Source: Streptomyces sp. CGMCC 4.7035 (GTDB taxonomy: Bacteria > Actinomycetota > Actinomycetes > Streptomycetales > Streptomycetaceae). Taken from it: 64,000 nt of DNA. The stretch spans positions 4,092,001 through 4,156,000 of the forward strand of contig NZ_CP134053.1 of the NCBI RefSeq assembly GCF_031583065.1, read 5' to 3'. The notes under the pieces are model-generated. The model was not told where the DNA came from. It did no database searches and saw only the letters and a list, made by a program, of their open reading frames with translations. Made by a program: the position numbers and the translations under genes. Numbering within the stretch: position 1 is the first letter of the stretch; each line of letters opens with the position of its first letter. Below are positions 1 through 64,000 of the stretch, piece by piece.

Positions 1-985
1 CCAGATACGCGGTCGGATCGGCCGGATCGAGCTTCAGCTGCACGACGTTGCCGGGGATGCCGGTCGCCACGGTGTGGCTCCACGCCACGTGCGCGTTGTA
101 GCCGATGGAGACCGTCGGCGAGCCCAGCAGGGAGGCGCCCGAGACGTTCAGCTCGCCCGGAATCGTCAGCTGCGCCTGCCAGAACCGGCGTCCGCCCTGC
201 CACGGGTAGTGCGGATTGCCCAGCAGCAGGCCGTGCCCGTTCGCGGTCGTGTCCCCGCGGAACGCGACCGCGTTCGAGCCCATGCCGTCGTCGGCGAACA
301 GCTCGCGGGCCGCTCGGGCCACCGCCCCCGGATCGGCGGTGGCGAACGCGGTCGTCGTCCCGGTGGGCGGCTGCGCCGTGGTGATCGAGTCGATCACCCG
401 GCCCTGTCCGGCCAGCACGGCGAGCGCGAAGGTACGAGCCGCCACGTCCAGTTCGGTCACCGGCCGGACCCAGGCGGCCCCCGCGCAGGCCGGGTCCGTG
501 ATCCGGTGTTGCTTCAGCCAGGCGTTGTAGCCGGCCGCCCAGCCGCGCATGAGGTCCCGCACCTGTCGGCTCGGACCCCGCGGCGCGGGCTCGGCGAGCA
601 GTCTCTCCAGGGTGCCCGCCTCCCGCACCCCGCGGAAGTACAGATCGCTGGTGAGGTTCTTCGTCGCCGCCGAGAGCGACCCGTCGGGAGCCGCGTCGGG
701 CCCGAAGAACCGCGAGCGCTCGCCGCTCAGTGTCACGAAGCCGTCGGCGAGCGTGCACACCTGGTCGGCGGCCTGTGCCCAGCCGTCGCCGAAGCCCAGG
801 CCGGCGTAGTCCTTCGCGACGATATGGGGTATGCCGTACTCCGTGTAGCGGATGACGGCGGACAGGCCGCCGTGCGTGGGATGTTCCTGGCGGGACGACT
901 GGTCGGCGGTGGCGGCCGGCACAGCGGCGCCGGTGGTGAACAGGACGGCGGCCGTCACGGCGAGCCGCCTCAGGCGGGTGCGCAT
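1..985 (-). CDS. Secreted penicillin-acylase family amidase (aculeacin/AHL acylase type), 5' part only
   Basis: This is the first 328 codons of a gene that runs off the left edge of the window. The start ATG (985-983) follows a GGGAGG ribosome site. Residues 1-28 form a Sec-type signal peptide (Arg-rich n-region, hydrophobic core, ending near ATA). The family (Ntn-hydrolase, peptidase S45) is made as a precursor that cleaves itself into alpha and beta subunits. The sequence GMGSNAV at 234-240 marks the usual cleavage site, so Ser237 should be the N-terminal nucleophile of the beta subunit. GNPHYPW (256-262) and SHTVATG (303-309) are typical of the aculeacin, cyclic-lipopeptide and AHL deacylase branch. 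Inferred role: extracellular hydrolysis of an amide-linked acyl chain. The substrate cannot be fixed from this part. Confidence 0.88.
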   Translation of the reverse strand, partial: MRTRLRRLAVTAAVLFTTGAAVPAATADQSSRQEHPTHGGLSAVIRYTEYGIPHIVAKDYAGLGFGDGWAQAADQVCTLADGFVTLSGERSRFFGPDAAPDGSLSAATKNLTSDLYFRGVREAGTLERLLAEPAPRGPSRQVRDLMRGWAAGYNAWLKQHRITDPACAGAAWVRPVTELDVAARTFALAVLAGQGRVIDSITTAQPPTGTTTAFATADPGAVARAARELFADDGMGSNAVAFRGDTTANGHGLLLGNPHYPWQGGRRFWQAQLTIPGELNVSGASLLGSPTVSIGYNAHVAWSHTVATGIPGNVVQLKLDPADPTAYL

Positions 986-1170
986 CGTTCCTCCCAACTA
1001 CGGTGGCGGAAGGGGCGGTTGAGCCTAACAAGGTCGTGCCGCCTTGTCCGTAGAGCTGTTCGACCGACGGTGGAGGTTGGCTCGCTTTGCGCCGAAGGCG
1101 ATCGGTGCTTGACCTCGCTTCCGTGACGCGACGAGGATCGCGCCAGGGACGACGTACGAAGGAGCAGGTC

Positions 1171-2670
1171 ATGACGGCGGGACGAAGCGTCACGGTCGAC
1201 GGCACGCTGCGGCGCAGCGCACGGCGCACCCCGGAGCGTGTCGCGGTCCACTACGGCGACCGGTCGTGGACCTACGCGGAACTCGACGACGCCGTCTCAC
1301 GCGCGGCACGCGTCCTGCGCGAGGCCGGGCTCGCCCCCGGCGACCGGGTCGGCGCCTACGGCCACAACTCCGACGCGTATCTGATCGCTTTCCTGGCCTG
1401 TGCCCGTGCCGGGCTCGTACACGTGCCGGTGAACCAGAGTCTGACCGGCGACGACCTGGCGTACATCGTCGACCAGTCCGGCTGCGGACTCGTCCTCGTG
1501 GACCCCGGCCTCGCGGGGAACCTCTCCGAGGGTGTACGGATGCTGTCGCTGCGGGACGCCGACGACTCGCTGCTCGCGCGGCTCGCCACCACGGAGCCCT
1601 ACGACGGCGAGGAGCCGCGCGGCGAGGATCTGGTGCAGCTGCTCTACACGTCGGGCACGACCGCGCTGCCCAAGGGCGCGATGATGACGCACCGCGCGCT
1701 GGTGCACGAGTACCTGAGCGCGATCACCGCCCTCGACCTGAGCGCGGGCGACCGGCCCGTGCACTCGCTGCCGCTGTACCACTCGGCGCAGATGCATGTC
1801 TTCCTGCTGCCCTACCTCGCCGTCGGAGCGGAGAACGTCATCCTGGACGCGCCCGACGGTAACCGGCTGTTCGACCTGATCGAGGCGGGCCGCTGCGACA
1901 GCCTGTTCGCGCCGCCCACGGTGTGGATCGGCCTCGCGGGCCGTTCCGACTTCGCCACGCGCGATCTGACCGGGCTGCGCAAGGCCTACTACGGGGCCTC
2001 GATCATGCCGGTGCCCGTCCTGGAGCGTCTCAAGGAGCGGCTGCCGAAGCTCGCGTTCCACAACTGCTTCGGACAGAGCGAGATCGGCCCGCTGTCCATG
2101 GTCCTCGGGCCGTACGAGCACAAGGGGCGCATGGACTCCTGCGGGCGCCCGGTGCTGTTCGTGGAGGCGAAGCTCGTCGACGAGTCCGGCAAGGACGTGC
2201 CCGACGGGGAGCAGGGCGAAATCGTCTACCGGTCACCGCAGTTGTGTGAAGGCTACTGGAACAAGCCGGAGGAGACCGCCGAGGCCTTCCGCGACGGTTG
2301 GTTCCACTCCGGGGACCTCGCGGTGCGGGACGGCGAGGGGTACTTCACGATCGTCGACCGGGTCAAGGACGTCATCAACTCCGGTGGCGTGCTGGTCGCT
2401 TCACGACAGGTCGAGGACGCGCTGTACACCCACGAAGGGGTGGCCGAGGTCGCGGTGATCGGGCTGCCCGACGAGCGGTGGATCGAGGCGGTCACCGCGG
2501 TCGTCGTACCGCGCGGCGAGGTGACCGAGGACGAACTGATCTCCCACGCCCGCGAGAAGCTCGCCCACTTCAAGGCGCCCAAGCGGGTGCTGTTCGTGGA
2601 CGAGCTGCCGCGCAACGCGAGCGGGAAGATCCTGAAGCGGGAGCTGCGGGACCGTTTCGCGGAGGTCTGA
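1171..2670 (+). CDS. Acyl-CoA ligase (AMP-forming, ANL superfamily)
   Basis: A 499-residue AMP-forming ligase that should activate a carboxylic acid to acyl-AMP and then acyl-CoA. The P-loop-like motif YTSGTTALPKG is near residues 158-168. The GWFHSGD hinge region is near 375-381, and the C-terminal catalytic Lys is in SGKILKREL near 486. The ATG at 1171 was chosen because GAAGGAG lies 8 bases upstream. A longer frame from 1087 exists but its extra residues look non-coding. It converges on paaK with only 9 bases between stop codons. The two ligases may handle related aromatic or fatty acids, but that is inference. The substrate is not predictable from sequence alone; medium or long-chain fatty acids and aryl acids are both possible. 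Confidence 0.9.
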   Translation: MTAGRSVTVDGTLRRSARRTPERVAVHYGDRSWTYAELDDAVSRAARVLREAGLAPGDRVGAYGHNSDAYLIAFLACARAGLVHVPVNQSLTGDDLAYIVDQSGCGLVLVDPGLAGNLSEGVRMLSLRDADDSLLARLATTEPYDGEEPRGEDLVQLLYTSGTTALPKGAMMTHRALVHEYLSAITALDLSAGDRPVHSLPLYHSAQMHVFLLPYLAVGAENVILDAPDGNRLFDLIEAGRCDSLFAPPTVWIGLAGRSDFATRDLTGLRKAYYGASIMPVPVLERLKERLPKLAFHNCFGQSEIGPLSMVLGPYEHKGRMDSCGRPVLFVEAKLVDESGKDVPDGEQGEIVYRSPQLCEGYWNKPEETAEAFRDGWFHSGDLAVRDGEGYFTIVDRVKDVINSGGVLVASRQVEDALYTHEGVAEVAVIGLPDERWIEAVTAVVVPRGEVTEDELISHAREKLAHFKAPKRVLFVDELPRNASGKILKRELRDRFAEV

Positions 2671-2679
2671 CGGCGTAAG

Positions 2680-3975
2680 TCAGCGCGAGCGCAGGTCCAC
2701 GATCCGCCTGATCTTCCCCACCGACCTCTCCAAGGACTCGGGTTCGACGATCTCGACCCCGACGGAGACGCCGATCCCGTCCTTCACGGCCGCGGCGATG
2801 GCGAGCGCTGCCGCCTGGCGCTGCTCGGGTGTGGCGCCGGTGCGGGCCTCGGCCCGCACCGTCAGCGCGTCGAGCCGGCCCTCACGGGTGAGCCGGAGCT
2901 GGAAGTGCGGTGCCACGCCGGGGGTGCGCAGCACGATCTCCTCGATCTGGGTGGGGAAGAGGTTCACGCCCCGCAGGATGACCATGTCGTCGCTGCGGCC
3001 GGTGATCTTCTCGATCCGCCGGAAGACACGGGCGGTGCCCGGCAGCAGGCGGGTCAGGTCCCGGGTCCGGTAGCGGATGACGGGCATGGCCTCCTTGGTG
3101 AGGGAGGTGAAGACCAGCTCGCCCTCCTCGCCGTCGGGCAGCACCTGACCGGTGATGGGGTCGACGACCTCGGGGTAGAAGTGGTCCTCCCACACATGGA
3201 GGCCGTCCTTGGTCTCGACGCACTCCTGTGCCACGCCCGGACCGATCACCTCCGACAGGCCGTAGATGTCGACCGCGTCGATCGCGAACCGCTCCTCGAT
3301 CTCGCGCCGCATCTCCCCGGTCCACGGCTCGGCGCCGAAGATCCCGACGCGCAGGGAGGTGCCGCGCGGGTCGACGCCCTGGCGCTCGAACTCGTCGAGG
3401 AGGGTCAGCATGTAGGAGGGGGTGACCATGATGATGCCGGGCTTCAGGTCCTGGATCAGCTGCACTTGGCGTGCCGTCATGCCGCCGGAGGCGGGGATCA
3501 CCGTACAGCCGAGGCGTTCGGCGCCGTAGTGGGCGCCGAGGCCACCGGTGAACAGGCCGTAGCCGTACGCCACATGCACCGTGTCGCCGGGCCGGCCGCC
3601 CGCCGCGCGGATCGAACGGGCCACCATGTCCGACCACATGGACAGGTCGTTGTCGGTGTAACCCACGACCGTGGGGCGCCCGGTGGTGCCGCTGGAGGCG
3701 TGGATCCTGCGGATCCGCTCCCGGGGCACGGCGAACATCCCGTACGGGTAGTTCTCCCGCAGGTCCGCCTTCACGGTGAACGGGAAGCGCGCGAGATCGT
3801 CGAGCGTGCGGCAGTCGTCCGGGTGGACGCCGGCCTTGTCGAAGGACTCCCGGTAGAAGGGCACGTGCGCGTACGCGTGCCGCAGCGAGGCACGCAGCCG
3901 CTCCAGCTGCAGGGCGCGCAGGCCCTCCGCGTCGAGCCGTTCCCCCGCGTCCAGCAGGTCCCGCGCATCGGCCAT
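2680..3975 (-). CDS. paaK: Phenylacetate-CoA ligase
   Basis: A 431-residue PaaK-type adenylate-forming enzyme, the usual family length. The ATP-binding motif HASSGTTGRPTVVGYT is at residues 92-107. The C-terminal part carries the PaaK-typical ITGRSDDMVILRGVN stretch and ends in KIRRIVDLR. PaaK catalyses phenylacetate + ATP + CoA to phenylacetyl-CoA, the entry step of phenylacetate catabolism. The start ATG (3975) has GGGAG upstream. No other paa genes are visible beside it, so it is a solitary copy here. It could serve aryl-acid activation generally. An 18-base inverted repeat about 40 bases upstream (4014-4031) suggests TetR-type control. Confidence 0.92.
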   Translation of the reverse strand: MADARDLLDAGERLDAEGLRALQLERLRASLRHAYAHVPFYRESFDKAGVHPDDCRTLDDLARFPFTVKADLRENYPYGMFAVPRERIRRIHASSGTTGRPTVVGYTDNDLSMWSDMVARSIRAAGGRPGDTVHVAYGYGLFTGGLGAHYGAERLGCTVIPASGGMTARQVQLIQDLKPGIIMVTPSYMLTLLDEFERQGVDPRGTSLRVGIFGAEPWTGEMRREIEERFAIDAVDIYGLSEVIGPGVAQECVETKDGLHVWEDHFYPEVVDPITGQVLPDGEEGELVFTSLTKEAMPVIRYRTRDLTRLLPGTARVFRRIEKITGRSDDMVILRGVNLFPTQIEEIVLRTPGVAPHFQLRLTREGRLDALTVRAEARTGATPEQRQAAALAIAAAVKDGIGVSVGVEIVEPESLERSVGKIRRIVDLRSR

Positions 3976-4013
3976 GGGGACGTCTCCCTCACCATCACAT
4001 CGATCCGGACGAC

Positions 4014-4031
4014 CGACCGATCATTCGGTCG
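4014..4031. promoter_or_regulatory. Putative TetR-type operator upstream of paaK
   Basis: A perfect inverted repeat with 7-base arms CGACCGA and TCGGTCG around the spacer TCAT, placed 39 bases before the paaK start. Arm length and spacing suit a TetR-family dimer, and PaaR-type regulators control paaK elsewhere. No tetR gene is in the window, so the regulator is unknown. Confidence 0.5.
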
Positions 4032-4187
4032 AGCTGCTGGGGATCAGTAATCCAGTCCGCAGGGCCGGAGGCAAGGGGTCGGCCCGGACTTTCCGGCCGC
4101 GCACGCTCCGGAGGCCGCCGCCCCGTCCGTCGCCCCTCTGCGAGAACTCCGTTGCGGGCGGACGACCCATCCGTGAAGATCGGGACC

Positions 4188-5033
4188 ATGCCGAGCTTCC
4201 ATTCCTACGACGGGACCCGACTCGCCTACCATCTGCGGGGAAACGGGGGAGCGGGGGATCCGCTCGTCGTGCTGCCGGGAGGGCCGATGCGGGCCTCCGA
4301 GTACCTCGGGGATCTCGGTGGGCTCGGCGCGCGGCGCCCGCTGGTGCTGCTCGATCTGCGAGGTACCGGGGAATCGGCGCTGCCCGCGGACCCCGCGACG
4401 TACCGTTGCGACCGGCTCGTCGACGACGTGGAGGCGCTCCGCGTGCATCTCGGGCTCGAACGCATGGACGTACTTGGCCACTCGGCGGGCGGGAGCCTCG
4501 CCCTGCTGCACGCGGCCAGGTATCCGGAGCGCGTCTCGCGGCTCGCCCTGATCACCGCCACTCCATGGGCCCTGGGCATGCCCGCCACAGCCGAGAACCG
4601 GCTCGCGGCGGCCCGGCTGCGGAAGGGCGAGCCTTGGTTCGAGGACGCCTTCCCGGCGTTCGAGGCCTGGCTGACGGGGAACGGTGACTTCGACCTCACC
4701 TTCATGCCCTTCTTCTACGGTCGCTGGGACGAGGCCGCACGGGCCCACGCGGCGGCCGATGAGGAGCAGACCAACGACGACGCGGCGGACGTCTACGGCT
4801 CCGAGGGCGCGTACGACCCGCCCGCGACCAGGGCGGCGCTCGGGCGCCTGACCGCGCCCGTACTCGTGCTCGCGGGCGAACTCGACGGTGGAGCCCGTCC
4901 CGAACTCGCCCGTGGCGTCTGCGAGTTCGCCCCGCACACCGAGTTCTCGATCCAGCCGGGTGCCGGCCACTACCCGTGGCTGGACGACCCCGAGTGGTTC
5001 ACCGCCCGGGTGGGTGACTTCTTCGCCGGGTGA
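4188..5033 (+). CDS. Alpha/beta hydrolase fold protein
   Basis: A 281-residue alpha/beta hydrolase. A complete catalytic triad is visible: nucleophile Ser99 in GHSAGG, Asp233 in AGELDGG, and His261 in GAGHYPW. The oxyanion-hole region is LPGGPM near 29-34, and LRGTGES (58-64) is characteristic of the proline-iminopeptidase and haloperoxidase-like branch. The ATG at 4188 is preferred over an in-frame TTG at 4152, because the extra residues are unlike the family and MPSFHSYDG is a normal beginning. It has no signal peptide and is probably cytoplasmic. It transcribes toward the conservon. No neighbour reveals the substrate; small esters or N-terminal proline peptides are possible. Confidence 0.87.
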   Translation: MPSFHSYDGTRLAYHLRGNGGAGDPLVVLPGGPMRASEYLGDLGGLGARRPLVLLDLRGTGESALPADPATYRCDRLVDDVEALRVHLGLERMDVLGHSAGGSLALLHAARYPERVSRLALITATPWALGMPATAENRLAAARLRKGEPWFEDAFPAFEAWLTGNGDFDLTFMPFFYGRWDEAARAHAAADEEQTNDDAADVYGSEGAYDPPATRAALGRLTAPVLVLAGELDGGARPELARGVCEFAPHTEFSIQPGAGHYPWLDDPEWFTARVGDFFAG

Positions 5034-5278
5034 GTGCCCAAGCCCGGCTGCGTCGGCAAGTCGGCCCTGGCCCCGTCCAGGCCGGACCGGGCGCCGTACC
5101 GGGTGCAGGCCGGGGGCGGCTTTCGCGCCCGGCCACTGGTCTTGGGCCCTGGCCGGACATCGGCCTCCGCACCCGTGGCCGAGCCTCGGTGGCCCGAGGG
5201 CCGACTTCCGTGCCCGATGGCCGGCCGCCCTGAACGGCCCGGGGTGTCGGATTCCGTCCCGGGCCGGTGGTCGTGCGG

Positions 5279-5875
5279 TCAGCGGCCGGCCAGTGGGGTC
5301 AGGCGGGCGGCCGCCTGGGCCCGGGCCGCCTCCAGGACCGCGAGCAGTACCGCCTTGCTGGAGGCGCGGCTGCGCACGTCGCACAGGATGACCGGTGTCG
5401 ACGGATCGAGGTCCAGCGCCGTCCGCACCTGCTCGACCGTGCAGTCGCGGCGCCCGTCGAAGCAGTTGACCCCCACCGCGAACGGGATCTCGCGCGCCTC
5501 GAAGAAGTCGATCGAGGCGAACGAGGCGTCCAGGCGACGCGTGTCCGCGAGGACGACGGCCGCCAGCGCGCCCGTCGCCAGGTCGTCCCACATGAACCAG
5601 AACCGGTCCTGACCGGGCGTACCGAACAGGTACAGCACCAGCTCCGGCGCGATGGTGATCCGGCCGAAGTCCATGGCGACGGTCGTCGATGCCTTGCCCT
5701 CCACACCGGAGAGGTCGTCGATCCCGAGGCTTGCCTCGGTCATGCGCTCCTCGGTCTCCAGCGGGGGCACCTCGCTCACCGAGCCCACCATGGTGGTCTT
5801 GCCCACGCCGAAGCCGCCCGCGATGAGGATCTTCAGCGCTGTCGGCATGACCGGCTCAGAGCTGACGGATACCAT
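5279..5875 (-). CDS. cvnD: Conservon GTPase (CvnD type)
   Basis: A 198-residue Ras-like/MglA-like GTP-binding protein. The P-loop GGFGVGKTT is at residues 20-28, a Walker-B-like FGTPGQDRF follows, and the guanine-specificity region is VGVNCFDG. It is the last gene of a four-gene conservon in which a histidine-kinase-like protein, a Roadblock protein and a DUF742 protein form a membrane-associated complex with the GTPase. In Streptomyces such complexes influence development and antibiotic production. The start ATG (5875) overlaps the end of the DUF742 gene by 20 bases; MPTALK at 5848 is an alternative start. Overlap with the upstream gene implies translational coupling in one operon. Confidence 0.93.
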   Translation of the reverse strand: MVSVSSEPVMPTALKILIAGGFGVGKTTMVGSVSEVPPLETEERMTEASLGIDDLSGVEGKASTTVAMDFGRITIAPELVLYLFGTPGQDRFWFMWDDLATGALAAVVLADTRRLDASFASIDFFEAREIPFAVGVNCFDGRRDCTVEQVRTALDLDPSTPVILCDVRSRASSKAVLLAVLEAARAQAAARLTPLAGR

Positions 5876-6230
5876 CCATCACCCTTTCGATGAGTTCCAC
5901 ACTCGGCTGCTCCTCCTGCCCGGGCGGCGATTGGACGATGATGAGCGCGGCGTTGAGCAGATCCCCGCAGAGGATCTTCACCACGCTCACCGGCAGGTCC
6001 AGATGCGCGGCGATCTCGGCGACCGCCACCGCGCGATCCCGGCAGAGTTCGAGGATCTGGGCCGACTCCGGCTCCAGGGTGTCGTCATCGAACTCATGCG
6101 CGGATCGCGAGACGACCAGCGTGATGAGTGTGAAGGTGTGCTGACTGTGGCGGGTGCGCCCGCCCGTGATGGCGTACGGCCGTAAGTGACGCCCGGCCTC
6201 CGCACCGTCGAGCCATCGCGGTTCACGCAT
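5856..6230 (-). CDS. cvnC: Conservon DUF742 protein (CvnC type)
   Basis: A 124-residue protein beginning MREPRW and containing the LRPYAITGGRT stretch typical of DUF742. A predicted winged-helix-like C-terminal half includes EIAAHLDLPVSVVKILCGDLL, a pattern of helix-turn-helix relatives. In conservons this protein links the sensor and the GTPase; its biochemical role is unsettled. The ATG at 6230 overlaps the end of the Roadblock gene by 8 bases. A longer reading from 6275 would overlap far more and adds atypical residues. It ends 20 bases inside the GTPase gene. Confidence 0.92.
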   Translation of the reverse strand: MREPRWLDGAEAGRHLRPYAITGGRTRHSQHTFTLITLVVSRSAHEFDDDTLEPESAQILELCRDRAVAVAEIAAHLDLPVSVVKILCGDLLNAALIIVQSPPGQEEQPSVELIERVMDGIRQL

Positions 6231-6654
6231 CCTGTATATGACCGCCTGAAGGGGTCTGCACGCGCGGCGCGGCACTCATGTACTGGCCGACCTGCTTGAC
6301 GAGGGTGCCCATCTCGAAGGCCATCATGCCCACATCCACTTCCTCCGACGCGATCGCGGCCAGCCGCGCTCCCCTGCCCGCGGCGGTGACGAACAGGAAC
6401 GCTCTTTCCATCTGAATGACCGTCTGCTGGACCTCGCCGCCGTGGAAATGGCGCGCGGCGCCGCGCGCCAGGCTGTGCATGCCCGAACCCACCGCGGACA
6501 GGTGTTCGGCGTCGTCCCGGCGCAGGTCCTTCGACTTGCCGATGAGGAGGCCGTCTCCGGACAGCACGATGGCGCACCGGATCTCCGGGATCCGGTCCAC
6601 CAGGCCGTCGAGGAGCCAGTCCAGCTGCGGACCGGGTTGTACCTGCTCAGTCAT
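6223..6654 (-). CDS. cvnB: Conservon Roadblock/LC7 protein (CvnB type)
   Basis: A 143-residue Roadblock/LC7-fold protein. It begins MTEQVQ and contains LDWLLDGLVDRIPEIRCAI, LSGDGLLIGKSK and ERAFLFVTAAGRGARLA, as in MglB-like GTPase regulators. It is expected to act on the partner GTPase. Two starts are possible. An ATG at 6672 overlaps the sensor-kinase stop as ATGA. The chosen ATG at 6654 sits about 10 bases after GAGGGA and matches the usual family beginning. Either way it is tightly coupled to the upstream sensor gene. Confidence 0.93.
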   Translation of the reverse strand: MTEQVQPGPQLDWLLDGLVDRIPEIRCAIVLSGDGLLIGKSKDLRRDDAEHLSAVGSGMHSLARGAARHFHGGEVQQTVIQMERAFLFVTAAGRGARLAAIASEEVDVGMMAFEMGTLVKQVGQYMSAAPRVQTPSGGHIQDA

Positions 6655-6668
6655 TGTGTAACGTTCCC

Positions 6669-9320
6669 TCATAGTTGATTGGCACCGGGTTCCCTCGAAT
6701 CCGTCGACCGGCCGTCCGCGCCGGCCGGCCCGTCCGTCTCGGACATCCGGGCCCGCTTCAGCCCCTGCTGAATGGCGATCATCGCGCGCGCCGACGCGTC
6801 CGGGGAGATGACGCCCTTGTCCCCCTCGCCCTCTGGTCGGCCTTGTGTCTGTGCTGCCTCCTTGCGCAGTTGCTGCGCAAGGCTGGCTCCCCGAGTCCGT
6901 TGCGGCAGGACCTGGGGGGTCGTCAGGGGCCGCGCCGCGTCGGGCTCCGGCGCCTGCCCGGCGGGCGCGGTGCGTCCGGCGCCGGGCTCGCGGCCGGGTG
7001 GCGGTCCGGCCTGCGGCTGGGCGTGGCCGGCCGCAGGCCCGGGGTACCCGGACCGGTCGCCGGAGGCCGCCGCGTGCGCGGTGGTGTGTGTCTGCGGAAC
7101 CGGGGCCTGCTGTGCCGGGGCCCACTGGTCCGGCGCGGGAGACGGTACGGGATGTTCCGACGCGGGCGGCAACAGACCTGCACCTCCGTACTCGGGGAAG
7201 CCGCTGTGGTCCGGAAGGCGCGTGTGCGTGAGTACGTCCGCACCGGCGCCCACGGCGGCGGCCACACCACCGGCCGCCCCCACGACCGCGCCCGCGAAGG
7301 CCCTGTCCTCCGCGTCCAGGGCGGCCTGCCGGGACTCGGTCTCCAGCACATGGCCGGCCGCCGCCGCGGCCGCCGACTTGAGCTGGTCCAGAACCGGCGA
7401 CTGGTGCTCCTCCAGCAGGGCCGAGGGCAGCAGGACGACGACGAGCGTGCCGCCGTACACGGACTCGCGCAGCTCCACCTTGATCTTGTGCCGCTCGGCG
7501 AGCCGGGCCACCACGAAGTGGCCGAGGCGCGGGTCCTCGCCCAGGGACGTCATGTCCAGCTTGGGCGGGTGGGCGAGCAGTTCGTTGGCGTACGCCATCT
7601 TCTCCGCGGGCATGCCGAGACCGTGGTCCTCGACATGGATGGCCAGACCCTTGGCCACCTTCGTCGCGCTCACGGAGACCTGGGTGTCCGGCGGCGAGAA
7701 GCTCGTGCCGTTCTCGATCAGCTCGGCGAGCAGGTGCGTGACGTCCGCGACGGCCCGGCCCGCGAGGGCGACGCGCCGGTCCGAGGGGAGGTTCTTCACC
7801 TTGACGCGGGTGTACTGCTCGGTCTCCGCGACGGCGCTGCGCATCACATCGGTGAGGGAGACCGGCGCGGTCATCCGGCGGCTGGGCGGGGAACCACTGA
7901 GGATCACCAGGTTCTCCGCGTGGCGCCGCACCCGGGTGGCGAGGTGGTCGACCTTGAAGATGTCCTTCAGCAGGTCGGAGTCCTCGTGCTTGCGTTCCAG
8001 GTCGTCCAGGAGCGAGATGAGGCGGTGGATGAGGATCTGAGTGCGGCGGATGAGCTGGGCGAAGACCTTCTCCGTGCCCTCGCGGCCCAGGGACTGGCGC
8101 ACCGCGGTGTCCGCCGCGACCCGGCCCAGCCGGTCGATGGCACCGGCCAGCCGCTCCAGCTCGTCGGTGGCGTGGTGGCCCTGCGGGGCGAGCACGGCCG
8201 GGTCGACCCGCTCGCCCCGTTCTATTCGGGCGAGCAGCAGCGGCAGCGTGCGGGTGAGCTCCTCGGTCCGCGACTGCAGCTCGGTGAGCCGGCCCAGCGT
8301 GGCGCGGCGGGCGCGCAGTGCCAGCACCGCGCCGCCGGCCAGCGCGGCCAGGGTGGCGGCGGTGCCCAGGAGCATGCCGAGCAGCAGGTCGTCGGCCCGG
8401 CCCGAGGCGTCGTCCGCCAGTCCCCGCAGGGACTCCGCGCCGAGGGACCGCAGGTCACCGAGGACGCCGTCGGCGGCGTCCGGCCACGACGATGCCCTCT
8501 GCGGCAGCGCGGTGCCCTTGGCCGTGGCCATGGAGTCGCCGATCGTTCCCAGCGTCGTCCACTGCGCGCCATCGGTGATCCGCGCATACCCGGTGGCCGT
8601 GCCGGCGGGCAGATGACCGGTGGTCAGGCCCGCGCGGAACTCCCGCTGGAGCGCCAGGTACTCCGCGAACTGGGCGCGGGTCACGGCCGGCATCCTGCCG
8701 GAGGGCAGCGCGCCGGACAGCAGCGCGTCCTGGCGGGACAGCATCTCCGTGATCTGCACCAGGGACGCCGTGGCGGCGCCACCGTTCGCGAGGGAAGCGT
8801 CGTCGCTGCGGACGGCCGCCGTCACCAGCGAGACGCCCCGGGTGATGGTGTCGGTGAAGTACTGGAAGGCGTCGGCGGCGGACAGGGAGCGTCCGTCGAT
8901 CGCCTCGCGGCGGTCGGCGAGGGCCGCGAGCGCGTCGTCGAGCGACTTCGCCCGGCGCCGCAGGTCCGAGGTGTCCGGGCCCGCGGAACCGCGGTAGGCC
9001 CGGATGGCGGCGTCGGTCTTCTTGCGGGCGGCGTCGAGATCCGTACGGGCGGAGGAGGTGCGACCCGCCTGCCGGACGGCGGTGAGGCGGCGCTCGTTCT
9101 GCAGGGCGGACAGCACCGCCTGGGCCGGCCGGGCGACGGACGAGTCGCGGTCCGCGTCGGCCTGCAGCTGTATGTGCTCGTCGACGAGGCCGGCCGCCGT
9201 GTACCCCCACAGTCCGGTGAGACAGACCGCGGGCACGACGAAGGGCAGGACGAACGAGAATCGGAGAGATCTGCGCGGGGCGGACCGATGACGTGTCCGC
9301 CGGTCGCGGGTGCCTGGCAT
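6669..9320 (-). CDS. cvnA: Conservon sensor histidine-kinase-like protein (CvnA type, NIT domain)
   Basis: An 883-residue membrane sensor. TM1 lies near residues 22-45, then comes a large extracellular nitrate/nitrite-sensing-like helical domain. A second TM (LLLGMLLGTAATLAALAGG) precedes a HAMP-like linker and a HATPase domain with N-box ELIENGTSFSPP and G-box DHGLGM. A long Pro/Ala-rich tail follows, ending in a conserved helix (ARAMIAIQQGLKRAR). The ATG at 9320 is favoured by GAGGAAT four bases upstream; an earlier in-frame start at 9413 is less likely. A clear phospho-acceptor His box is not obvious, as is common for CvnA proteins, so signalling may run through the GTPase. It heads the operon cvnABCD; no cytochrome P450 (cvnE) gene follows. 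Confidence 0.92.
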   Translation of the reverse strand: MPGTRDRRTRHRSAPRRSLRFSFVLPFVVPAVCLTGLWGYTAAGLVDEHIQLQADADRDSSVARPAQAVLSALQNERRLTAVRQAGRTSSARTDLDAARKKTDAAIRAYRGSAGPDTSDLRRRAKSLDDALAALADRREAIDGRSLSAADAFQYFTDTITRGVSLVTAAVRSDDASLANGGAATASLVQITEMLSRQDALLSGALPSGRMPAVTRAQFAEYLALQREFRAGLTTGHLPAGTATGYARITDGAQWTTLGTIGDSMATAKGTALPQRASSWPDAADGVLGDLRSLGAESLRGLADDASGRADDLLLGMLLGTAATLAALAGGAVLALRARRATLGRLTELQSRTEELTRTLPLLLARIERGERVDPAVLAPQGHHATDELERLAGAIDRLGRVAADTAVRQSLGREGTEKVFAQLIRRTQILIHRLISLLDDLERKHEDSDLLKDIFKVDHLATRVRRHAENLVILSGSPPSRRMTAPVSLTDVMRSAVAETEQYTRVKVKNLPSDRRVALAGRAVADVTHLLAELIENGTSFSPPDTQVSVSATKVAKGLAIHVEDHGLGMPAEKMAYANELLAHPPKLDMTSLGEDPRLGHFVVARLAERHKIKVELRESVYGGTLVVVLLPSALLEEHQSPVLDQLKSAAAAAAGHVLETESRQAALDAEDRAFAGAVVGAAGGVAAAVGAGADVLTHTRLPDHSGFPEYGGAGLLPPASEHPVPSPAPDQWAPAQQAPVPQTHTTAHAAASGDRSGYPGPAAGHAQPQAGPPPGREPGAGRTAPAGQAPEPDAARPLTTPQVLPQRTRGASLAQQLRKEAAQTQGRPEGEGDKGVISPDASARAMIAIQQGLKRARMSETDGPAGADGRSTDSREPGANQL

Positions 9321-9558
9321 CTGATTCCTCGTACGGCAGCGAAACACTGGTTCGGTGGGGGGCGGTGCGAAATGCCGGATTGTGCCCGGCGAGCCGACTT
9401 GACTCACCGTCATCGAAGTCGGCGATCAGGCTGAACCGTATCAGGATCATGGCGCAGCGTCAGCATTCGTCTGCGGCAACTGCCAACCGCGGGTCGCGAG
9501 TTGGCTGGCAGTCCGCTGGGTGAATTGCTGCCGTTACCCGAGTAAGTGCGAGAGTGTC

Positions 9559-10746
9559 TCAGAGTAGAGCGAGAAGTTTTGGCGTATATAGGGCCCCCGC
9601 CGTCTCGATTCCGGCCACCATGTCGAAGTAGATGGCGGTCAGTTCGGAATCCGTCTGTACGGCCCGCAGCAGCGACAGCCGCTGCTCGTGCGGGGTGGTG
9701 AGCCGGGCCACGCCGAGTGTGGATTCGTATCCGGGGGTCAGAGCCGCGTCGCGTTCCTTGGCGAACTCCCGGAGCGCCGCGTCGAGTTCGGCCGGATCGC
9801 CGCCGAGCAGGCCGTCCAGGCGACGTACCAGGGCGTCCACCTGCAAGAACGCGTCGCTGATCCCGCGCGCGGTGATGGAGTCCTTGTGGTGCCCCGCGTC
9901 GCCCACCAGGACCCAGCCGGGCCCGGCCGCCTGCCGGAAGAAGTTCTGCTGGTCGCCGGTGCCGCGCAGCCGCTCGACCGGCTCCCGGCCACGCAGCCGC
10001 TCGTACAGGGCGGGCGCCGTGGTGCGGATCTGTTCCAGGTAGGCCCGCCGCGCGTCGGTGCGGACCGCCTCGAAGCGGGATTGCGGGAAGTAGGCGAGCA
10101 CGAGTGTCGCCGCGTCATGGGTGGCCACCGCCGCGACCCAGCTGCCCGGACGCTCATGCAGCTCCAGTGTGGCCGGTACGTCCGCCCAGTACGTGTAGTA
10201 GGCGCAGGTCAGCCGGGGATCCTCGACCGTGTACGGTGCCTGAGTGAGCCGGGCGACGGTCGAGCGCATCCCGTCCGCGCCGATCACCAGATGCGCGCGT
10301 TCGGTGAAGGAACGGCCGTCGTGGCTGCCCTCCACACCGATGACGCGTCCGCTGTCGTCGCGCAGCAGCCCGGTTACCCGGCAGCGGTCGCGCACCTCGA
10401 CGCCCGCCGCGGCCGCGGCCTCCACCAGGATGGCGTCCAGCACATGGCGGCGCGGGGCGAAGGAGGCGCGCTGCCCCTCCACGCCCCGGGCGCATCCTTC
10501 GAGGCGGATGTCGGCGACCTCGTAGACCGCGTGGTCCAGGGGCGGGCACCCGGAGGCGCGTACCGCGTCCAGCAGTCCCCAGCGGGCGAGCGCGGCCACG
10601 CCCGGCTGATGGATGAGATGGGTGGAGAGGGTGTCGGTGCCGGTGGGGGCCTTGTCGAGCAGGAGTACCCGGTACCCCGCGCGGGCCAGCAGCATGGCGG
10701 TGGGCGCACCGGCGCAGCGGGCGCCTACCACGATGGCGTCGAACAT
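9559..10746 (-). CDS. FAD-dependent oxidoreductase (PHBH/geranylgeranyl-reductase-like)
   Basis: A 395-residue flavoprotein of the p-hydroxybenzoate-hydroxylase fold. The FAD-binding N-terminus VVGARCAGAPTAMLLARAGY shows the usual beta-alpha-beta turn in relaxed GxGxxG form. DTLSTHLIHQPG and, near residue 270, GDAGHHKDSITARGISDAF (FAD pyrophosphate and ribityl contact) are family landmarks. ATG 10746 has GAGGCAACCC just upstream. It is the third gene of a minus-strand operon after the KS-ACP and adenylation genes (66-base gap). The inferred job is therefore to oxidise or reduce the carrier-bound or released product. Monooxygenase, desaturase and halogenase activities cannot be separated by sight; the Trp motif of flavin halogenases (WxWxIP) is absent. 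Confidence 0.87.
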   Translation of the reverse strand: MFDAIVVGARCAGAPTAMLLARAGYRVLLLDKAPTGTDTLSTHLIHQPGVAALARWGLLDAVRASGCPPLDHAVYEVADIRLEGCARGVEGQRASFAPRRHVLDAILVEAAAAAGVEVRDRCRVTGLLRDDSGRVIGVEGSHDGRSFTERAHLVIGADGMRSTVARLTQAPYTVEDPRLTCAYYTYWADVPATLELHERPGSWVAAVATHDAATLVLAYFPQSRFEAVRTDARRAYLEQIRTTAPALYERLRGREPVERLRGTGDQQNFFRQAAGPGWVLVGDAGHHKDSITARGISDAFLQVDALVRRLDGLLGGDPAELDAALREFAKERDAALTPGYESTLGVARLTTPHEQRLSLLRAVQTDSELTAIYFDMVAGIETAGALYTPKLLALL

Positions 10747-10812
10747 GGGGTTGCCTCACAACAGACGTCGGGGGGTGGGGTGTTGTGGTGGTGTGACCCG
10801 GACACGCGTGGG

Positions 10813-12351
10813 TCAGCGGGGGTGCCCGAGTTCGCCGAGCACGGCCCGCCGGTCGATCTTGCCGTTGGCGTTCAGCGGCAGTTGATCGAGAACGGCGATG
10901 CGGCGGGGCAGCATGTACGGCGGCAGTCGGTCGCCCAGCGCCGCGTACAGCCCGTCGGAGGTGCAGCCGGCGCCGCTGACCGCGGCGTGCAGCTCCGGTT
11001 CGCCGTCGGGGGCGGGCACGGCCAGGACGAGGGCGTCCCGCACCCCGGTCTGCTGTCGCAACATGGCCTCGATCTCGCCGAGTTCGATCCGGTGGCCGCG
11101 GATCTTCACCTGGTGATCGGTCCGCCCGAGGTGGACGAGGTGCCCGTCGCTGAGGGCGACCCGGTCCCCGGTGCGGTACCAGTGCTGGTCGGTCAGCGGC
11201 TCGCCGCCGCCGGGCCGGCCGTCGGGGGCGAGGAAGCGCCCCGCGTTGTTCGCCGGGTCGAGGTATCCCGGGAACCGCAGCGGGCCGCGCACGTACAGTT
11301 CGCCGTGGTCGGAGGGGCGGCCGTCCTCGTCGAGCAGCAGCAGGTCGAGGACCGGGTAGCCGGTGCCGATGGGAGCGGTCCCATTAGGAGTGCCGGGCCA
11401 TTCGGCCGGGTCTTCGGGGAACCGGTACGCCGTGCAGGAGATGGTGAGTTCGGTGGGGCCGTAGAGGACTTCGAGACGGCTGCCCGGCGCGGCGGTCCGC
11501 CACTCCCGGGCCGCGTCCAGGGTGAGCGGTTCGCCGCCGAAGACGCTCCACCGCAGCGTGGGCATGCTGTTCGGGGTCAGGGTGCCGAGGCGGGAGGCGA
11601 AGGAGATCAGCGACGGCACCGAGAACCAGTGGGTGAGCCGCAGGTTGTTGATCGTCCTCACCGGGGACAGGAGCTGGCTGCGCTGGGGCACCACGAGGGT
11701 GCCGCCGCCCGCCCAGGCGACGAACAGGTCGTGCACGGAGCCGTCGAAGGTCAGCTCGAAGGACTGCGACAGCCGGCTGCCCGGCCCGATGTCGTACCGC
11801 GGGGCGACCTGGGAGAGGTAGGCGGAGAGGTTGCGGTGCGGGATCGGTACGCCCTTGGGGGTGCCCGTCGACCCGGAGGTGAAGATGATGTACGCGAGGT
11901 CGTCCGGACCGGCTTCGACATACGGCAGTTCGGGCGCGGGGCCGTCGGCCAGGCTCGACAGCTCCTCGGGGCCCACCGGGAGGACGGGCACCCCGAGGTC
12001 GGTGCCCGCCTCCGGGGAGTCGGTCAGCACGACCTCCGCCTCGGCGGCCTTCACGATGTCGGCCGTGCGTCCCGACGGGTGCTCGGGGTTGAGGGGGACG
12101 ACGGTCGCGCCGGCCCGCAGGACGGCGAGGTAGCCGGCGTACGCGGTCACCGAACGGCTCGCCAGCAGGCCCACGCGGCGCGGCGGGGTACCACCGGCCG
12201 CCGCGACAAGGCGGGCGGCGAGCCGTTCCGAGAGGTCGCGCAGCCGTGCGTAGGTGAGCCGGTCCTCGCCCACTTCCAGCGCGACGGCGTCGTCCCCGTA
12301 CGTGTCGGCGGAGCGGGCGAACCAGGCGTACGCGGTCTGCGGTTCGCTCAT
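10813..12351 (-). CDS. Stand-alone NRPS adenylation enzyme
   Basis: A 512-residue amino-acid-activating domain with no carrier domain attached. Core motifs are in order: A3 YIIFTSGSTGTPKG (154-167), A4 FDGSV with the alpha-amino-binding Asp203, A5 LYGPTE (296-301), A8 RGHRIELGEIE, and A10 NANGKIDR with catalytic Lys498. Reading pocket positions by eye gives D, G and H for the first three and L, I and S later. I cannot match this code to a known amino acid. ATG 12351 overlaps the KS-ACP stop as ATGA, so translation is coupled. The only carrier in reach is the ACP of that neighbour, so charging it in trans is the natural inference. Confidence 0.92.
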   Translation of the reverse strand: MSEPQTAYAWFARSADTYGDDAVALEVGEDRLTYARLRDLSERLAARLVAAAGGTPPRRVGLLASRSVTAYAGYLAVLRAGATVVPLNPEHPSGRTADIVKAAEAEVVLTDSPEAGTDLGVPVLPVGPEELSSLADGPAPELPYVEAGPDDLAYIIFTSGSTGTPKGVPIPHRNLSAYLSQVAPRYDIGPGSRLSQSFELTFDGSVHDLFVAWAGGGTLVVPQRSQLLSPVRTINNLRLTHWFSVPSLISFASRLGTLTPNSMPTLRWSVFGGEPLTLDAAREWRTAAPGSRLEVLYGPTELTISCTAYRFPEDPAEWPGTPNGTAPIGTGYPVLDLLLLDEDGRPSDHGELYVRGPLRFPGYLDPANNAGRFLAPDGRPGGGEPLTDQHWYRTGDRVALSDGHLVHLGRTDHQVKIRGHRIELGEIEAMLRQQTGVRDALVLAVPAPDGEPELHAAVSGAGCTSDGLYAALGDRLPPYMLPRRIAVLDQLPLNANGKIDRRAVLGELGHPR

Positions 12352-14288
12352 CGGGCGGCCGCCTCGAGGGCACGCGTCCACTGGCGCAGCTCGCCCACGG
12401 TGCGCAGCCTGCCGAACTCCTCCGGGTCGACCTCCTGGCTGGACCGTTTGGTCAGCTCGACCACGATCCGCAGCTTCGCCAGCGAGTCGATCCCGATGTC
12501 GGTGAGGGTGGAGGCGTCGTCGAAGCCGGTGCGGGCGTGCTCGCGCAGTACCCAGGTCGCCAGGTCGCCGCCGCCGTGCTCGTGCTGTTCGCCGGGCCAG
12601 TACCGCTTGGTCTGCCAGGGGTAGGTGGGCAGCGGCACGAAGCGGCCACCGCCTCCGAACACCTTCTCCCAGTCCACGTCCTCGCCCCGGCGGTAGCGGT
12701 CGGCGACGGCCGACAGCGGTCTGCCGCCGAGCGTCGGCGACCCGGTGAGCGCCGCCGCCAGCTCCTCATGGCTCGCCCCGACGACCGCCAGCCGGTGCGC
12801 GTGGTGCTGTCGGCGGGTGGCCGCGCTGAAGCAGATGTCGCGCACGGGGTACGCGGTCCCCGCGCCGCCGGGGGAGAGGTGGGCGGCGTACGACCGGGCG
12901 AGAGCCTCCAGGGCGGCGGGGCCGCGCGCGGAGAGGACGAGGAGGTACGGCGTGCCGTCCGCGGCCGGTACGACCGGCGCGTCGACGGGGTCGGGTCTGC
13001 GGATCACCACGTGTGCGTTGAGCGCGGAGGAGCCCTGCCCGGAGATCCCGGCGACGGCCGGCCGCCCCGTCTCCGGAAGGTCGACGAGGGAGCCGGGCAC
13101 CACCAGCGGCAGCTCGTCCCAGGCCACGTCGGGATTCGGCGCGGACAGATGCAGGCTCGCGGGGACCTGGCCGTGCTCCAGGCAGAGCACGGCCTTGATC
13201 AGCCCCGCCAGCCCGCCCGCGGCCTCCCCGTGCCCGATGTTCGTCTTGACCGAGCCGACGAGCAGCGGCCGGTCCGCCGGGCGTCCCTCGCCCAGGACCC
13301 GGCCCAGCGCGCTCAGTTCCAGGGGGTCGAGCGCGGGCGATCCGGAGCCGTGCGCCTCGACGTAGTCGACGTCCGCGGGATCGATTCCGGCGTCCTCGTA
13401 CGCCCAGCGCAGCACCTCGATCTGGCCTTCCAGGGAAGGGTTGAGCACCGAGTCGCTGGTGCGGCCGTCGTTGCCGACGGCGCTGCCCCGGATGACGGCG
13501 CGTATGCGGTCTCCGTCGGCCAGCGCGTCCGTGAGCCGCTTGAGGACGACGACCGCCACCGCGTCGCTGGGGGCGTGGCCGTCGGCGTTCGCGTCGCCGA
13601 ACTTGCTGCGCCCGTCGGCGGCCATGCCGCCGGCCTGGGTCATCACCAGGCCCTCGTCGGGACGGAGCTTGAGGTTCACCCCCGCGGCCAGCGCCAGGGG
13701 ACTCTCCCGGGCGCGCAGGCTCTGCACGGCCTGGTGGACGGCCACCAAGGAGGATGAGCATGCTGTGTCCACGACAATACTGGGGCCGCGGAAGTCGAAG
13801 GCGTGGGAGATCCGGGCGGGCAGCAGCGAGCGGAAATTGTTCAGCTGCGAGGCGGTGGCGCCCTCCGGACCCTGGCGCAGGGCCAGCTCCAGGTAGTCCG
13901 CGCGGGCGTTGCCCACGAACACCCCGGTCCGGCTGCCGGCCAGCAGATCGGGCCGCTGCCCGGCGTCCTCCAGCGCCTCCCAGGCCGCCATCAGCAACAA
14001 CCGCTGCTGCGGGTCGAGTTCGAGCGCCTCGGTGGCGGACATCCCGAAGAACTCGGCGTCGAACTCGGCGATTTCTTCCACATAACCCGCACGACGGCTG
14101 GCTATGCGGCCCGGGCCGCGGGCGGAGTGGAGCGCGTCAACGTCGTAACGTTCAGGAGGGGTCTCGCTGGTGGCGTCGACGCCGTCTTTGAGGAGAGCCC
14201 ACAGCTCGTCGGTGCCCGACGCGCCGGGGAGCCGGCAGGCCATGCCGATCACGGCCACCGACCGGGCGTCCACGTCCGACCTGTTCAT
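12348..14288 (-). CDS. Type I polyketide synthase KS-ACP protein lacking an acyltransferase domain
   Basis: A 646-residue didomain. The ketosynthase spans roughly 10-430, with nucleophile Cys177 in VDTACSSS, His313 in EAHGSGS and His353 in NIGHGEA. A KS-to-AT linker follows (SARGPAALEALA to HRLAVVGAS). The protein then passes directly to the usual post-AT linker (RYRRGEDVDW to LPTYPWQTKRYW). No AT domain (no GHSxG) remains between these linkers. An ACP covers about 570-646, with phosphopantetheine Ser602 in DIGIDSL. The ATG at 14288 follows GAAGGAG. Extender supply must come from a trans AT, or the ACP carries an amino acid from the next gene. The second KS motif is unusual: HGSGS where HGTGT is normal. 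Confidence 0.92.
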   Translation of the reverse strand: MNRSDVDARSVAVIGMACRLPGASGTDELWALLKDGVDATSETPPERYDVDALHSARGPGRIASRRAGYVEEIAEFDAEFFGMSATEALELDPQQRLLLMAAWEALEDAGQRPDLLAGSRTGVFVGNARADYLELALRQGPEGATASQLNNFRSLLPARISHAFDFRGPSIVVDTACSSSLVAVHQAVQSLRARESPLALAAGVNLKLRPDEGLVMTQAGGMAADGRSKFGDANADGHAPSDAVAVVVLKRLTDALADGDRIRAVIRGSAVGNDGRTSDSVLNPSLEGQIEVLRWAYEDAGIDPADVDYVEAHGSGSPALDPLELSALGRVLGEGRPADRPLLVGSVKTNIGHGEAAGGLAGLIKAVLCLEHGQVPASLHLSAPNPDVAWDELPLVVPGSLVDLPETGRPAVAGISGQGSSALNAHVVIRRPDPVDAPVVPAADGTPYLLVLSARGPAALEALARSYAAHLSPGGAGTAYPVRDICFSAATRRQHHAHRLAVVGASHEELAAALTGSPTLGGRPLSAVADRYRRGEDVDWEKVFGGGGRFVPLPTYPWQTKRYWPGEQHEHGGGDLATWVLREHARTGFDDASTLTDIGIDSLAKLRIVVELTKRSSQEVDPEEFGRLRTVGELRQWTRALEAAAR

Positions 14289-15106
14289 GACGTTACTCCT
14301 TCGATGCTTCGCCACGTCCATACGGGATGGCGCAGTTGACCTCGCCGCGTGACCTTGTGGGTGCTGAAGCGGCATCACGGCATTTACTGAGGGCGGCCCC
14401 GCGTACGCTCTGTGGCGTCCGTCACGCCGCCGTGCCGCCGGCCCCCGTTTCCGGGCGGAACAGGACGATTCGCTCGCAAGGCCCGCACGTCGTCGTGCCG
14501 GGCTCATCCGTCGGACGGCAGAGTCTCCCGAGCGGGCGGACCCTCGTCCGCGAGGAGGCACCGGGCCGTCGGCAGCCGCGTGGATCTTGGCGTGATTTCG
14601 CGCATGGCGCCCTGGCCGAAACGGCCGTGCCGCTCCCGCTCGCGACGGGAAGCCCGCAGCTCGAACCGTACTTGCCTCACCCCGCTGTGCCCTCTCTCGC
14701 AGGTGCATCGCACGAACTCATTACACACGGGCCGCATCGACGGAGCGCGCGCCACCCACCCCCACCACCTCTGTTCGAACCGTAGTTCGACCATTCGATG
14801 GTGCGTCGGGGCGGGCGTGTCAGCGTCGAAAACCAGACCGCCGCACGATTGTCGTATGCATAATCGTTTCCGCTCGATTGGTGCTCAAGGATTGGCGGGA
14901 AGTGATCGCTGGAGGTTGAAACCTGGAAATATTTGGACAGACTCCGAGTTTGGGCGTTCACGAGAGGCCGCAGGGGCGGGGCGGGCGCGCGGGACTCGCG
15001 CGACAACTCCCGCTGACTCGCGAGGGGTTGAATGTGAGACAGGTGATGCGGAAATTACCGGGAGGGGCGATCCGCGGAAGCCGGGATTCTGATTTCATCT
15101 GATCCC
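14289..15106. other. Long intergenic region between divergent KS-ACP and GAF genes
   Basis: This 818-base stretch separates two divergently transcribed genes and should hold both promoters. It contains a 13-base palindrome (ACCAT, TCG, ATGGT at 14790-14802) and locally AT-richer sequence around 14850-14940. Open frames exist on both strands, but their translations are Arg/Ser/Pro-rich and show no family features. I see no gene in it. Confidence 0.5.
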
Positions 15107-16168
15107 ATGGATCCCCTCTCATCCGACCAGGCCCGGCTCGCGGGCGAGCAGCGCAGGTTGCGACTGCAGGTTCTCGGCCTCAACACCGTCGAGGCGGAGG
15201 CCACCTTCGACCGTGTCGCACGCCTCGCCGCCAGCTTCACCCAGTCACCGTTGGCCATGGTCAACTTCATCAACGACGAGCGGCAGATGTTCCGCGGCAT
15301 GTACGTGCCCACCGCCTCGCCCGACGACAAGGTGAGTCCCGACGGCGCCGGGATCGCCTTCGACCTCAGCGACCTGTCCCGGGAGGCGCCCGGCGACTAC
15401 GGCTTCTGCCCCCATGTGGTGGCCCAGGGATCCCAACTGGCCCTGGACGACGTCTTCGACTACCCGCGCTTCAAGGGCAACCCGCTCGTCAATGACCTGG
15501 GCGTGCGCTCCTACCTCGGTACCCCGCTGCGCGACAACACTGGCATGATCCTGGGCACCGTGTGCGTCGCCGACACCAAGCCCCGTGTCTGGGACCGTGC
15601 GGTGCGCGAGGGCATGCAGCAACTCTCCGAGACCCTGCTGTCCGACTTCAAGCTGCGCGACAGCCTGCTGGCCCAGCAGCAGGAGCTGTTCGCCGTCTTC
15701 GACGGTGCACCGTTCCCCATCATGCTCACCGAGGGCCCCAACCACCTGCTGCGCTACGCCAACGGCAAGCAGGGCGCGGCCTTCGGCATGGTCCCGCAGT
15801 TCAGCCCCGGCCGTCTCGTGCTGCCCGGACTGGAGGCGGTGGGTGTCTTCAACGCGATGGACGACGCCTTCCACACCGGGCAGCCCGCCACGCTGTCGCG
15901 GGCCGCGATCAGCACGTACGACGATCCGCGGCCGCAGGACTTCAACTTCCTGTGCACACCGGTGCGTACGTCGCCCGGGGCGCCGGTCAGCGGTGTCCTC
16001 ACCGTGGCCATGAACACCACCGGGCAGGCCTACCCCGGCGCCGAGCAACAGGCCTTCGCGGCCAACGTCCAGGAACGGTTCGAGCGGCTCGGCGCGGGCG
16101 GTCTGCCGGGCGGGATGCCGGGCGGGATGCCGGGCCGGCGCGTGGAGAGCGCGGGGTATCCCCGCTGA
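15107..16168 (+). CDS. GAF-domain sensory protein
   Basis: A 353-residue soluble protein. Residues about 20-185 form a GAF domain: FDRVARLAASFTQSPLAMVNFI near the start, an FCPHVVAQG segment, and YLGTPLRDNTGMILGTVCVAD at its end. After a short helix, residues about 195-320 resemble a PAS fold (ELFAVFDGAPFPIMLTEGP...RYANGKQ). The tail repeats GGMPG. GAF and PAS domains bind small ligands or sense redox; no kinase, phosphatase or DNA-binding output domain follows, so it may act through a partner. ATG 15107 lacks a strong ribosome site. It ends just before a good terminator hairpin. Confidence 0.85.
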   Translation: MDPLSSDQARLAGEQRRLRLQVLGLNTVEAEATFDRVARLAASFTQSPLAMVNFINDERQMFRGMYVPTASPDDKVSPDGAGIAFDLSDLSREAPGDYGFCPHVVAQGSQLALDDVFDYPRFKGNPLVNDLGVRSYLGTPLRDNTGMILGTVCVADTKPRVWDRAVREGMQQLSETLLSDFKLRDSLLAQQQELFAVFDGAPFPIMLTEGPNHLLRYANGKQGAAFGMVPQFSPGRLVLPGLEAVGVFNAMDDAFHTGQPATLSRAAISTYDDPRPQDFNFLCTPVRTSPGAPVSGVLTVAMNTTGQAYPGAEQQAFAANVQERFERLGAGGLPGGMPGGMPGRRVESAGYPR

Positions 16169-16201
16169 GCCCTTCACCAGGGCGCTGCGAGGCCGTGGCG
16201 G

Positions 16202-16231
16202 AGGGCTCGGGCGGTGCTGCCCCCGAGCCCT
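16202..16231 (+). terminator. Hairpin terminator after the GAF gene
   Basis: Perfect 10-base arms AGGGCTCGGG and CCCGAGCCCT around a 10-base loop, 33 bases after the GAF-gene stop. There is no U-tract, as is usual in Streptomyces. Confidence 0.7.
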
Positions 16232-16397
16232 GACGGCAGTCGGCGCCCTGGCGCGGGCGGGGGACGGTCCGTGCGTCCGTGGCTTGGTGGGTGCTGCGGT
16301 GGCATGATCGCCGCGCGCCGGATCGGCGGGCGGTGTCGGCAGTATCCTGCCAGCACTTTTGAACGTGTTCAACCGACTGGGCTGCGGCCCGGTGCGG

Positions 16398-18017
16398 TCA
16401 GCGATCCGCCGCCACCGCCACCTCCTTGGCCCAGCGGTAGTCCGCCTTGCCGCTGGGTGAGCGCTGGATGGTGTCCGTGATCACCAGCTGGCGCGGGATC
16501 TTGTAGCCCGCCAGATGAGCCCGGCAGTGGCTCTGGATGTCCTCCAGGGAGGGTCGGGTCGCGCCCTCGCGCAACTGCACGACAGCCGCCACATGGTTGC
16601 CCCACGTCGTGTCCGGCACCCCGGCGACCAGCGCGTCGTACACGTCCGGATGTGACTTGAGCGCCTGTTCGACCTCTTCCGGGTACACCTTCTCGCCGCC
16701 GGTGTTGATGCACTGCGAGCCGCGGCCGAGAACCGTGACGACACCCGCCTCGTCGACCGTTCCCATGTCACCGAGCAGCACCCACCGCTCGCCATGCCTC
16801 TGGAAGAACGTCTCGGCGGTTTTCCCCGGGTCGTTGTAGTACCCGAGCGGCACGTGACCGCGCTGGGCGATGCGGCCCACCTCACCGGCCGCGACCGGCT
16901 CACGGGTGACCGGATCCACCACCCGCGTACGGGAATTGACCCGGATGCGGAAGCCGTTGCCGGGGCCCGAGTCGGGGGTCGCGGTGCCGTTGAAGCCCGA
17001 CTCCGACGATCCGAAGTTGTTCAGCAGCATGGCGTTCGGAATGAGTGCCTGGAACTGGGCGCGCACGGTCTCCGACATGATCGCCCCGGACGACGACACG
17101 CTGAACAGGGACGAGCAGTCCGTGCCCTTCATCGGCCCGTTCAGCGCGTCGATCAGCGGCCGCAGCATCGCGTCGCCCACCAGCGACATGCTGGTGACCT
17201 TCTCCTTCTCGACGGTCCGCAGGACCTCATCCGGCATGAACTTGCGATGGATCACGATCCGCTGGCCGAAGTTGAATCCGATGAACGCCGTCAGCGTGGA
17301 AGTGCCGTGCATCAGCGGGGGAGTGGGGAAGAAGGTGATGCCCTCACCGCCGGCCGCGACCCGCTCGGCCAGCTCTTCGGGCTTCTTCACCGGCTCACCG
17401 GTCGGGGCGCCGCCGCCGAGCCCGGAGAAGAACAGGTCCTCCTGGCGCCACATCACACCCTTGGGCATGCCGGTCGTGCCGCCGGTGTAGATGATGAACT
17501 GGTCGTCCGCCGAGCGGGCCGGGAAGCCGCGATCGGGGGAGCCGGCGGCCTCGGCGTCGGCGAAGTCCACGGCGGACAGCGCGACGGCGTCCGGTGCGGG
17601 GGTCCCCACCCGCACCACATGCCGCAGCTTCTCCGCCCGCGGCAGCGCCGCCGCCACCCGGTCCGTGAACTCCGCGTCGAAGACGAGCGCCACCAGATCC
17701 GCGTCCCGGTAGAGGTACACCAACTCCTCTTCGACGTAGCGGTAGTTGACGTTGACCGGGACGACCCGGGCCTTCAGGCAGCCCAACACCGTCTGCAGGT
17801 ACTCCACCCCGTTGTAGAGGTGCAGCCCGACGTGCTCCCCCGGCCGTATCCCGCTGTCGACCAGGTGGTGCCCGATGCGGTTGGCGGCCGCGTCCAGCTC
17901 CGCGTAGGTCAGGCGGCGCTCCGCACCCGTGCCGGGGTGGTCGATGTACACGAGCGCCTCGCGGCCCGGAACCACGTCGACGACCGACTCGAACAGGTCG
18001 GCAAGGTTGTACTCCAC
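16398..18017 (-). CDS. Acyl-CoA synthetase (FadD-like, steroid/long-chain side-chain type)
   Basis: A 539-residue AMP-forming acyl-CoA synthetase. The ATP motif is IIYTGGTTGMPKGVMWRQ, followed by LNNFGSSESG, GERWVLLGDMG and the C-terminal SPSGKADYRW with the catalytic Lys. The form TGGTTGMPKGVMWR is typical of the FadD17/FadD19-like branch that activates sterol side-chain or branched acids in actinobacteria. GTG 18017 has GGAGGAGCG immediately upstream and is the clear start. It is divergent from the enoyl-CoA hydratase, DUF35 and thiolase-like genes. This suggests it supplies their acyl-CoA substrate. The exact acid is unknown. Confidence 0.9.
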   Translation of the reverse strand: MEYNLADLFESVVDVVPGREALVYIDHPGTGAERRLTYAELDAAANRIGHHLVDSGIRPGEHVGLHLYNGVEYLQTVLGCLKARVVPVNVNYRYVEEELVYLYRDADLVALVFDAEFTDRVAAALPRAEKLRHVVRVGTPAPDAVALSAVDFADAEAAGSPDRGFPARSADDQFIIYTGGTTGMPKGVMWRQEDLFFSGLGGGAPTGEPVKKPEELAERVAAGGEGITFFPTPPLMHGTSTLTAFIGFNFGQRIVIHRKFMPDEVLRTVEKEKVTSMSLVGDAMLRPLIDALNGPMKGTDCSSLFSVSSSGAIMSETVRAQFQALIPNAMLLNNFGSSESGFNGTATPDSGPGNGFRIRVNSRTRVVDPVTREPVAAGEVGRIAQRGHVPLGYYNDPGKTAETFFQRHGERWVLLGDMGTVDEAGVVTVLGRGSQCINTGGEKVYPEEVEQALKSHPDVYDALVAGVPDTTWGNHVAAVVQLREGATRPSLEDIQSHCRAHLAGYKIPRQLVITDTIQRSPSGKADYRWAKEVAVAADR

Positions 18018-18124
18018 CGCTCCTCCTGACCCCGGCAACGCTCGGCGAAGAAAGGCGCATCCATCGGTTCGCCGGTCATCAGAGCAAAGCCGGACGCAAC
18101 TGTGAAGGGTCCTCGCAGAAGAAA

Positions 18125-18141
18125 TCTGACTGTCTGTCAGA
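18125..18141. promoter_or_regulatory. Inverted repeat in the divergent promoter region
   Basis: TCTGAC and GTCAGA arms separated by 5 bases, between the divergent acyl-CoA synthetase (start 18017) and hydratase (start 18206). Shape and place suit a TetR-family operator controlling both transcripts. It does not match the KstR consensus (AAC/GTT core). Confidence 0.5.
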
Positions 18142-18205
18142 AAACTCTTGTCCTGGCTCCGCGCCTCCTGCAACCTGTTCTCGTTTCCCGAGACGGGAGG
18201 AAGCG

Positions 18206-19006
18206 ATGGGTGGGACGGAACACCTCGCCGTGCAGCGCGAAGGCGCCACACTGGTACTCACGCTCAACAGGCCCGAGGCCAGGAACGCGCTCTCGCTGCC
18301 CATGCTGGTGGGGCTGTACGACGGCTGGATCGAGGCCGACGAGGACGACGAGGTCCGCTCGATCGTGCTCACCGGCGCGGGCGGCTCCTTCTGCGCCGGT
18401 ATGGACCTCAAGGCCCTGGCCGGCAAGGGGATGGAGGGGCAGCAGTACCGCGACCGGCTGAAGGCCGACCCGGACCTGCACTGGAAGGCGATGCTGCGCC
18501 ACCATCGCCCCCGCAAACCGGTGATCGCCGCCGTGGAGGGGCCCTGCGTGGCGGGCGGCACCGAGATCCTCCAGGGCACCGACATCCGCGTCGCGGGCGA
18601 GTCCGCGACCTTCGGCCTCTTCGAGGTGAAGCGCGGACTGTTCCCGATCGGTGGCTCGACGGTCCGCCTCCAGCGGCAGATCCCCCGCACGCACGCCCTG
18701 GAGATGCTGCTCACCGGACGCCCCTACACGGCGCGCGAGGCCGTCGGCATCGGACTCGTCGGCCATGTCGTGCCCGACGGCACCGCGCTCGCCAAGGCCT
18801 TGGAGATCGCCGAACAGATCAACGCCTGCGGACCGCTCGCCGTCGAGGCCGTCAAGGCGTCCGTGTACGAGACCGCCGAGATGACCGAGACCGACGGGCT
18901 CGCCGCCGAGCTCAAGCGGGGTTGGCCGATCTTCGACACCGCGGACGCCAAGGAAGGCGCCCGCGCCTTCGCGGAGAAACGCCCACCCGTCTACAAGCGC
19001 GCCTGA
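18206..19006 (+). CDS. Enoyl-CoA hydratase/isomerase family protein
   Basis: A 266-residue crotonase. LVLTLNRPEARNALS near the start, the oxyanion-hole segments GGSFCAGMDLKALAG (about 71-84) and AVEGPCVAGGTEILQGTDIRVA (about 111-132) and the C-terminal EKRPPVYK are family features. It should hydrate an alpha,beta-unsaturated acyl-CoA. Position 134-141 reads ATFGLFEV, where the acidic catalytic residue of classical hydratases lies close by. ATG 18206 follows GGGAGGAAGC. It is the first gene of a four-gene plus-strand operon with the DUF35 and two thiolase-fold genes. The role in side-chain beta-oxidation is inferred from that context. Confidence 0.9.
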   Translation: MGGTEHLAVQREGATLVLTLNRPEARNALSLPMLVGLYDGWIEADEDDEVRSIVLTGAGGSFCAGMDLKALAGKGMEGQQYRDRLKADPDLHWKAMLRHHRPRKPVIAAVEGPCVAGGTEILQGTDIRVAGESATFGLFEVKRGLFPIGGSTVRLQRQIPRTHALEMLLTGRPYTAREAVGIGLVGHVVPDGTALAKALEIAEQINACGPLAVEAVKASVYETAEMTETDGLAAELKRGWPIFDTADAKEGARAFAEKRPPVYKRA

Positions 19007-19029
19007 TCCCCCGAAGGAGACAACCCTCG

Positions 19030-19971
19030 ATGCCCGAAGTCCTCAAAGCACCCCTCGTCGTCGAGTTCCCCTTCACCCGCTCCCTCGGGCCCGTGCAGAG
19101 CGCCTTCCTCACCGGGCTGCGCGAGCGGGTCGTCCTGGGAGTGCGGACCGGTGACGGACGCACGCTCGTGCCGCCCGTCGAGTACGACCCCGTGACCGCC
19201 GAGGAACTCCGCGACCTCGTCGCGGTGGCCTCCACCGGCACGGTCACCACCTGGGCCTGGAACCACGAACCCCGCCGGGGCCAGCCCCTCGCCGCCCCCT
19301 TCGCCTGGGTCCTGGTCCGGCTCGACGGCGCGGACACCGCCCTCCTGCACGCCCTCGACGCCCCCGGCCCCGACGCCGTGCGCACGGGCATGCGGGTCCG
19401 GATCCGCTGGGCCGAGGAGCGCTCCGGAGCCATCACCGACATCGCCTGCTTCGAGCCGTACGACGGTGAGAACACCGAAATCACGTATCACGCGGGGGAG
19501 TTCGAGGGACCGGTCACCGGCATCGTGGCCCACGCCCGCCTCGACTACACCTACTCGCCCGGTCGCGCCCAGTCCGCCTACATCACCGCCCTGTCCGGCC
19601 GGCGGACCGTCGGCGAGCGCTGTCCGTCGTGCCGCAAGGTGTACGTGCCGCCGCGCGGTGCCTGCCCGACCTGTGGCGTCGCCACAGCCGAACAGGTCGA
19701 AGTGGGCCCCCGTGGCACGGTCACCACCTTCTGCATCGTCAACATCAAGGCGAAGAACCTCGACATCGAAGTGCCGTACGTCTACGCGCACATCGCCCTC
19801 GACGGCGCCGACCTCGCGCTGCACGGGCGCATCGGCGGCATCCCCTACGACCAGGTGCGGATGGGCCTGCGTGTGGAGCCGGTGTGGACCGAAGGGGCCC
19901 GCTACCCCGACCACTACCGGCCGACCGGCGAACCCGACGCCGACTACGAGACGTACAAGGAGCTGCTGTGA
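19030..19971 (+). CDS. Tandem DUF35 (zinc ribbon/OB-fold) acyl-CoA-associated protein
   Basis: A 313-residue protein formed by two DUF35-like halves. The N-terminal half (about 1-140) keeps the OB-fold pattern but has no cysteine ribbon. The C-terminal half (about 155-290) has a complete zinc ribbon with Cys198, Cys201, Cys212 and Cys215. Matching segments SLGPVQSAFLTGL and SPGRAQSAYITAL, and GTVTTWAW and GTVTTFCI, show the duplication. DUF35 proteins pair with thiolase-fold partners, for example the Ltp2 aldolase of cholesterol side-chain degradation, and bind the acyl-CoA. ATG 19030 has GAAGGAGA upstream. Its stop overlaps the next start as GTGA, consistent with a stoichiometric complex. 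Confidence 0.88.
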   Translation: MPEVLKAPLVVEFPFTRSLGPVQSAFLTGLRERVVLGVRTGDGRTLVPPVEYDPVTAEELRDLVAVASTGTVTTWAWNHEPRRGQPLAAPFAWVLVRLDGADTALLHALDAPGPDAVRTGMRVRIRWAEERSGAITDIACFEPYDGENTEITYHAGEFEGPVTGIVAHARLDYTYSPGRAQSAYITALSGRRTVGERCPSCRKVYVPPRGACPTCGVATAEQVEVGPRGTVTTFCIVNIKAKNLDIEVPYVYAHIALDGADLALHGRIGGIPYDQVRMGLRVEPVWTEGARYPDHYRPTGEPDADYETYKELL

Positions 19972-21038
19972 CGCGCGAACAAGCCCGAGGGGCCCGGGAG
20001 ATCGCGGTCGTCGCCTTCGCGCAGACCGACCACCGACGCACCAGCGAGGAGCACTCCGAGGTGGAGATGCTCATGCCCGTGCTGCACGACGTCCTCGAAC
20101 AGACCGGTCTCAAGACCGCCGACATCGGCTTCACCTGCTCCGGCTCCAGCGACTACCTCGCGGGCCGGGCCTTCTCCTTCACCCTCGCCCTCGACGGTGT
20201 CGGTGCCTGGCCGCCGATCTCCGAGTCGCACGTCGAGATGGACGGCGCGTGGGCGCTGTACGAGGCCTGGACCAAGCTGCTCACGGGCGACGCCGACACC
20301 GCGCTCGTCTACTCGTACGGCAAGTCGTCGCCCGGATCCGTACGCGACGTACTGACCCGGCAGCTGGACCCCTACTACGTGGCCCCGCTGTGGCCGGACT
20401 CCGTGGCGCTCGCCGCGCTCCAGGCGCAGGCGCTCATCGACGCGGGCGAGACCGACGAGCCGGCGCTCGCCGGCGTTGCCGCACGCAGTCGCGCCGCGGC
20501 GACCACCAACTCCCATGCACAGCTGAGGGGCTCGGTGCCGCACGGAGAGTACGTCGTACGACCGCTGCGCACCGGAGACTGCCCGCCGATCGGGGACGGG
20601 GCCGCCGCCGTGGTCCTCGCGGCGGGCGAACGAGCCCGTCAGCTGTGCGCACGGCCCGCCTGGATACGGGGCATCGACCACCGCATCGAGGCGCACGGGC
20701 TCGGGGTGCGCGACCTGACGGACTCGCCGTCCGCACGCCTTGCCGCCGAGAAGGCCGGTGTCTTCGAACAACCGGTGGACACAGCCGAGCTGCACGCGCC
20801 GTTCACCGCACAGGAGGTGGTCCTGCGCAAGGCGCTGCGGCTCGACGACCGCGTCACCGTCAACCCCTCCGGGGGAGCCCTCGCCGCCAACCCGATCATG
20901 GCCGCCGGCCTGATCCGCATCGGTGAGGCCGCCGCCCGCATCCACCGCGGCGAGTCCGACCGCGCGCTCGCCCACGCCACGTCCGGCCCGTGCCTGCAAC
21001 AGAACCTGGTCGCCGTACTCGAAGGAGACCCGCGATGA
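19968..21038 (+). CDS. Thiolase-fold lipid-transfer/aldolase-like protein (Ltp type)
   Basis: A 356-residue thiolase-superfamily protein starting at GTG 19968, which overlaps the DUF35 stop. Family signs include IGFTCSGSSDYLAG, SGPCLQQN near the end, and NPSGGALAANPIMAAG where true thiolases have GHPIGATG. The catalytic His of thiolases is thus replaced. That fits the Ltp2-like retro-aldolase branch, which works with a DUF35 partner on side-chain hydroxyacyl-CoA substrates. It is not expected to do standard thiolysis; this is inference from residues and neighbours. It overlaps the next gene by 4 bases (ATGA). Confidence 0.85.
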   Translation: MTREQARGAREIAVVAFAQTDHRRTSEEHSEVEMLMPVLHDVLEQTGLKTADIGFTCSGSSDYLAGRAFSFTLALDGVGAWPPISESHVEMDGAWALYEAWTKLLTGDADTALVYSYGKSSPGSVRDVLTRQLDPYYVAPLWPDSVALAALQAQALIDAGETDEPALAGVAARSRAAATTNSHAQLRGSVPHGEYVVRPLRTGDCPPIGDGAAAVVLAAGERARQLCARPAWIRGIDHRIEAHGLGVRDLTDSPSARLAAEKAGVFEQPVDTAELHAPFTAQEVVLRKALRLDDRVTVNPSGGALAANPIMAAGLIRIGEAAARIHRGESDRALAHATSGPCLQQNLVAVLEGDPR

Positions 21039-22201
21039 GCAAGGAGCCCGTGGCCGTCACCGGCATCGGCCAGACCAAGCACGTCGCGGCGCGCCGGGAC
21101 GTGTCCATCGCCGGGCTCGTCCGGGAGGCCGCCCGACGGGCCCTCGACGACGCCGAGTTGACGTGGGCCGACATCGACGCCGTGGTCATCGGCAAGGCCC
21201 CCGACTTCTTCGAGGGCGTCATGATGCCGGAGCTGTACCTCGCCGACGCGCTCGGCGCCGTCGGCAAACCCATGCTCCGGGTGCACACCGCCGGTTCGGT
21301 CGGCGGCTCCACCGCGCTCGTCGCCGCGGGCCTGGTCGCGGCCCGCGTCCACGGCACGGTGCTGACCCTGGCGTTCGAGAAGCAGTCCGAGTCGAACGCC
21401 ATGTGGGGCCTGTCGCTGCCGATCCCCTTCCAGCAGCCGCTGCTGGCCGGCGCGGGCGGCTTCTTCGCGCCGCACGTGCGTGCGTACATGCGACGCACCG
21501 GCGCCCCCGACACGGTCGGCTCCCTGGTCGCCTACAAGGACCGGCGCAACGCCCTGAAGAACCCGTACGCCCACCTTCACGAGCACGACATCACCCTGGA
21601 GAAGGTGCAGTCCTCACCCATGCTGTGGGACCCGATCCGCTACTCGGAGACCTGTCCGTCCTCCGACGGCGCCTGCGCCATGGTGCTCACCGACCGTGCG
21701 GGGGCGGCCCGTTCGCCCCGGCCGCCCGCATGGATGCTCGGCGGCGCGATGCGCAGCGAACCGACCCTCTTCGCCGGCAAGGACTTCGTCTCGCCGCAGG
21801 CCGGCAAGGACTGCGCCGCCGACGTCTACCGCCAGGCGGGGATCAAGGACCCGCGCCGGGACATCGACGCCGTGGAGATGTACGTGCCGTTCTCCTGGTA
21901 CGAGCCCATGTGGCTGGAGAACCTCGGCTTCGCCGAGGAGGGCGAGGGCTGGAAGCTCACCGAGTCCGGCGTCACCGAACTCGACGGGGACCTTCCCGTC
22001 AACATGTCGGGCGGCGTGCTGTCCGCGAATCCCATCGGGGCCTCCGGCATGATCCGCTTCGCCGAAGCGGCGCTTCAGGTACGTGGGCAGGCCGGAGAAC
22101 ACCAGGTGGACGGGGCCCGCCGGGTGCTCGGGCACGCCTACGGCGGCGGGTCCCAGTTCTTCTCCATGTGGCTGGTCGGAGACCGCCCGCCGACCTCCTG
22201 A
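21035..22201 (+). CDS. Thiolase-fold protein (acetyl-CoA acetyltransferase-like)
   Basis: A 388-residue thiolase-superfamily protein. ATG 21035 overlaps the preceding stop. Features include VAVTGIGQTKH at the start, RVHTAGSVGGSTALVAAG where the nucleophile Cys would lie in classical thiolases, RYSETCPSSDGA, and NMSGGVLSANPIGASG in place of the GHPIGA motif. GHAYGGGSQFFSMWL closes the fold. No canonical nucleophile Cys or His is seen at these places, so activity differs from ordinary thiolysis or is shared with the partner protein. Two consecutive thiolase-fold genes with a DUF35 gene match the actinobacterial ltp arrangement. Confidence 0.86.
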   Translation: MSKEPVAVTGIGQTKHVAARRDVSIAGLVREAARRALDDAELTWADIDAVVIGKAPDFFEGVMMPELYLADALGAVGKPMLRVHTAGSVGGSTALVAAGLVAARVHGTVLTLAFEKQSESNAMWGLSLPIPFQQPLLAGAGGFFAPHVRAYMRRTGAPDTVGSLVAYKDRRNALKNPYAHLHEHDITLEKVQSSPMLWDPIRYSETCPSSDGACAMVLTDRAGAARSPRPPAWMLGGAMRSEPTLFAGKDFVSPQAGKDCAADVYRQAGIKDPRRDIDAVEMYVPFSWYEPMWLENLGFAEEGEGWKLTESGVTELDGDLPVNMSGGVLSANPIGASGMIRFAEAALQVRGQAGEHQVDGARRVLGHAYGGGSQFFSMWLVGDRPPTS

Positions 22202-22284
22202 GACCATCCGCTCCACGCAGCCTGTTGGCAGTGGGGTGCGATCGCTAGGCTGGCCGCGGACGACGAATCGGGAGGAGCACGGAC

Positions 22285-22527
22285 GTGGCCGAGAGCACCA
22301 TCCAGCAGCAGCCGCTCGCGGGCTGGGACAAGCCGGAGCTGGACCTCAGCAACGCCGACTGGCACTCCAGCAGCCGTGGGCTCGGGGATGTCCAGATCGC
22401 CTTTGTCGAAGGTTTCATCGCGATGCGCAACAGTGGCCGCCCCGCGAGCCCTTCCCTGATCTTCACCCCCGCGGAGTGGGGCGCGTTTGTGTCGGGGGCA
22501 CGGGAGGGGGAGTTCGACCTGACGTGA
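22285..22527 (+). CDS. DUF397 protein (orphan)
   Basis: An 80-residue DUF397 protein: WHSSSRGLGDVQIAFVEGF in the middle and SLIFTPAEWGAFVSGAREGEFDL at the end are the family marks. GTG 22285 follows GGGAGGAGCAC. DUF397 proteins in Streptomyces usually lie beside an XRE-type regulator and act as its small partner, possibly as an antagonist. Here no HTH gene is adjacent, so it is an orphan. The typical Cys-containing strand reads DVQIAFVEG here. Confidence 0.88.
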   Translation: MAESTIQQQPLAGWDKPELDLSNADWHSSSRGLGDVQIAFVEGFIAMRNSGRPASPSLIFTPAEWGAFVSGAREGEFDLT

Positions 22528-22582
22528 GTCCTCGCCCCGTCGAGGTGAGCGCTCGCGTGCCGAGGTGAGTCCTCGCCCGCAG
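22523..22582. repeat. Three short tandem repeats after the DUF397 gene
   Basis: About 20-base units built on GAGGTGAG(T/C)(C/G)CTCGC occur three times, the first overlapping the DUF397 stop codon. The origin is unknown; copies differ by a few bases. Confidence 0.6.
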
Positions 22583-22598
22583 CCGAATTTCCGGACAC

Positions 22599-22626
22599 GC
22601 GGCCCGTGACCCCGTTCCGGGGCCGC
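22599..22626 (+). terminator. Weak hairpin after the DUF397 gene
   Basis: Arms GCGGCCC and GGGCCGC with a 14-base loop that itself contains CCCCG/CGGGG. It lies 72 bases past the stop and before the stress-protein gene. A terminator role is plausible but not certain. Confidence 0.4.
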
Positions 22627-22685
22627 CCTGTGCGTCAGGCTGGCCCCGGAACGATCAAAGCTGTGCGCCGGAGGCGAGGACCCCC

Positions 22686-23603
22686 ATGAGCACTCTGCCG
22701 GTCATCGCGGCCGTCGACGGATCGGACGACAGTCTGCGCGCCCTGGAGTGGGCGCTGACCGCCGCACGCCTGCGACAGGCGCCGCTGCACGTGGTGCACG
22801 TGCGGCAGTACGCGCCCTGGGCGCAGCCCGACGCCCTGGTCGCCGGCCCCCCGGAGCCGGACCAGGACCCGGTGCTCGAACAGGTCCGGGCACAGCTGGC
22901 GGGCCGGGCCGGCCTGCCGGTCACGGAGTACAGGGCCGTGGGCGGTGTTCCGGCCGCGGCCCTGCCCGAACTGGGCGCCACGGCGCAGCTGATGGTGCTG
23001 GGCTCGCGGGGCCGCGGCGGCTTCGCGAGCCTGCTGCTCGGCTCCAACTCCCTGGCGGCCGCACGGGACGCCGCGTGCCCGGTGGTCGTGGTGCCGCGCC
23101 CGGGACGCGAGGTGCACGAGGGCCCGGCCGTCGGGCCGGGACCGCGCGTCGTCGTCGGCCTGCCCGTCGACAGCCCCGCCGAGGCCACCCTCGCCTTCGC
23201 CTTCGCGGAGGCGGACCGCCGACACGCCCGGCTGCACGTGATCGCCGCATATCCCTGGACCCCGGTCCAGATCTGGCCGGCGCCCGGCGAACTCGTACCC
23301 CCGGCCGTCGACGAGGACGCCGTCGAGGACGAGACCCGGACCGTGGCCGCGGGCCTCCTCGCCGCGCACCGGGAGCGCCACCCGGACGTACGGGTCGATC
23401 TCTCGACCCCGCCCGGCGACGCCGCGGGCCATCTCGTCGCGGCATCCAAGGACGCCGAACTGGTCACCGTGGGCCGCCACCGCCGCCGGCTCCTGGCCCC
23501 CGCCCGCATGATCGGCTCGGTGACCCAGGCCGTCCTGCTCCACGCTGCGAGCCCGGTCGCCGTGATCCCCCCGACGGCGGACCCCGCCCGGACCGATGGG
23601 TGA
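22686..23603 (+). CDS. Universal stress protein with two UspA domains
   Basis: A 305-residue tandem UspA protein. Domain 1 (1-140) begins VIAAVDGSDDSLRALEWA and ends in the ATP-binding loop VLGSRGRGGFASLLLGSNS. Domain 2 (about 155-300) begins RVVVGLPVDSPAEATLAFAF, but its loop is degenerate (TVGRHRRRLLAPARMIGSVT). Such proteins bind ATP and respond to starvation, hypoxia or redox stress in actinobacteria. ATG 22686 follows GGAGGCGAGGACC. Its right flank is a degenerate repeat array rather than another gene. Confidence 0.92.
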   Translation: MSTLPVIAAVDGSDDSLRALEWALTAARLRQAPLHVVHVRQYAPWAQPDALVAGPPEPDQDPVLEQVRAQLAGRAGLPVTEYRAVGGVPAAALPELGATAQLMVLGSRGRGGFASLLLGSNSLAAARDAACPVVVVPRPGREVHEGPAVGPGPRVVVGLPVDSPAEATLAFAFAEADRRHARLHVIAAYPWTPVQIWPAPGELVPPAVDEDAVEDETRTVAAGLLAAHRERHPDVRVDLSTPPGDAAGHLVAASKDAELVTVGRHRRRLLAPARMIGSVTQAVLLHAASPVAVIPPTADPARTDG

Positions 23604-23760
23604 CGGGGCGGTTCGCCTGCGGCGCTGGCCGGGCGAGTCCGTGTGGGTTGATGGGTGCGGTGCGAGGCGATTCGTCCGGTGGTTCCGAGCGTGCGAGCCC
23701 GTGTGGGCTGATGGGCGGCGGGGCGGTTCGCCTGCGGTACTGGGCGGGCGAGTCCGCCCG
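23603..23760. repeat. Degenerate repeat array downstream of the stress-protein gene
   Basis: About three imperfect units of 50-60 bases follow the stop codon. GGGGCGGTTCGCCTGCGG recurs at the two ends, and GCGAG(T/C)CCGTGTGGG(T/C)TGATGGG recurs in units 1 and 2. The rest of the gap up to 24021 has no gene that I can support. Confidence 0.6.
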
Positions 23761-24021
23761 GTACCGGCACCGTTACCCGGTCGCAGACCGCGCCATCCAC
23801 GCCATTTCTCGGCCGGCAGGGGACGCCACCCGCGACGGTTGGTGTCAGGGGTGGTGCCCGGCAGTGGGAGGGGGTCTCCCGCAAGGTGGCCCGTGATCAC
23901 GGGCGGGGCCGACCAGCGGCCGCCGGGCGACCGCGCCCGGACCCCGTTCGGCGGCACGTGACCGGCACTCCGCGCGCGGCCCCCGACCCCCGCTTTCCGC
24001 TCGGGCACGTACCATTGCGGC

Positions 24022-24519
24022 ATGTCCTTCCTCCGCCGCCGCAGCGCCACTCCCGCAGGGCCCGACTTCGACGTACTGGCCATGGACCCGGGGGACTGGC
24101 CGGGCAATCTCGGCGCCGGTCTGCTGCCCGCGCCCGACGGCAGCTGCCAGGGCGTCTTCCTGCGCTACGACCTGTTCGGAGGCCGCGGCCCCGCGATGAT
24201 CATCGGCAATCTGCCGGAGGGCTCCCCGGCCCGTGACGTCGCCGAGGGCGAGGTCCCCTTCGAGGTGGCCCAGCTCCTCCTCGCGCTGGAGAACGACGAG
24301 GAGATCACCGTCGTCGGGACCGAGGACATCCCGGTGATGCAGGGCGACAACCTCCTCATCGTGCGCCGCCTCAAGCTCTCCGAGAGCCGGATCTCCTGCG
24401 TCCAGTTCGACCGCAGTGACAACGTCCTGGTGACCATCGCCGCCTGGGACCGCCCCATCACCGACGACCTGTACGCGCTGCTGAAGCCGCTGCCCGCGGA
24501 GTTGTTCCAGCAGGGCTGA
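24022..24519 (+). CDS. Conserved hypothetical protein
   Basis: A 165-residue acidic soluble protein that I do not recognise. It starts MSFLRRRS, has no signal peptide or TM segment, and contains MDPGDWPGNLGAGLLPAPDGS and GNLPEGSPARDVAEGEVPFEVAQLL. The composition and codon use are normal for the region, so it is very likely real. It converges on the cell-wall amidase gene with a strong shared terminator between the stops. No function can be proposed from the sequence. Confidence 0.75.
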   Translation: MSFLRRRSATPAGPDFDVLAMDPGDWPGNLGAGLLPAPDGSCQGVFLRYDLFGGRGPAMIIGNLPEGSPARDVAEGEVPFEVAQLLLALENDEEITVVGTEDIPVMQGDNLLIVRRLKLSESRISCVQFDRSDNVLVTIAAWDRPITDDLYALLKPLPAELFQQG

Positions 24520-24543
24520 CGACCGCCGGCGTACGGACACGCC

Positions 24544-24576
24544 GAGGGCCGGGACCACCGCGTGGTCCCGGCCCTC
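24544..24576. terminator. Bidirectional terminator
   Basis: A perfect 15-base stem (GAGGGCCGGGACCAC and its complement) with a 3-base loop, centred between the convergent stops at 24519 and 24586. Confidence 0.85.
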
Positions 24577-24585
24577 CGCACGTCT

Positions 24586-26559
24586 CTACGAGCGCGACGC
24601 CAGCACCTGGACGTCCGCCGCCCGGACGAACGCCACCCGGTGGCCGAACTGGATCTCGTAGTACAGATCCTTGCCGACCACGACCTTGTGCGAGTCCGTG
24701 GTGAAGGTGACCGCGTAGTAGTACTCGCCCGGTACCTCGTCGCCGATGACGTACTTCTGGCCCGCCGGCAGCCGGTAGGGCAGCGGAGAGACCGACTGCG
24801 CGGGCACGCCCTGCGGGTACGCCTCCTTCTCCGGGTACGCCCGGCCGTACACCGGGATGTCCGTGAGGCCGGCCTTGGGCGTCACCACCGGTCCGGACGC
24901 GTTCACCGCCGTCGGCTGCGCCTTCGGGTTCCTGAACCAGGCCTTCTGGCCCAGATACCAGATCGCCGTCCAGTCCCCGTCCCGGTCGGCGACCGCGTAC
25001 CGCTGGCCCGTGGAGACCCGCGAGCCCACGTCGTTGACGTCGATCGTCGAGTCGTCGCCCTTGGGACGCAGCCCGATGTCCTTGATCAGCGGCGAGGATT
25101 CGTCCGGCGCGCTGTACAGGCGCACCTCGCTGGAGCCGTGCACCGCGCACGGCTGGCCCGCGGCGCCGCAACCGGTGTACTCGGGTCGGTTGGCCGCGTA
25201 GTCCGGAAGGATCGTCACCAGGCCGCCCCTGGTGCCGGCCGTGGCGTGGAACGGCCGGCCGAGCAGCCGGAAGTAGTGCCGCCAGTCCCAGTACGGGCCC
25301 GGGTCGGTATGCATGCCGGGGATCGTCGCGGTCGTCGGGCCGGGGACGTTCTCGTGGCCGAGGATGTGCTGCCGGTCCAGCGGGATCCGGTACTTCGCCG
25401 CGAGGTACTTCACCAGCCGGGCCGACGCCCGGTACATCGCCTCCGTGTACCAGGCGTCCGGCGAGGCGAGGAATCCCTCGTGCTCGATGCCGATCGACTT
25501 GGCGTTGATGTACCAGTTGCCCGCGTGCCAGGCCACGTCCTTCGCCTTCACATGCTGGGCGATGTGCCCGTCCGTGGAGCGCAGGGTGTAGTTCCACGAC
25601 ACATAGGTCGGGTCCTGGACCAGATTGAGGACGCCGTCCCACCGTCCTTCCGTGTCATGGATGACGATGTACCTGATGCTCTGCGACACGGGCCGGTCGC
25701 CCAGGTCGTGGTTGCCGTAGTCGTCCTGCCCGAACTGCTCGTACGGCGCCGGGATCCACTCGCAGGACACGCGCTTCGGGCACTCGGTCCCGTCCGTGTC
25801 GTCCGCGCGCAGCCCGGTGCGCCCCAGCTGCGCCGTGTCGGGCGCGAGACCCGGCGCGGCGGCAAGCCGTACGTTCTGCCCGGCGTCCGTGGTGCGCCGC
25901 TCGCCCTCGCGCATCACCGCGAAGACGTCGTCGGCATAGGCGCCCGCCGTCGCGCGGTCGTCCGCGCCCGAGAACTCCGCCACCGCCCCGTACCAGTCGG
26001 CCGGGTCGTCGCTGAGCGGCTCGCCGAGGTGCCTCTGCGTGGCGGCGAGCAGTGCGGCACCGCCCGCCACATTGGCGGCCGGCTCGCTGCGCAGCCGGTT
26101 CGCCGGGATGCCGGTCAGCGCCGCGGCCCTGGTCAGCGTCTTGAGCCGGGCCGGCAGCGTGGAGTCCTCCGGCACCTTCGTGGTGGGCACCCGCGCGGCG
26201 CGGGCCTGGTCGCCGCGCGCGTCCTCCGTGCCCTCGCTGTGGTGGTCGGACTCGGCGATCGCGGTGCGGGCGTCCGTGAGGTGCATCGGACCGTAGCCGC
26301 CCGAGACGCTTGGCGCTCCGCCGTGCGCGTCCCAGCGGGACTGGAGGTAGGAGACGCCGAGCAGCACGCTCTGCGGCACGTGGTATTCGGCGGCCGCGGC
26401 GGCGAAGGCGCTCTGCAACCCGGCCGATGAGTCCTGTTCGGGGGCGGGGGCGGCGCCCAGCAGCGGCAGCAGCAGCGCCGCCGAGGCGACGGCGCCGGCC
26501 GTCCTGAGGGTGCGTCTGCGCCCGGCGTGGGCGTGGGGGTCGGTGGCGGATCCTCGCAA
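24586..26559 (-). CDS. Secreted N-acetylmuramoyl-L-alanine amidase (amidase_2)
   Basis: A 657-residue exported peptidoglycan amidase. The N-terminus carries RRRTLRTAGAVASAALLLPLLG, a signal peptide with an Arg-rich n-region. A helical region (about 50-230) resembling a lysozyme-like or substrate module follows. The amidase_2 domain (about 285-430) has zinc-ligand candidates in IVIHDTEG and HTDPGPYWDW, plus GIEHEGF. The C-terminal region (about 470-650) resembles SH3-like wall-binding repeats (GQRYAVADRDGDWTAIWYLGQKAWF). The start is TTG (26559) with AGGAGG ideally placed upstream; no ATG or GTG fits as well. It cleaves the stem peptide from muramic acid in the cell wall. Confidence 0.9.
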   Translation of the reverse strand: MRGSATDPHAHAGRRRTLRTAGAVASAALLLPLLGAAPAPEQDSSAGLQSAFAAAAAEYHVPQSVLLGVSYLQSRWDAHGGAPSVSGGYGPMHLTDARTAIAESDHHSEGTEDARGDQARAARVPTTKVPEDSTLPARLKTLTRAAALTGIPANRLRSEPAANVAGGAALLAATQRHLGEPLSDDPADWYGAVAEFSGADDRATAGAYADDVFAVMREGERRTTDAGQNVRLAAAPGLAPDTAQLGRTGLRADDTDGTECPKRVSCEWIPAPYEQFGQDDYGNHDLGDRPVSQSIRYIVIHDTEGRWDGVLNLVQDPTYVSWNYTLRSTDGHIAQHVKAKDVAWHAGNWYINAKSIGIEHEGFLASPDAWYTEAMYRASARLVKYLAAKYRIPLDRQHILGHENVPGPTTATIPGMHTDPGPYWDWRHYFRLLGRPFHATAGTRGGLVTILPDYAANRPEYTGCGAAGQPCAVHGSSEVRLYSAPDESSPLIKDIGLRPKGDDSTIDVNDVGSRVSTGQRYAVADRDGDWTAIWYLGQKAWFRNPKAQPTAVNASGPVVTPKAGLTDIPVYGRAYPEKEAYPQGVPAQSVSPLPYRLPAGQKYVIGDEVPGEYYYAVTFTTDSHKVVVGKDLYYEIQFGHRVAFVRAADVQVLASRS

Positions 26560-26787
26560 TGCAGCCTCCTGGGACGGTCGGGCGCTCCGGTACGTGCGGG
26601 GCCGAGCGTGCGTCAGTGGTATCGGCTCGCCGACGATCCGTCAATCATGCCCAGTAGAAGGCGATTTCCCATGTCAGCGGCGGTTGCGAGGGATTTCGTG
26701 GCGGTGGTGTCGCGGCCTGCGGAGCGTCAGTGGAGTGGACCAATAACCCGAACGGGTCAGCCCTGGCGGCCCCGGTGGGGTCCGGAC

Positions 26788-26839
26788 ATGACGAAGGTCC
26801 GCGGTGCGCCGCTGTTGCGGGCGCACCGCGGACCGTCAT
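26788..26839 (-). terminator. Strong hairpin terminator after the APH-like gene
   Basis: Arms at 26796-26810 and 26820-26834 are perfect 15-base complements (GGTCCGCGGTGCGCC). An outer ATGAC/GTCAT pair beyond a small bulge extends the stem. It lies just downstream of the minus-strand stop at 26845. Confidence 0.85.
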
Positions 26840-26844
26840 CCCCT

Positions 26845-27984
26845 TCAGCGAGTGCCGACCGCCGCTCGTACGGCCCGCCGGGCCAGCTGACAGTCGTCGT
26901 GCAGCCGCCTCAGCAGCAGCCGCTGTTCCTCGCCGGACGGCGCAGCACCCGGGTGGGCCACTCCCGGTGCCGCCGGGGTCGCGTCGTGCATCGAACGCTG
27001 CACGGCCGTCTCGTACGTCCGGATCTCGCGGGTGAGGACGAGCATCAGGTTCACCAGGAAGGCATCGCGCGACGCCGGTCCCGCCGACTGCGCGATCTGG
27101 CTGATCTGACGCCGGGCCACCGGGGCGTCGCCGAGGACCGCCCACAGCGTCGCCAGGTCGTACCCGGGCAGGTACCAGCCCGCGTGTTCCCAGTCCACCA
27201 GCACGGGACCGGCCGGAGAGAGCAGGATGTTCGACAGCAGGGCGTCGCCGTGACAGAACTGGCCCATGCCCTGCCGGCCCGCCGCGTGGGCGATGCCGTG
27301 CAGCAACTTCTGCAGATCGCCCATGTCCCGGTCCGTGAGCAGCCCCAGATCGTGGAACCGGGAGATCCGCTCCGCGTAGTCCAGCGGGGCGTCGAACGTC
27401 CCCGCCGACGGACGCCACGCGTTCAGCCGGCACACCGCGCCCAGCGCCGCCCGGATGTCCGCGCGCGGCGGCGCCTCCGCCGGATGCCGCTGCAGTGCGG
27501 CCACCCGGCCCGGCATCCGCTCGATCACCAAGGTGCAGTTGTCCGGATCCGCCGCGATCAGCCGGGGCACCCGCACCGGCGGCCGGTGCCGGACGAAGGA
27601 CCGGTACGCCGCTATTTCGTGCCGGATGCGCTCCGACCAGATGGGGGAGTGGTCCAGTAAGCACTTGGCGACGGCCGTACTGCGCCCCGTCGTGCCGACG
27701 AGGAGTACCGAGCGCCCGCTGCGGCGCAGCACCTGTACCGGAGTGAACTCCGGACAGATGCGATGCACCGAGGCGATCGCCGTGCGCAGCTGCGCGCCCT
27801 GAGGGCCGGACAAGTCGATTCTCCCGCTGAGCGGCTGGGTACCGACCCCCGGAACGCGCCGCGTCCTGCCGGCGCCGAGTACGGGGGCCGCAGTCCGTGC
27901 GGGGTCGAGGTAAGGGCCGCCGGCGCCCTGGTGGGGACGCAGCGACCGGGGCGGGGCGGACACGGAGGACGATGCTGCGTACAT
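26845..27984 (-). CDS. Aminoglycoside phosphotransferase-family kinase
   Basis: A 379-residue protein-kinase-like fold protein of the APH family. The ATP-binding Lys is probably in [11 protein letters not shown]. The catalytic loop is [16 protein letters not shown], with Asp and Asn in the expected places, and [18 protein letters not shown] holds the metal-binding Asp. The first 50 residues are Pro/Gly-rich and probably disordered. ATG 27984 has AAGGGA upstream. Members phosphorylate small molecules, and many are not resistance enzymes; no antibiotic link is visible here. It is divergent from the TPR regulator gene, which may share its promoter region. Confidence 0.87.
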
Positions 27985-28217
27985 GGGTGATACAGATCCC
28001 TTCGTGTGCCTGCGAATTCCGCGCTGCCCGCCCCGGCCGCCGTGGGTGCACCCTGGGGAGTGCCCCTGCGGCGACCGGGTCGGGGTGGCGCGTTCCTACC
28101 TGACACCCGATGGCCCGTGGCACACCATCTGGCGCACCCTGGCGAACCCTGGCGAATAGTCCCGAAGCAACTGACGGAGGGTTACTGTCAACTCAGCCGA
28201 GAACCTGGGGGCTTGAC

Positions 28218-29717
28218 GTGAGCGGACAACCCAACACCCGCCTCGCGGACCTGTTCGGCCTGGCCGGCTGGTCCAAGGGCGAACTCGCGAGGATGGTCAA
28301 CCGGCAGGCGGCGGCCATGGGTCACCCCCAGCTGGCGACCGACACCTCACGGGTGCGGCGTTGGATCGACATGGGAGAGATCCCGCGCGATCCGGTTCCG
28401 CGGGTGTTGGCGGCGCTGTTCACCGAGCGTCTCGGCCGTGTCGTGACCATCGAGGACCTCGGTCTGGTCCGGCACGGGCGCGTGGGGAGACGGCGTGACG
28501 ACGGGCATGCGCAGCACCCCGACGGAGTTCCGTGGGCGCCCGAGCGGACCGCTGCGGTCCTCACCGAATTCACGGGAATGGACCTCATGCTCAACCGACG
28601 CGGCTTGGTGAGCGCGGGTGCCGCGCTCGCCGCAGGATCCGCACTCAGCAGCGCCATGCACGACTGGCTGCACACCGATCCGGCCCTCGCGGCCGACGCC
28701 CCCCGCTTCGACGATCCCCTGCACGCCGACCCCGCCGGGTTCGACCGCTATGAGGCCGCCCCCATCGGGTCCCAGGAGATCGAGGAACTGGAGCGCTCGG
28801 TCGAGGTGTTCCGGGCCTGGGACGCGGCCCGCGGCGGCGGGCTCCAGCGCAAGGCTGTCGTGGGACAGCTCAACGAGGTGGGAGGCATGCTCTCCTACCA
28901 TCACCCCGATCATCTCCAGCGGCGCCTGTGGGGCGTCGCCGCCAACCTCGCCGTCCTCGCGGGCTGGATGTCGCACGACATCGGCCTGGAACCCACGGCT
29001 CAGAAGTACTTCGTCATCGCCGCTCACGCGGCCCGTGAGGGCGGCGACCGGCCCCGTGCCGGGGAGGCGCTCTCCCGCGCCGCCCGTCAGATGGTGCACC
29101 TCGGCCGGCCCGACGACGCACTCGACCTGATGCAGCTCGCCAAGTCGGGCTCCGGTGACGAGGTGCTGCCGCGCACCAAGGCGATGCTCTGCACCATCGA
29201 GGCCTGGGCGCAGGCATCCATGGGCAAGGGACAAGCCATGCGGCGCACGCTCGGCGAGGCGGAGGACCTGTTCGTCTCCGACAAGAGGGACGTGCCCCCG
29301 CCGAGCTGGATGCAGATGTTCGACGAGGCGGACCTGCACGGCATGCAGGCCCTGGCCTACCGCACCCTCGCCGAACACGAGCCGGGCGCGGCCCTCATCG
29401 CGCAGCGGCACGCCAAGGAGGCGCTGGAGCTGCGCGGGTCGGGCCGGGAGCGGTCGAAGATCTTCGACCACATCTCCCTGGCGTCCGCGTGCTTCATCGC
29501 CGACGACCCGGAGCAGGCCGACCGGTACGCACGACTGGCCCTGACGTCGATGGGGGCGAACTCCTCCCACCGCACCTGGGACCGACTGCGCGAGATGTAC
29601 CGGCTCACCGGGCAGTACTCCAGCTACCCGAAGATCCAGGACCTGCGTGAGGAGATCAGACTGGCCCTTCCCAAGGGCCTGACGAAGTCCAAGGGCGGTG
29701 ACACGGCGCAGGCTTGA
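28218..29717 (+). CDS. TPR-containing regulator resembling NsdA-type proteins
   Basis: A 499-residue protein. The N-terminus (about 1-90) is a divergent helix-turn-helix: LADLFGLAGWSKGELARMVNRQA and TDTSRVRRWIDMGEIPRDPVPRVLAAL. A hydrophobic stretch at about 135-155 is followed by roughly 350 residues of helical TPR-like repeats. This layout is like NsdA and its paralogues, which repress differentiation and antibiotic production in Streptomyces; I recognise the family but not the exact member. GTG 28218 is chosen because the upstream frame to 28110 is unlike the family. It converges on a PP2C phosphatase gene. Confidence 0.82.
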   Translation: MSGQPNTRLADLFGLAGWSKGELARMVNRQAAAMGHPQLATDTSRVRRWIDMGEIPRDPVPRVLAALFTERLGRVVTIEDLGLVRHGRVGRRRDDGHAQHPDGVPWAPERTAAVLTEFTGMDLMLNRRGLVSAGAALAAGSALSSAMHDWLHTDPALAADAPRFDDPLHADPAGFDRYEAAPIGSQEIEELERSVEVFRAWDAARGGGLQRKAVVGQLNEVGGMLSYHHPDHLQRRLWGVAANLAVLAGWMSHDIGLEPTAQKYFVIAAHAAREGGDRPRAGEALSRAARQMVHLGRPDDALDLMQLAKSGSGDEVLPRTKAMLCTIEAWAQASMGKGQAMRRTLGEAEDLFVSDKRDVPPPSWMQMFDEADLHGMQALAYRTLAEHEPGAALIAQRHAKEALELRGSGRERSKIFDHISLASACFIADDPEQADRYARLALTSMGANSSHRTWDRLREMYRLTGQYSSYPKIQDLREEIRLALPKGLTKSKGGDTAQA

Positions 29718-29808
29718 GGGGGCCTGTGCCGTACCGCAGGGGCGTCGCTCCCAAGGAGCCTGTGCGCATCAGGGTCTGTTCGAATCCGGGCTTGCTCGAG
29801 TCCGCCCG

Positions 29809-31233
29809 TCAGGACAAGACCCTGGCCACGAGCACGCAGGCGGCGTCCTCGCGCTCGCTCTCGCCGAACTCTTCCACAACCGTCCGTACGCAGTCCTGGG
29901 CCGTGCGGGCTCCGCCGAAGCGCGGAGCCAGGTCGAGCAGCCTCTGGACGGCGGCCGTGCCACTGTGCCGCGGGATCAGCCCGTCGGTGTGCAGGAGCAG
30001 CAGGTCGCCTTCCTCCAGGGGCTCCTCTGCCTGCTCATAGGTAGCCTTCGAGATCGCCCCGAGCGGCACGCCGTCCGGGACTGCCAGCACGCGCCCCGTC
30101 CCGTCGCGGAACAGCAGCGGGGCGGGGTGTCCCGCCCGTGCCCAGGCCAGGGTGCGGGATTCGGGCCGGTAGCGGCAGCAGACGGCGCTGCCCAGAGCCG
30201 GCTGGACCGAGGCGTCGAGCAACTGGTTCAGCCAGCCCATCAGCCGGCCGGGCTCGGTGCCCGCCACGGCCATGCCGCGCAGGGCGCCGATCAGCATCGC
30301 CATGCCCGAGGCCGCGGTCACCCCGTGGCCGGTGAGGTCGCCGATGCTGAGCAGTGTGTCCCCGCCGGGCAGTTCGAGCGCGTCGAACCAGTCGCCGCCG
30401 ATCAGCGCGCTCGTGGACGACGGCAGATGGCGGGCGGCCAGATCCAGTGTCCCGGCTCCCTGCCGAGGGAGCCGTGCGGAGGAGCCGTGCCAGGGCGGTA
30501 GTACGGCCTCCTGGAGCTCGGCCGCGAGCTGGTGCTCCGTCGGTGCGCGGTGCCGGTGGCGCTGCAGCGAGTCACGGGTCTCGCGCACGGTCCGTCGGCA
30601 GCGGCGCAGTTCGCTGACGTCCCGCAGCACCGCCCACATCGAGGAGGTGCTGCCGTCGGCGTCGAGCACGGGCTCGCCCATCATGTGCACGGTCCGTACC
30701 TCGCCGCCGGGGCGCAGGATCCGGAACTCGCCGTCGATGGGCCTGCCGTCGATCAGGCAGTCCGTGACCATCGCCGTGAGCAGCGGCCGGTCCTCGTCGT
30801 GCACCAGCGAGGGCAGCTCGTCGAGGGTGAGCGCGGGAGTGGCAGGGTCGCGGCCGAGGATCTGGTACAGCTCCCCGGACCAACTCGCCTCGTCGGTCAG
30901 CAGGTTCCACTCGGCGCTGCCGACCCGGCTGAGCAGGGAGCCCCCCGGGGAGGCGAGCGGGAGGGCCGGTCCGTCGGCGGCGGGTTCGGCGACCACCGGC
31001 GGCGGGCCGTCCCGCAACTGGGCCAAGTGCTCGTCGAGATCGCTCAGTTGGTGCAGCGCCAGATCGCACAGCGCGCGCTGCCACCGGCCCTCCGGGTCCG
31101 AGCCGTCCTCGGGCGCGTCCCGCCGTACGGCGTCCACTTCGCCGCGCAGTCGCCGCGTCTGCGAGATGAGTGCATCAACCGTGCCACGCTGGGGCGGCTG
31201 GGCGGCGGGGTCCGCGGAGAGATGGGGTGGCAT
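29809..31233 (-). CDS. PAS-domain PP2C (SpoIIE-type) serine phosphatase
   Basis: A 474-residue phosphatase. A PAS domain sits at about 105-225 (WNLLTDEASWSGELYQILGRDP, RILRPGGEVRTVHMMGEP). The PP2C-like phosphatase domain (about 255-474) has GGDWFDALEL and SIGDLTGHGVTAA, which supply metal-binding Asp residues, and ends with an Asp in EREDAACVLV. Such proteins dephosphorylate anti-anti-sigma factors in response to a PAS signal. No anti-sigma partner gene is next to it. ATG 31233 follows CGGAG. It is convergent with the TPR gene and has a 367-base upstream region. Confidence 0.9.
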   Translation of the reverse strand: MPPHLSADPAAQPPQRGTVDALISQTRRLRGEVDAVRRDAPEDGSDPEGRWQRALCDLALHQLSDLDEHLAQLRDGPPPVVAEPAADGPALPLASPGGSLLSRVGSAEWNLLTDEASWSGELYQILGRDPATPALTLDELPSLVHDEDRPLLTAMVTDCLIDGRPIDGEFRILRPGGEVRTVHMMGEPVLDADGSTSSMWAVLRDVSELRRCRRTVRETRDSLQRHRHRAPTEHQLAAELQEAVLPPWHGSSARLPRQGAGTLDLAARHLPSSTSALIGGDWFDALELPGGDTLLSIGDLTGHGVTAASGMAMLIGALRGMAVAGTEPGRLMGWLNQLLDASVQPALGSAVCCRYRPESRTLAWARAGHPAPLLFRDGTGRVLAVPDGVPLGAISKATYEQAEEPLEEGDLLLLHTDGLIPRHSGTAAVQRLLDLAPRFGGARTAQDCVRTVVEEFGESEREDAACVLVARVLS

Positions 31234-31564
31234 GACGCACTCCGATGGGGGACGGTTCGACCAAGGCTTACGGAAGGACCGGTTACGACTGTTGCACAGC
31301 CTGCGACGCCCTGTAAGGGATTTGGCAACACCCGATACGGTGGTGCTTCTGGCATATGCCACCGGCTCTGTGGAGCACGTGGGCAGGACGAATGGCGTAG
31401 GTGTCCGATGCGGTCAAAACGTAGGTGACGTACGTGACGCGGTGGACTGCGGAGGCGGACACCCTGTCGTTCAAGCGTGCGTTCGAGGGTCGTGTGTGCG
31501 ACCTCTGACCGTCCCGTACGGCTCCGGGCGCGGGGGCGAGGCCTGACGGGTGGAACAGGGGCCC
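31234..31564. other. Intergenic region upstream of the phosphatase gene
   Basis: No gene is seen here. It should contain the phosphatase promoter. GTAGGTGACGTACGTGACG near 31420-31440 has short direct repeats of GTGACG and GTAGGTG type that may be regulatory. Confidence 0.4.
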
Positions 31565-31592
31565 GGGACGCCGACGCCGCGGCCGGCGTCCC
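31565..31592 (-). terminator. Terminator after the release-factor-like gene
   Basis: Perfect 9-base arms GGGACGCCG and CGGCGTCCC with a 10-base loop, directly after the minus-strand stop at 31601. Confidence 0.7.
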
Positions 31593-31600
31593 GGAGAGCC

Positions 31601-32698
31601 TCAGTAGCGGAGTACCCCGGCGATCCCCTGCGCGTCGCCGAGGGTGCCGTCGGGGACGAAGCGGACCTCGGCGCCCGTGTCGAGACAGCGTTCGACGATC
31701 TCGTCCACGATGTCCTCGCGGGCGTCGAGGTCACCGCTCTCGGCCGGGATCAGGTGGTCGCCGGCGACGTCGCGGACCGTCACACGGTAGTTCTCCTCGA
31801 CCGCGAGGAGCCCGATACGGCCGTCGGAGGCGTTCTGCCAGACCTCGTCGACACCGGCCGCGAACGCCTTGCGGCCGCGCGCGGCCTCCAGCTCACGGCT
31901 CACCGTGTCGACGTTCTTCCGGTCCTCGGCGGCGATCACCGGCTGGACGGCCTGCCACACTGCTTCGTGGGTGCCGTTGGCGAGACCGCCGTGCGGCACG
32001 TGCACGGCGTCCCTGGCGATGCTGCCGACCTCGTCGAGGGCGGACAGCGCCGCCTGCTCGCCGGTGACGTACAACGGGCGCGGGTGGTCGCGCAGGACCG
32101 CGGCCATCGCGATGTCGGCCTCGCGCAGGAAATGGCGGGTGTCCTCGTCGCGGAAGGTGCTCGGCATGTCGCCGATCTGCTCCTGGCGCTCGGCGTCGAA
32201 GTTCGCGCGCCTCTTGGTCAGCGGGAAGCCGCCGGTGTGGTCCTCGGTGACGCGGTCGGTACCGCCACTCCAGAGCGTGACGCGGTCGGCGGAGACCGAC
32301 AGCACCCAGAACGGCCGCTCGGCGGCCTGCGCGGACACGAGGTTACGGGTCAGGAAGGTGTCCGAGAGCACCACCCGCTCGGGCACCGTACGGGCCAGCG
32401 ACCACACCTGGTGCTCACCGGGCGCCGCGAAGATGACGAGGCCGTCCTCGGCGTGTGCCAGGTCCACTTCCGTGAGGGCCTGGTCGAGCTGTCGGACGAC
32501 ATCGGTGCGCCGGTCCCGGGTGACCGCGGGATCGGACTCCAGCTGCTTCTTGGCCTCGGCCACGGCATTGCGCAGCCGGACCGGATCCTGGGCGTTGTCG
32601 GGCTCGCGGCGATGCGTCGGCGTCAGCACGGACACCGCGGGGTAGGGGCGCGGGCGCCGCAGCTCGGTAAGGGTCGCGGGACTCAGATCGTGCTCCAT
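31601..32698 (-). CDS. Bacterial archaeo-eukaryotic release factor family protein (baeRF3-like)
   Basis: A 365-residue soluble protein starting MEHDLSPATLTEL at ATG 32698. VSVLTPTHRREPDNAQDPVRLRNAV at the beginning, the central RRANFDAERQEQIGDMPSTFRDEDTRHFLREAD, and PLYVTGEQAALSALDEV fit the baeRF family of eRF1-like proteins. These are found across bacteria and are proposed to act on ribosomes or nucleic acids; their role is unproven. It stands alone, with a terminator behind it. The function is uncertain; the family assignment is fairly firm. Confidence 0.78.
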   Translation of the reverse strand: MEHDLSPATLTELRRPRPYPAVSVLTPTHRREPDNAQDPVRLRNAVAEAKKQLESDPAVTRDRRTDVVRQLDQALTEVDLAHAEDGLVIFAAPGEHQVWSLARTVPERVVLSDTFLTRNLVSAQAAERPFWVLSVSADRVTLWSGGTDRVTEDHTGGFPLTKRRANFDAERQEQIGDMPSTFRDEDTRHFLREADIAMAAVLRDHPRPLYVTGEQAALSALDEVGSIARDAVHVPHGGLANGTHEAVWQAVQPVIAAEDRKNVDTVSRELEAARGRKAFAAGVDEVWQNASDGRIGLLAVEENYRVTVRDVAGDHLIPAESGDLDAREDIVDEIVERCLDTGAEVRFVPDGTLGDAQGIAGVLRY

Positions 32699-32877
32699 AG
32701 CAGCACGATAGGGCCGATTCGCGGATAAGGCATTTGGGGCAATGCGGTCGGGTGGGCGAGGCAATTGGTTGCTCATGGCAACGGGTGCCGGCCATCCGGT
32801 GGGACAACTGCGAACTCCACTGCGCCCAGGCCGTGTTCGGGAGCGGTGCGGTGCGCAAGGCCCCGCGTCGAGCGCTC

Positions 32878-34446
32878 TCAGTCCGACGCGGGCGCGCCGC
32901 ACGAGCTGCCGCTGGACGGCAGGGAGCCGTACAGGAGGAAGGAGTCGACCTTCTCGTGGACGCACGGGGAGCTCGCGTACCCGGTGTGCCCCACGCTCCT
33001 GTTGTCGAGGACCACCGCCGACGAGCCGAGGCGTCTGGCGGTCTCCAGCGTCCAGCGGTACGGGGTCGCCGGGTCCCCGCGCGTGCCGACGAGCAGCATC
33101 TTCGCCGTGTGGACGTTCTTCACCTTCTCCCGTATGAAATCGGTGCCCTTGGGACGCCCGAAGCACATCAGTACCTGGGTGAGGCGGTACGTCCCGAAGA
33201 CGGGGGACGCCTCCGCGTACTGGTCGCGCAGCCGGGCGATGTCCCGGGTGACCTGCCCGGCGCTCGGCCGGTCCGGGTCGTCCGCGCAGTTGATCGCCAT
33301 CAGCGCGGCCGGCAGGTTGTCGCTCGGCACGTCCTCGGGATCGACGACCCCACGGTCCGTCCGGTGGCCCAGGGGAAAGGCCATCCAGCCGCTGGAGAAG
33401 CGCAGGATCCCCGTGGGATCGTCCTCTTCCACGAGCCGGGCCAGCGCCTGCTCCAGCAGCGGCCACATCTGCTTGCTGAAGAGGGCCTGCCCGATCGCGC
33501 CGACCAGATCCTGTCCCGAGAACTGCGTACCGCTGTCGGTCGGCAGGGGGTTCGCGTCCAGTGAGTCGACGAGGTGGACCACCTCCTGCCGGGCGGTGCG
33601 TGTGTCGTCCCCGAAGGGGCAGGCCATGCCCTTGACGCACCAGTCGATGAAACTCTCCAGTGCGGTCTGCTGCCCCTCCGCCGCCACCAGCCCCTGTTCG
33701 GTCAGGGGTTCGGTGAGCGTGTCGACCCCATCGAGTGCCATCCGGCCCACTTTCTTGGGGAACTGGGCCGCGTACACCGCCCCCAGGCGCGTGCCGTACG
33801 AGAAGCCGAGGTAGTTCAGCTTCTTGTCGCCGAGGGCCTGGCGCATCACGTCCATGTCACGGGAGGCGTTGACCGTTCCTATGTGCGGCAGCACGGGTCC
33901 GGAGTGCTTGGCGCACTGGGTGGCCAGTTTCCGCACCTGCTTGAGCGCGGCCTGCGGATCGCTCAGGTCGGTGCGGTCCGTCGCCCCGCTGTCCTCGTCG
34001 GAGTCCTCTCCGCAGCTGACGGGCGAGGACTGGCCGACCCCGCGCGGATCGAACGTCACCACGTCGTAGCCGTTGGTCAGTCCCATGAAGTCCTTGCCGC
34101 CCGTGGCCAGCTCGGGGATGCCGGCGCCACCGGGTCCGCCGAAGTTCAGCAGCACGGAGCCCCGGGACTTGCCCGTGGCCCGGTAGCGGGCCATCGCCAG
34201 GTCGAGCGTCCCGGCGGAGGGCCTCGCGTAGTCGAGGGGAACCGTCACCTTCCCGCACTGCAGGTCATCGGGCATGTCCTCGCCCTTGCAGGCGGACCAC
34301 GTGATCTTCTGGTGGTAGAAGCGGGACAGATCGGGGCCGCCGCCGTCGGCCGGGGCCATGGACGGCGGAGAGACCCCCAGCAGGGCCAGCACCGCGGTCG
34401 TGGCCGCCGCCGAGGTGACCGCCCGGCGCCGGTGCGTGGACAGCAT
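32878..34446 (-). CDS. Secreted S33 alpha/beta hydrolase (tripeptidyl aminopeptidase type)
   Basis: A 522-residue exported peptidase of the Streptomyces Tap/SlpD kind. A signal peptide covers about residues 1-32 (RRRAVTSAAATTAVLALLG). The fold shows LLNFGGPGGAG (oxyanion loop), DPRGVGQSSPVSC, nucleophile Ser in LGFSYGTRLG, Asp in LVGTRGDPATPY and His in RSVGHTGYASS. Members remove tripeptides from the N-termini of extracellular proteins. ATG 34446 follows GGAGGCATC. It is divergent from the chaplin gene, both encoding surface or secreted products. Confidence 0.9.
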   Translation of the reverse strand: MLSTHRRRAVTSAAATTAVLALLGVSPPSMAPADGGGPDLSRFYHQKITWSACKGEDMPDDLQCGKVTVPLDYARPSAGTLDLAMARYRATGKSRGSVLLNFGGPGGAGIPELATGGKDFMGLTNGYDVVTFDPRGVGQSSPVSCGEDSDEDSGATDRTDLSDPQAALKQVRKLATQCAKHSGPVLPHIGTVNASRDMDVMRQALGDKKLNYLGFSYGTRLGAVYAAQFPKKVGRMALDGVDTLTEPLTEQGLVAAEGQQTALESFIDWCVKGMACPFGDDTRTARQEVVHLVDSLDANPLPTDSGTQFSGQDLVGAIGQALFSKQMWPLLEQALARLVEEDDPTGILRFSSGWMAFPLGHRTDRGVVDPEDVPSDNLPAALMAINCADDPDRPSAGQVTRDIARLRDQYAEASPVFGTYRLTQVLMCFGRPKGTDFIREKVKNVHTAKMLLVGTRGDPATPYRWTLETARRLGSSAVVLDNRSVGHTGYASSPCVHEKVDSFLLYGSLPSSGSSCGAPASD

Positions 34447-34811
34447 GATGCCTCCGGGGACGTCCCGGCTGCGGATCCGGCGACGTTCCTTCGATCACGA
34501 TAGGCGGGCCCCAGGGGGCCCGCCTCCCGGCAGGCGGCAGGGACGGATGCTCCGTATCCTGCGCGCCGCGGAAACGTCGAGCCCCGGGCGCGACGCGACG
34601 CTGCGTGACCTTATGCAACGTGCCGTGACTGGACCGTCCCTGGTGTGACGTGCCGAGATGCGTCACGGCCGCCCGGATGATGGGGTTCCTGCCGGTTGAC
34701 AGCCGCCACTCGATGGGGTGAAAGGCGGATAAGCCATAACTCGGATGGTTCGTCCGCGTTTTATCGGGTGCGGGCGAGTGCCCGCGACGATGTCTGGAAG
34801 GCAGGGAACCG
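34447..34811. other. Divergent promoter region between peptidase and chaplin genes
   Basis: This 365-base region contains no gene. TTGACA at 34696-34701 is a candidate -35 for the chaplin transcript, but a convincing -10 at normal spacing is not seen. GC-rich inverted sequence (GGGCCCGCC near 34505-34530) lies near the peptidase start. Confidence 0.4.
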
Positions 34812-35462
34812 ATGAAACGGGTTACCCGAAATGGTTTGATCGCCGCGGCCGCCGCCTCGGGCGCGATGGCGGCGGCGCTGCCGGCGCACGCGGACTCCGC
34901 GGCGCACGGCACCGCGGCGGGTTCGCCCGGACTGATCTCCGGCAACACCATCCAGGTCCCGGTGCACGTACCGGTCGACGTGTGCGGCAACACCGTGAAC
35001 GTGGTGGGGCTCCTCAACCCGGCGGCGGGCAACACCTGCGAGAACCGGGACACGCGGGGGAGCGGACAGGGGCAGGGCACAGTTCCCGGGGGCGGCGCCT
35101 CCGCGCACGGCGGCGGAAAGGAATCCGCGGGTGGGCTCGCCGGCAACGTCGTGCAACTACCGGTCCACGTCCCGGTGAACGTCACCGGGAACACGGTGAA
35201 TGTGGTCGGCGTCGGCAACGCGGCCACCGGCAACACGTCGACGAACACCTCGGGCGACCAGCCCCACCACCCCGCTCCGCGCCCCGCCGCACCGCCGAAG
35301 GCGCACACGCCCACGCCCCTGCCGCACCCCGTCCCGCAGCAGGTGGCCCACCTCGCCCACACGGGTGCGGACGCGACCCTGCCCGCGCTCGCGGGAGGCG
35401 CGGCCCTGCTGCTCGGCGGGACGATCCTGTACCGCCGTTTCCGGGTGGGAGCCACGCGCTGA
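34812..35462 (+). CDS. Long chaplin with LAXTG sortase signal
   Basis: A 216-residue cell-surface hydrophobin-like protein. The signal peptide ends near PAHA-DS (residue 27). It carries two chaplin domains, GLISGNTIQVPVHVPVDVCGN (about 40-78) and GLAGNVVQLPVHVPVNVTGN (about 107-145). A Pro/His-rich wall-spanning region follows, then LAHTG at 181-185, a hydrophobic segment and an RRFR tail, the class E sortase signal. Long chaplins (ChpA-C type) are covalently wall-anchored and assemble amyloid fibrils that let aerial hyphae leave the medium. Domain 1 has two Cys; in domain 2 both are replaced by Thr and Ser. The start is ATG 34812 after GGAAGGCAGGGAACC. Confidence 0.93.
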   Translation: MKRVTRNGLIAAAAASGAMAAALPAHADSAAHGTAAGSPGLISGNTIQVPVHVPVDVCGNTVNVVGLLNPAAGNTCENRDTRGSGQGQGTVPGGGASAHGGGKESAGGLAGNVVQLPVHVPVNVTGNTVNVVGVGNAATGNTSTNTSGDQPHHPAPRPAAPPKAHTPTPLPHPVPQQVAHLAHTGADATLPALAGGAALLLGGTILYRRFRVGATR

Positions 35463-35483
35463 GCCGACCCGGCCGCGTCGAGG

Positions 35484-35517
35484 AGGGCCCCGCCGGACGA
35501 GCGACCGGCGGGGCCCT
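35484..35517. terminator. Bidirectional terminator
   Basis: Perfect 13-base arms (AGGGCCCCGCCGG and complement) with an 8-base loop, between the convergent chaplin and acetyltransferase stops. Confidence 0.85.
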
Positions 35518-35530
35518 GCACGCCTCCATG

Positions 35531-36064
35531 TCAGCGCGGGGCGCTCCCGTCCATGTCGCTCCGCAATATGCTGTACAGCACCCCGTCGCGCCACTGTCCG
35601 TCACGGAACACGACGCTGCGCCGGACCCCCTCCCGGGTGAACCCGGCCTTCTCCAGGGCCCGTTGCTCCGCTATGTTCTCGGCCTCGGTGTCCGCCTCGA
35701 CGCGCTCCGCGACGGTGTGCGCGAAGAGGTAGCCGACCAACTGCCGCTGGGCCTCGGTGCCCACGCCCTTGCCGCGGGCCTGAGTCATCAGGCCGATGCC
35801 GATGTTCCAGAAGAAGGAGTTGCGGGTCGGCCAGATCTTCCGGAAGCCGACGAAGCCCAGTCGCTCGTCGTCCCGCACCACCATGAGGGTGCCCCGGTCG
35901 TCGCCGAGCAGACCGTTCTCCATCCACTCGCGCCGCCAGCGCCCTAGGTCCCACCAGCCGAACCACTGGAACGGAGACGCTGTCTCACGATCCGACACGA
36001 AGCCTTCTATGACGGGCAGGTCGTCCTCGGTGACTGGGCGCAGCCTCACGTGTTCAATGGTCAT
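35531..36064 (-). CDS. GNAT N-acetyltransferase (RimJ/RimL-like)
   Basis: A 177-residue GNAT. LRPVTEDDLPVIEGFVSD at the start, the acetyl-CoA loop ARGKGVGTEAQRQLVGYLF (V motif R/QxxGxG/A) and EADTEAENIAEQRALEKAGFTREG match the RimJ/RimL-type branch. It should transfer an acetyl group to an amine of a small molecule or protein N-terminus. ATG 36064 is chosen over an earlier in-frame start at 36121, which adds non-family residues. It converges on the chaplin gene and is divergent from the next GNAT. Confidence 0.88.
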   Translation of the reverse strand: MTIEHVRLRPVTEDDLPVIEGFVSDRETASPFQWFGWWDLGRWRREWMENGLLGDDRGTLMVVRDDERLGFVGFRKIWPTRNSFFWNIGIGLMTQARGKGVGTEAQRQLVGYLFAHTVAERVEADTEAENIAEQRALEKAGFTREGVRRSVVFRDGQWRDGVLYSILRSDMDGSAPR

Positions 36065-36233
36065 GACTGCCCACCCTAAAACGCTTTCGAGCGCCTCGAC
36101 ACGTGTCTTTCGATGTCGCATTCGGGATGCCGGGACGGCCGGTCATCGCGTGGCGGACGCCTCGGAGATCGGGAAGGATGCTGCCGGTGCGTCCTGTCAC
36201 CGTACTGGCACCCCAACGGAATGGAGCGCGACG

Positions 36234-37088
36234 ATGACCTCTGCGGGTCCCGAAGACCTCGTCGTCACCCGGGCCACGCTCGACGACTGGCCCGTGATCA
36301 GCGGCTGGGCGGCGGACGAGGGCTGGAATCCGGGACTGTCCGACGGCCCGGCCTTCTTCGCCCAGGACCCCGAGGGCTTCTTCATCGGACGGCTCGCCGA
36401 GGAGCCCGTCTCGGCGATCTCCGTCGTCAACTACGGCTCCGACTACGCCTTCCTGGGCTGCTATCTCGTACGTCCGGACCTGCGCGGCCGCGGCCTGGGT
36501 CTGGCCACCTGGAAGACGGCCCTCGCCCACGCCGGCGGCCGCACGATCGGTCTCGACGGAGTCGTCGCGCAGCAGGACACCTACCGTCAGTCCGGCTTCG
36601 CATTCGCCCACCGCACCGTACGGTTCACCGGACCCGCTCCCACCGTCCACGCGGCGCCCGGAGTACGCCCGGCCGAGAAGGCCGACGCCGACGCCATCGC
36701 GGCGTACGACAGCGCCTGCTGTCCCGCCGACCGCCCCCGCTTCCTGGCGCACTGGCTCACCACCTCCGGCCACCGGACCTTCGTCCGCGTCGAGCACGGC
36801 CGCCTGAGCGGGTACGCGGTGATCCGTCCCGCCCGCGACTCCCTGCGCATCGGACCTCTGTTCGCCGACACCGCCGAGGACGCCGAGGCCCTGTTCGCCG
36901 CGTCGGCCGCCGAAGCGGCGGGCAAGGAGATCGCCATCGACGTACCCGAGCCGAACACGGCCGCCGTCGCCCTCGCCGAACGCGCGGGACTCACCCCGTC
37001 CTTCGAAACGGCCCGCATGTACACGGGCCCGGTCAGGCCGTTCGCCGAGGAGCGCGTGTACGGGGTGACCACCCTGGAACTCGGCTAG
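36234..37088 (+). CDS. Two-domain GNAT acetyltransferase (YitH-like)
   Basis: A 284-residue protein with an N-terminal GNAT domain (about 1-130) and a C-terminal GNAT-like domain of the Acetyltransf_18 kind (about 145-284). The acetyl-CoA motif is RPDLRGRGLGLATWKTAL. IGLDGVVAQQDTYRQSGFAFAHR in the first and RIGPLFADTAEDAEALF in the second domain are typical. ATG 36234 is placed after GGAGCGCGAC. The substrate is unknown. It is the second of three neighbouring acetyltransferase genes. Confidence 0.87.
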   Translation: MTSAGPEDLVVTRATLDDWPVISGWAADEGWNPGLSDGPAFFAQDPEGFFIGRLAEEPVSAISVVNYGSDYAFLGCYLVRPDLRGRGLGLATWKTALAHAGGRTIGLDGVVAQQDTYRQSGFAFAHRTVRFTGPAPTVHAAPGVRPAEKADADAIAAYDSACCPADRPRFLAHWLTTSGHRTFVRVEHGRLSGYAVIRPARDSLRIGPLFADTAEDAEALFAASAAEAAGKEIAIDVPEPNTAAVALAERAGLTPSFETARMYTGPVRPFAEERVYGVTTLELG

Positions 37089-37237
37089 TTCTTCCCGCTC
37101 GCAGGGCGGGGGAGCGACCACTGCGCGGGATCCATCCGTGCCCCGCCTGCCCGGCCACCGAGCCGCCGGGACCGTCGTGGGCCGACGGGCAGGGAATTGT
37201 CGTTGCCGACGCCGGCTTCCCGTGCTGGAGTTGGCGC

Positions 37238-38011
37238 ATGGATCACGCTGCGGTACTGGCCCTGTACGACCGGGACATGCGGGAGGGAGCCCGTGCCGAC
37301 GGCTCCGGCGCCCGCATCGAACGCGACGCGCGGGTGGTGCGCCAGGTCGGCTCCGCACACGGCTGGAACGGGATCGTCTGGTCGGATCTGGACGAGACGA
37401 CCGCGGACGCGGCGATCGCCGAACAGGTTCGCCACTTCGCCGGACTCGGCCGCGATTTCGAGTGGAAGCTGTACGGGCACGACCTGCCGCTCGACCTCGG
37501 GAAGCGGCTGCGGGCGGCCGGGTTCACGCCCGAGCCCGAGGAGACGCTGATGGTCGCCGAGGTCGTCGATCTGACCCTCGACGTCGAACCGCCCGAGGGC
37601 ATTCGCGTCCTGCCGGTCACCGACGCGGCGGGCGTCGACCTAGTGGCGGACGTCCACGAGAAGGCGTTCGGTACGGACGGCACCCGGCTTCGCCACCAGC
37701 TTCTCGCCCAGCTCACCGGCGACCGGGAGAACGTCGTCGCCGTCGTGGCCCTCGCGGGCGAAGAACCGGTGAGCGCGGCACGCCTGGAACTCGTTCCCGG
37801 CACTCGCTTCGCCGGTCTGTGGGGCGGCGGCACCGTCCCCGACTGGCGTGGCCGTGGTGTCTACCGGTCCCTGGTCGCCCACCGCGCCAGGGTCGCGGCC
37901 TCCCGCGGCTACCGCTACGTGCAGGTCGACGCGACCGGGCAGAGCCGCCCGATCCTGGCCCGCCTCGGCTTCGAGCCGCTCACCACGACGACGCCGTACG
38001 TCTCCCCGTAG
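37238..38011 (+). CDS. GNAT acetyltransferase
   Basis: A 257-residue GNAT. The N-terminal 110 residues are a variable module. The C-terminal GNAT fold contains PGTRFAGLWGGGTVPDWRGRGVYRSLVAHR (acetyl-CoA loop RGRGVY) and ATGQSRPILARLGFEPL. ATG 37238 follows CTGGAG. It is followed directly by the left side of a TnpB element, and its stop codon lies only about 30 bases from the left hairpin. The substrate is unknown. Confidence 0.86.
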   Translation: MDHAAVLALYDRDMREGARADGSGARIERDARVVRQVGSAHGWNGIVWSDLDETTADAAIAEQVRHFAGLGRDFEWKLYGHDLPLDLGKRLRAAGFTPEPEETLMVAEVVDLTLDVEPPEGIRVLPVTDAAGVDLVADVHEKAFGTDGTRLRHQLLAQLTGDRENVVAVVALAGEEPVSAARLELVPGTRFAGLWGGGTVPDWRGRGVYRSLVAHRARVAASRGYRYVQVDATGQSRPILARLGFEPLTTTTPYVSP

Positions 38012-38033
38012 CGATCGGGGGCACCTGGTCTCT

Positions 38034-39532
38034 TGCGAGGAGGCCCCGGCGTTCACGCCGGGGAGGAATCGCACCCCGTGACGGCGACGCGGAGCGTCGC
38101 CGCATCCGGTTCCCCGGGGCGCGGAGCGCCGGTACGGCCTGCCCGGTGGAGCCGGGCGAAGGTGAACGGGTGTGCCTTTGTTCACCGGTTGGGGTGGTCG
38201 TGGCGGAAGCCTGGTGTGGGTGTGCGGGTGTCGCACGTACGGTCGTTCGGCGGGAGTCAGGTGATCCGGAAGGGGCGGGGGTGAGGCTATGGCGGCGGTG
38301 AAGGGGGTCGACGGGGTCGGGCATGCCCGGTACACGTACCGGGTGCGGGTGTCGTCCACGGCCCGCGCGGGGCTGCTGGCGGAGTGGGACCGGTGCCGGT
38401 GGGTGTGGAACGAGTGCGTGGCCCGCTCCCAGAAGGCCCACGCCGACGGGGAGAAGTGCGGCCCCGCCCGGCTGGACAAGATGCTGACCCAGGCCCGCGC
38501 AGTGACGCCGTGGCTGGCCGAGGGTTCCTCGGTACCGCAGCAGCAGCTCATCCGCGACTTCGGCACCTCCCGCGCCAAGGCCCTCAAGGACATCAAGGAG
38601 CGGCTGCCGATGCACCGCCGGGCCGGGATGCCGAAGCACAAGAAGAAGCGCGAGGCGCTGCCTACGCTGAACTACACCCGGCGCGGCTTCCGGCTGAAAG
38701 ACGGGCGCCTGCACCTGGCGGGCGGGATCGTGCTGACCGTGGTGTGGTCCCGCGAGTTGCCCGCCGAGCCCTCCTCGGTGCGCGTGTACCAGGACAGCGT
38801 CGGGCAGTGGTACGCCTCGTTCGTCGTCCCCGCCGAAGTCCAGCCCCTGCCCGCCACCGGCGCGGTGCTGGGCGTCGACTGGGGTGTCACACAGACCGCC
38901 ACCACCACCTCGGCCGCTCACGACCTGCCGCACGCAGCACACGGCAAGAAGGCCCGGCAGAAGCTGACCCGGTACGACCGCATGATGGCCCGCCGCAAAC
39001 CCAAGAAGAAGGGGCAGGCCGCCTCCAGGGGCTATCGCGAGGCGAAGAGGTGGCGGGCGAAGACCTACGCGAAGATCGCCCGGCAGCGGCAGGATGCCGC
39101 CCGTAAGTGGGCGAAGAAGGTTGTGACCGACCACGATGCGATCGCGGTGGAGGACTTCCGCCCGAAGTTCCTGGCCGGGACCAGCATGGCCCGCAAGGCG
39201 GCGGACGCCGCCATCGGCGCCACCAAGAAGGCCCTGATCGAGATGGGCCGCAAGCACGGGCGCGATGTCCGCCTGGTGCATCCCGCGCACACCACCATGG
39301 ACTGCGGATCGTGCGGAGCGAGAACCAAGCACGCACTGCCGCTGTCGGAGCGCATCTACACCTGCACCACGTGCAAAGGGGCGTTCCCCAGGGACAAGAA
39401 CTCCGCGCGCGTGATGCTCGTCCGGGCTGGTCTGGTCCCGGCTGGTGCTGACGGCGTAAGACCTCCTGGAGCGCTGCTCCAGGAGGCGGCCTGAGCCAGG
39501 AATCCCCTCCCTTCAGGGAGGGGAGCAGTCAA
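38034..39532 (+). mobile_element. TnpB-only IS200/IS605-type element
   Basis: A roughly 1.5-kb element with one gene, tnpB. Both ends have an 8-base-pair hairpin with the same TTCA loop: left 38044-38063 (CCCCGGCG arms) and right 39504-39523 (CCCCTCCC arms). The right hairpin is followed by GAGCAGTCAA, the usual right-end form of this family. No Y1 transposase (tnpA) gene is present, so movement would need one in trans. The exact left border is not resolved. The leader 38064-38288 holds further inverted repeats, for example GCGACGC/GCGTCGC and GGTGAAC/GTTCACC. The element sits between two convergent GNAT genes. Confidence 0.8.
38289..39494 (+). CDS. tnpB: RNA-guided endonuclease TnpB family protein
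   Basis: A 401-residue TnpB. The RuvC-like residues all seem intact: Asp197 in LGVDWGV, Glu288 in IAVEDF and Asp369 in PRDKNSAR. A zinc finger is formed by Cys339, Cys342, Cys359 and Cys362. The N-terminal helical/WED part has RCRWVWNECVARSQ. TnpB proteins cut DNA guided by an omega-RNA transcribed from the 3' end of the gene and the right end of the element; this helps keep the element at its site. ATG 38289 is preceded by GGTGAGG. The 3' end of the gene lies just before the right hairpin, as expected for an overlapping omega-RNA. Confidence 0.92.
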   Translation: MAAVKGVDGVGHARYTYRVRVSSTARAGLLAEWDRCRWVWNECVARSQKAHADGEKCGPARLDKMLTQARAVTPWLAEGSSVPQQQLIRDFGTSRAKALKDIKERLPMHRRAGMPKHKKKREALPTLNYTRRGFRLKDGRLHLAGGIVLTVVWSRELPAEPSSVRVYQDSVGQWYASFVVPAEVQPLPATGAVLGVDWGVTQTATTTSAAHDLPHAAHGKKARQKLTRYDRMMARRKPKKKGQAASRGYREAKRWRAKTYAKIARQRQDAARKWAKKVVTDHDAIAVEDFRPKFLAGTSMARKAADAAIGATKKALIEMGRKHGRDVRLVHPAHTTMDCGSCGARTKHALPLSERIYTCTTCKGAFPRDKNSARVMLVRAGLVPAGADGVRPPGALLQEAA

Positions 39533-40434
39533 AGGTCCAGCTGGTACTCCACCGCCCGGTGCGTGGGCCGGTAGCCGAGCGTGTCGTTGACGGCGTTCAT
39601 GGGCGCGTTGTCGTCCGCGGTGTCCGTGAGCAGTCCGCTCAGCTCGGGGAACCGTGCGCGGGCGTGGCGGATCGCCTCCGCCTTCATCCACAGGCCGAGT
39701 CCGTGGCCGCGGTGCTCGGGCAGGACGCCGGTGCCGTAGTGCTGGGCGTCGCCCCGGCCGTCACCGGGTACGACGAGTTCGGAGAACCCGACGACGGAGC
39801 CGTCTGCGGTGTCGATCGCGGCGATGGTGTGCAGCAGTTCCCCGCGTCGCGCGATCGCCGCCGCGGCCGCCAGGACCCGGTCCACGTCCCACACGACCGT
39901 CCCGTAGTCCGTGTCGCCCATCGGCATGTCGTCCATGGCGCGCCGGGACGCCGCGAAGGTGTGGGCCAGCTCCGCCGGGACCGTGCCGTCCCAGGACGTC
40001 AACGCGTAACCGGGATGCGGCTGTTCGGCGATGCCCGCGATCCGGTCGAGATCGGCCCCGGCGAGCGGCAGCCGTGCGTAGGTCAGCGCCAGCACCCGCC
40101 CGAAGCCCCGCGCGGCCAGGAAGCGGTCGCCCGGGGAGTCCGACTCGGCCTGGGCGATCAGCGACCGCCGCCCCTCGGCGCGCGCGGCGTCCACGGCCGC
40201 CTCCAGCAACAGGCTGCCCGCTCCCCGGCGCCGCTCACCGGGGTGCACGGCCCCTTCCAGCTCGGCGAGGTGGTCCTGCCCCTTCTTCGTGAACAGGCGC
40301 AGAAAGGCCGAGCCGACGGGCACTCCCTCCGTGTCGGAGGCCAGCCAGGCCAGCCGCCGGCTCGACGGCGTGGTCTCGGGATCGGTCAGCGGGGTGATGC
40401 GCAGCGGCAAGGGGGCTCCGTGGCGGCGAGGCAT
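39529..40434 (-). CDS. Two-domain GNAT acetyltransferase
   Basis: A 301-residue protein with two GNAT folds. The first (about 1-145) has HPGERRRGAGSLLLEAAVDAAR as acetyl-CoA loop. The second (about 160-301) has LPEHRGHGLGLWMKAEAIRHA and the C-terminal NAVNDTLGYRP...VEYQLDL. Such twin-GNAT enzymes are common in Streptomyces; substrates are unknown, as with mycothiol-synthase-like relatives. The stop codon (39531-39529) is formed by bases at the right end of the TnpB element. Either the element inserted exactly at the gene's end or it supplied the stop. ATG 40434. Confidence 0.88.
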   Translation of the reverse strand: MPRRHGAPLPLRITPLTDPETTPSSRRLAWLASDTEGVPVGSAFLRLFTKKGQDHLAELEGAVHPGERRRGAGSLLLEAAVDAARAEGRRSLIAQAESDSPGDRFLAARGFGRVLALTYARLPLAGADLDRIAGIAEQPHPGYALTSWDGTVPAELAHTFAASRRAMDDMPMGDTDYGTVVWDVDRVLAAAAAIARRGELLHTIAAIDTADGSVVGFSELVVPGDGRGDAQHYGTGVLPEHRGHGLGLWMKAEAIRHARARFPELSGLLTDTADDNAPMNAVNDTLGYRPTHRAVEYQLDL

Positions 40435-40515
40435 GGCGGGACGGTGAAAGCCCGCAGAACCTAGCCGCCACGGACCATGGCCCGCAACGGAATTCGGAGC
40501 GACGGAAAGGCGCCG

Positions 40516-40779
40516 TCAGCGCCGGGCACGCGCCCGGTCGAGCGCCGCGATGCCCAGCGCCGCCAGGCCGATCTGGATGAGCCACTCGATCCAGTCGACG
40601 CCCTTGGTGTCGGCCACGCCGAACGCGGCGGCGATCCCCGATCCGATGAGGGCCGCCACGATGCCGACGACGATGGTCCACAGGATGCCGATGCGCTGGC
40701 GCCCGGGGACGACGAGCCGCCCCAGGACACCGATGATGATTCCGATGACGATGGCACTGATGATGCCCGAGATCTCCAT
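40516..40779 (-). CDS. GlsB/YeaQ/YmgE family stress membrane protein
   Basis: An 87-residue membrane protein with three hydrophobic segments. GIISAIVIGIIIGVLGRLVVPG is the family signature at the start, followed by ILWTIVVGIVAALIGSGIAAA and IEWLIQIGLAALGIAAL. These small transglycosylase-associated or general-stress proteins are widespread; their molecular role is not known. ATG 40779. It probably has its own transcript between the GNAT gene and the divergent secreted-protein gene. Confidence 0.88.
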   Translation of the reverse strand: MEISGIISAIVIGIIIGVLGRLVVPGRQRIGILWTIVVGIVAALIGSGIAAAFGVADTKGVDWIEWLIQIGLAALGIAALDRARARR

Positions 40780-41067
40780 CTCCGCCCCTTATGGTGAAGG
40801 CCCCCGCAGTACTCCATGTGCCCGCCCACGGCGGCAACAGTCCGTTCCGCTTCAACCTCCGGTCAATGCCGGGTCAATCATCGGCCTACCGGATGGGTCT
40901 GCTCCTGTTCAGTACCCGTTCTGCCATGTACCGTTCAACAGTCCGCCGCATGGGTGGCGTATGAAGAGACTCTACGCGCGCAGATCCACGACGGAGTTCT
41001 ACGCGCGCAGACTCGGCACCCGCACCGCTCCCGACCCCTTCCCCAACCCCACACGGAGGTCCGCCGG

Positions 41068-42528
41068 ATGCTCGGACTGACCAGATCCCGCCACCGGGTC
41101 AGCACGGCTCTCGCCGTGTTCGGCCTGCTCGCCACGGGCACCGCCGCCGTCCAGGCGACCACGGCCGCCACCCCGGCCCACGCCGCCACCACGCACCGCA
41201 TCCTGTTCGACAACGCGCACGCGGAGACGGCCGGCAACGCCGACTGGATCATCTCCACCAGCCAGCCCGATCCGCTCGGCCAGGACTCCTCCCCGTCCTC
41301 CGAGACGGACTGGACGGGTGCGCTGTCGTCCTGGGGTGTCGCTCTGCAGAAGACCGGCAACTACAGCCTCAAGACGCTGCCCTCGGGCTCCAGCCTCACC
41401 TACGGCGGCTCGTCGACGACCGACCTGTCGAACTTCGACACCCTCGTCCTGCCCGAGCCCAACACACTGTTCACCACCGCCGAGAAGACCGCCATCATGA
41501 CGTTCGTCAAGAACGGCGGCGGCCTGTTCATGATCTCCGACCACACCGGCGCCGACCGCAACAACGACGGCGAGGACGCGGTCGAGATCCTGAACGACCT
41601 GATGACCAACAACAGCGTCGACTCCACCGACCCGTTCGGCTTCTCCATCGACTCGCTGAGCATCAGCTCCGACTATCCGTCGGCGATCAGTGACAGCACC
41701 AGCGCCGTCCTGCACGGCTCCTTCGGCACGGTCACCAAGAGCCTCATCGCGAGCGGTACGACCGCCACGCTCAAGCCCGCCGACAACTCCGCCGTCAAGG
41801 GCCTGCTCTACCGCACCGGTTACTCCGGCAACACCGGCGCCTTCTTCGCCACCAGCACCTTCGGCAGCGGCCGTGTCGCGTTCTGGGGCGACAGCTCGCC
41901 CATCGACGACGGCACCGGCCAGTCCGGAAACACGCTCTACGACGGCTGGAACGACTCCGGCGCCACCAACGCCGCCCTCGCCCTCAACGCCACCGAGTGG
42001 CTCGCGGGCGCGAGCGGCAGCAGCGGTGGCGGTGGCGGGGGCGGCGGTACGACCTGCACCGCCGCCCAGCTCCTCGGCAACAACGGCTTCGAGTCCGGCG
42101 CCACCACCTGGAGCGCCAGCAGCGGTGTCATCACCAACTCCAGCAGCGAGTCGCCCCGTACGGGCTCGTACTACGCCTGGCTCGACGGCTATGGAACCGC
42201 CACCACCGACACCCTCTCCCAGTCGGTGACCATCCCGTCCGCCTGCACCACCGCCGCCCTGAGTTTCTATCTGCACGTCGACACGGCGGAGACCTCGACC
42301 AGCACGGCGTACGACACCCTCAAGGTCCAGGTCCTCAACAGCTCCGGGACCGTCCTGAGTACTCTGGCGACGTACTCCAACCTCAACGCCGCCAGCGGCT
42401 ACACCCAGCGCAGCTTCAGTCTGGCGAGCTACGCCGGGCAGACCGTCACCCTCAAGTTCACCGGCACGGAGGGCTCCACCCTCCAGACGTCGTTCGTCAT
42501 CGACGACACGGCGCTCAGCGTGAGCTGA
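41068..42528 (+). CDS. Secreted two-domain protein (DUF4350/GATase-like plus jelly-roll)
   Basis: A 486-residue exported protein. The signal peptide covers about 1-38, ending near THA-A. Residues about 45-300 form a class-I-amidotransferase-like or DUF4350-like fold ([52 protein letters not shown]). A Gly-rich linker follows, then a C-terminal beta-sandwich (about 335-486; [52 protein letters not shown]) of the kind used for carbohydrate binding or seen in secreted proteases. ATG 41068 follows ACGGAGG. No catalytic residue can be named. The low-complexity linker is rich in GGC/GGT. Confidence 0.78.
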
Positions 42529-42593
42529 GCCCGGTGACGGCAGCGGCGGGTCGGCTCCGGCGCCGAACTGCCGCCACCCCGGCGCCGTCCGGG

Positions 42594-43148
42594 TCAGTGC
42601 GGGGTGCGGTGCCACGTGCGGAGCACCACCTCGCGCCCTTTCGCCGCACGTATGACGGGTTCGTCGTCGCCGAGTCCGAAGCCGGCGGACTTGGCGACGG
42701 CCTCGCTGGCCATGTTCCCGGCCTCGATGCACAGCACCACCCGGCGGGCGCCGGCCTCGCGGGTGGCGTGACCGACGGCGAGCCGTACGGCCCTGGAGGC
42801 AAGGCCTTGGCCGCGGTACGCGGCTCCGACGCCGTACGCCAGCTCGACGTCACGCTCGTCGGCAGCGCTGCGGAAGAGAAGGATCTCGCCCTGTGGCCGC
42901 AGGCCGTCCGCCGTGATGGCCAGCTGTACCGACCGTCCTTGCGTCCGCTTCTTTCGCGCGGCGGCGAGATATGCGCGCGCCTCCTCGACGCCGAACGGCG
43001 AAGCCACCGGTGTCCACCGGTCCATCTCGGGGTCGTCGTAGAGCGCGACCAGGTCCGGCACGTCGTCGTCGGCCCACTCGCGCAACCGGAGCCCCAGACC
43101 TTCGAGGAGCACGGGTCGTCCAGGGTCGAACGTCGGCAGGTCATCCAT
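42594..43148 (-). CDS. GNAT N-acetyltransferase
   Basis: A 184-residue RimJ/RimL-like GNAT. GLRLREWADDDVPDLVALYDDPEMDRW near the start, AYGVGAAYRGQGLASRAVRLAVGHA as acetyl-CoA loop and VVLCIEAGNMASEAVAKSAGF define it. The start is the second ATG of a close pair (43148), after AAGGAATCACC. It converges on the secreted protein gene. It is the fifth acetyltransferase gene within 7.6 kb. Confidence 0.88.
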   Translation of the reverse strand: MDDLPTFDPGRPVLLEGLGLRLREWADDDVPDLVALYDDPEMDRWTPVASPFGVEEARAYLAAARKKRTQGRSVQLAITADGLRPQGEILLFRSAADERDVELAYGVGAAYRGQGLASRAVRLAVGHATREAGARRVVLCIEAGNMASEAVAKSAGFGLGDDEPVIRAAKGREVVLRTWHRTPH

Positions 43149-43234
43149 GAGGTGATTCCTTCCTTCGGATGACGTTCCTTGGCGGGCCGGTGGCGGCCAA
43201 AGGCCCGTCAGTGGATCCCTGTCGCGGCACCGGG

Positions 43235-44458
43235 TTACGTGAGCCCCGAGGCCATGAGGAAGGGGCTCGGATGCCGTGCGCTGTGCACCGCCCTTCGGAT
43301 GGCCGTCACCGGGTCCCCCTCGTGGTACGGCCGCTCCGACGGCTCGATGCCGTCGAGGAACTCCTGGTAGCGGACGGCGTACATGAGATGGGCGAGCGGC
43401 TCGGCGAGCACCAGGGCGCGGGCCGGGTCGCTTCCCGGTGCGTGTCGCGCCCAGGCGTCTGCCCAGGCACGGGCCGCCGTCCCCCGGACCGGCTCCGGGA
43501 GGAAGTCGTGGGCGCGCAGACCGTCCACCACCGGGTTTCCCCAGTAGGCGTCCGCGAAGTCGACGACGACCGGGCGGCCGCCGTCGCTGCGCCAGTTGCC
43601 CGGATGGAAGTCGCCGTGGACCACCGTGTCGGGCAGTCCGCACGCGGTGAGCTGCGGCCAACGGCCCGCCAAGTCCCGCACGGCAGCCATCTCTTCGCCG
43701 GTCAGCTCGGCAGCGACCGGCCCGTCGAGGAGGGCGTCGACCCGGGCCCCGAGTACGGGTGTGCGCCAGTCCCGCAGCACGGCGGGCCGGTCCGGCGCCA
43801 GGGCCGCCTGTGCCGCCACGAGCCGCCCCATCGCCGCCGCCACCGTCTCGGCCGACGCGCCCCAGCAGTCCTCGCCGGGAACGTGCTCCATCAGGATCCG
43901 CCGATCACCCTGGCCGAGGAGGGCCGGCACCAGTCCGGGATCCACACGCCTGAACGCGCTGATGGCGGCCGCCTCGTCGGCGGCGAAGCGCGGCGTCGCC
44001 TTGAGCCAGACGGACCCGCGCGCGGTGGGCAGCCGGAACAGCCCCGACAGGTTCCAGGTCCGCCGCTGCTCCACGCGACCGGTCACCGGCTGTCCCGCCG
44101 ACTCCAGCGTGCGGCCGGCCCAGTCGAGGAGGTCCCGCAGGCCCTCGACGCGGGCCCAGGGCGTGCGGAGTTCGTCGTCCTGTGTCAACAGGTCCTCGTC
44201 GAGGGGCCCTCGGTCCAGCAGCCCGGGCGCCGGACGCTCCAACGCTTCGACGTGGTACGTGGCATGGCCGTCCCGGCCGCCTTCGCCACCGTCCACGGTC
44301 AGCAGTCGCAGCACCAGCACCGGAACCCCGAGCAGGTCCTCCAACCACCCGACGACCGGCTCGACCTCCGACCACCACGGAACGTCCACGGCTGACGGGC
44401 CCGCGACACCGAGGACCTCCTCGCCCGATGTCACCCACGCACTGACGATTCGACTCAC
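43235..44458 (-). CDS. Aminoglycoside phosphotransferase-family protein
   Basis: A 407-residue APH-like kinase. An extra N-terminal region of about 170 residues precedes the kinase fold. The catalytic loop VVHGDFHPGNWRSDGGR and the metal-binding VVVDFADAYWGNPVVDG are clear; the ATP-lysine is probably in GSVWLKATPRF. GTG 44458 is taken as start; a second GTG in frame lies 15 bases later. It is divergent from an ArsR regulator with an operator-like palindrome between the starts, so it may be under its control. Substrate unknown. Confidence 0.87.
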   Translation of the reverse strand: MSRIVSAWVTSGEEVLGVAGPSAVDVPWWSEVEPVVGWLEDLLGVPVLVLRLLTVDGGEGGRDGHATYHVEALERPAPGLLDRGPLDEDLLTQDDELRTPWARVEGLRDLLDWAGRTLESAGQPVTGRVEQRRTWNLSGLFRLPTARGSVWLKATPRFAADEAAAISAFRRVDPGLVPALLGQGDRRILMEHVPGEDCWGASAETVAAAMGRLVAAQAALAPDRPAVLRDWRTPVLGARVDALLDGPVAAELTGEEMAAVRDLAGRWPQLTACGLPDTVVHGDFHPGNWRSDGGRPVVVDFADAYWGNPVVDGLRAHDFLPEPVRGTAARAWADAWARHAPGSDPARALVLAEPLAHLMYAVRYQEFLDGIEPSERPYHEGDPVTAIRRAVHSARHPSPFLMASGLT

Positions 44459-44486
44459 CGCGCCAGTGTGCGGTCCCCGGCCGTCC

Positions 44487-44515
44487 TTGACATGCAAGTA
44501 ATTGCCTGCATAACT
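44487..44515 (+). promoter_or_regulatory. Promoter with embedded palindrome upstream of arsR-like gene
   Basis: TTGACA (44487-44492), a 17-base spacer, and ATAACT (44510-44515) form a good vegetative promoter. Overlapping it are nested inverted repeats, ATGCA/TGCAT (44492-44496 and 44507-44511) and GCAA/TTGC inside. ArsR-family repressors bind such sites over their own promoter. Transcription would start about at the GTG at 44522. Confidence 0.65.
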
Positions 44516-44521
44516 GTCTGT

Positions 44522-44821
44522 GTGCGACCAGATGGCGACTTCGGGACGGACCAGGTCTTCAAGGCGCTGGCCGATTCCACGCGTCGGCGGCTGCTCGACC
44601 GGCTGCACGAGCGCGACGGACAGACGCTGGGCGAGTTGTGCGAGCACATCGACATGACACGTCAGTCGGTGACGCAGCATCTGGCCGTCCTGGAGGCCGC
44701 CGACCTGGTCAGCACCGTGCGGCGGGGGCGGGAGAAGCTGCACTACCTCAATGCGGTGCCGCTCCATGAGATCCAGGAGCGGTGGATCGACAAGTTCGAT
44801 CGACTGGTGCCGAACCGCTGA
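44522..44821 (+). CDS. ArsR-family transcriptional repressor
   Basis: A 99-residue winged-helix protein. VFKALADSTRRRLLDRLHERDGQTLGELCEHI and the recognition helix TRQSVTQHLAVLEAADLV, followed by the wing RRGREKLHYLNAVP, are the ArsR/HTH_20 pattern. In-frame ATG 44492 and earlier starts fall inside the promoter, so GTG 44522, giving a nearly leaderless mRNA, is preferred. No metal-binding Cys pair is present. Relatives usually have a longer tail and an SRPBCC/AHSA1 gene right behind; here the protein ends at KFDRLVPNR and a terminator follows. A partner gene may have been lost. Confidence 0.87.
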   Translation: MRPDGDFGTDQVFKALADSTRRRLLDRLHERDGQTLGELCEHIDMTRQSVTQHLAVLEAADLVSTVRRGREKLHYLNAVPLHEIQERWIDKFDRLVPNR

Positions 44822-44848
44822 CGTGGCGTGGCTTGGACCGTGCGAGCA

Positions 44849-44886
44849 CCTGTCGGCCGGTCCGCGGCTGCGGACCGGCCGACAGG
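44849..44886. terminator. Bidirectional terminator
   Basis: A perfect 17-base stem (arms 44849-44865 and 44870-44886) with a GGCT loop, between the convergent arsR-like and SPW genes. Confidence 0.88.
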
Positions 44887-44933
44887 GGTTCCTTCTGTGC
44901 TCGCTGTGCTCGGTGACCGGGGGAATGGGGCGG

Positions 44934-45374
44934 CTATGCGCGGGGGGTGCTCCTCACCGCGACGCTCGCACACAGCGCGCCCAGCACCACGGCGAGTGCG
45001 CCGATGACGATGCTGTTGATCACGACGCCGGTGTCGGGGTTGGTGCCGACGATCCACGGCGAAATGATCATCCATGCGCCCATCGCGCAGATGGCCCAGC
45101 TCAGGCCGTACATCCTCTCCGGCAGGTTGGTGAATCCGAGGGCCAGCAGCCCGAACGCGATCCCCATGATGAGGTTGTGCGTCACGAGCGGCGGCTGGCT
45201 CGTCGTGTAGTGGAGTATCCACGGGGATGCGGCGCAGTACAGACCGAGCAGAAACACCGGTCCGTCCACGAGCGCCACATCACGACCACCGAGCATGCGG
45301 GCGTAGCGGGCCCGCATTTCGTGTACATCAGGGTGAGTGGTGATGTCACCTCTGGGGTGCGAGACGTCGGACAT
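44934..45374 (-). CDS. SPW-repeat membrane protein
   Basis: A 146-residue membrane protein with four hydrophobic segments and two SPW motifs, AASPWILHY and IISPWIVGT, each at the end of a helix. The N-terminal 45 residues are hydrophilic (MSDVSHPRGDITTHPDVHEMRARYARMLGG). SPW-repeat proteins are common in actinobacteria; the function is unknown. ATG 45374 follows AAAGGAGACGAG. It shares a terminator with the arsR-like gene. Confidence 0.88.
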   Translation of the reverse strand: MSDVSHPRGDITTHPDVHEMRARYARMLGGRDVALVDGPVFLLGLYCAASPWILHYTTSQPPLVTHNLIMGIAFGLLALGFTNLPERMYGLSWAICAMGAWMIISPWIVGTNPDTGVVINSIVIGALAVVLGALCASVAVRSTPRA

Positions 45375-45596
45375 TGACTCGTCTCCTTTGACTCTGCAGG
45401 CCTGACCGCGTCTGATGCGGTATGCGGTAAGCGCCGCGTAAGTCCATTCTGCGCTTATTTCCTCTTTATGTGTAGAGGTCAGCACGGTACTGAGGTGGGG
45501 GTGACGGGCCCGGCCTCGGCCCCGGGGGCTGGATCCCGCGCTGCCGCCACCGTGCGAACGGATCGGCCGGCGCGGGTGCCGTTCGCGGGTTGAGCC

Positions 45597-46643
45597 TCAG
45601 TGCGACAGACGGTCCAGGTGCGCCCGGCGCACCTCGGCCGTCTGTCCCTGCACCAGCAGGAACATCCCCTCGCGCGCCAGCCGTTGGGCCCGGCTGCCCA
45701 GGTCCATGGACCGGCCGCCTCCGCTCACGATCGCGGCGGTCGTGGCGGCGCGCATCAGGTCGTAGGCACGCATCTTCAGCGCCAATCGCTCCTCGATCCG
45801 CTCGTGCGGCACCGGGTGGTCCCAGAGGGCGTACGCCTGCCGCCGCACTTCGTCGAGCCGGGTGCGCAGGGAGCGCGCCGTCTCCTCGGCGTCCGGGGCG
45901 CCGTCCAACAGGTCGAGCGCCGCGTACGCGACCCCGAAGACGGCCGGGGAGGCATTGGTGGGCCGGGGCAGGTCGACCAGGGCGAACTTCTCCCGCGGGG
46001 TGCGCAGCACGACGGCGTCCTCAGGCAGCCACAGCCCGTCCAGCTCCAGCGACACCGTGCGCGCGGCGGTGAGCGCGGCGAGCCGCATCGGTGCCGACGG
46101 GCTCAGCCCCGGCTGTTCGCGCGCTTCCGTGAAGGCGAAGACCACCTCCTCCTGTGGAGAGACGCCCGCGAGCACCATCAAGTCGTTCAGGCCCCAGCCC
46201 GTGTACCACGGCACCGTGCCGTCGAAGCGCCATCCGCCGCGCTCGGCCGTGACCCGCACGGGGACCCGGGGGAAGGAACGGACATGGGCGTAGGCGATCC
46301 CGGCCAGCAACTCTCCCGTCGCCAGCGGACCCAGCAACCGCTCCCGTGCGGGGAGGTCGGACGACGCCAGCAGCTTCACCGGTGTGTAGTGCTGCGTCAG
46401 CACGAACCACGTGGCGCAGCACGCCCCGGCGAGGATCTCCGCGGTCTCCCGGGCCACGGTGCTCGGCGCGGCCGCACCGCCGTACTCCGTCGGTGCGTTC
46501 AGCCCGAGCAGCCCCGACGCCTTGACCGCCTCGATGTGGCTCGTGGGCATCCCCTCCTGGTCGATCCGGTCGGCGTGCGGGGCGAGCAGCTCCTGGGCGA
46601 GCCGGCGGGCGCGGGAGACGAGGGGGTGCGGCGGGGCGGTCAT
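45597..46643 (-). CDS. Acyl-CoA dehydrogenase family protein
   Basis: A 348-residue flavoprotein of the acyl-CoA dehydrogenase fold. EAVKASGLLGLNAPTEYGGA is the N-terminal helical domain landmark. ATWFVLTQHYTPV and RFDGTVPWYTGWGLNDLMVLAGV form the middle beta domain, and the C-terminal helices include TTAAIVSGGGRSMDLGSRAQRLAREGMFLLVQGQT. It is shorter than typical ACADs (about 380) and no catalytic Glu is obvious. It may belong to the flavin-dependent monooxygenase or desulfurisation-like group, such as DszC relatives. ATG 46643 has GGGAG upstream. It stands alone. Confidence 0.8.
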   Translation of the reverse strand: MTAPPHPLVSRARRLAQELLAPHADRIDQEGMPTSHIEAVKASGLLGLNAPTEYGGAAAPSTVARETAEILAGACCATWFVLTQHYTPVKLLASSDLPARERLLGPLATGELLAGIAYAHVRSFPRVPVRVTAERGGWRFDGTVPWYTGWGLNDLMVLAGVSPQEEVVFAFTEAREQPGLSPSAPMRLAALTAARTVSLELDGLWLPEDAVVLRTPREKFALVDLPRPTNASPAVFGVAYAALDLLDGAPDAEETARSLRTRLDEVRRQAYALWDHPVPHERIEERLALKMRAYDLMRAATTAAIVSGGGRSMDLGSRAQRLAREGMFLLVQGQTAEVRRAHLDRLSH

Positions 46644-46734
46644 CGAAGGAATCTCCCGGTTCGTCGTGTCGGGTGTCGATCCGGCGGCCTGCCGTTCGTG
46701 CAGGCAGTGAGAGGCCGGCCGGGGAGGACACATC

Positions 46735-46984
46735 ATGAAGTACTACCTGCTCAGCGTCGTGCAACCGGGCGAGGGCGTGCCGCCCGGGCCTGAGGGCGTG
46801 GCACGGATCAACCGCGACCTGGAGATCTTCCACCGGGAGCTGCGCGAGGCCGGCTCCTGGGTTCTCGTCGGCGGCACGGTCCGGAGACGGCCACCGGGCT
46901 GCGCCCCTCCGACGGCGCCGCCCTGATCACCTCGCGCTCGCCACCCAGGTGCAGGTCGCGCTCACCCCGCGCCTGCTCGGCGGG
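46735..46984 (+). pseudogene. YCII-family gene remnant fused to an ECF sigma factor fragment
   Basis: The first 49 codons encode a normal YCII/DGPF protein start (MKYYLLSVVQPGEGVPPGPE to WVLVGG). The frame then shifts, and the continuation ETATGLRPSDGAALIT (46884-46931) lies in another frame. From 46925 a third frame gives DHLALATQVQVALTPRLLGG, which resembles the conserved LALEAQVALTLRLLGGL segment of ECF42-type sigma factors. YCII and ECF42 genes are normally neighbours, so this looks like a decayed pair joined by an internal deletion. The YCII start keeps an ATG at 46735. No function is expected. Confidence 0.65.
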
Positions 46985-47125
46985 GCTGCCTTCCACAGGA
47001 GTTGGTGCGGGACGCCGGGATGTGACAGGGCGACGTTTTCACCGGGTGGCAACCTCTACTGCTGATGCCCGTTCGCAGGGCATGGTGTCATGCACCTGAC
47101 CATCATTGGATCGAAGGGCGACATC

Positions 47126-48490
47126 ATGCGAACCCCCCATGCCCTGCTCGCCGCGACCACCGCGCTGGCAGCCGCGGTCGTGGCTCCCCCGTCCCCCGCG
47201 TCCGCCGCGGTCCCCGCCGCCGGCGCCTACTACGTCCAGAGCGCCACTACCGGACTCGACGCGGCCGACAACGGGGGAGCCGTCGAGCAGCACAACCCCA
47301 AGGGCAACGAGGACCACCAGCAGTGGAACCTGAGAGCGAGCGGGTCCTCGTACGTGCTGGAAAGCACCGACACCGCGGGCAGTTGCCTCGGTCGCTCCGG
47401 CGACCAGGCCCGCACCGTGGCGTGCACGAGCACCGACGCGGTCTGGGACATCACGCCGACCGGCGGTGACCAGTACACCCTCAAGGCCCCCGGAACCGAG
47501 CGCTATCTGACCGTCGCCGCCAAGCCGTCCGGCGCCAACTACCCCGCACCGCTGGTCATCGGCTCCTCGGGCGGCCTCGCCTCCTGGTACCTCACCCCGG
47601 TCACGTCGCCCACCGGCCCCATGCCGTCCGCGGACCAGCGCACCCTCGACCAGGTCACGTTCCTCACCGCGCACAACGCGTACGCCAACGGCGTCGACGG
47701 CGGCTTCGCCCCGCCCTTCGTGAACCTGGTGCCCAACCAGACGCGTGGCATCAACCAGCAACTCACCGACGGCGTCCGGGGCTTCATGCTGGACATCCAC
47801 CAGACCTCCGACGGTGCGATCCTCTGCCACAACAGCTGCACACTCGTCAGCCGTCCCGTAGCCCTGTGGGTGGACGTCCAGCGCATCGTGGACTTCCTCA
47901 AGGCGCACCCCGATCAGTTCATCACCGTCTTCCTGGAGGACTACGTCGACCCGGGCGTCCTGCGCGGCGAACTGGCCCGGGTCACCGGCCTGTCGGACGT
48001 GCTCTACCGGCCCGACCGGACGGGGGTCAAACAGAACGGCTGGCCGAAGCTGGCCGATCTGATCGCCGCCGATCACCGGTTGCTGATCTTCACCGACCAC
48101 AGCCGCTCCTCGGACGAGGCCGCCGGACTCACCCGCGACAGCTTCGGTGTGATGTACCAGAAGGACTGGACGGTGGAGAACTACTGGTCCATGGGCTCGG
48201 GCCTCGGCTCCTCCAACTGGTCTTGCTACAGCCGCTGGTACGACGCGAACACCAACATTCCGCTGACCCGCACCGAATCCGGCTTCCGCCCGCTGTTCGT
48301 CATGAACCACTTCCGTGACGCGACGATCGCGTCCACGGCGCAGACGGACAACACCAAACTCGCCGACCGCGCCCAGCGGTTCTGCCAGCCCGCCGCCCGC
48401 AAGAAGCCCAACTACCTTGCGGTCGACCGCTATGACCTCGGCGACCCGGCGTCCGCGGTGAACACCCTGAACACCTACACGTATCCGTAA
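47126..48490 (+). CDS. Secreted phosphatidylinositol-specific phospholipase C-like protein
   Basis: A 454-residue exported protein. Signal peptide about 1-33 (ends SASA-AV). Residues about 35-160 form a ricin-type beta-trefoil-like domain (YYVQSATTGLDAADNGGAVEQHNPKGNEDHQQW). The catalytic X-domain-like TIM barrel follows: TFLTAHNAY with His183, FMLDIHQTSDGAILCHNSC with His225 and His235, and FLEDYVDPG. Members cleave phosphatidylinositol or GPI anchors by acid-base catalysis with two His. ATG 47126 follows GAAGGGCGAC; an earlier in-frame ATG at 47090 would bury the signal peptide. Substrate is inferred. Confidence 0.87.
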   Translation: MRTPHALLAATTALAAAVVAPPSPASAAVPAAGAYYVQSATTGLDAADNGGAVEQHNPKGNEDHQQWNLRASGSSYVLESTDTAGSCLGRSGDQARTVACTSTDAVWDITPTGGDQYTLKAPGTERYLTVAAKPSGANYPAPLVIGSSGGLASWYLTPVTSPTGPMPSADQRTLDQVTFLTAHNAYANGVDGGFAPPFVNLVPNQTRGINQQLTDGVRGFMLDIHQTSDGAILCHNSCTLVSRPVALWVDVQRIVDFLKAHPDQFITVFLEDYVDPGVLRGELARVTGLSDVLYRPDRTGVKQNGWPKLADLIAADHRLLIFTDHSRSSDEAAGLTRDSFGVMYQKDWTVENYWSMGSGLGSSNWSCYSRWYDANTNIPLTRTESGFRPLFVMNHFRDATIASTAQTDNTKLADRAQRFCQPAARKKPNYLAVDRYDLGDPASAVNTLNTYTYP

Positions 48491-48531
48491 AGCGCCTGCG
48501 TCGGTGGACGAGGTCTGCACATGATCACCGG

Positions 48532-49440
48532 ATGACCTCACAGACGATCACCGCGGACGCCGCGGGCACCTGGAAACTCGGCGACCTGTCCGTCCGCCGC
48601 ATCGGCTTCGGCGCGATGCGGCTGACGGGCAGCGCCGCCTTCCACCACGGGACACCGAGCGACCGCGATCGGTCGATCGCCGTGCTGCGCAGGGCGGTCG
48701 AGCTCGGTGTCGACCACATCGACACGGCCGCCTTCTATTTCTCGTCGCTGCGCTCCGCGAACGAGCTGATCAACAGCGCGCTGGCGCCGTACGCGGACGA
48801 CCTGGTCATCGCCACGAAGGTGGGCCCGTTCCGCGACTACTCGGGGGAGTGGGGCACCTGGGCCCGCCCCGACCAACTGCGCGGCCACGTCGAGGAGAAC
48901 CTGCGTCAGCTCGGCCGCGACCACCTGGACCTGGTCTACCTGCGCAAGTCGCCGCGGTGGGACTCCATCGCCGAGCGCTTCGGCGCTCTCGCCGAGCTGC
49001 GGGAGGCGGGCCTGATCCGCCACCTGGGCATCTCCGGCGTCGAGCCTCGGCACCTGGCCGAGGCGCAGGCGATCGCGCCGGTGGTGAGCGTGCAGAACAA
49101 CTACGGGCTGCACGCCCCCGACCCGCAGACGGACGACCTCCTGCGGATCTGTGGCGAGCAGGGCATCGCGTTCGTGCCGTTCTACGCGATCGCGGGGAAG
49201 GGCGGCGAGCGGGGCACGAGCGGCGACGTGGATGCGGAGATCCTCGCGATCGCCCGGGCCCACGACGCGACCCCCGCTCAGGTCCGGCTCGCGTGGACGC
49301 TCCAGCAGGGCCCGCATGTCCTGGCCATCCCGGGCACCGGCAACCCGGACCACCTCCTCGAGAACGTGGCCGCGGGCGCGCTGCGGCTGACGGACGAGGA
49401 GATGGCCCGCCTGGACGCGCGGCGCCGGCACGCGGAGTGA
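48532..49440 (+). CDS. Aldo/keto reductase
   Basis: A 302-residue NADPH-dependent AKR with TIM-barrel signs: SVRRIGFGAMRLTG, the catalytic region VDHIDTAAFYFSSLRSANELI where Asp and Tyr fall in place, LVIATKVG with catalytic Lys, and AIPGTGNPDHLLEN near the cofactor site. The usual catalytic His region reads LDLVYLRKSP, so the His is replaced by Arg. ATG 48532; no clear ribosome site is seen. It may reduce aldehydes or ketones; the substrate is unknown. It lies 42 bases behind the phospholipase gene. Confidence 0.88.
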   Translation: MTSQTITADAAGTWKLGDLSVRRIGFGAMRLTGSAAFHHGTPSDRDRSIAVLRRAVELGVDHIDTAAFYFSSLRSANELINSALAPYADDLVIATKVGPFRDYSGEWGTWARPDQLRGHVEENLRQLGRDHLDLVYLRKSPRWDSIAERFGALAELREAGLIRHLGISGVEPRHLAEAQAIAPVVSVQNNYGLHAPDPQTDDLLRICGEQGIAFVPFYAIAGKGGERGTSGDVDAEILAIARAHDATPAQVRLAWTLQQGPHVLAIPGTGNPDHLLENVAAGALRLTDEEMARLDARRRHAE

Positions 49441-49473
49441 GCGCTGTGGCCCGACGCCGGGGCCACCTCGCGA

Positions 49474-49805
49474 CTACAGGATCTCCCGGTCCAGCCGTCC
49501 ACTGCCGGTGATGACGGGTACGTAGGCGTCGAGCGGTTCGCCGGACTCCACAGCCGAGGCCGCCGTCTCCAGGAGGTGCCGCCGAGCAGCGTCCAGAACG
49601 GCGGCAGCAGGACTTCGTGAGCCGATCCGTCGTGGCGGAGGAGGGATTCGCCAAGCGGTGCCGGGAAGGGCAGGCCGAGCGCCTCCTCCGCCGCCGCGAT
49701 CGCCGACGGCGCGGCCGGGGGCGGCAGTGCGACGAGCGAGGCCGGGGCGTGGTGGGCGAGCCGGCGTTCGATGCGGCTCCAGGGCGCGCTCGTCGACGAG
49801 GCCAT
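49474..49805 (-). pseudogene. Broken SMI1/KNR4-like gene
   Basis: From ATG 49805 the reading APWSRIERRLAHHAP...AAAEEALGLPFPAPLGESLLRHDG resembles the N-terminal half of an SMI1/KNR4 family protein (helix, acidic pair, LPxxLxxxLLxHDG). It continues to LPPFWTLLGG. Around 49570-49600 the frame shifts and a different frame continues as HLLETAASAVESGEPLDAYVPVITG to a stop at 49474. The full domain is not completed, so the gene is frameshifted and perhaps internally deleted. SMI1 proteins are often immunity proteins, but that is only a family association. Confidence 0.55.
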
Positions 49806-49862
49806 ACGGGGATGGTGCCGGCGGCCACTGACAGTGTCGACGACGCTGTCGTGGCCGGCCGT

Positions 49863-50621
49863 TCAGGCTGCCGAGGTGGCGGTGGGCTCCGACACGTCGG
49901 CGTCCGTACGCGGGGTCAGCCGGGCGGCGGCGTACGTGCACAGGCTCAGCCAGCACAGGGCGAACAGCCAGCCGCCCACGACGTCGGAGAACCAGTGGAC
50001 ACCCAGATAGACGCGGGTTAGGCCGACCAGGAAGCCCCACCCGAGAACGACTGCGAGGAGCCCCGCCGCGGCCCGTGGCGCACGGGCCACGATCGCCAGG
50101 GCCAGCAGACCGGCGGCGAGCGCGGCCGTCGTCGTATGACCCGAGGGGAACGACCAGCCCGACGCGTGCGTGATCCAGTCCTGTGTCGCCGGGCGCGGGC
50201 GTGCCGTCAGCGCCATCACGCCGTACCGCGCGGCCTGGCCCGCGATCAGGCAGACGAGACAGGCGGCGGTGGCGAGAGCGCGCTGCCGCACCGTACGCCC
50301 CAGGAGAAGACCCGCCAGGATGGCGAGCAGATACGGCACGAACCCCGTCCCCGTGTACGTCACCGCCCGCGCCGCCGCGACCATGACATGGGGGCGGTGG
50401 GAGACCGACCAGGCGTGCAGGCTCGCGTCGCCCGGCAGCGGGGCGCCGCCGCGCCCGGTCACGGTCAGCGCAAGCAGGACGAACGCCACCAGCGCGCCCA
50501 ACGCCGTCGAACCGGCGAGGTCGGCGGTGTCCTGCCGCTTCACCGCAGTGCCCGGGGGATTGTGACCGCGTGCGGGGGTGCGGTGCGCAGGGCTGCGCGC
50601 ATGGTCGTGAGCCCCTTCCAT
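49863..50621 (-). CDS. PAP2-family phosphatase (membrane)
   Basis: A 252-residue membrane phosphatase with about six hydrophobic segments. The three-part phosphatase signature is visible: LTARPRP, the central PSGHTTTAALA with catalytic His, and TRVYLGVHWFSDVVGG with the second His and Asp. It probably dephosphorylates undecaprenyl-pyrophosphate or phosphatidic acid at the membrane outer face. The ATG at 50621 has no strong ribosome site; GTG 50543 (VKRQDTADL) is a possible alternative. It is divergent from the blaI-like gene, and the BlaI-type boxes lie between the starts. Confidence 0.85.
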   Translation of the reverse strand: MEGAHDHARSPAHRTPARGHNPPGTAVKRQDTADLAGSTALGALVAFVLLALTVTGRGGAPLPGDASLHAWSVSHRPHVMVAAARAVTYTGTGFVPYLLAILAGLLLGRTVRQRALATAACLVCLIAGQAARYGVMALTARPRPATQDWITHASGWSFPSGHTTTAALAAGLLALAIVARAPRAAAGLLAVVLGWGFLVGLTRVYLGVHWFSDVVGGWLFALCWLSLCTYAAARLTPRTDADVSEPTATSAA

Positions 50622-50661
50622 AATGGACGTGCGGGGCGGCCTCGGCCGGACCCGCGGAGAC

Positions 50662-50692
50662 TACAAATCTGTAGACGGTCTACAGAAATGTA
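50662..50692. promoter_or_regulatory. Double BlaI/MecI-type operator
   Basis: Two exact TACA-N4-TGTA boxes, at 50662-50673 (spacer AATC) and 50681-50692 (spacer GAAA), centred 19 bases apart and 27 bases upstream of the blaI-like start. This is the classical operator of BlaI-type repressors. Confidence 0.85.
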
Positions 50693-50718
50693 GACGATCA
50701 CGGGGTGAGGAAGGTTCC

Positions 50719-51093
50719 ATGACCGAAGCGAAGGACGAGCGTCGCCCGGCGGGCGAACTGGAAGCGGGCGTCATGGCCGCCCTCTGGGCCGCGGGCGGCC
50801 CCCAGACCCCCGGTCAGGTCCAGCTGAGCCTCGGCGTCGGACTCGCCCGCACCACGGTGACGACGATCCTGTCCCGGCTGCACGAGAAGGGCATCGTCGA
50901 CCGTCGGCGCCAGGGCCGTGGCTACGCCTACTTCCCCGTCCAGGACGCCCACGGTCTCACCGCCCGTCGCATGCACACCGAGCTGGACCGGGACAGCGAC
51001 CGGCACACCGTGCTGGCCCGCTTCGTCGCCCAGCTCAGCGAGGACGACGAGCGTGTCCTGCGGGAGCTGTTGGAATCCGGTGAGCAGCAGTGA
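50719..51093 (+). CDS. BlaI/MecI/CopY-family repressor
   Basis: A 124-residue winged-helix repressor. AGELEAGVMAALWAAGGPQTPGQVQ, LARTTVTTILSRLHEKGIVDRRRQGRGYAYFPV and the helical dimerisation tail FVAQLSEDDERVLRELLESGE match the family. It should bind the two TACA-N4-TGTA boxes upstream and repress its own operon. ATG 50719 follows GTGAGGAAGG. Its stop overlaps the peptidase start by 4 bases (GTGA), so the two are co-translated, as in blaI-blaR pairs. Confidence 0.93.
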   Translation: MTEAKDERRPAGELEAGVMAALWAAGGPQTPGQVQLSLGVGLARTTVTTILSRLHEKGIVDRRRQGRGYAYFPVQDAHGLTARRMHTELDRDSDRHTVLARFVAQLSEDDERVLRELLESGEQQ

Positions 51094-52019
51094 CCTTCCT
51101 GCTGCTCGTCCCGGTGGCGCTGCCGTTCGTGATGCCCCCGCTCGCGCGACGCGCCCTTGACCGGCTTGCGCCCGCGACGGCGTTGTGGGCGGTGACGTGT
51201 TGTGCGGTTGTCCTCGCCTGTTGCTCCCTGACCGCGTTGGGTGCCTTCGTCGTCACCGGGCTGCTCAGGCTGCCCCTCTTCGCCGCGCTCGGTGAGCTGG
51301 TGCGCCCGCTGCGAGCCGGGTCGGACCTGTTCGTGGTGCCGGCGGCCGCGTTCTCCGTCGGCGCGCTCGCCGTGTGCCTGTGGACCACGGCCCGCACGGT
51401 GCTGCGCCAGGGCAGGGCCTTCCGCGCCGCCACCACCGAGGCGGACCGCCGCTCCACCGCGGGCGACCTCTGTGTCATCGACTCCCCGCACCCCGACGCG
51501 TACGCCCTCCCCGGGCGGCCGCACCGCATCGTCGTCACCACCGGCATGCTCCGCAGCCTCGGCGCGGACGAGCGCGAGGCCCTCTTCGCCCACGAGCGGG
51601 CCCACAACGCGGCCGGACACCATTACTTCCTCGCCGTCGCCGAAGTCGCCGCCCACTGCCACCCCGGGCTGCGGCCCGTGGCCGCGGTCATCCGGCTCGC
51701 GGTCGAGCGCGCGGCCGACGAGGCCGCCGCCGCGGTGGTCGGGGATCGGCGGCTGACCGCCCGGGCGATCGGCCGCGCCGCGCTCGCCGCCCGGGCCGGC
51801 CAGGGCGAACGGCCGTCCTTCGCGCCCGCCGCGGCCACGGGGCCCGTGCCGCAGCGGGTCGCCGCCCTGCTGGCGCCCCCGCGTGCCCCGCACCGGGCAG
51901 CACCCTGGATCGCCGCCCTCCTCGTCGCCTGCGCGACCGTCTCCGCCTGCGCCTCGGCGACCGGAGTGATCGACTTCCACCACGAGGTCGAGGTCGCCCA
52001 GGGTGAAGAAGGCCATTGA
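51090..52019 (+). CDS. M56/M48-family membrane metallopeptidase (BlaR-like, sensor domain absent)
   Basis: A 309-residue integral membrane protein starting GTG 51090. Several TM helices (about 1-20, 30-60, 85-105) precede a cytoplasmic zinc-protease domain with HERAH at 168-172 (HExxH) and a downstream ERAADEAAAAVVG carrying the third-ligand Glu. A final TM is near 270-290. It lacks the extracellular penicillin-binding domain of BlaR1, as is usual for the many actinobacterial M56 peptidases. It probably inactivates the adjacent BlaI-like repressor after a membrane signal. Confidence 0.88.
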   Translation: MTFLLLVPVALPFVMPPLARRALDRLAPATALWAVTCCAVVLACCSLTALGAFVVTGLLRLPLFAALGELVRPLRAGSDLFVVPAAAFSVGALAVCLWTTARTVLRQGRAFRAATTEADRRSTAGDLCVIDSPHPDAYALPGRPHRIVVTTGMLRSLGADEREALFAHERAHNAAGHHYFLAVAEVAAHCHPGLRPVAAVIRLAVERAADEAAAAVVGDRRLTARAIGRAALAARAGQGERPSFAPAAATGPVPQRVAALLAPPRAPHRAAPWIAALLVACATVSACASATGVIDFHHEVEVAQGEEGH

Positions 52020-52465
52020 GCGACGCCCACCCGAGCGGCACCGGGGCCTGGCCTCCGCTCGCTGTGCGCGATGGGCAGCGCCGCGCCTGGCGGCTGCCGG
52101 GCGAGGGGTGCTCGGCGACTGTCCGGCGCGTGTGGGGTGGTGCGAGGGACCCCCGGTCATGGCGACCGCGTCCTGCGGCAGGACAAGGGGCATGCGGCTA
52201 CGGCGGCCGTGCGCGCCGGTCGCCGACGCCCCCTTTGGCCGCCGCGCGAAAGCGACGGGACGGCGGCCCTGGTCCTGGCTGGTGCGTGGGGCGGTCGGGC
52301 CGGGGGGCCCGGCTGTGGTCGCTGCCACCGCTGAACGCGGCGACCGGACGACGTCCTCCGGTCACGGTCGGGGGTGATCGGACGGCCGCCCTCCATACCA
52401 GGCCACTTGACGCGATGCCGTAGGCTTCGTGTTACGTATAACTCCGCACCCCTCCGGAAGGCCCG
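52020..52465. other. Gene-free region between peptidase and VOC genes
   Basis: This 446-base region shows no convincing coding frame. Two small hairpins are visible: GTCCTG/CAGGAC at 52170-52184, and GACCGGA/TCCGGTC with arms at 52342-52348 and 52357-52363. The second could end the peptidase transcript; the promoter of the VOC gene should lie close to 52430. Confidence 0.4.
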
Positions 52466-52858
52466 ATGAGACGCATCGCCCTGGTCACCCTTGTCGTCGA
52501 CGACTACGACGAGGCGATCCGCTTCTACACCGAGGCCCTGGGGTTCCGGCTCGCGGCGGACGAGCCGCGGCCGGACGGATCGCGGTGGGTCGTCGTCGAG
52601 CCGGGAGCCGCCGCCCACGGCACCGGGCTGCTGCTCGCCCGGGCCAAGGACGAGGCACAGCGCGGCCGGGTGGGCGACCAGACGGGCGGGCGCGTGGGCT
52701 TCTTCCTGCACACCGACGACTTCGCCCGCGACCACGCCCGGATGACCACGGCCGGCGTGACCTTCCTGGAGGAACCCCGGTACGAGTCGTACGGCACCGT
52801 CGTCGTCTTCCAGGACTTGTACGGCAACCGCTGGGACCTCCTCCAGCCCGCTGAGTAA
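52466..52858 (+). CDS. VOC-family (glyoxalase-like) protein
   Basis: A 130-residue VOC protein with the paired beta-alpha-beta-beta-beta modules. [24 protein letters not shown] starts the first module. [19 protein letters not shown] and [25 protein letters not shown] form the second, with Glu/His metal-ligand candidates. It may be a lyase, dioxygenase or drug-binding protein; the family is too varied to choose. ATG 52466 follows CGGAAGG. It is 40 bases before the adenosine deaminase gene and may be co-transcribed. Confidence 0.87.
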
Positions 52859-52898
52859 TCCCCCTCCCCGAGAACAACCTGCCGAGGAACCACCGCAC

Positions 52899-53969
52899 AT
52901 GACCGCCCCGCGCATCGACACCGACACCATCCGCCGCTTGCCCAAGGCCGTGCTGCATGACCACCTCGACGGCGGTCTGCGACCCGCGACCCTCGTGGAA
53001 CTCGCGGAGACGGTCGGCCACACCCTGCCCACCACCGACCCAAAGGCGCTCGCCGACTGGTACTACGAGGCCGCCAACTCCGGTGACCTGGTGCGCTACA
53101 TAGCCACCTTCGAGCACACCCTCGCCGTCATGCAGACCCGCGAGGGCCTGCTGCGCACCGCCGAGGAGTACGTCCTCGACCTCGCCGAGGACGGTGTCGT
53201 CTACGCCGAGGTGCGCTACGCCCCCGAGCTGATGGTCAAGGGCGGCCTCACTCTGCCCGAGGTCGTCGAGACCGTGCAGGAGGGCCTCGCGGCCGGCATG
53301 GCCAAGGCCGCGGCCGCGGGCACCCCCGTAAGGGTCGGTACCCTGCTGTGCGGGATGCGCATGTTCGACCGCACCCGGGAGATCGCCGACCTCGCGGTCG
53401 CCTTCCGCGACGCCGGTGTCCTCGGGTACGACATCGCCGGCGCCGAGGACGGCTTCCCGCCCGCCGACCACCTGGCCGCCTTCGAGCACCTGCGCAGCGA
53501 GAGCGTGCCGTTCACCATCCACGCGGGCGAGGCGCACGGCCTGCCCAGCATCCACCAGGCCCTGCAGGTGTGCGGCGCCCAGCGCATCGGCCACGGCGTG
53601 CGCATCACCGAGGACATCGTCGACGGCAAGCTGGGCCGGCTGGCGGCCTGGGTGCGCGACCGCCGTATCGCCCTGGAGATGTGCCCGACCTCCAACCTCC
53701 AGACCGGCGCCGCCACTTCGATCGCCGAGCACCCGATCACGGCCTTGAAGGACCTGGGCTTCCGGGTCACCCTCAACACCGACAACCGTCTGGTCTCGGG
53801 CACGACGATGACCCGTGAGATGTCCCTGCTGGTCGAGCAGGCCGGCTGGACGGTCGAGGACCTGCGCACGGTGACGGTCAACGCGGTCAAGAGCGCGTTC
53901 ATCCCGTTCGACGAGCGCAACGCCCTCATCCGGGACGTGGTCCTGCCGGGCTACGCGACCGCGCTCTGA
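52899..53969 (+). CDS. add: Adenosine deaminase
   Basis: A 356-residue zinc amidohydrolase. Metal ligands are in [11 protein letters not shown] (His20 and His22), TIHAGEAHG (His and catalytic Glu), RIGHGVRI (His) and [10 protein letters not shown] (Asp). The start [23 protein letters not shown] is the actinobacterial form. It deaminates adenosine or deoxyadenosine to inosine for purine salvage. ATG 52899 follows GAGGAACC. Its last 19 bases overlap the antisense 3' end of the DinB-like gene. Confidence 0.94.
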
Positions 53970-54466
53970 AGCAGCCCCCGTACATAGGCGGCCTGTCCGG
54001 CGTGCTGAAGATCGTCGGACAGGACGCTGACCAGCCGTACGCCCAGGCTGACCGGCGGATCCCAGCGCTCGTCCACGATGCGCTCGAAGTCCTTGGCGGT
54101 CAGCCCGCGCACGAAGCCGAGCGTCTGCTCGTGCACGGCGTCGTAGTAGCCGGTGAGCAGCTCACCCGACTCCACCCGCACCTTGGCGACCTTTTGCGGA
54201 CTGTGGCCGTACCCCGTGTCCCGGCGGGGAAGATCGAGCCCGAAGCGCTTCTCCCAGCCCTGTGACAGCCAGACCTGATCGAGGTCGGCGGCATCGGCGA
54301 CGTGGTCGTCCTGCACTCGGGTCAGATGCCAGACGAGCCACGCGATGGAGTTGGTGTCCCCGGTGGGCCGGGCGTTGAGGTCGTCCGAACCCAGACCGTC
54401 GACGGCGGCATGGACTTCTTCCTGGATGCGGCTGTACGCGTCGATGAGGATGTCCTTGGCATGCAT
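53951..54466 (-). CDS. DinB/DUF664-like protein
   Basis: A 171-residue four-helix-bundle protein. [37 protein letters not shown] and [19 protein letters not shown] show the three helices with His residues that usually bind a metal in DinB and mycothiol-dependent enzymes. It could be a thiol-dependent S-transferase; this is inference from the family. ATG 54466 is chosen, with ATGCATGC making a second ATG 4 bases before in another frame. It overlaps the adenosine deaminase end by 19 bases in antisense. Confidence 0.84.
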
Positions 54467-54516
54467 GCATCCACCATCGCGCATCGCGGCCGCGGACGTC
54501 GGGCAATCGCGTCCCG

Positions 54517-54634
54517 CCCGCCGGTCCTCAGGCCTCCCGCGCGCCGGTCCTCAGGCGTCCAGCCCGTGCGCCGGTGCTCAGGCCTCCCGCGCCGGACCTC
54601 GGGCGTCCCGCGCGCCGGACCTCAGGCGTCCCGG
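54517..54634. repeat. Five tandem GC-rich repeats between DinB-like and LysR genes
   Basis: About five units of 20-29 bases share the core GCCGG(T/A)(C/G)CTC(A/G)GGC(C/G)TCC. The last unit reaches into the final codons and stop of the LysR gene (54622). They may act as repeated terminator-like hairpins or be simple expansions. Confidence 0.65.
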
Positions 54635-55521
54635 GATCCGTCGCCCGTGCCCGCCCGGAGGAGGCTCATCAGCGCCCGGGCGGCCGGGCTGGTGGCCTCG
54701 TGCGGCGGCAGCATGGCCACCGTCTCGTACACGGCGGTGCCCTTGACGGGGAGCGAGACGAGGGTGGACGCCTCCCGCTTGTAGCCGTAGTGGCGCGGGA
54801 CGACGGCGATGCCGAGCCCCTCGTGGACCAGTTCCAGCAGGCTGTGCACGTCGCTGACCTCCAGTGTCACCGTCCGCTGGACACCCGCTTCCGCGAATGC
54901 CGCGTCGGTGGTGCGGCGCGGCCCCCAGTCGGGGTGGAAGTCGACGAACGCCTCGCCGCCCAGGTCCATGGGCTTGACCGGCCCGCCGCCGGCGAGCGGA
55001 TGCGACGGGTGACACAGGACGGTCATCGGCTCGCTCGTCAGCGGAACCGACCGCAACTGGTCGGTGTCCGCCTGGGTGCGCACCGCGAACGCCAGGTCCA
55101 GCCGGCCCGCCGCGACCTCCTCGGCCAGCGCGCCCGACCCCGCCTGCCGCAGCCGGATCTCCACGTCCGGATGCCGGCGCCGGAATCCCGCGAGCAGCCT
55201 GGCGACGTCCACCCCGGCGATGCACTGTTCGGTGCCCAGCGACAGGGTGCCGCGCAGCACGCCCTGGACCGCGGCCACCGCCTCGCGGGCCGCGCGCACC
55301 TGGGCGAGGATCCGTTCCGCCTCGGCCAGCAGGGCGCGGCCGGCCTCCGTGAGCGTGACGCTGCGGGTGGTGCGCACGAACAGCGGGGCCTGCAGCTCCC
55401 GCTCCAGGGCGCGGACCGAGGCGGACAGACCCGACTGCGACACCATCAGCCGTTCGGCTGCCCGGGTGAAGTGCCGGTCCTCGGCGACCGCGACGAAGTG
55501 CTGGAGATGGCGCAATTCCAT
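54622..55521 (-). CDS. LysR-family transcriptional regulator
   Basis: A 299-residue LTTR. The winged helix MELRHLQHFVAVAEDRHFTRAAERLMVSQSGLSASVRALERELQAPLFVRTTR is canonical, followed by a linker helix and a periplasmic-binding-protein-like effector domain (LSLGTEQCIAGVDVARLL). ATG 55521. It is divergent from the aldo/keto reductase at 55630, which is its likely target. A short palindrome lies between them, right at its own start. The C-terminal codons run into a tandem repeat. Confidence 0.92.
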   Translation of the reverse strand: MELRHLQHFVAVAEDRHFTRAAERLMVSQSGLSASVRALERELQAPLFVRTTRSVTLTEAGRALLAEAERILAQVRAAREAVAAVQGVLRGTLSLGTEQCIAGVDVARLLAGFRRRHPDVEIRLRQAGSGALAEEVAAGRLDLAFAVRTQADTDQLRSVPLTSEPMTVLCHPSHPLAGGGPVKPMDLGGEAFVDFHPDWGPRRTTDAAFAEAGVQRTVTLEVSDVHSLLELVHEGLGIAVVPRHYGYKREASTLVSLPVKGTAVYETVAMLPPHEATSPAARALMSLLRAGTGDGSRDA

Positions 55522-55529
55522 GATTGAGA

Positions 55530-55541
55530 AGCGTAGACGCT
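55530..55541. promoter_or_regulatory. Palindrome in the LysR/AKR divergent region
   Basis: AGCGT and ACGCT arms with a 2-base spacer, 9 bases from the lysR start and 89 bases before the reductase. It could be part of the LTTR site, but it is short and lacks a T-N11-A pattern. Confidence 0.35.
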
Positions 55542-55629
55542 GAATCCCATCCGATTCCTCTGTTGGACCGCTGCTGGACGGGCAGGCGAGAGTGGACCGC
55601 GTCGACCTGAAAAACCACTCCTGGAGTGC

Positions 55630-56622
55630 ATGTTGTACACGGCAGATCCCGCTCGCTACGAGGCCATGCCCTACCGCCGCACCGGACGCAGCGGCCTGAA
55701 GCTCCCCGCGCTGTCGCTGGGCCTGTGGCACAACTTCGGCCCCGACCGGCCGGTGGAGACCCAGCGGCAGATCCTGCGCCGTGCCTTCGACCTCGGCGTC
55801 ACGCACTTCGACCTGGCCAACAACTACGGCCCGCCGCCCGGCGCCGCCGAGTCCGCCTTCGGCGAGGCCCTGAAGGAAGATTTCGCGCCCTACCGTGATG
55901 AACTGGTCATCTCGACCAAGGCGGGGTATCTCATGTGGCCGGGCCCGTACGGCGAGTGGGGCTCCCGCAAGTACCTGATGTCCTCGCTCGACCAGAGCCT
56001 GAAGCGCATGGGCCTGGACTACGTCGACATCTTCTACTCGCACCGCCCCGACCCGGAGACTCCGCTGGAGGAGACGATGGGCGCGCTGCACTCGGCGGTC
56101 CAGCAGGGCAAGGCGCTCTATGTCGGCGTCTCCAACTACTCGCCGGAGCAGACCCGCGAGGCGGCCCGTATCCTCGGCGAGCTGGGCACCCCGCTGCTGA
56201 TCCACCAGCCGCGCTACTCGATGCTCGACCGCCGCCCGGAGAACGGCCTCCTGGACACCCTGGACGAGCTCCAGGTCGGCTCCATCGTCTTCTCCCCGCT
56301 GGAGCAGGGCCTGTTGACCGCCCGCTACCTCGACGGGATCCCGGAGGGCTCGCGGGCCGCGAGCGACAGCCCGTTCCTCAGCACCGACGCGGTCACCGGG
56401 GACCTGGTGAGGCGGCTGCGCGAACTCGACGACATCGCCAAGTCCCGCGGCCAGTCGCTGGCCCAGATGGCCCTCGCCTGGGTGCTGCGCGGCGGCCGGG
56501 TGACCTCGGCCCTGCTCGGCGCGAGCAGCCCGCAGCAGGTGGAGGACAGCGTCGCGGCGATCCGCAACCTGGACTTCGACGCGGACGAACTGGCACGCAT
56601 CGACGCGGTCATCAAGCCGTAA
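55630..56622 (+). CDS. Aldo/keto reductase (YghZ/Kv-beta-like)
   Basis: A 330-residue AKR of the glyceraldehyde-3-phosphate reductase-like branch. YRRTGRSGLKLPALSLGLWHNFG, FDLGVTHFDLANNYGPPPGAAESAFGEAL (Asp and Tyr), VISTKAGYLMWPGPYGEWGSRKYL (Lys) and DIFYSHRPDPETPLEETM (His) carry all four catalytic residues. ATG 55630 has GGAG seven bases upstream. It is divergent from a LysR gene, its probable regulator. It should reduce aldehydes such as methylglyoxal or L-glyceraldehyde-3-phosphate; this is from the family. Confidence 0.9.
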   Translation: MLYTADPARYEAMPYRRTGRSGLKLPALSLGLWHNFGPDRPVETQRQILRRAFDLGVTHFDLANNYGPPPGAAESAFGEALKEDFAPYRDELVISTKAGYLMWPGPYGEWGSRKYLMSSLDQSLKRMGLDYVDIFYSHRPDPETPLEETMGALHSAVQQGKALYVGVSNYSPEQTREAARILGELGTPLLIHQPRYSMLDRRPENGLLDTLDELQVGSIVFSPLEQGLLTARYLDGIPEGSRAASDSPFLSTDAVTGDLVRRLRELDDIAKSRGQSLAQMALAWVLRGGRVTSALLGASSPQQVEDSVAAIRNLDFDADELARIDAVIKP

Positions 56623-56626
56623 GGCG

Positions 56627-57116
56627 TCAGCGCACCTCCCAGAGGCGGGCGGCCGCCTCCGGGTCGACCGCGTACGGCAGTACACCGGCCGTCTCCGCCC
56701 CGGCGCGCCAGGCCGCTTCCTCCACCACGAGCGGGCCGATGTCGCAGTTCTCGCAGTAGACCCCGCCCAGCCCGTCGAGCCGCGGGCCGGGCGCGCACCA
56801 GACGCTGGTGGCCGCTCCCTGCGGAACCGCATTGAGCAGGCGGGCGGGGTCCCGTACGGGGTGGCCCTCCTCGTCGACGGCACCGGCCGCCCGGATGACG
56901 TCGTCGGTGACGTGCTCGGCGAGACCGGTGTCGATGATGGTGCCCGGGTGTACGGCGAAGGCCCGCACGCCGTCCGCCCGGCCGCGTCGGTCCAGCTCGA
57001 CCGGGAAGAGGGCGTTCGCGGTCTTGGGCTGGCCGTAGGCGGCGAAGGGATCGTACGGCCGCTGCTCGAAGTGCAGGTCGTCGAAGACGACGGGGGAGAA
57101 GCGGAAGCCCCGGGAG
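56627..57116 (-). pseudogene. SDR oxidoreductase, 5' half missing
   Basis: The sequence from GFRFSPVVFDDLHFEQRPYDPF to the stop at 56627 is the C-terminal half (about 163 residues) of a short-chain dehydrogenase. It includes YGQPKTANALFPVEL with catalytic Tyr and Lys, and VHPGTIIDTGL. The Rossmann half with the cofactor-binding GxxxGxG is absent. At about 57116 homology stops, and the opposite strand begins a truncated AraC gene. It therefore cannot work as an SDR. The reading itself has no frameshift, so loss of the 5' end looks like the main lesion. Confidence 0.75.
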
Positions 57117-57124
57117 GGCACCGC

Positions 57125-57606
57125 GAGGGGAGACGACGGCGGGCCGGGCCGGCTCCGGGTTCGCCTCGGACCGGCCCGCCCAGCTCCTGTTCGTCCAGGT
57201 GCTGCGGGTCTGCCTCGACGACGCCGGTGTCCTGCCCGCCGGCTGGCTGCGCGCCCTGGCCGACGAGTGGCTCGCCCCCGCTGCGCCTGATGCACGGCGA
57301 TCCTCGCGCCCCTGGCAGCTGGAGGAACTTGCCGGGGCCTCCGCCATGTCTCCCGGACCGCCTTCGCGCTGCGCTTCGTGGACGCGGCCGGCGTGCCGCC
57401 CCCGACATATCTCCTGAACTGGCGGATGAGCCCGGCCGTACGCCCCCTGCGTGCGGAGGAGACACGCAGAGGCGACACCCGTGGCGGCCGTCGCCCGGTC
57501 CATCGGCTACGGCTCGGAGAGCGCCTTCAGCAACGCCTTCAAGCGCACGGTCGGCGTCGCCCCCAGGCGCTACCGGATCGCGGCGCGGGCAGCGGTCGCG
57601 TACTGA
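57125..57606 (+). pseudogene. AraC-family regulator remnant with several frameshifts
   Basis: Pieces of a cupin-AraC regulator lie in order in different frames. QLLFVQVLRVCLDDAGVLPAGWLRALADEWLAPA is near 57179-57281, LRLMHGDPRAP follows in a second frame, then DAAGVPPPTYLLNWRM (near 57381) in a third, and TPVAAVARSIGYGSESAFSNAF (from 57475) to a stop at 57606. The last piece is the second HTH of the AraC domain. The N-terminal cupin part is missing. It is head-to-head with the truncated SDR; a pair like this is normally a regulator and its target. Confidence 0.72.
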
Positions 57607-57818
57607 GCCTCTCCGCGACCGGCAGAGACGGGAATCGGCTGGGAGGGCGCCCGACCATCAGCCACCCCGAGTACCCCCGCATTCCTTACCCAATCGCCCT
57701 GATCCGGCGGGCGGTCCTGCGGTTGTGCCGCCCCCCGAAGGGGCGAAGACTGGGCAGGTACGGGCAATCGACAACGGTGGGTGACGCGGCCGTGTGCCCG
57801 CCGGACGGGTGGTCAATC

Positions 57819-60356
57819 GTGACGATCTCGCCCTTCGGGTCAGACGACCCGTTCTCCGAACTGTTCAACCGTTTCTTCGGCATGAGCCCGGCCACGTCGC
57901 CACCGGCCGTGCAACGTGTCCCCATCGGACGTCTCCTCAGCGACTCCTCGCACGACCTGCTCGCCGCCGCCGGCGGACGGGCCGCGGAGGACGGATCCGA
58001 TCTTGACGCCGTGCACCTGCTGTGGGCCGCCACCCAGGTGCCGGCCGCGCGCCAGGTGCTGGAGCAGGCCGGCGCGGACCCGGACCAGCTCGCCACCGAC
58101 CTGCGGGAATCGCTGCCCTCCGGGACCGGCGACGGGGAGCCCGCCCTCACCCCTGCGGCCAAACGCGCCCTGCTCTCCGCCCACGCCCGCTCCCAGGCGG
58201 CCGGTGCCTCGTACATCGGCCCGGAGCACATCCTGTCCGCGCTGCTCGACGATCCGCGCTCCCCGCTCGCCCGGACCCTCAGGACCGAGGGCGCCTCGCC
58301 GGGCGCGCTCGGCGGGGCCGGGGCCGGCCGGGAAGGGCGCGCGGCAGGCGGGCACCCCGACACCCCGACGCTCGACGAGTACGGGCGCGACCTGACCGAC
58401 GAGGCCCGCAGCGGACGTCTCGACCCCGTGGTCGGGCGGGCCGCCGAGATCGAACAGACCATCGAGGTCCTCTCCCGCCGGACCAAGAACAACCCGGTGC
58501 TCATCGGCGACCCCGGCGTCGGCAAGACCGCGATCGTCGAGGGGCTGGCCCAGCGCATCGTCGGCGAAGAGGTCCCCAAGGCGCTGCGGAACCGTCGTGT
58601 GGTCGCCCTCGACATGGCCGGCCTCGTCGCCGGGGCCCAGTACCGGGGCCAGTTCGAGGAACGGCTGAAGAAGGTCGTCGACGAGGTCACCAGGGCCGAG
58701 AAGGGCATCGTCCTCTTCATCGACGAGCTGCACACGGTCGTCGGCGCGGGCGCCACCGGAGAGGGGTCCATGGACGCCGGCAACATCCTCAAGCCCGCGC
58801 TCGCCCGCGGCGACCTCAGTGTCGTCGGCGCCACCACGATCGACGAGTACCGCAAATACATCGAGAAGGACGCCGCGCTGGAACGCCGGTTCCAGCCGGT
58901 CATGGTGCCCGAGCCCTCCGTGGAGGAGACGATCGAGATCCTGCGCGGGCTGCGCGACTCGTACGAGGCCCATCACCAAGTCCGCTACACGGATGAGGCG
59001 TTGGACGCCGCGGCAGCCCTCTCCGACCGCTATATCAGCGACCGGTTCCTGCCCGACAAGGCCATCGACCTCATGGACCAGGCCGGAGCCCGGGTCGGAC
59101 TGCGCAGTGTGGGCGGCCCCACCGAGGCCGCGGAGCTGGAGGACCGTCTCACCCGCCTGCGCCGCGAGAAGGACGAGGCCGTCAGCACCGAGGACTTCGA
59201 GCGCGCGGCCGAACTCAAGCGCCGGACGGCCGAGTTGGAGGAGCGGCTGGGCTCGCTCGGCGAGGGCGGGGCACCGACGCCCTCCGTCACGCCCGAGGAC
59301 ATCGCCGAGGTGCTCTCCGCACGCACCGGCATCCCGGTCTCCCAGCTGACCGAGACCGAGCGCGACCGGCTGTTGAAGCTGGAGGAGGTCCTGCACCAGC
59401 GTGTCATCGGCCAGGACCAGGCGGTCACCGCGGTGGCCCAGGCCGTGCGCCGCGGCCGGGCCGGCATGGGCGACCCCGACCGGCCGACCGGCAGCTTCCT
59501 CTTCCTCGGCCCCACCGGCGTCGGCAAGACCGAACTCGCCAAGGCCCTTGCGGAACTGCTCTTCGGCGACCCCGACCGCATGGTCCGCTTCGACATGAGC
59601 GAGTTCCAGGAGAAGCACACCGTCTCCCGGCTGATCGGCTCCCCGCCCGGCTATGTCGGCTACGAGGAGGCCGGCCAGCTCACCGAGGCGGTGCGCCGCA
59701 AGCCGTACAGCGTCGTGCTGTTCGACGAGGTGGAGAAGGCCCACCGGGACGTGTTCAACCTGCTGCTACAGGTACTGGACGACGGACGGCTGACCGACGC
59801 CCAGGGGCGCACGGTCGACTTCCGCAACACCGTTGTCATCATGACCAGCAACATCGCCTCGAAGCACATCCTCGACCACCACGGCGATATCGCGGAGATC
59901 AAGGACGACCTGATGGCGGAGCTCCAGGCGCACTTCCGCCCCGAGTTCCTCAACCGGATCGACGAGGTCATCGTCTTCCACGCGCTGGGCCGCGAGGACC
60001 TGGTGCGGATCGTCGACCTGCTCCTGGAGCACAGCCGGCGGCGGCTGCACGCCCAGCAGATCGGTCTGGAGGTCACGGAGGCGGCCAAGAAGTGGCTGGC
60101 CGAGCGCGGCTACCAGCCGGAGTTCGGGGCCCGCCCGCTGCGCCGCACCATCCAGTCCGAACTCGACAACCGGCTGTCGAACATGCTGCTCGACGGCACG
60201 CTCAACCCCGGTGACACGGTGGTCGCGGACGTCGTGGACGACGAGCTGGTGCTGCGCCTCAAGGAGAAGACGCCGGCGCAGGAGAAGGCGGTGACGCCGG
60301 GCAGCCCGGAGGATGACGGAGAGGAACCCCCGAGCTGGCCCGGCCCGATCTCCTAG
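57819..60356 (+). CDS. Clp/Hsp100-family AAA+ ATPase (ClpC-like, no clear ClpP loop)
   Basis: An 845-residue double-AAA+ unfoldase. It begins [21 protein letters not shown] at GTG 57819. The Clp-N double repeat (about 30-165) is followed by AAA-1 with Walker A GDPGVGKT and Walker B VLFIDE, then a short UVR-type segment ([22 protein letters not shown]), and AAA-2 with Walker A GPTGVGKT and LFDEVEKAH. The long coiled-coil of ClpB is absent, so it looks like ClpC. However, the AAA-2 loop that carries LGF/IGF in ClpC/ClpA reads [19 protein letters not shown], with no such tripeptide. It may work without ClpP. The ribosome site is weak. Confidence 0.9.
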
Positions 60357-60372
60357 GGTGCCCGGTCCTAGG
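60352..60372. terminator. Mirrored CCTAGG at convergent stops
   Basis: CCTAGG occurs at 60352-60357 and 60367-60372 with 9 bases between, able to pair as a short hairpin. Each copy includes the stop codon of one of the two convergent genes. The stem is only 6 bases, so terminator strength is doubtful. Confidence 0.35.
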
Positions 60373-60754
60373 CCGCGCCCGCCGGGACGCGGTCCAGGAA
60401 GCCGTGGACGCCGCTGATGCGCCCGTCGTCGTCGAGGACGATCACATCGAAGCCGGCGACGGGCGCCGAGCCGTCCGCGTCGTTCACCAGCTCCCAGCCG
60501 AAGCGGGCGATGTCGTGGTGCCCCTCGACGGCACCCGAGAGCCGGAAGGAGAAGCCCGGGAACTGGCTCTGCGCTCCCGCGATCACGGCCGCGATCTGCT
60601 CGTGCCCGCTGACATCGGCCAGCGGATCGGTGTAGCTTCCGTCCGCGGTCCAGGCGGCGGCGACCGCCTTGGCCAGTGCCTGGGGGTCACTCGCGTTCCA
60701 CGCCTCGAAGTAGCGGGCGACGGCGGACTCGTAACGGTGGTTGTCTGCGGACAT
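60368..60754 (-). CDS. SnoaL-like/NTF2-fold protein
   Basis: A 128-residue NTF2-fold protein. AVARYFEAWNASDPQALAKAVAAAW, ADGSYTDPLADVSGHEQIAAVIAGAQSQFPGFSFRLSG and a beta-sheet end HDIARFGWELVNDADG are typical of SnoaL-like cyclase/isomerase relatives. Members bind small hydrophobic molecules; without a neighbour clue the role is open. ATG 60754. It converges with the Clp gene with 11 bases between stops. Confidence 0.85.
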   Translation of the reverse strand: MSADNHRYESAVARYFEAWNASDPQALAKAVAAAWTADGSYTDPLADVSGHEQIAAVIAGAQSQFPGFSFRLSGAVEGHHDIARFGWELVNDADGSAPVAGFDVIVLDDDGRISGVHGFLDRVPAGAA

Positions 60755-60902
60755 GGCGGATCAGCCTCCATCGAAGGGTATGCGCTGGTCAGAAGCCGGA
60801 TCCCGGGGCTTGGTGCCCGTCGGCAGCCGACACCGCAACCATGCCCGGCCACGCCCGGGGGCGTCGATTACATCCGGGGTAAGGGCGCCGTGCGCGACGG
60901 GT

Positions 60903-61002
60903 GGCGAGGAGCGCGGTGATGGGGCGTGGCGCGGAGTGCGGCGAGGGGCGCGGTGAGGGGGCGTGACGCGGAGGCGCGGCGAGGGCGGTGAGGAGGCGTG
61001 GC
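60903..61002. repeat. Three tandem repeats of about 37 bases
   Basis: Copies at 60903-60935, 60940-60972 and 60978-61002 (the third shortened) share GGCGAGG(A/G)GCGCGGTGA and GGGGCGTG(G/A)CGCGGA. Spacing is 37-38 bases. They fill the gene-free stretch upstream of 61221. No coding function is seen; the period is too short and purine-rich to be CRISPR. Confidence 0.65.
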
Positions 61003-61058
61003 CCGTTTCGGCCATACGCGGTGGTGAATATGCCAGAAGACTGGCTGAAATGGCGTGG

Positions 61059-61116
61059 TGACAGAGTGTCAGGAGTGGCGATACTCGAATGACAGGGTGA
61101 TTCGGTCACGACCGAA
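61059..61116. promoter_or_regulatory. Two palindromes upstream of the 61221 gene
   Basis: TGACA-GAG-TGTCA (61059-61071) and TTCGGT-CACG-ACCGAA (61101-61116) are perfect inverted repeats about 100-160 bases upstream of a gene of unknown function. They are possible operators; no regulator is adjacent. Confidence 0.45.
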
Positions 61117-61220
61117 ATGCTCCACCGTGTGCCGCGTCCGGATCGCCCACGTGCACAGCGAGCGAATGCAAGGCACCACGGGGCCGACCAGGTCCCGAGC
61201 ACCGCACTGGGGGAGCGATC

Positions 61221-61631
61221 GTGCACGACGAATTCCTGTGCCATGTGACGGCATACGGCATCTGCGGCGGTCAGCGTATCGGTGTGCCCTTAGGAACCTA
61301 TCGCGCGCCCACCCTCGCCCTCGCCCTGTGGTGGATGCGCGACCGCGCCTCCTGGATCGCCGAACGGCTCGACCCGCACCCGGACAACCCGCTCTTCCCG
61401 CCGAACTCCATCGCCCCCGTGGCCGACACCGTCCCCGACGTGCCCGGTGTCCTGCGTGCCTGGTGCGGCGACGCCGGACAACAGGAACTGGTCGCCGACG
61501 AGTTGGCCGCCGGACGGCTGGTGCGCATCGCCATCAGCGACGACACCACCGAGTACGAACTGCTCGCGGAGTCCGTGGACGCGCTGCGGATGCAGCGGTT
61601 CGGCCACGCGCTCTCCACCCCGGCCGCCTGA
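61221..61631 (+). CDS. Hypothetical protein
   Basis: A 136-residue acidic protein, unrecognised. MHDEFLCHVTAYGICGGQRIGVPLGTYRAPTLALALWWMRDRASWIAERL shows a mixed strand-helix pattern, and AAGRLVRIAISDDTTEYELLAESVDALRMQRFGHAL ends it. No signal peptide or TM segment is present. GTG 61221 follows GGGGGAGC. It is convergent with the streptophobe gene. Codon use is normal, so it is likely real. The two palindromes upstream suggest regulation. Confidence 0.7.
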   Translation: MHDEFLCHVTAYGICGGQRIGVPLGTYRAPTLALALWWMRDRASWIAERLDPHPDNPLFPPNSIAPVADTVPDVPGVLRAWCGDAGQQELVADELAAGRLVRIAISDDTTEYELLAESVDALRMQRFGHALSTPAA

Positions 61632-61682
61632 CCGCTCCGCCGCCCACGGCCGGCCCGACCTGCGGGAGTTCGACGACAGGAC

Positions 61683-62969
61683 CTAGGGGACCTTGCCCCG
61701 TCGGCGCACCCCCTTGGCGAGCAGCCCGCCGGCGAACCCGGTGACCAGCCCCCACACCGCGGCCAACCCGAGCGCGGTCCACACCTGTGGCTTCAGGAAC
61801 AGCACGCCGGACAGTCCGCCGCCCAGGTCGCCGATGCCGATCAGCGACAGACCGTAGTGTGCCGAGATCCGGCAGACCAGACAGATCATGAGCACCGTCA
61901 GCACCAACCCCGCCGCCATGCGCACGGCGTGCTGCCACGGCCGCATACGGGCCGGAGAGCGCGCCGCCATCACGAACGCGGCGGCGAGGACCAATACGGC
62001 GTCCACGACCACGAGCCACCACACCCGGCCGTCGTGAGCGGCGAGCGTGCGCAGATTGAGCGTCGAGATGTCCGGGGTGCGCAGCACCTCGTCGAGCAGA
62101 TGCGGTACGGGCAGCCCGAAGGGCCCGTCCACGCGGCCATGCCAGGTGGCGCCCAGACCGAGGGTGAACACCGGCCACACCAGGTTGGGCAGCCCCAGCA
62201 GGACCACCGCCAACGTCTCGGCGGGGTGCCCGCGGGTGGCGGCCACCACCAGCGCGATGACGACGCCGAGGGCGACGTACGCGAGAAGCAGGGCCACCAT
62301 GGCGTACGCGACGGGGCGGACCGACTCCTGGAAGCGCAGCAACCCTGCCGGGAGCGGGGCCCCGCGCGACACCAGCAGGGCGAGGACCAGCACACCCGCC
62401 AGCCACAGCAGTCCGAACAGCACGGTGGGCGGCAGGTCCGTCGTGTAGCCGATCTTCGGTTCGACGCCGAACAGGCGGCCGATGTCGCCGATGGTTTCGT
62501 CGCCCAGCGGGACCGGGAAGGTCTGGCGGGCCGCGAGCGCGAGCCCGACGAGCGCCAGCAGCCACAGGACGGCGATCCGGGCCGCCCAGCCCGCCAGTTC
62601 GGGCGCGCCGGCGACGGCCCGATGCCGCAGCGGGCGAAGGAACCCCGCGGCGATCGCCAGCGCCCCGGCGAGCGCCACCGACAGCGGCATCACCGTCAGT
62701 CCCGCCCGCGTGCCGGCGAGCTCGCCTGCGTCGCCCGCCAGCTTCACGGTGCCGCCGACCGCCACGACGACCGTGGCCACGACCACCCGGGGGAAGCCGT
62801 TGTCGGGGATGCCGGTTCCGCCCGCCGCCCACAGTCCGAGCGCGGCGCACACACCCATGACGATCAGCCCGGCCAGCACCGTCACGGCGGCCTGGACCCA
62901 GCCGTGCGGGGCGATGGGCGGGCCGCCGGTGCGGGCGACGGCCTGGTCGGACGAGGTCGGGGCGCTCAC
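61683..62969 (-). CDS. Streptophobe-type integral membrane protein
   Basis: A 428-residue membrane protein with about ten hydrophobic helices, separated by Pro/Gly-rich loops. It matches what is called the streptophobe family, restricted to Streptomyces and near relatives; the function is unknown. GWVQAAVTVLAGLIVMGVCAALGLWAAGG opens the first helix. The loop with FPVPLGDETIGDIGRLFGVEPKIGYTTDLPP is conserved-looking and probably extracellular. The C-terminus is basic (KGVRRRGKVP), which suggests it is inside. GTG 62969 is the start. Confidence 0.8.
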   Translation of the reverse strand: MSAPTSSDQAVARTGGPPIAPHGWVQAAVTVLAGLIVMGVCAALGLWAAGGTGIPDNGFPRVVVATVVVAVGGTVKLAGDAGELAGTRAGLTVMPLSVALAGALAIAAGFLRPLRHRAVAGAPELAGWAARIAVLWLLALVGLALAARQTFPVPLGDETIGDIGRLFGVEPKIGYTTDLPPTVLFGLLWLAGVLVLALLVSRGAPLPAGLLRFQESVRPVAYAMVALLLAYVALGVVIALVVAATRGHPAETLAVVLLGLPNLVWPVFTLGLGATWHGRVDGPFGLPVPHLLDEVLRTPDISTLNLRTLAAHDGRVWWLVVVDAVLVLAAAFVMAARSPARMRPWQHAVRMAAGLVLTVLMICLVCRISAHYGLSLIGIGDLGGGLSGVLFLKPQVWTALGLAAVWGLVTGFAGGLLAKGVRRRGKVP

Positions 62970-63123
62970 GCTGCCACGCTAAGCAGCCCTCCCGCACTCC
63001 GCCCGCCGGGTGGGCCGACCGCGTCGGGAGGTGACCTTCCGCCACCACCTCGGCCGCGCGGAATTCACCCAGGGCGGAATGCCGCTCCCTTCCCGTGGCG
63101 CCCCGGATCCCTAGGCTGAAGGA

Positions 63124-63555
63124 GTGAGCAATCATGCGCCGAACGAAGCCCGCGTCATCCCCTTGCGCCACCGGACCGCGCCGCCCCGCACCGACGGGGC
63201 GAGCCGTGCCCCGCAGCAGCCGGCGCAGGCGCCACGGACCCCCGCCCCGAGGGAGCCCCTGTGGCGTGACCTCGTCGGTGACGCGCTGCGGCGCGAACGG
63301 CTCGCCCAGGAGCGCACGCTCAAGGACGTCGCCGAGGCGGCCCGTATCTCGATGCCGTACCTGTCCGAGGTGGAGCGCGGCCGCAAGGAGGCCTCCTCCG
63401 AGGTCCTGGCGGCCGCCGCCCAGGCCCTCGGACTCGGCCTCGCGGACCTGCTCTCGCTCGCCCAGGACGAGCTGGTACGGCACGCCCGGATCCGGACCGG
63501 CCGGGGCCGTACGTCGCCGACGGCGCAGTACGACGGTCTGTGCCTGGCCGCCTGA
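63124..63555 (+). CDS. XRE-family regulator of the PopR/ClgR type
   Basis: A 143-residue regulator. The HTH is LVGDALRRERLAQERTLKDVAEAARISMPYLSEVERGRKEASSEVLAAAAQALGL, as in ClgR and PopR. The protein ends CLAA. In S. lividans PopR, two terminal alanines are the degradation signal for ClpP1P2, and PopR activates clpP3-clpP4; this is established for that protein. The adjacent convergent ClpP gene agrees with that role. GTG 63124 lies only a few bases after a TAGGCT box (63112-63117), with GAAGGA abutting it, so the mRNA may be leaderless. The first 55 residues are Pro/Ala-rich. Confidence 0.82.
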   Translation: MSNHAPNEARVIPLRHRTAPPRTDGASRAPQQPAQAPRTPAPREPLWRDLVGDALRRERLAQERTLKDVAEAARISMPYLSEVERGRKEASSEVLAAAAQALGLGLADLLSLAQDELVRHARIRTGRGRTSPTAQYDGLCLAA

Positions 63556-63591
63556 CGGGCTCGTGGACGTCCGGCGCCCGGCCCGCCAAAA

Positions 63592-64000
63592 TCAGACGAA
63601 AGCGAGCCGTCGGCTCAGCACCTCGTCGGCGAGCCCGTAGGCGACGGCCTCCTCGGCGGTGAACACCTTGTCCCGGTCCATGTCGGCGCGCAGGGTCGCC
63701 ACGTCGTGATGCGTGTGCCGGGACAGGACCTCCTCCACCTGGGAGCGGATGCGGACCATCTCCTTGGCCTGGAGGCTGAGGTCCGAGACCGTGCCCTGCC
63801 GTCCGCCGCTGGCCGGCTGGCCGAGCAGCACCCGGGCGTGCTGGAGCACGAACCGCCGCCCGGGGTCTCCGCCGGCCAGCAGCACCGCCGCGGTGGAGGC
63901 GGCCTGCCCGACGCAGAACGTGGAGATCGGGGCCTGCACGAACGTCATCGTGTCGTAGATCGCCATCAGTGAAGTGAACGATCCGCCGGGCGAGTTGAGG
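63592..64000 (-). CDS. ClpP-family protease subunit, 5' part outside the window
   Basis: The last 135 codons of a ClpP paralogue. [18 protein letters not shown] at the window edge, VGQAASTAA with the catalytic Ser, and [25 protein letters not shown] with the Asp are conserved. Where ClpP has the catalytic His (RVMIHQP), this protein reads RVLLGQP, so His is Gly. It is therefore probably inactive as a peptidase by itself and may act inside a mixed complex. In Streptomyces the second gene of the clpP3-clpP4 operon would lie here, next to popR; the numbering is inference. Convergent with the PopR-like gene, 36 bases between stops. Confidence 0.87.

Follow-up and report, generated by a model that had tools for sequence, protein, structure and literature searches.

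Judged from its sequence and its recurrence, the gene trio at positions 9559–14288 of the window (the whole stretch of 64,000 nucleotides analysed here) is not a stray fragment but part of a recurrent, mobile biosynthesis-plus-sensor block. In this block, a ketosynthase with a fused ACP (KS-ACP), a stand-alone adenylation (A) enzyme and an FAD-dependent oxidoreductase are accompanied by a four-gene conservon and a divergent GAF-domain gene. The trio probably serves to activate, extend and oxidise an amino acid. We tentatively propose, at slightly less than an even chance for the whole reading, that the trio would supply the core enzymes of a small hybrid NRPS-PKS pathway that is usually regulated by the conservon and the GAF protein, and that works by the mechanism outlined below. 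The trio is found in a genome of 8.09 Mb in one contig, and the block is composed as follows:

12348–14288, minus strand: KS-ACP, 646 aa; PKS ketosynthase with the AT excised and a C-terminal ACP
10813–12351, minus strand: stand-alone amino acid adenylation (A) enzyme, 512 aa (TIGR01733)
9559–10746, minus strand: FAD-dependent oxidoreductase/monooxygenase, 395 aa (PF01494)
6669–9413, minus strand: CvnA-like sensor kinase with NIT domain (PF08376 and PF02518; RefSeq plasmid copy), start provisional
6223–6654, minus strand: CvnB-like roadblock/LC7 protein (PF03259), start set by the length of the plasmid copy
5856–6230, minus strand: CvnC-like DUF742 protein (PF05331), start set by the length of the plasmid copy
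5279–5875, minus strand: CvnD-like ATP/GTP-binding protein (GTPase; PF03029; ATP/GTP-binding protein in the RefSeq plasmid copy)
15107–16168, plus strand: divergent GAF-domain protein, 353 aa (PF01590)
14841–14942, minus strand: conserved intergenic block, GTTTCAACC..GCGATCACTTCCCGCC..GACAATC (alignment of 31 intergenic regions)

The three tightly packed minus-strand genes described in the first-pass annotation were confirmed in frame and coordinates, including the four-base ATGA overlap of the KS stop and the A start and the 66-base gap between the A and FAD genes. The A gene is translationally coupled to the KS-ACP gene. The KS-ACP frame is open from 14708; the ATG at 14288 is preceded by AGGAG and gives a protein of 646 aa, which is near the length of its relatives. 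The conservon (5279–9413) lies directly downstream of the trio, and the GAF gene sits beyond the trio from it, on the opposite strand. None of the eight block proteins was matched by PADLOC, and Rfam returned no RNA family in 9300–15300 up to E 0.5. Genes for FadD, an enoyl-CoA hydratase, PaaK and an alpha/beta hydrolase flank the block (16398–19006 and 2680–5033). Among the loci scanned these recur only in the nearest relatives, with weak FadD and hydratase matches at other loci, and they were excluded from the block.

The trio had first been described as an orphan, which does not hold given its recurrent neighbours. The trio recurred in 22 of 295 sampled Streptomyces genomes, the present one included; this sample was not chosen by score. 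All eight genes were matched in 19 of the 21 other genomes, and in the remaining two the locus is truncated by a contig end. Matches were also found in an order-wide sample (8/245 genomes, all Streptomyces) and in a phylum-wide sample (2/396). With one genome scanned per GTDB species, at least 80 loci were obtained. Of those listed, 34 were assigned to the family, while L056 and L057 carry a sister KS outside it. The 44 loci L062–L105, whose best segment is below 50% identity, were excluded from synteny counts, as were L033, L034, L036 and L060, which end too early, from downstream counts. Among the matches listed, the A gene is present in 32 of 34 family loci and the ATGA overlap in 30 of the 32 relatives with an A gene, which is beyond what chance would give. 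Of the 30 listed loci whose downstream sequence extends for 7 kb or more, 29 have the FAD gene next and 25 have a complete conservon. The GAF gene is found in 30 of the 34 listed loci. The A gene is missing from L060, which breaks off within the KS gene at a contig end, and from L058, which has lost A, FAD and conservon and whose KS frame continues into a polyprenyl synthase domain. Besides L058, the conservon is missing from L045, L046, L055 and L061, all outside the Streptomycetaceae, and the same four lack the GAF gene. Some matches were incomplete: CvnA of L053 and L112 and the KS of L055 matched in pieces only (the KS in two), while CvnA of L107 and L143 gave a short match at first and a full-length one without composition correction.

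The A enzyme matches the TIGR01733 amino acid adenylation domain with 360.5 bits against a cut-off of 317.4. Searches with Pfam and TIGR01733 found no carrier domain in it, and the trio has a single carrier, the ACP fused to the KS, as had been claimed. Its pocket code in the window reads DGHFVGLIS-K. D235 and K517, which we take to be the alpha-amino and carboxylate contacts in GrsA numbering, are each present in 31/31 family rows (the alignment left out L029 and L034, whose best match covers less than 85%). As this D and K are invariant, the substrate is likely an alpha-amino acid. The family code over the 31 rows is D, G/A, H/Y, F/W, V/I/L, G, L/V, I/V/C, S/T/A, K. DGHFVGLISK is not known to match any described code closely; the closest known to us is one for isoleucine, DGFFLGVVFK, which agrees at 5/10 positions.

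Over the pocket region, the nearest solved single-domain structures are 8k4r and 6akd (IdnL7), relatives from the VinM/IdnL7 group of macrolactam clusters, and F278, L322 and I330 are common to the A enzyme and IdnL7. Enzymes of the VinM/IdnL7 type attach the aminoacyl group to a carrier-borne amine instead of a thiol. It is possible, if unlikely, that the A enzyme works in the same way and joins aminoacyl-AMP to an amine (that of an ACP-bound amino acid, or a free amine) to give an amide, in which case the KS-ACP would handle another acyl group. This structural kinship is set against differences in the pocket. A review, as far as it covers IdnL7, gives D216 and K500 as the counterparts of D235 and K517, and describes an enzyme that takes Gly, L-Ala and L-Ser and is tuned by C217, A285 and T318. 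All three tuning residues differ in the window, where they are G, G and S. In the 31 family rows, position 236 is G in 24 and A in 7, position 301 is G in all 31, and position 331 is S in 26, T in 3 and A in 2. Furthermore, the partner genes differ from those of VinM and IdnL7, and the block holds no second amino-acid loading enzyme that could put an amine on the ACP.

By its domains, the KS-ACP is an AT-less, trans-AT-like PKS ketosynthase. Pfam identified the N- and C-terminal ketoacyl-synthase domains, KAsynt_C_assoc, a CurL-like linker (PF22621) and a PP-binding domain (21.7 bits, cut-off 20.8); a match to the RhiE-like linker (PF22336) stayed below its cut-off, and no acyltransferase domain (PF00698) was found in the protein. 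The linkers before (LSARxPxAL...DICxSAAxRRxHH) and after (VPLPxYPWQTKRYW) the AT site are both kept, which indicates that the AT was cut out cleanly. A sister KS from Nocardia brevicatena, 58% identical, stops at the same RYW and has no ACP. As the scar is common to both, the AT loss would be old and predate their split. Like trans-AT PKSs, the protein keeps the AT-flanking linkers after its KS but has no AT. Unlike them, it is a single free-standing KS-ACP outside any assembly line, and the block has no dedicated trans-AT. The first-pass annotation had noted that the trio lacks an AT and a PPTase, which was borne out; elsewhere the genome has one stand-alone FabD-like AT, in a frame of 366 aa, three further AT domains, all inside larger frames, and three PPTase matches.

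The KS may act without Claisen condensation, merely transferring or releasing the aminoacyl group, so that the product would be an oxidised amino acid derivative with no carbons added. We consider this improbable, though worth weighing. The block has no AT, and the A enzyme and the flavoenzyme alone could yield a modified amino acid. A sister system (L056, L057 and L127) also joins the same AT-less KS to a PrnB-like enzyme and a flavoenzyme, along with a KAS III-like protein and a discrete ACP. Its KS is 54–58% identical and has the same AT scar, and it is likewise paired with an amino-acid-type enzyme (of the PrnB family) and a flavoenzyme. Unlike the trio, it has no A enzyme, its ACP is not fused, and its flavoenzyme is no orthologue (33% over 69 residues); our literature search found no published product for it. 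Against a non-condensing KS stands the complete catalytic triad (Cys177, His313 and His353), in a trio whose genes are under purifying selection (dN/dS 0.16–0.27 against two relatives). C177 and H313 are invariant in 38/38 alignment rows and H353 is present in at least 90%, as is the ACP serine Ser602 in GIDSLAKL; the motif counts used 41 KS rows, seven of which are second copies from the same genomes. Moreover, the family sits in the tree among ketosynthases of larger PKS proteins, and the two of these that were domain-scanned are both KS-AT modules (the tree label for the family also took in one unrelated KS of L040).

Among solved structures, the flavoenzyme is best matched by halogenases and monooxygenases, with E values no better than 1.3e-8. 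Its FAD motifs D158 G159 and G282 D283 are invariant in 36 alignment rows, as is R10 of its nucleotide motif GARCAG, and it belongs to the class A flavoproteins (PF01494). The reaction is likely a hydroxylation or dehydrogenation. The description of the trio as an alpha-amino-acid type A enzyme with an oxidising flavoenzyme agrees with the A pocket D and K and with PF01494. Flavin-dependent halogenases carry the signature WxWxIP; the flavoenzyme lacks it, as the aligned site reads W-V-A-A-V here and WxAAV, or nearly so, in the relatives listed.

In the condensing pathway that we favour, the ACP would be primed by a housekeeping PPTase, and the A enzyme would adenylate an L-alpha-amino acid and load it onto the ACP in trans. 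The flavoenzyme would oxidise the ACP-bound or released product, by hydroxylation or desaturation; we favour oxidation before condensation. The aminoacyl group would pass to the KS cysteine, after which the ACP would be recharged with malonyl by the housekeeping FabD in trans and the KS would form a beta-keto-gamma-amino thioester. As the block has no thioesterase, we propose that the thioester leaves by cyclisation or decarboxylation. The conservon and the GAF protein may respond to a signal, perhaps the product, and control expression accordingly. Such a pathway would illustrate how small a hybrid NRPS-PKS can become: one KS-ACP, one A enzyme and one flavoenzyme.

The logic may be compared to the start of prodigiosin and other prodiginines, where a bipyrrole is made by PigI, PigG, PigA, PigJ and PigH. 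In that system, a stand-alone A enzyme likewise activates an amino acid, a carrier is loaded, a flavoenzyme oxidises, and the KS has no fused AT. Unlike there, the carrier is here fused to the KS, the flavoenzyme belongs to PF01494 and not to the acyl-CoA dehydrogenase type, and an aminotransferase-like release domain is lacking. The trio thus appears to resemble prodigiosin logic by analogy, with parts that are not members of those families; the KS scores 97.2 bits with the PigJ model NF053555 (NCBIfam), against a cut-off of 900. Several points count against the condensing pathway. It is unusual for one ACP to carry an amino acid and then malonyl; IdnL7, the closest solved A relative, belongs to enzymes that act on an amine and not a thiol; and the flavoenzyme is matched at the level of a broad family. 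To these are added the losses in L058 and the absence of the conservon from 4/4 non-Streptomycetaceae loci.

A longer cluster of homologous genes at another place in this genome would have spoken against a minimal pathway, and none was found. The nearest other KS is 40% identical and the nearest other relative of the FAD enzyme 31%. As there is no second copy of either, the product is not accounted for by another locus in this genome. In the open-licence PMC papers searched, we found no product or description of the KS-ACP/A/FAD gene set. The AOX alkyloxazole cluster (PMC13367870) was considered and rejected, as its three genes are different (thioesterase, O-methyltransferase and NRPS).

Next to the enzymes lies the putative sensor. 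Conservons are actinobacterial G protein systems; to our knowledge, their ligands are unknown and their targets mostly so. They are described as four-protein systems of kinase, roadblock, DUF742 protein and GTPase. The window has this CvnA-B-C-D order, with a NIT kinase, roadblock, DUF742 and GTPase (Pfam and the RefSeq annotation of a plasmid copy). The GAF protein has no DNA-binding domain in Pfam. According to PMC13343842, the great majority of GAF accessory genes (CvnF) go with a CvnA that lacks a sensory domain, and are in synteny with it. Here CvnA has a NIT domain and a GAF gene is nevertheless kept in the vicinity, on the far side of the trio and on the opposite strand, so that either this locus departs from the CvnF rule or its GAF protein is something other than a CvnF. 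As reported in two papers, the conservon fkmR1-R4 lies in the frankiamicin cluster, a type II PKS (PMC4383371), and cvn8 mutants alter expression of the adjacent lan (lanthipeptide) cluster (PMC8510531). The block is like both in that a conservon adjoins biosynthetic genes; unlike those reported cases, it has an enzyme trio, with the same conservon and GAF gene in many species.

The four non-Streptomycetaceae loci carry the trio enzymes alone. In the KS tree they form one supported group nested in the Streptomyces clade (25 rows, support 99), where L055 weighs little as its KS matches in two pieces. As these loci keep the trio alone, it looks like the whole catalytic unit, which suggests that it was transferred as a sufficient enzyme set outside the Streptomycetaceae. 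It also suggests that the link to the conservon is usual and not needed by the enzymes. The conservon and GAF gene might even be accidental neighbours, kept by common descent with no functional link to the trio. Their absence from these four loci fits this, as does the frequency of conservons, which are common given the 11 DUF742 loci in this genome alone. Pairwise distances of KS, A, FAD, GAF, CvnB and CvnD do correlate (r 0.79–0.95, 0/999 permutations as high for each pair), but they ignore species relatedness, which alone could explain much of this. We nevertheless regard accidental proximity as very unlikely, as the block order is constant while the outer flanks vary among loci, except between close relatives, and as Streptomyces sp. 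NBC_00445 carries the whole block, independently annotated by RefSeq, on a linear plasmid of 363,548 bases, where a gene for a terminal protein lies nearby. Finally, the trio is almost certainly not the decaying remnant of a larger PKS-NRPS: the KS has lost its AT, and decay does occur, as seen in L058 and in L055 with its KS matched in two pieces, but dN/dS of 0.16–0.27, catalytic residues kept in 38 rows and recurrence in 22/295 genomes disfavour this.

Three genes fixed to one conservon type in about 1/14 of the sampled Streptomyces species would form a small, testable metabolite-sensor pair. A more speculative and rather doubtful extension is that the trio makes a diffusible amino-acid-derived ketide that is the ligand of the CvnA NIT domain (outside) or of the GAF protein (inside), with hormone and receptor travelling as one mobile block. 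If true, this would be a new, non-butyrolactone class of hormone with a G-protein-type receptor, mobile among Streptomyces. Within CvnA, identity is much lower over the NIT part than over the kinase part (median 52.7% versus 78.1%, 24 loci each), as expected if receptors and ligands co-vary, although sensor domains often diverge fast anyway.

A scan for sigma-70-type promoters found none. The window has the dyad AGGTTNNAACCT in exact form, as do 6 of the 36 loci L026–L061. As so few loci have it, what is conserved is the wider intergenic block and not the dyad. This block of about 100 bases, upstream of the KS gene, is kept in most of the 31 intergenic regions, being weakest in L043, L047 and L050–L053, and its core pattern occurs a single time in the genome.

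The intergenic region upstream of the KS gene contains a conserved block, and the window copy of this block carries a AGGTTTCAACCT dyad.

Window 14841-14942: conserved block in the intergenic stretch separating the divergently oriented KS and GAF genes

At locus L058, the reading frame of the KS extends into a polyprenyl synthase domain (L058:10001-12700). The GAF gene is still present at this locus, and the A, FAD and conservon genes are absent within the 7.3 kb examined downstream. Four family loci (L028, L038, L039 and L049) carry an additional conservon on the opposite strand, approximately 3-7 kb past the GAF gene on the other side of the gene block. At L033, L034 and L036, just a CvnA fragment is visible past the GAF gene ahead of the contig end.

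Copies of the sister system, whose KS is 54-58% identical to the window KS, were found at three loci.

L057:7495-12999, sister system copy
L056:7469-11725, sister system copy
L127:9579-15064, sister system copy

This system combines a member of the PrnB family and a class A flavoenzyme with an AT-less KS; it also has a sequence resembling KAS III, and its ACP is discrete. The KAS III domain was detected in L057 (Pfam), and the L127 frames matching this region are apparently broken.

Stand-alone A enzymes with 56-60% identity to the window A enzyme occur in two further recurrent Streptomyces clusters. The first (L113, L115, L119 and L120) also contains a PLP decarboxylase, acyl-CoA dehydrogenases and a flavin reductase, as scanned in L115; the second (L114, L118, L121 and L122) contains a discrete PCP and a C-A-T NRPS, as scanned in L118. 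Elsewhere in the source genome, a very large NRPS region with numerous adenylation domains spans approximately 769000-874000 of its single contig (G000:C1), with frames of 11857, 6493, 10802 and 6598 aa.
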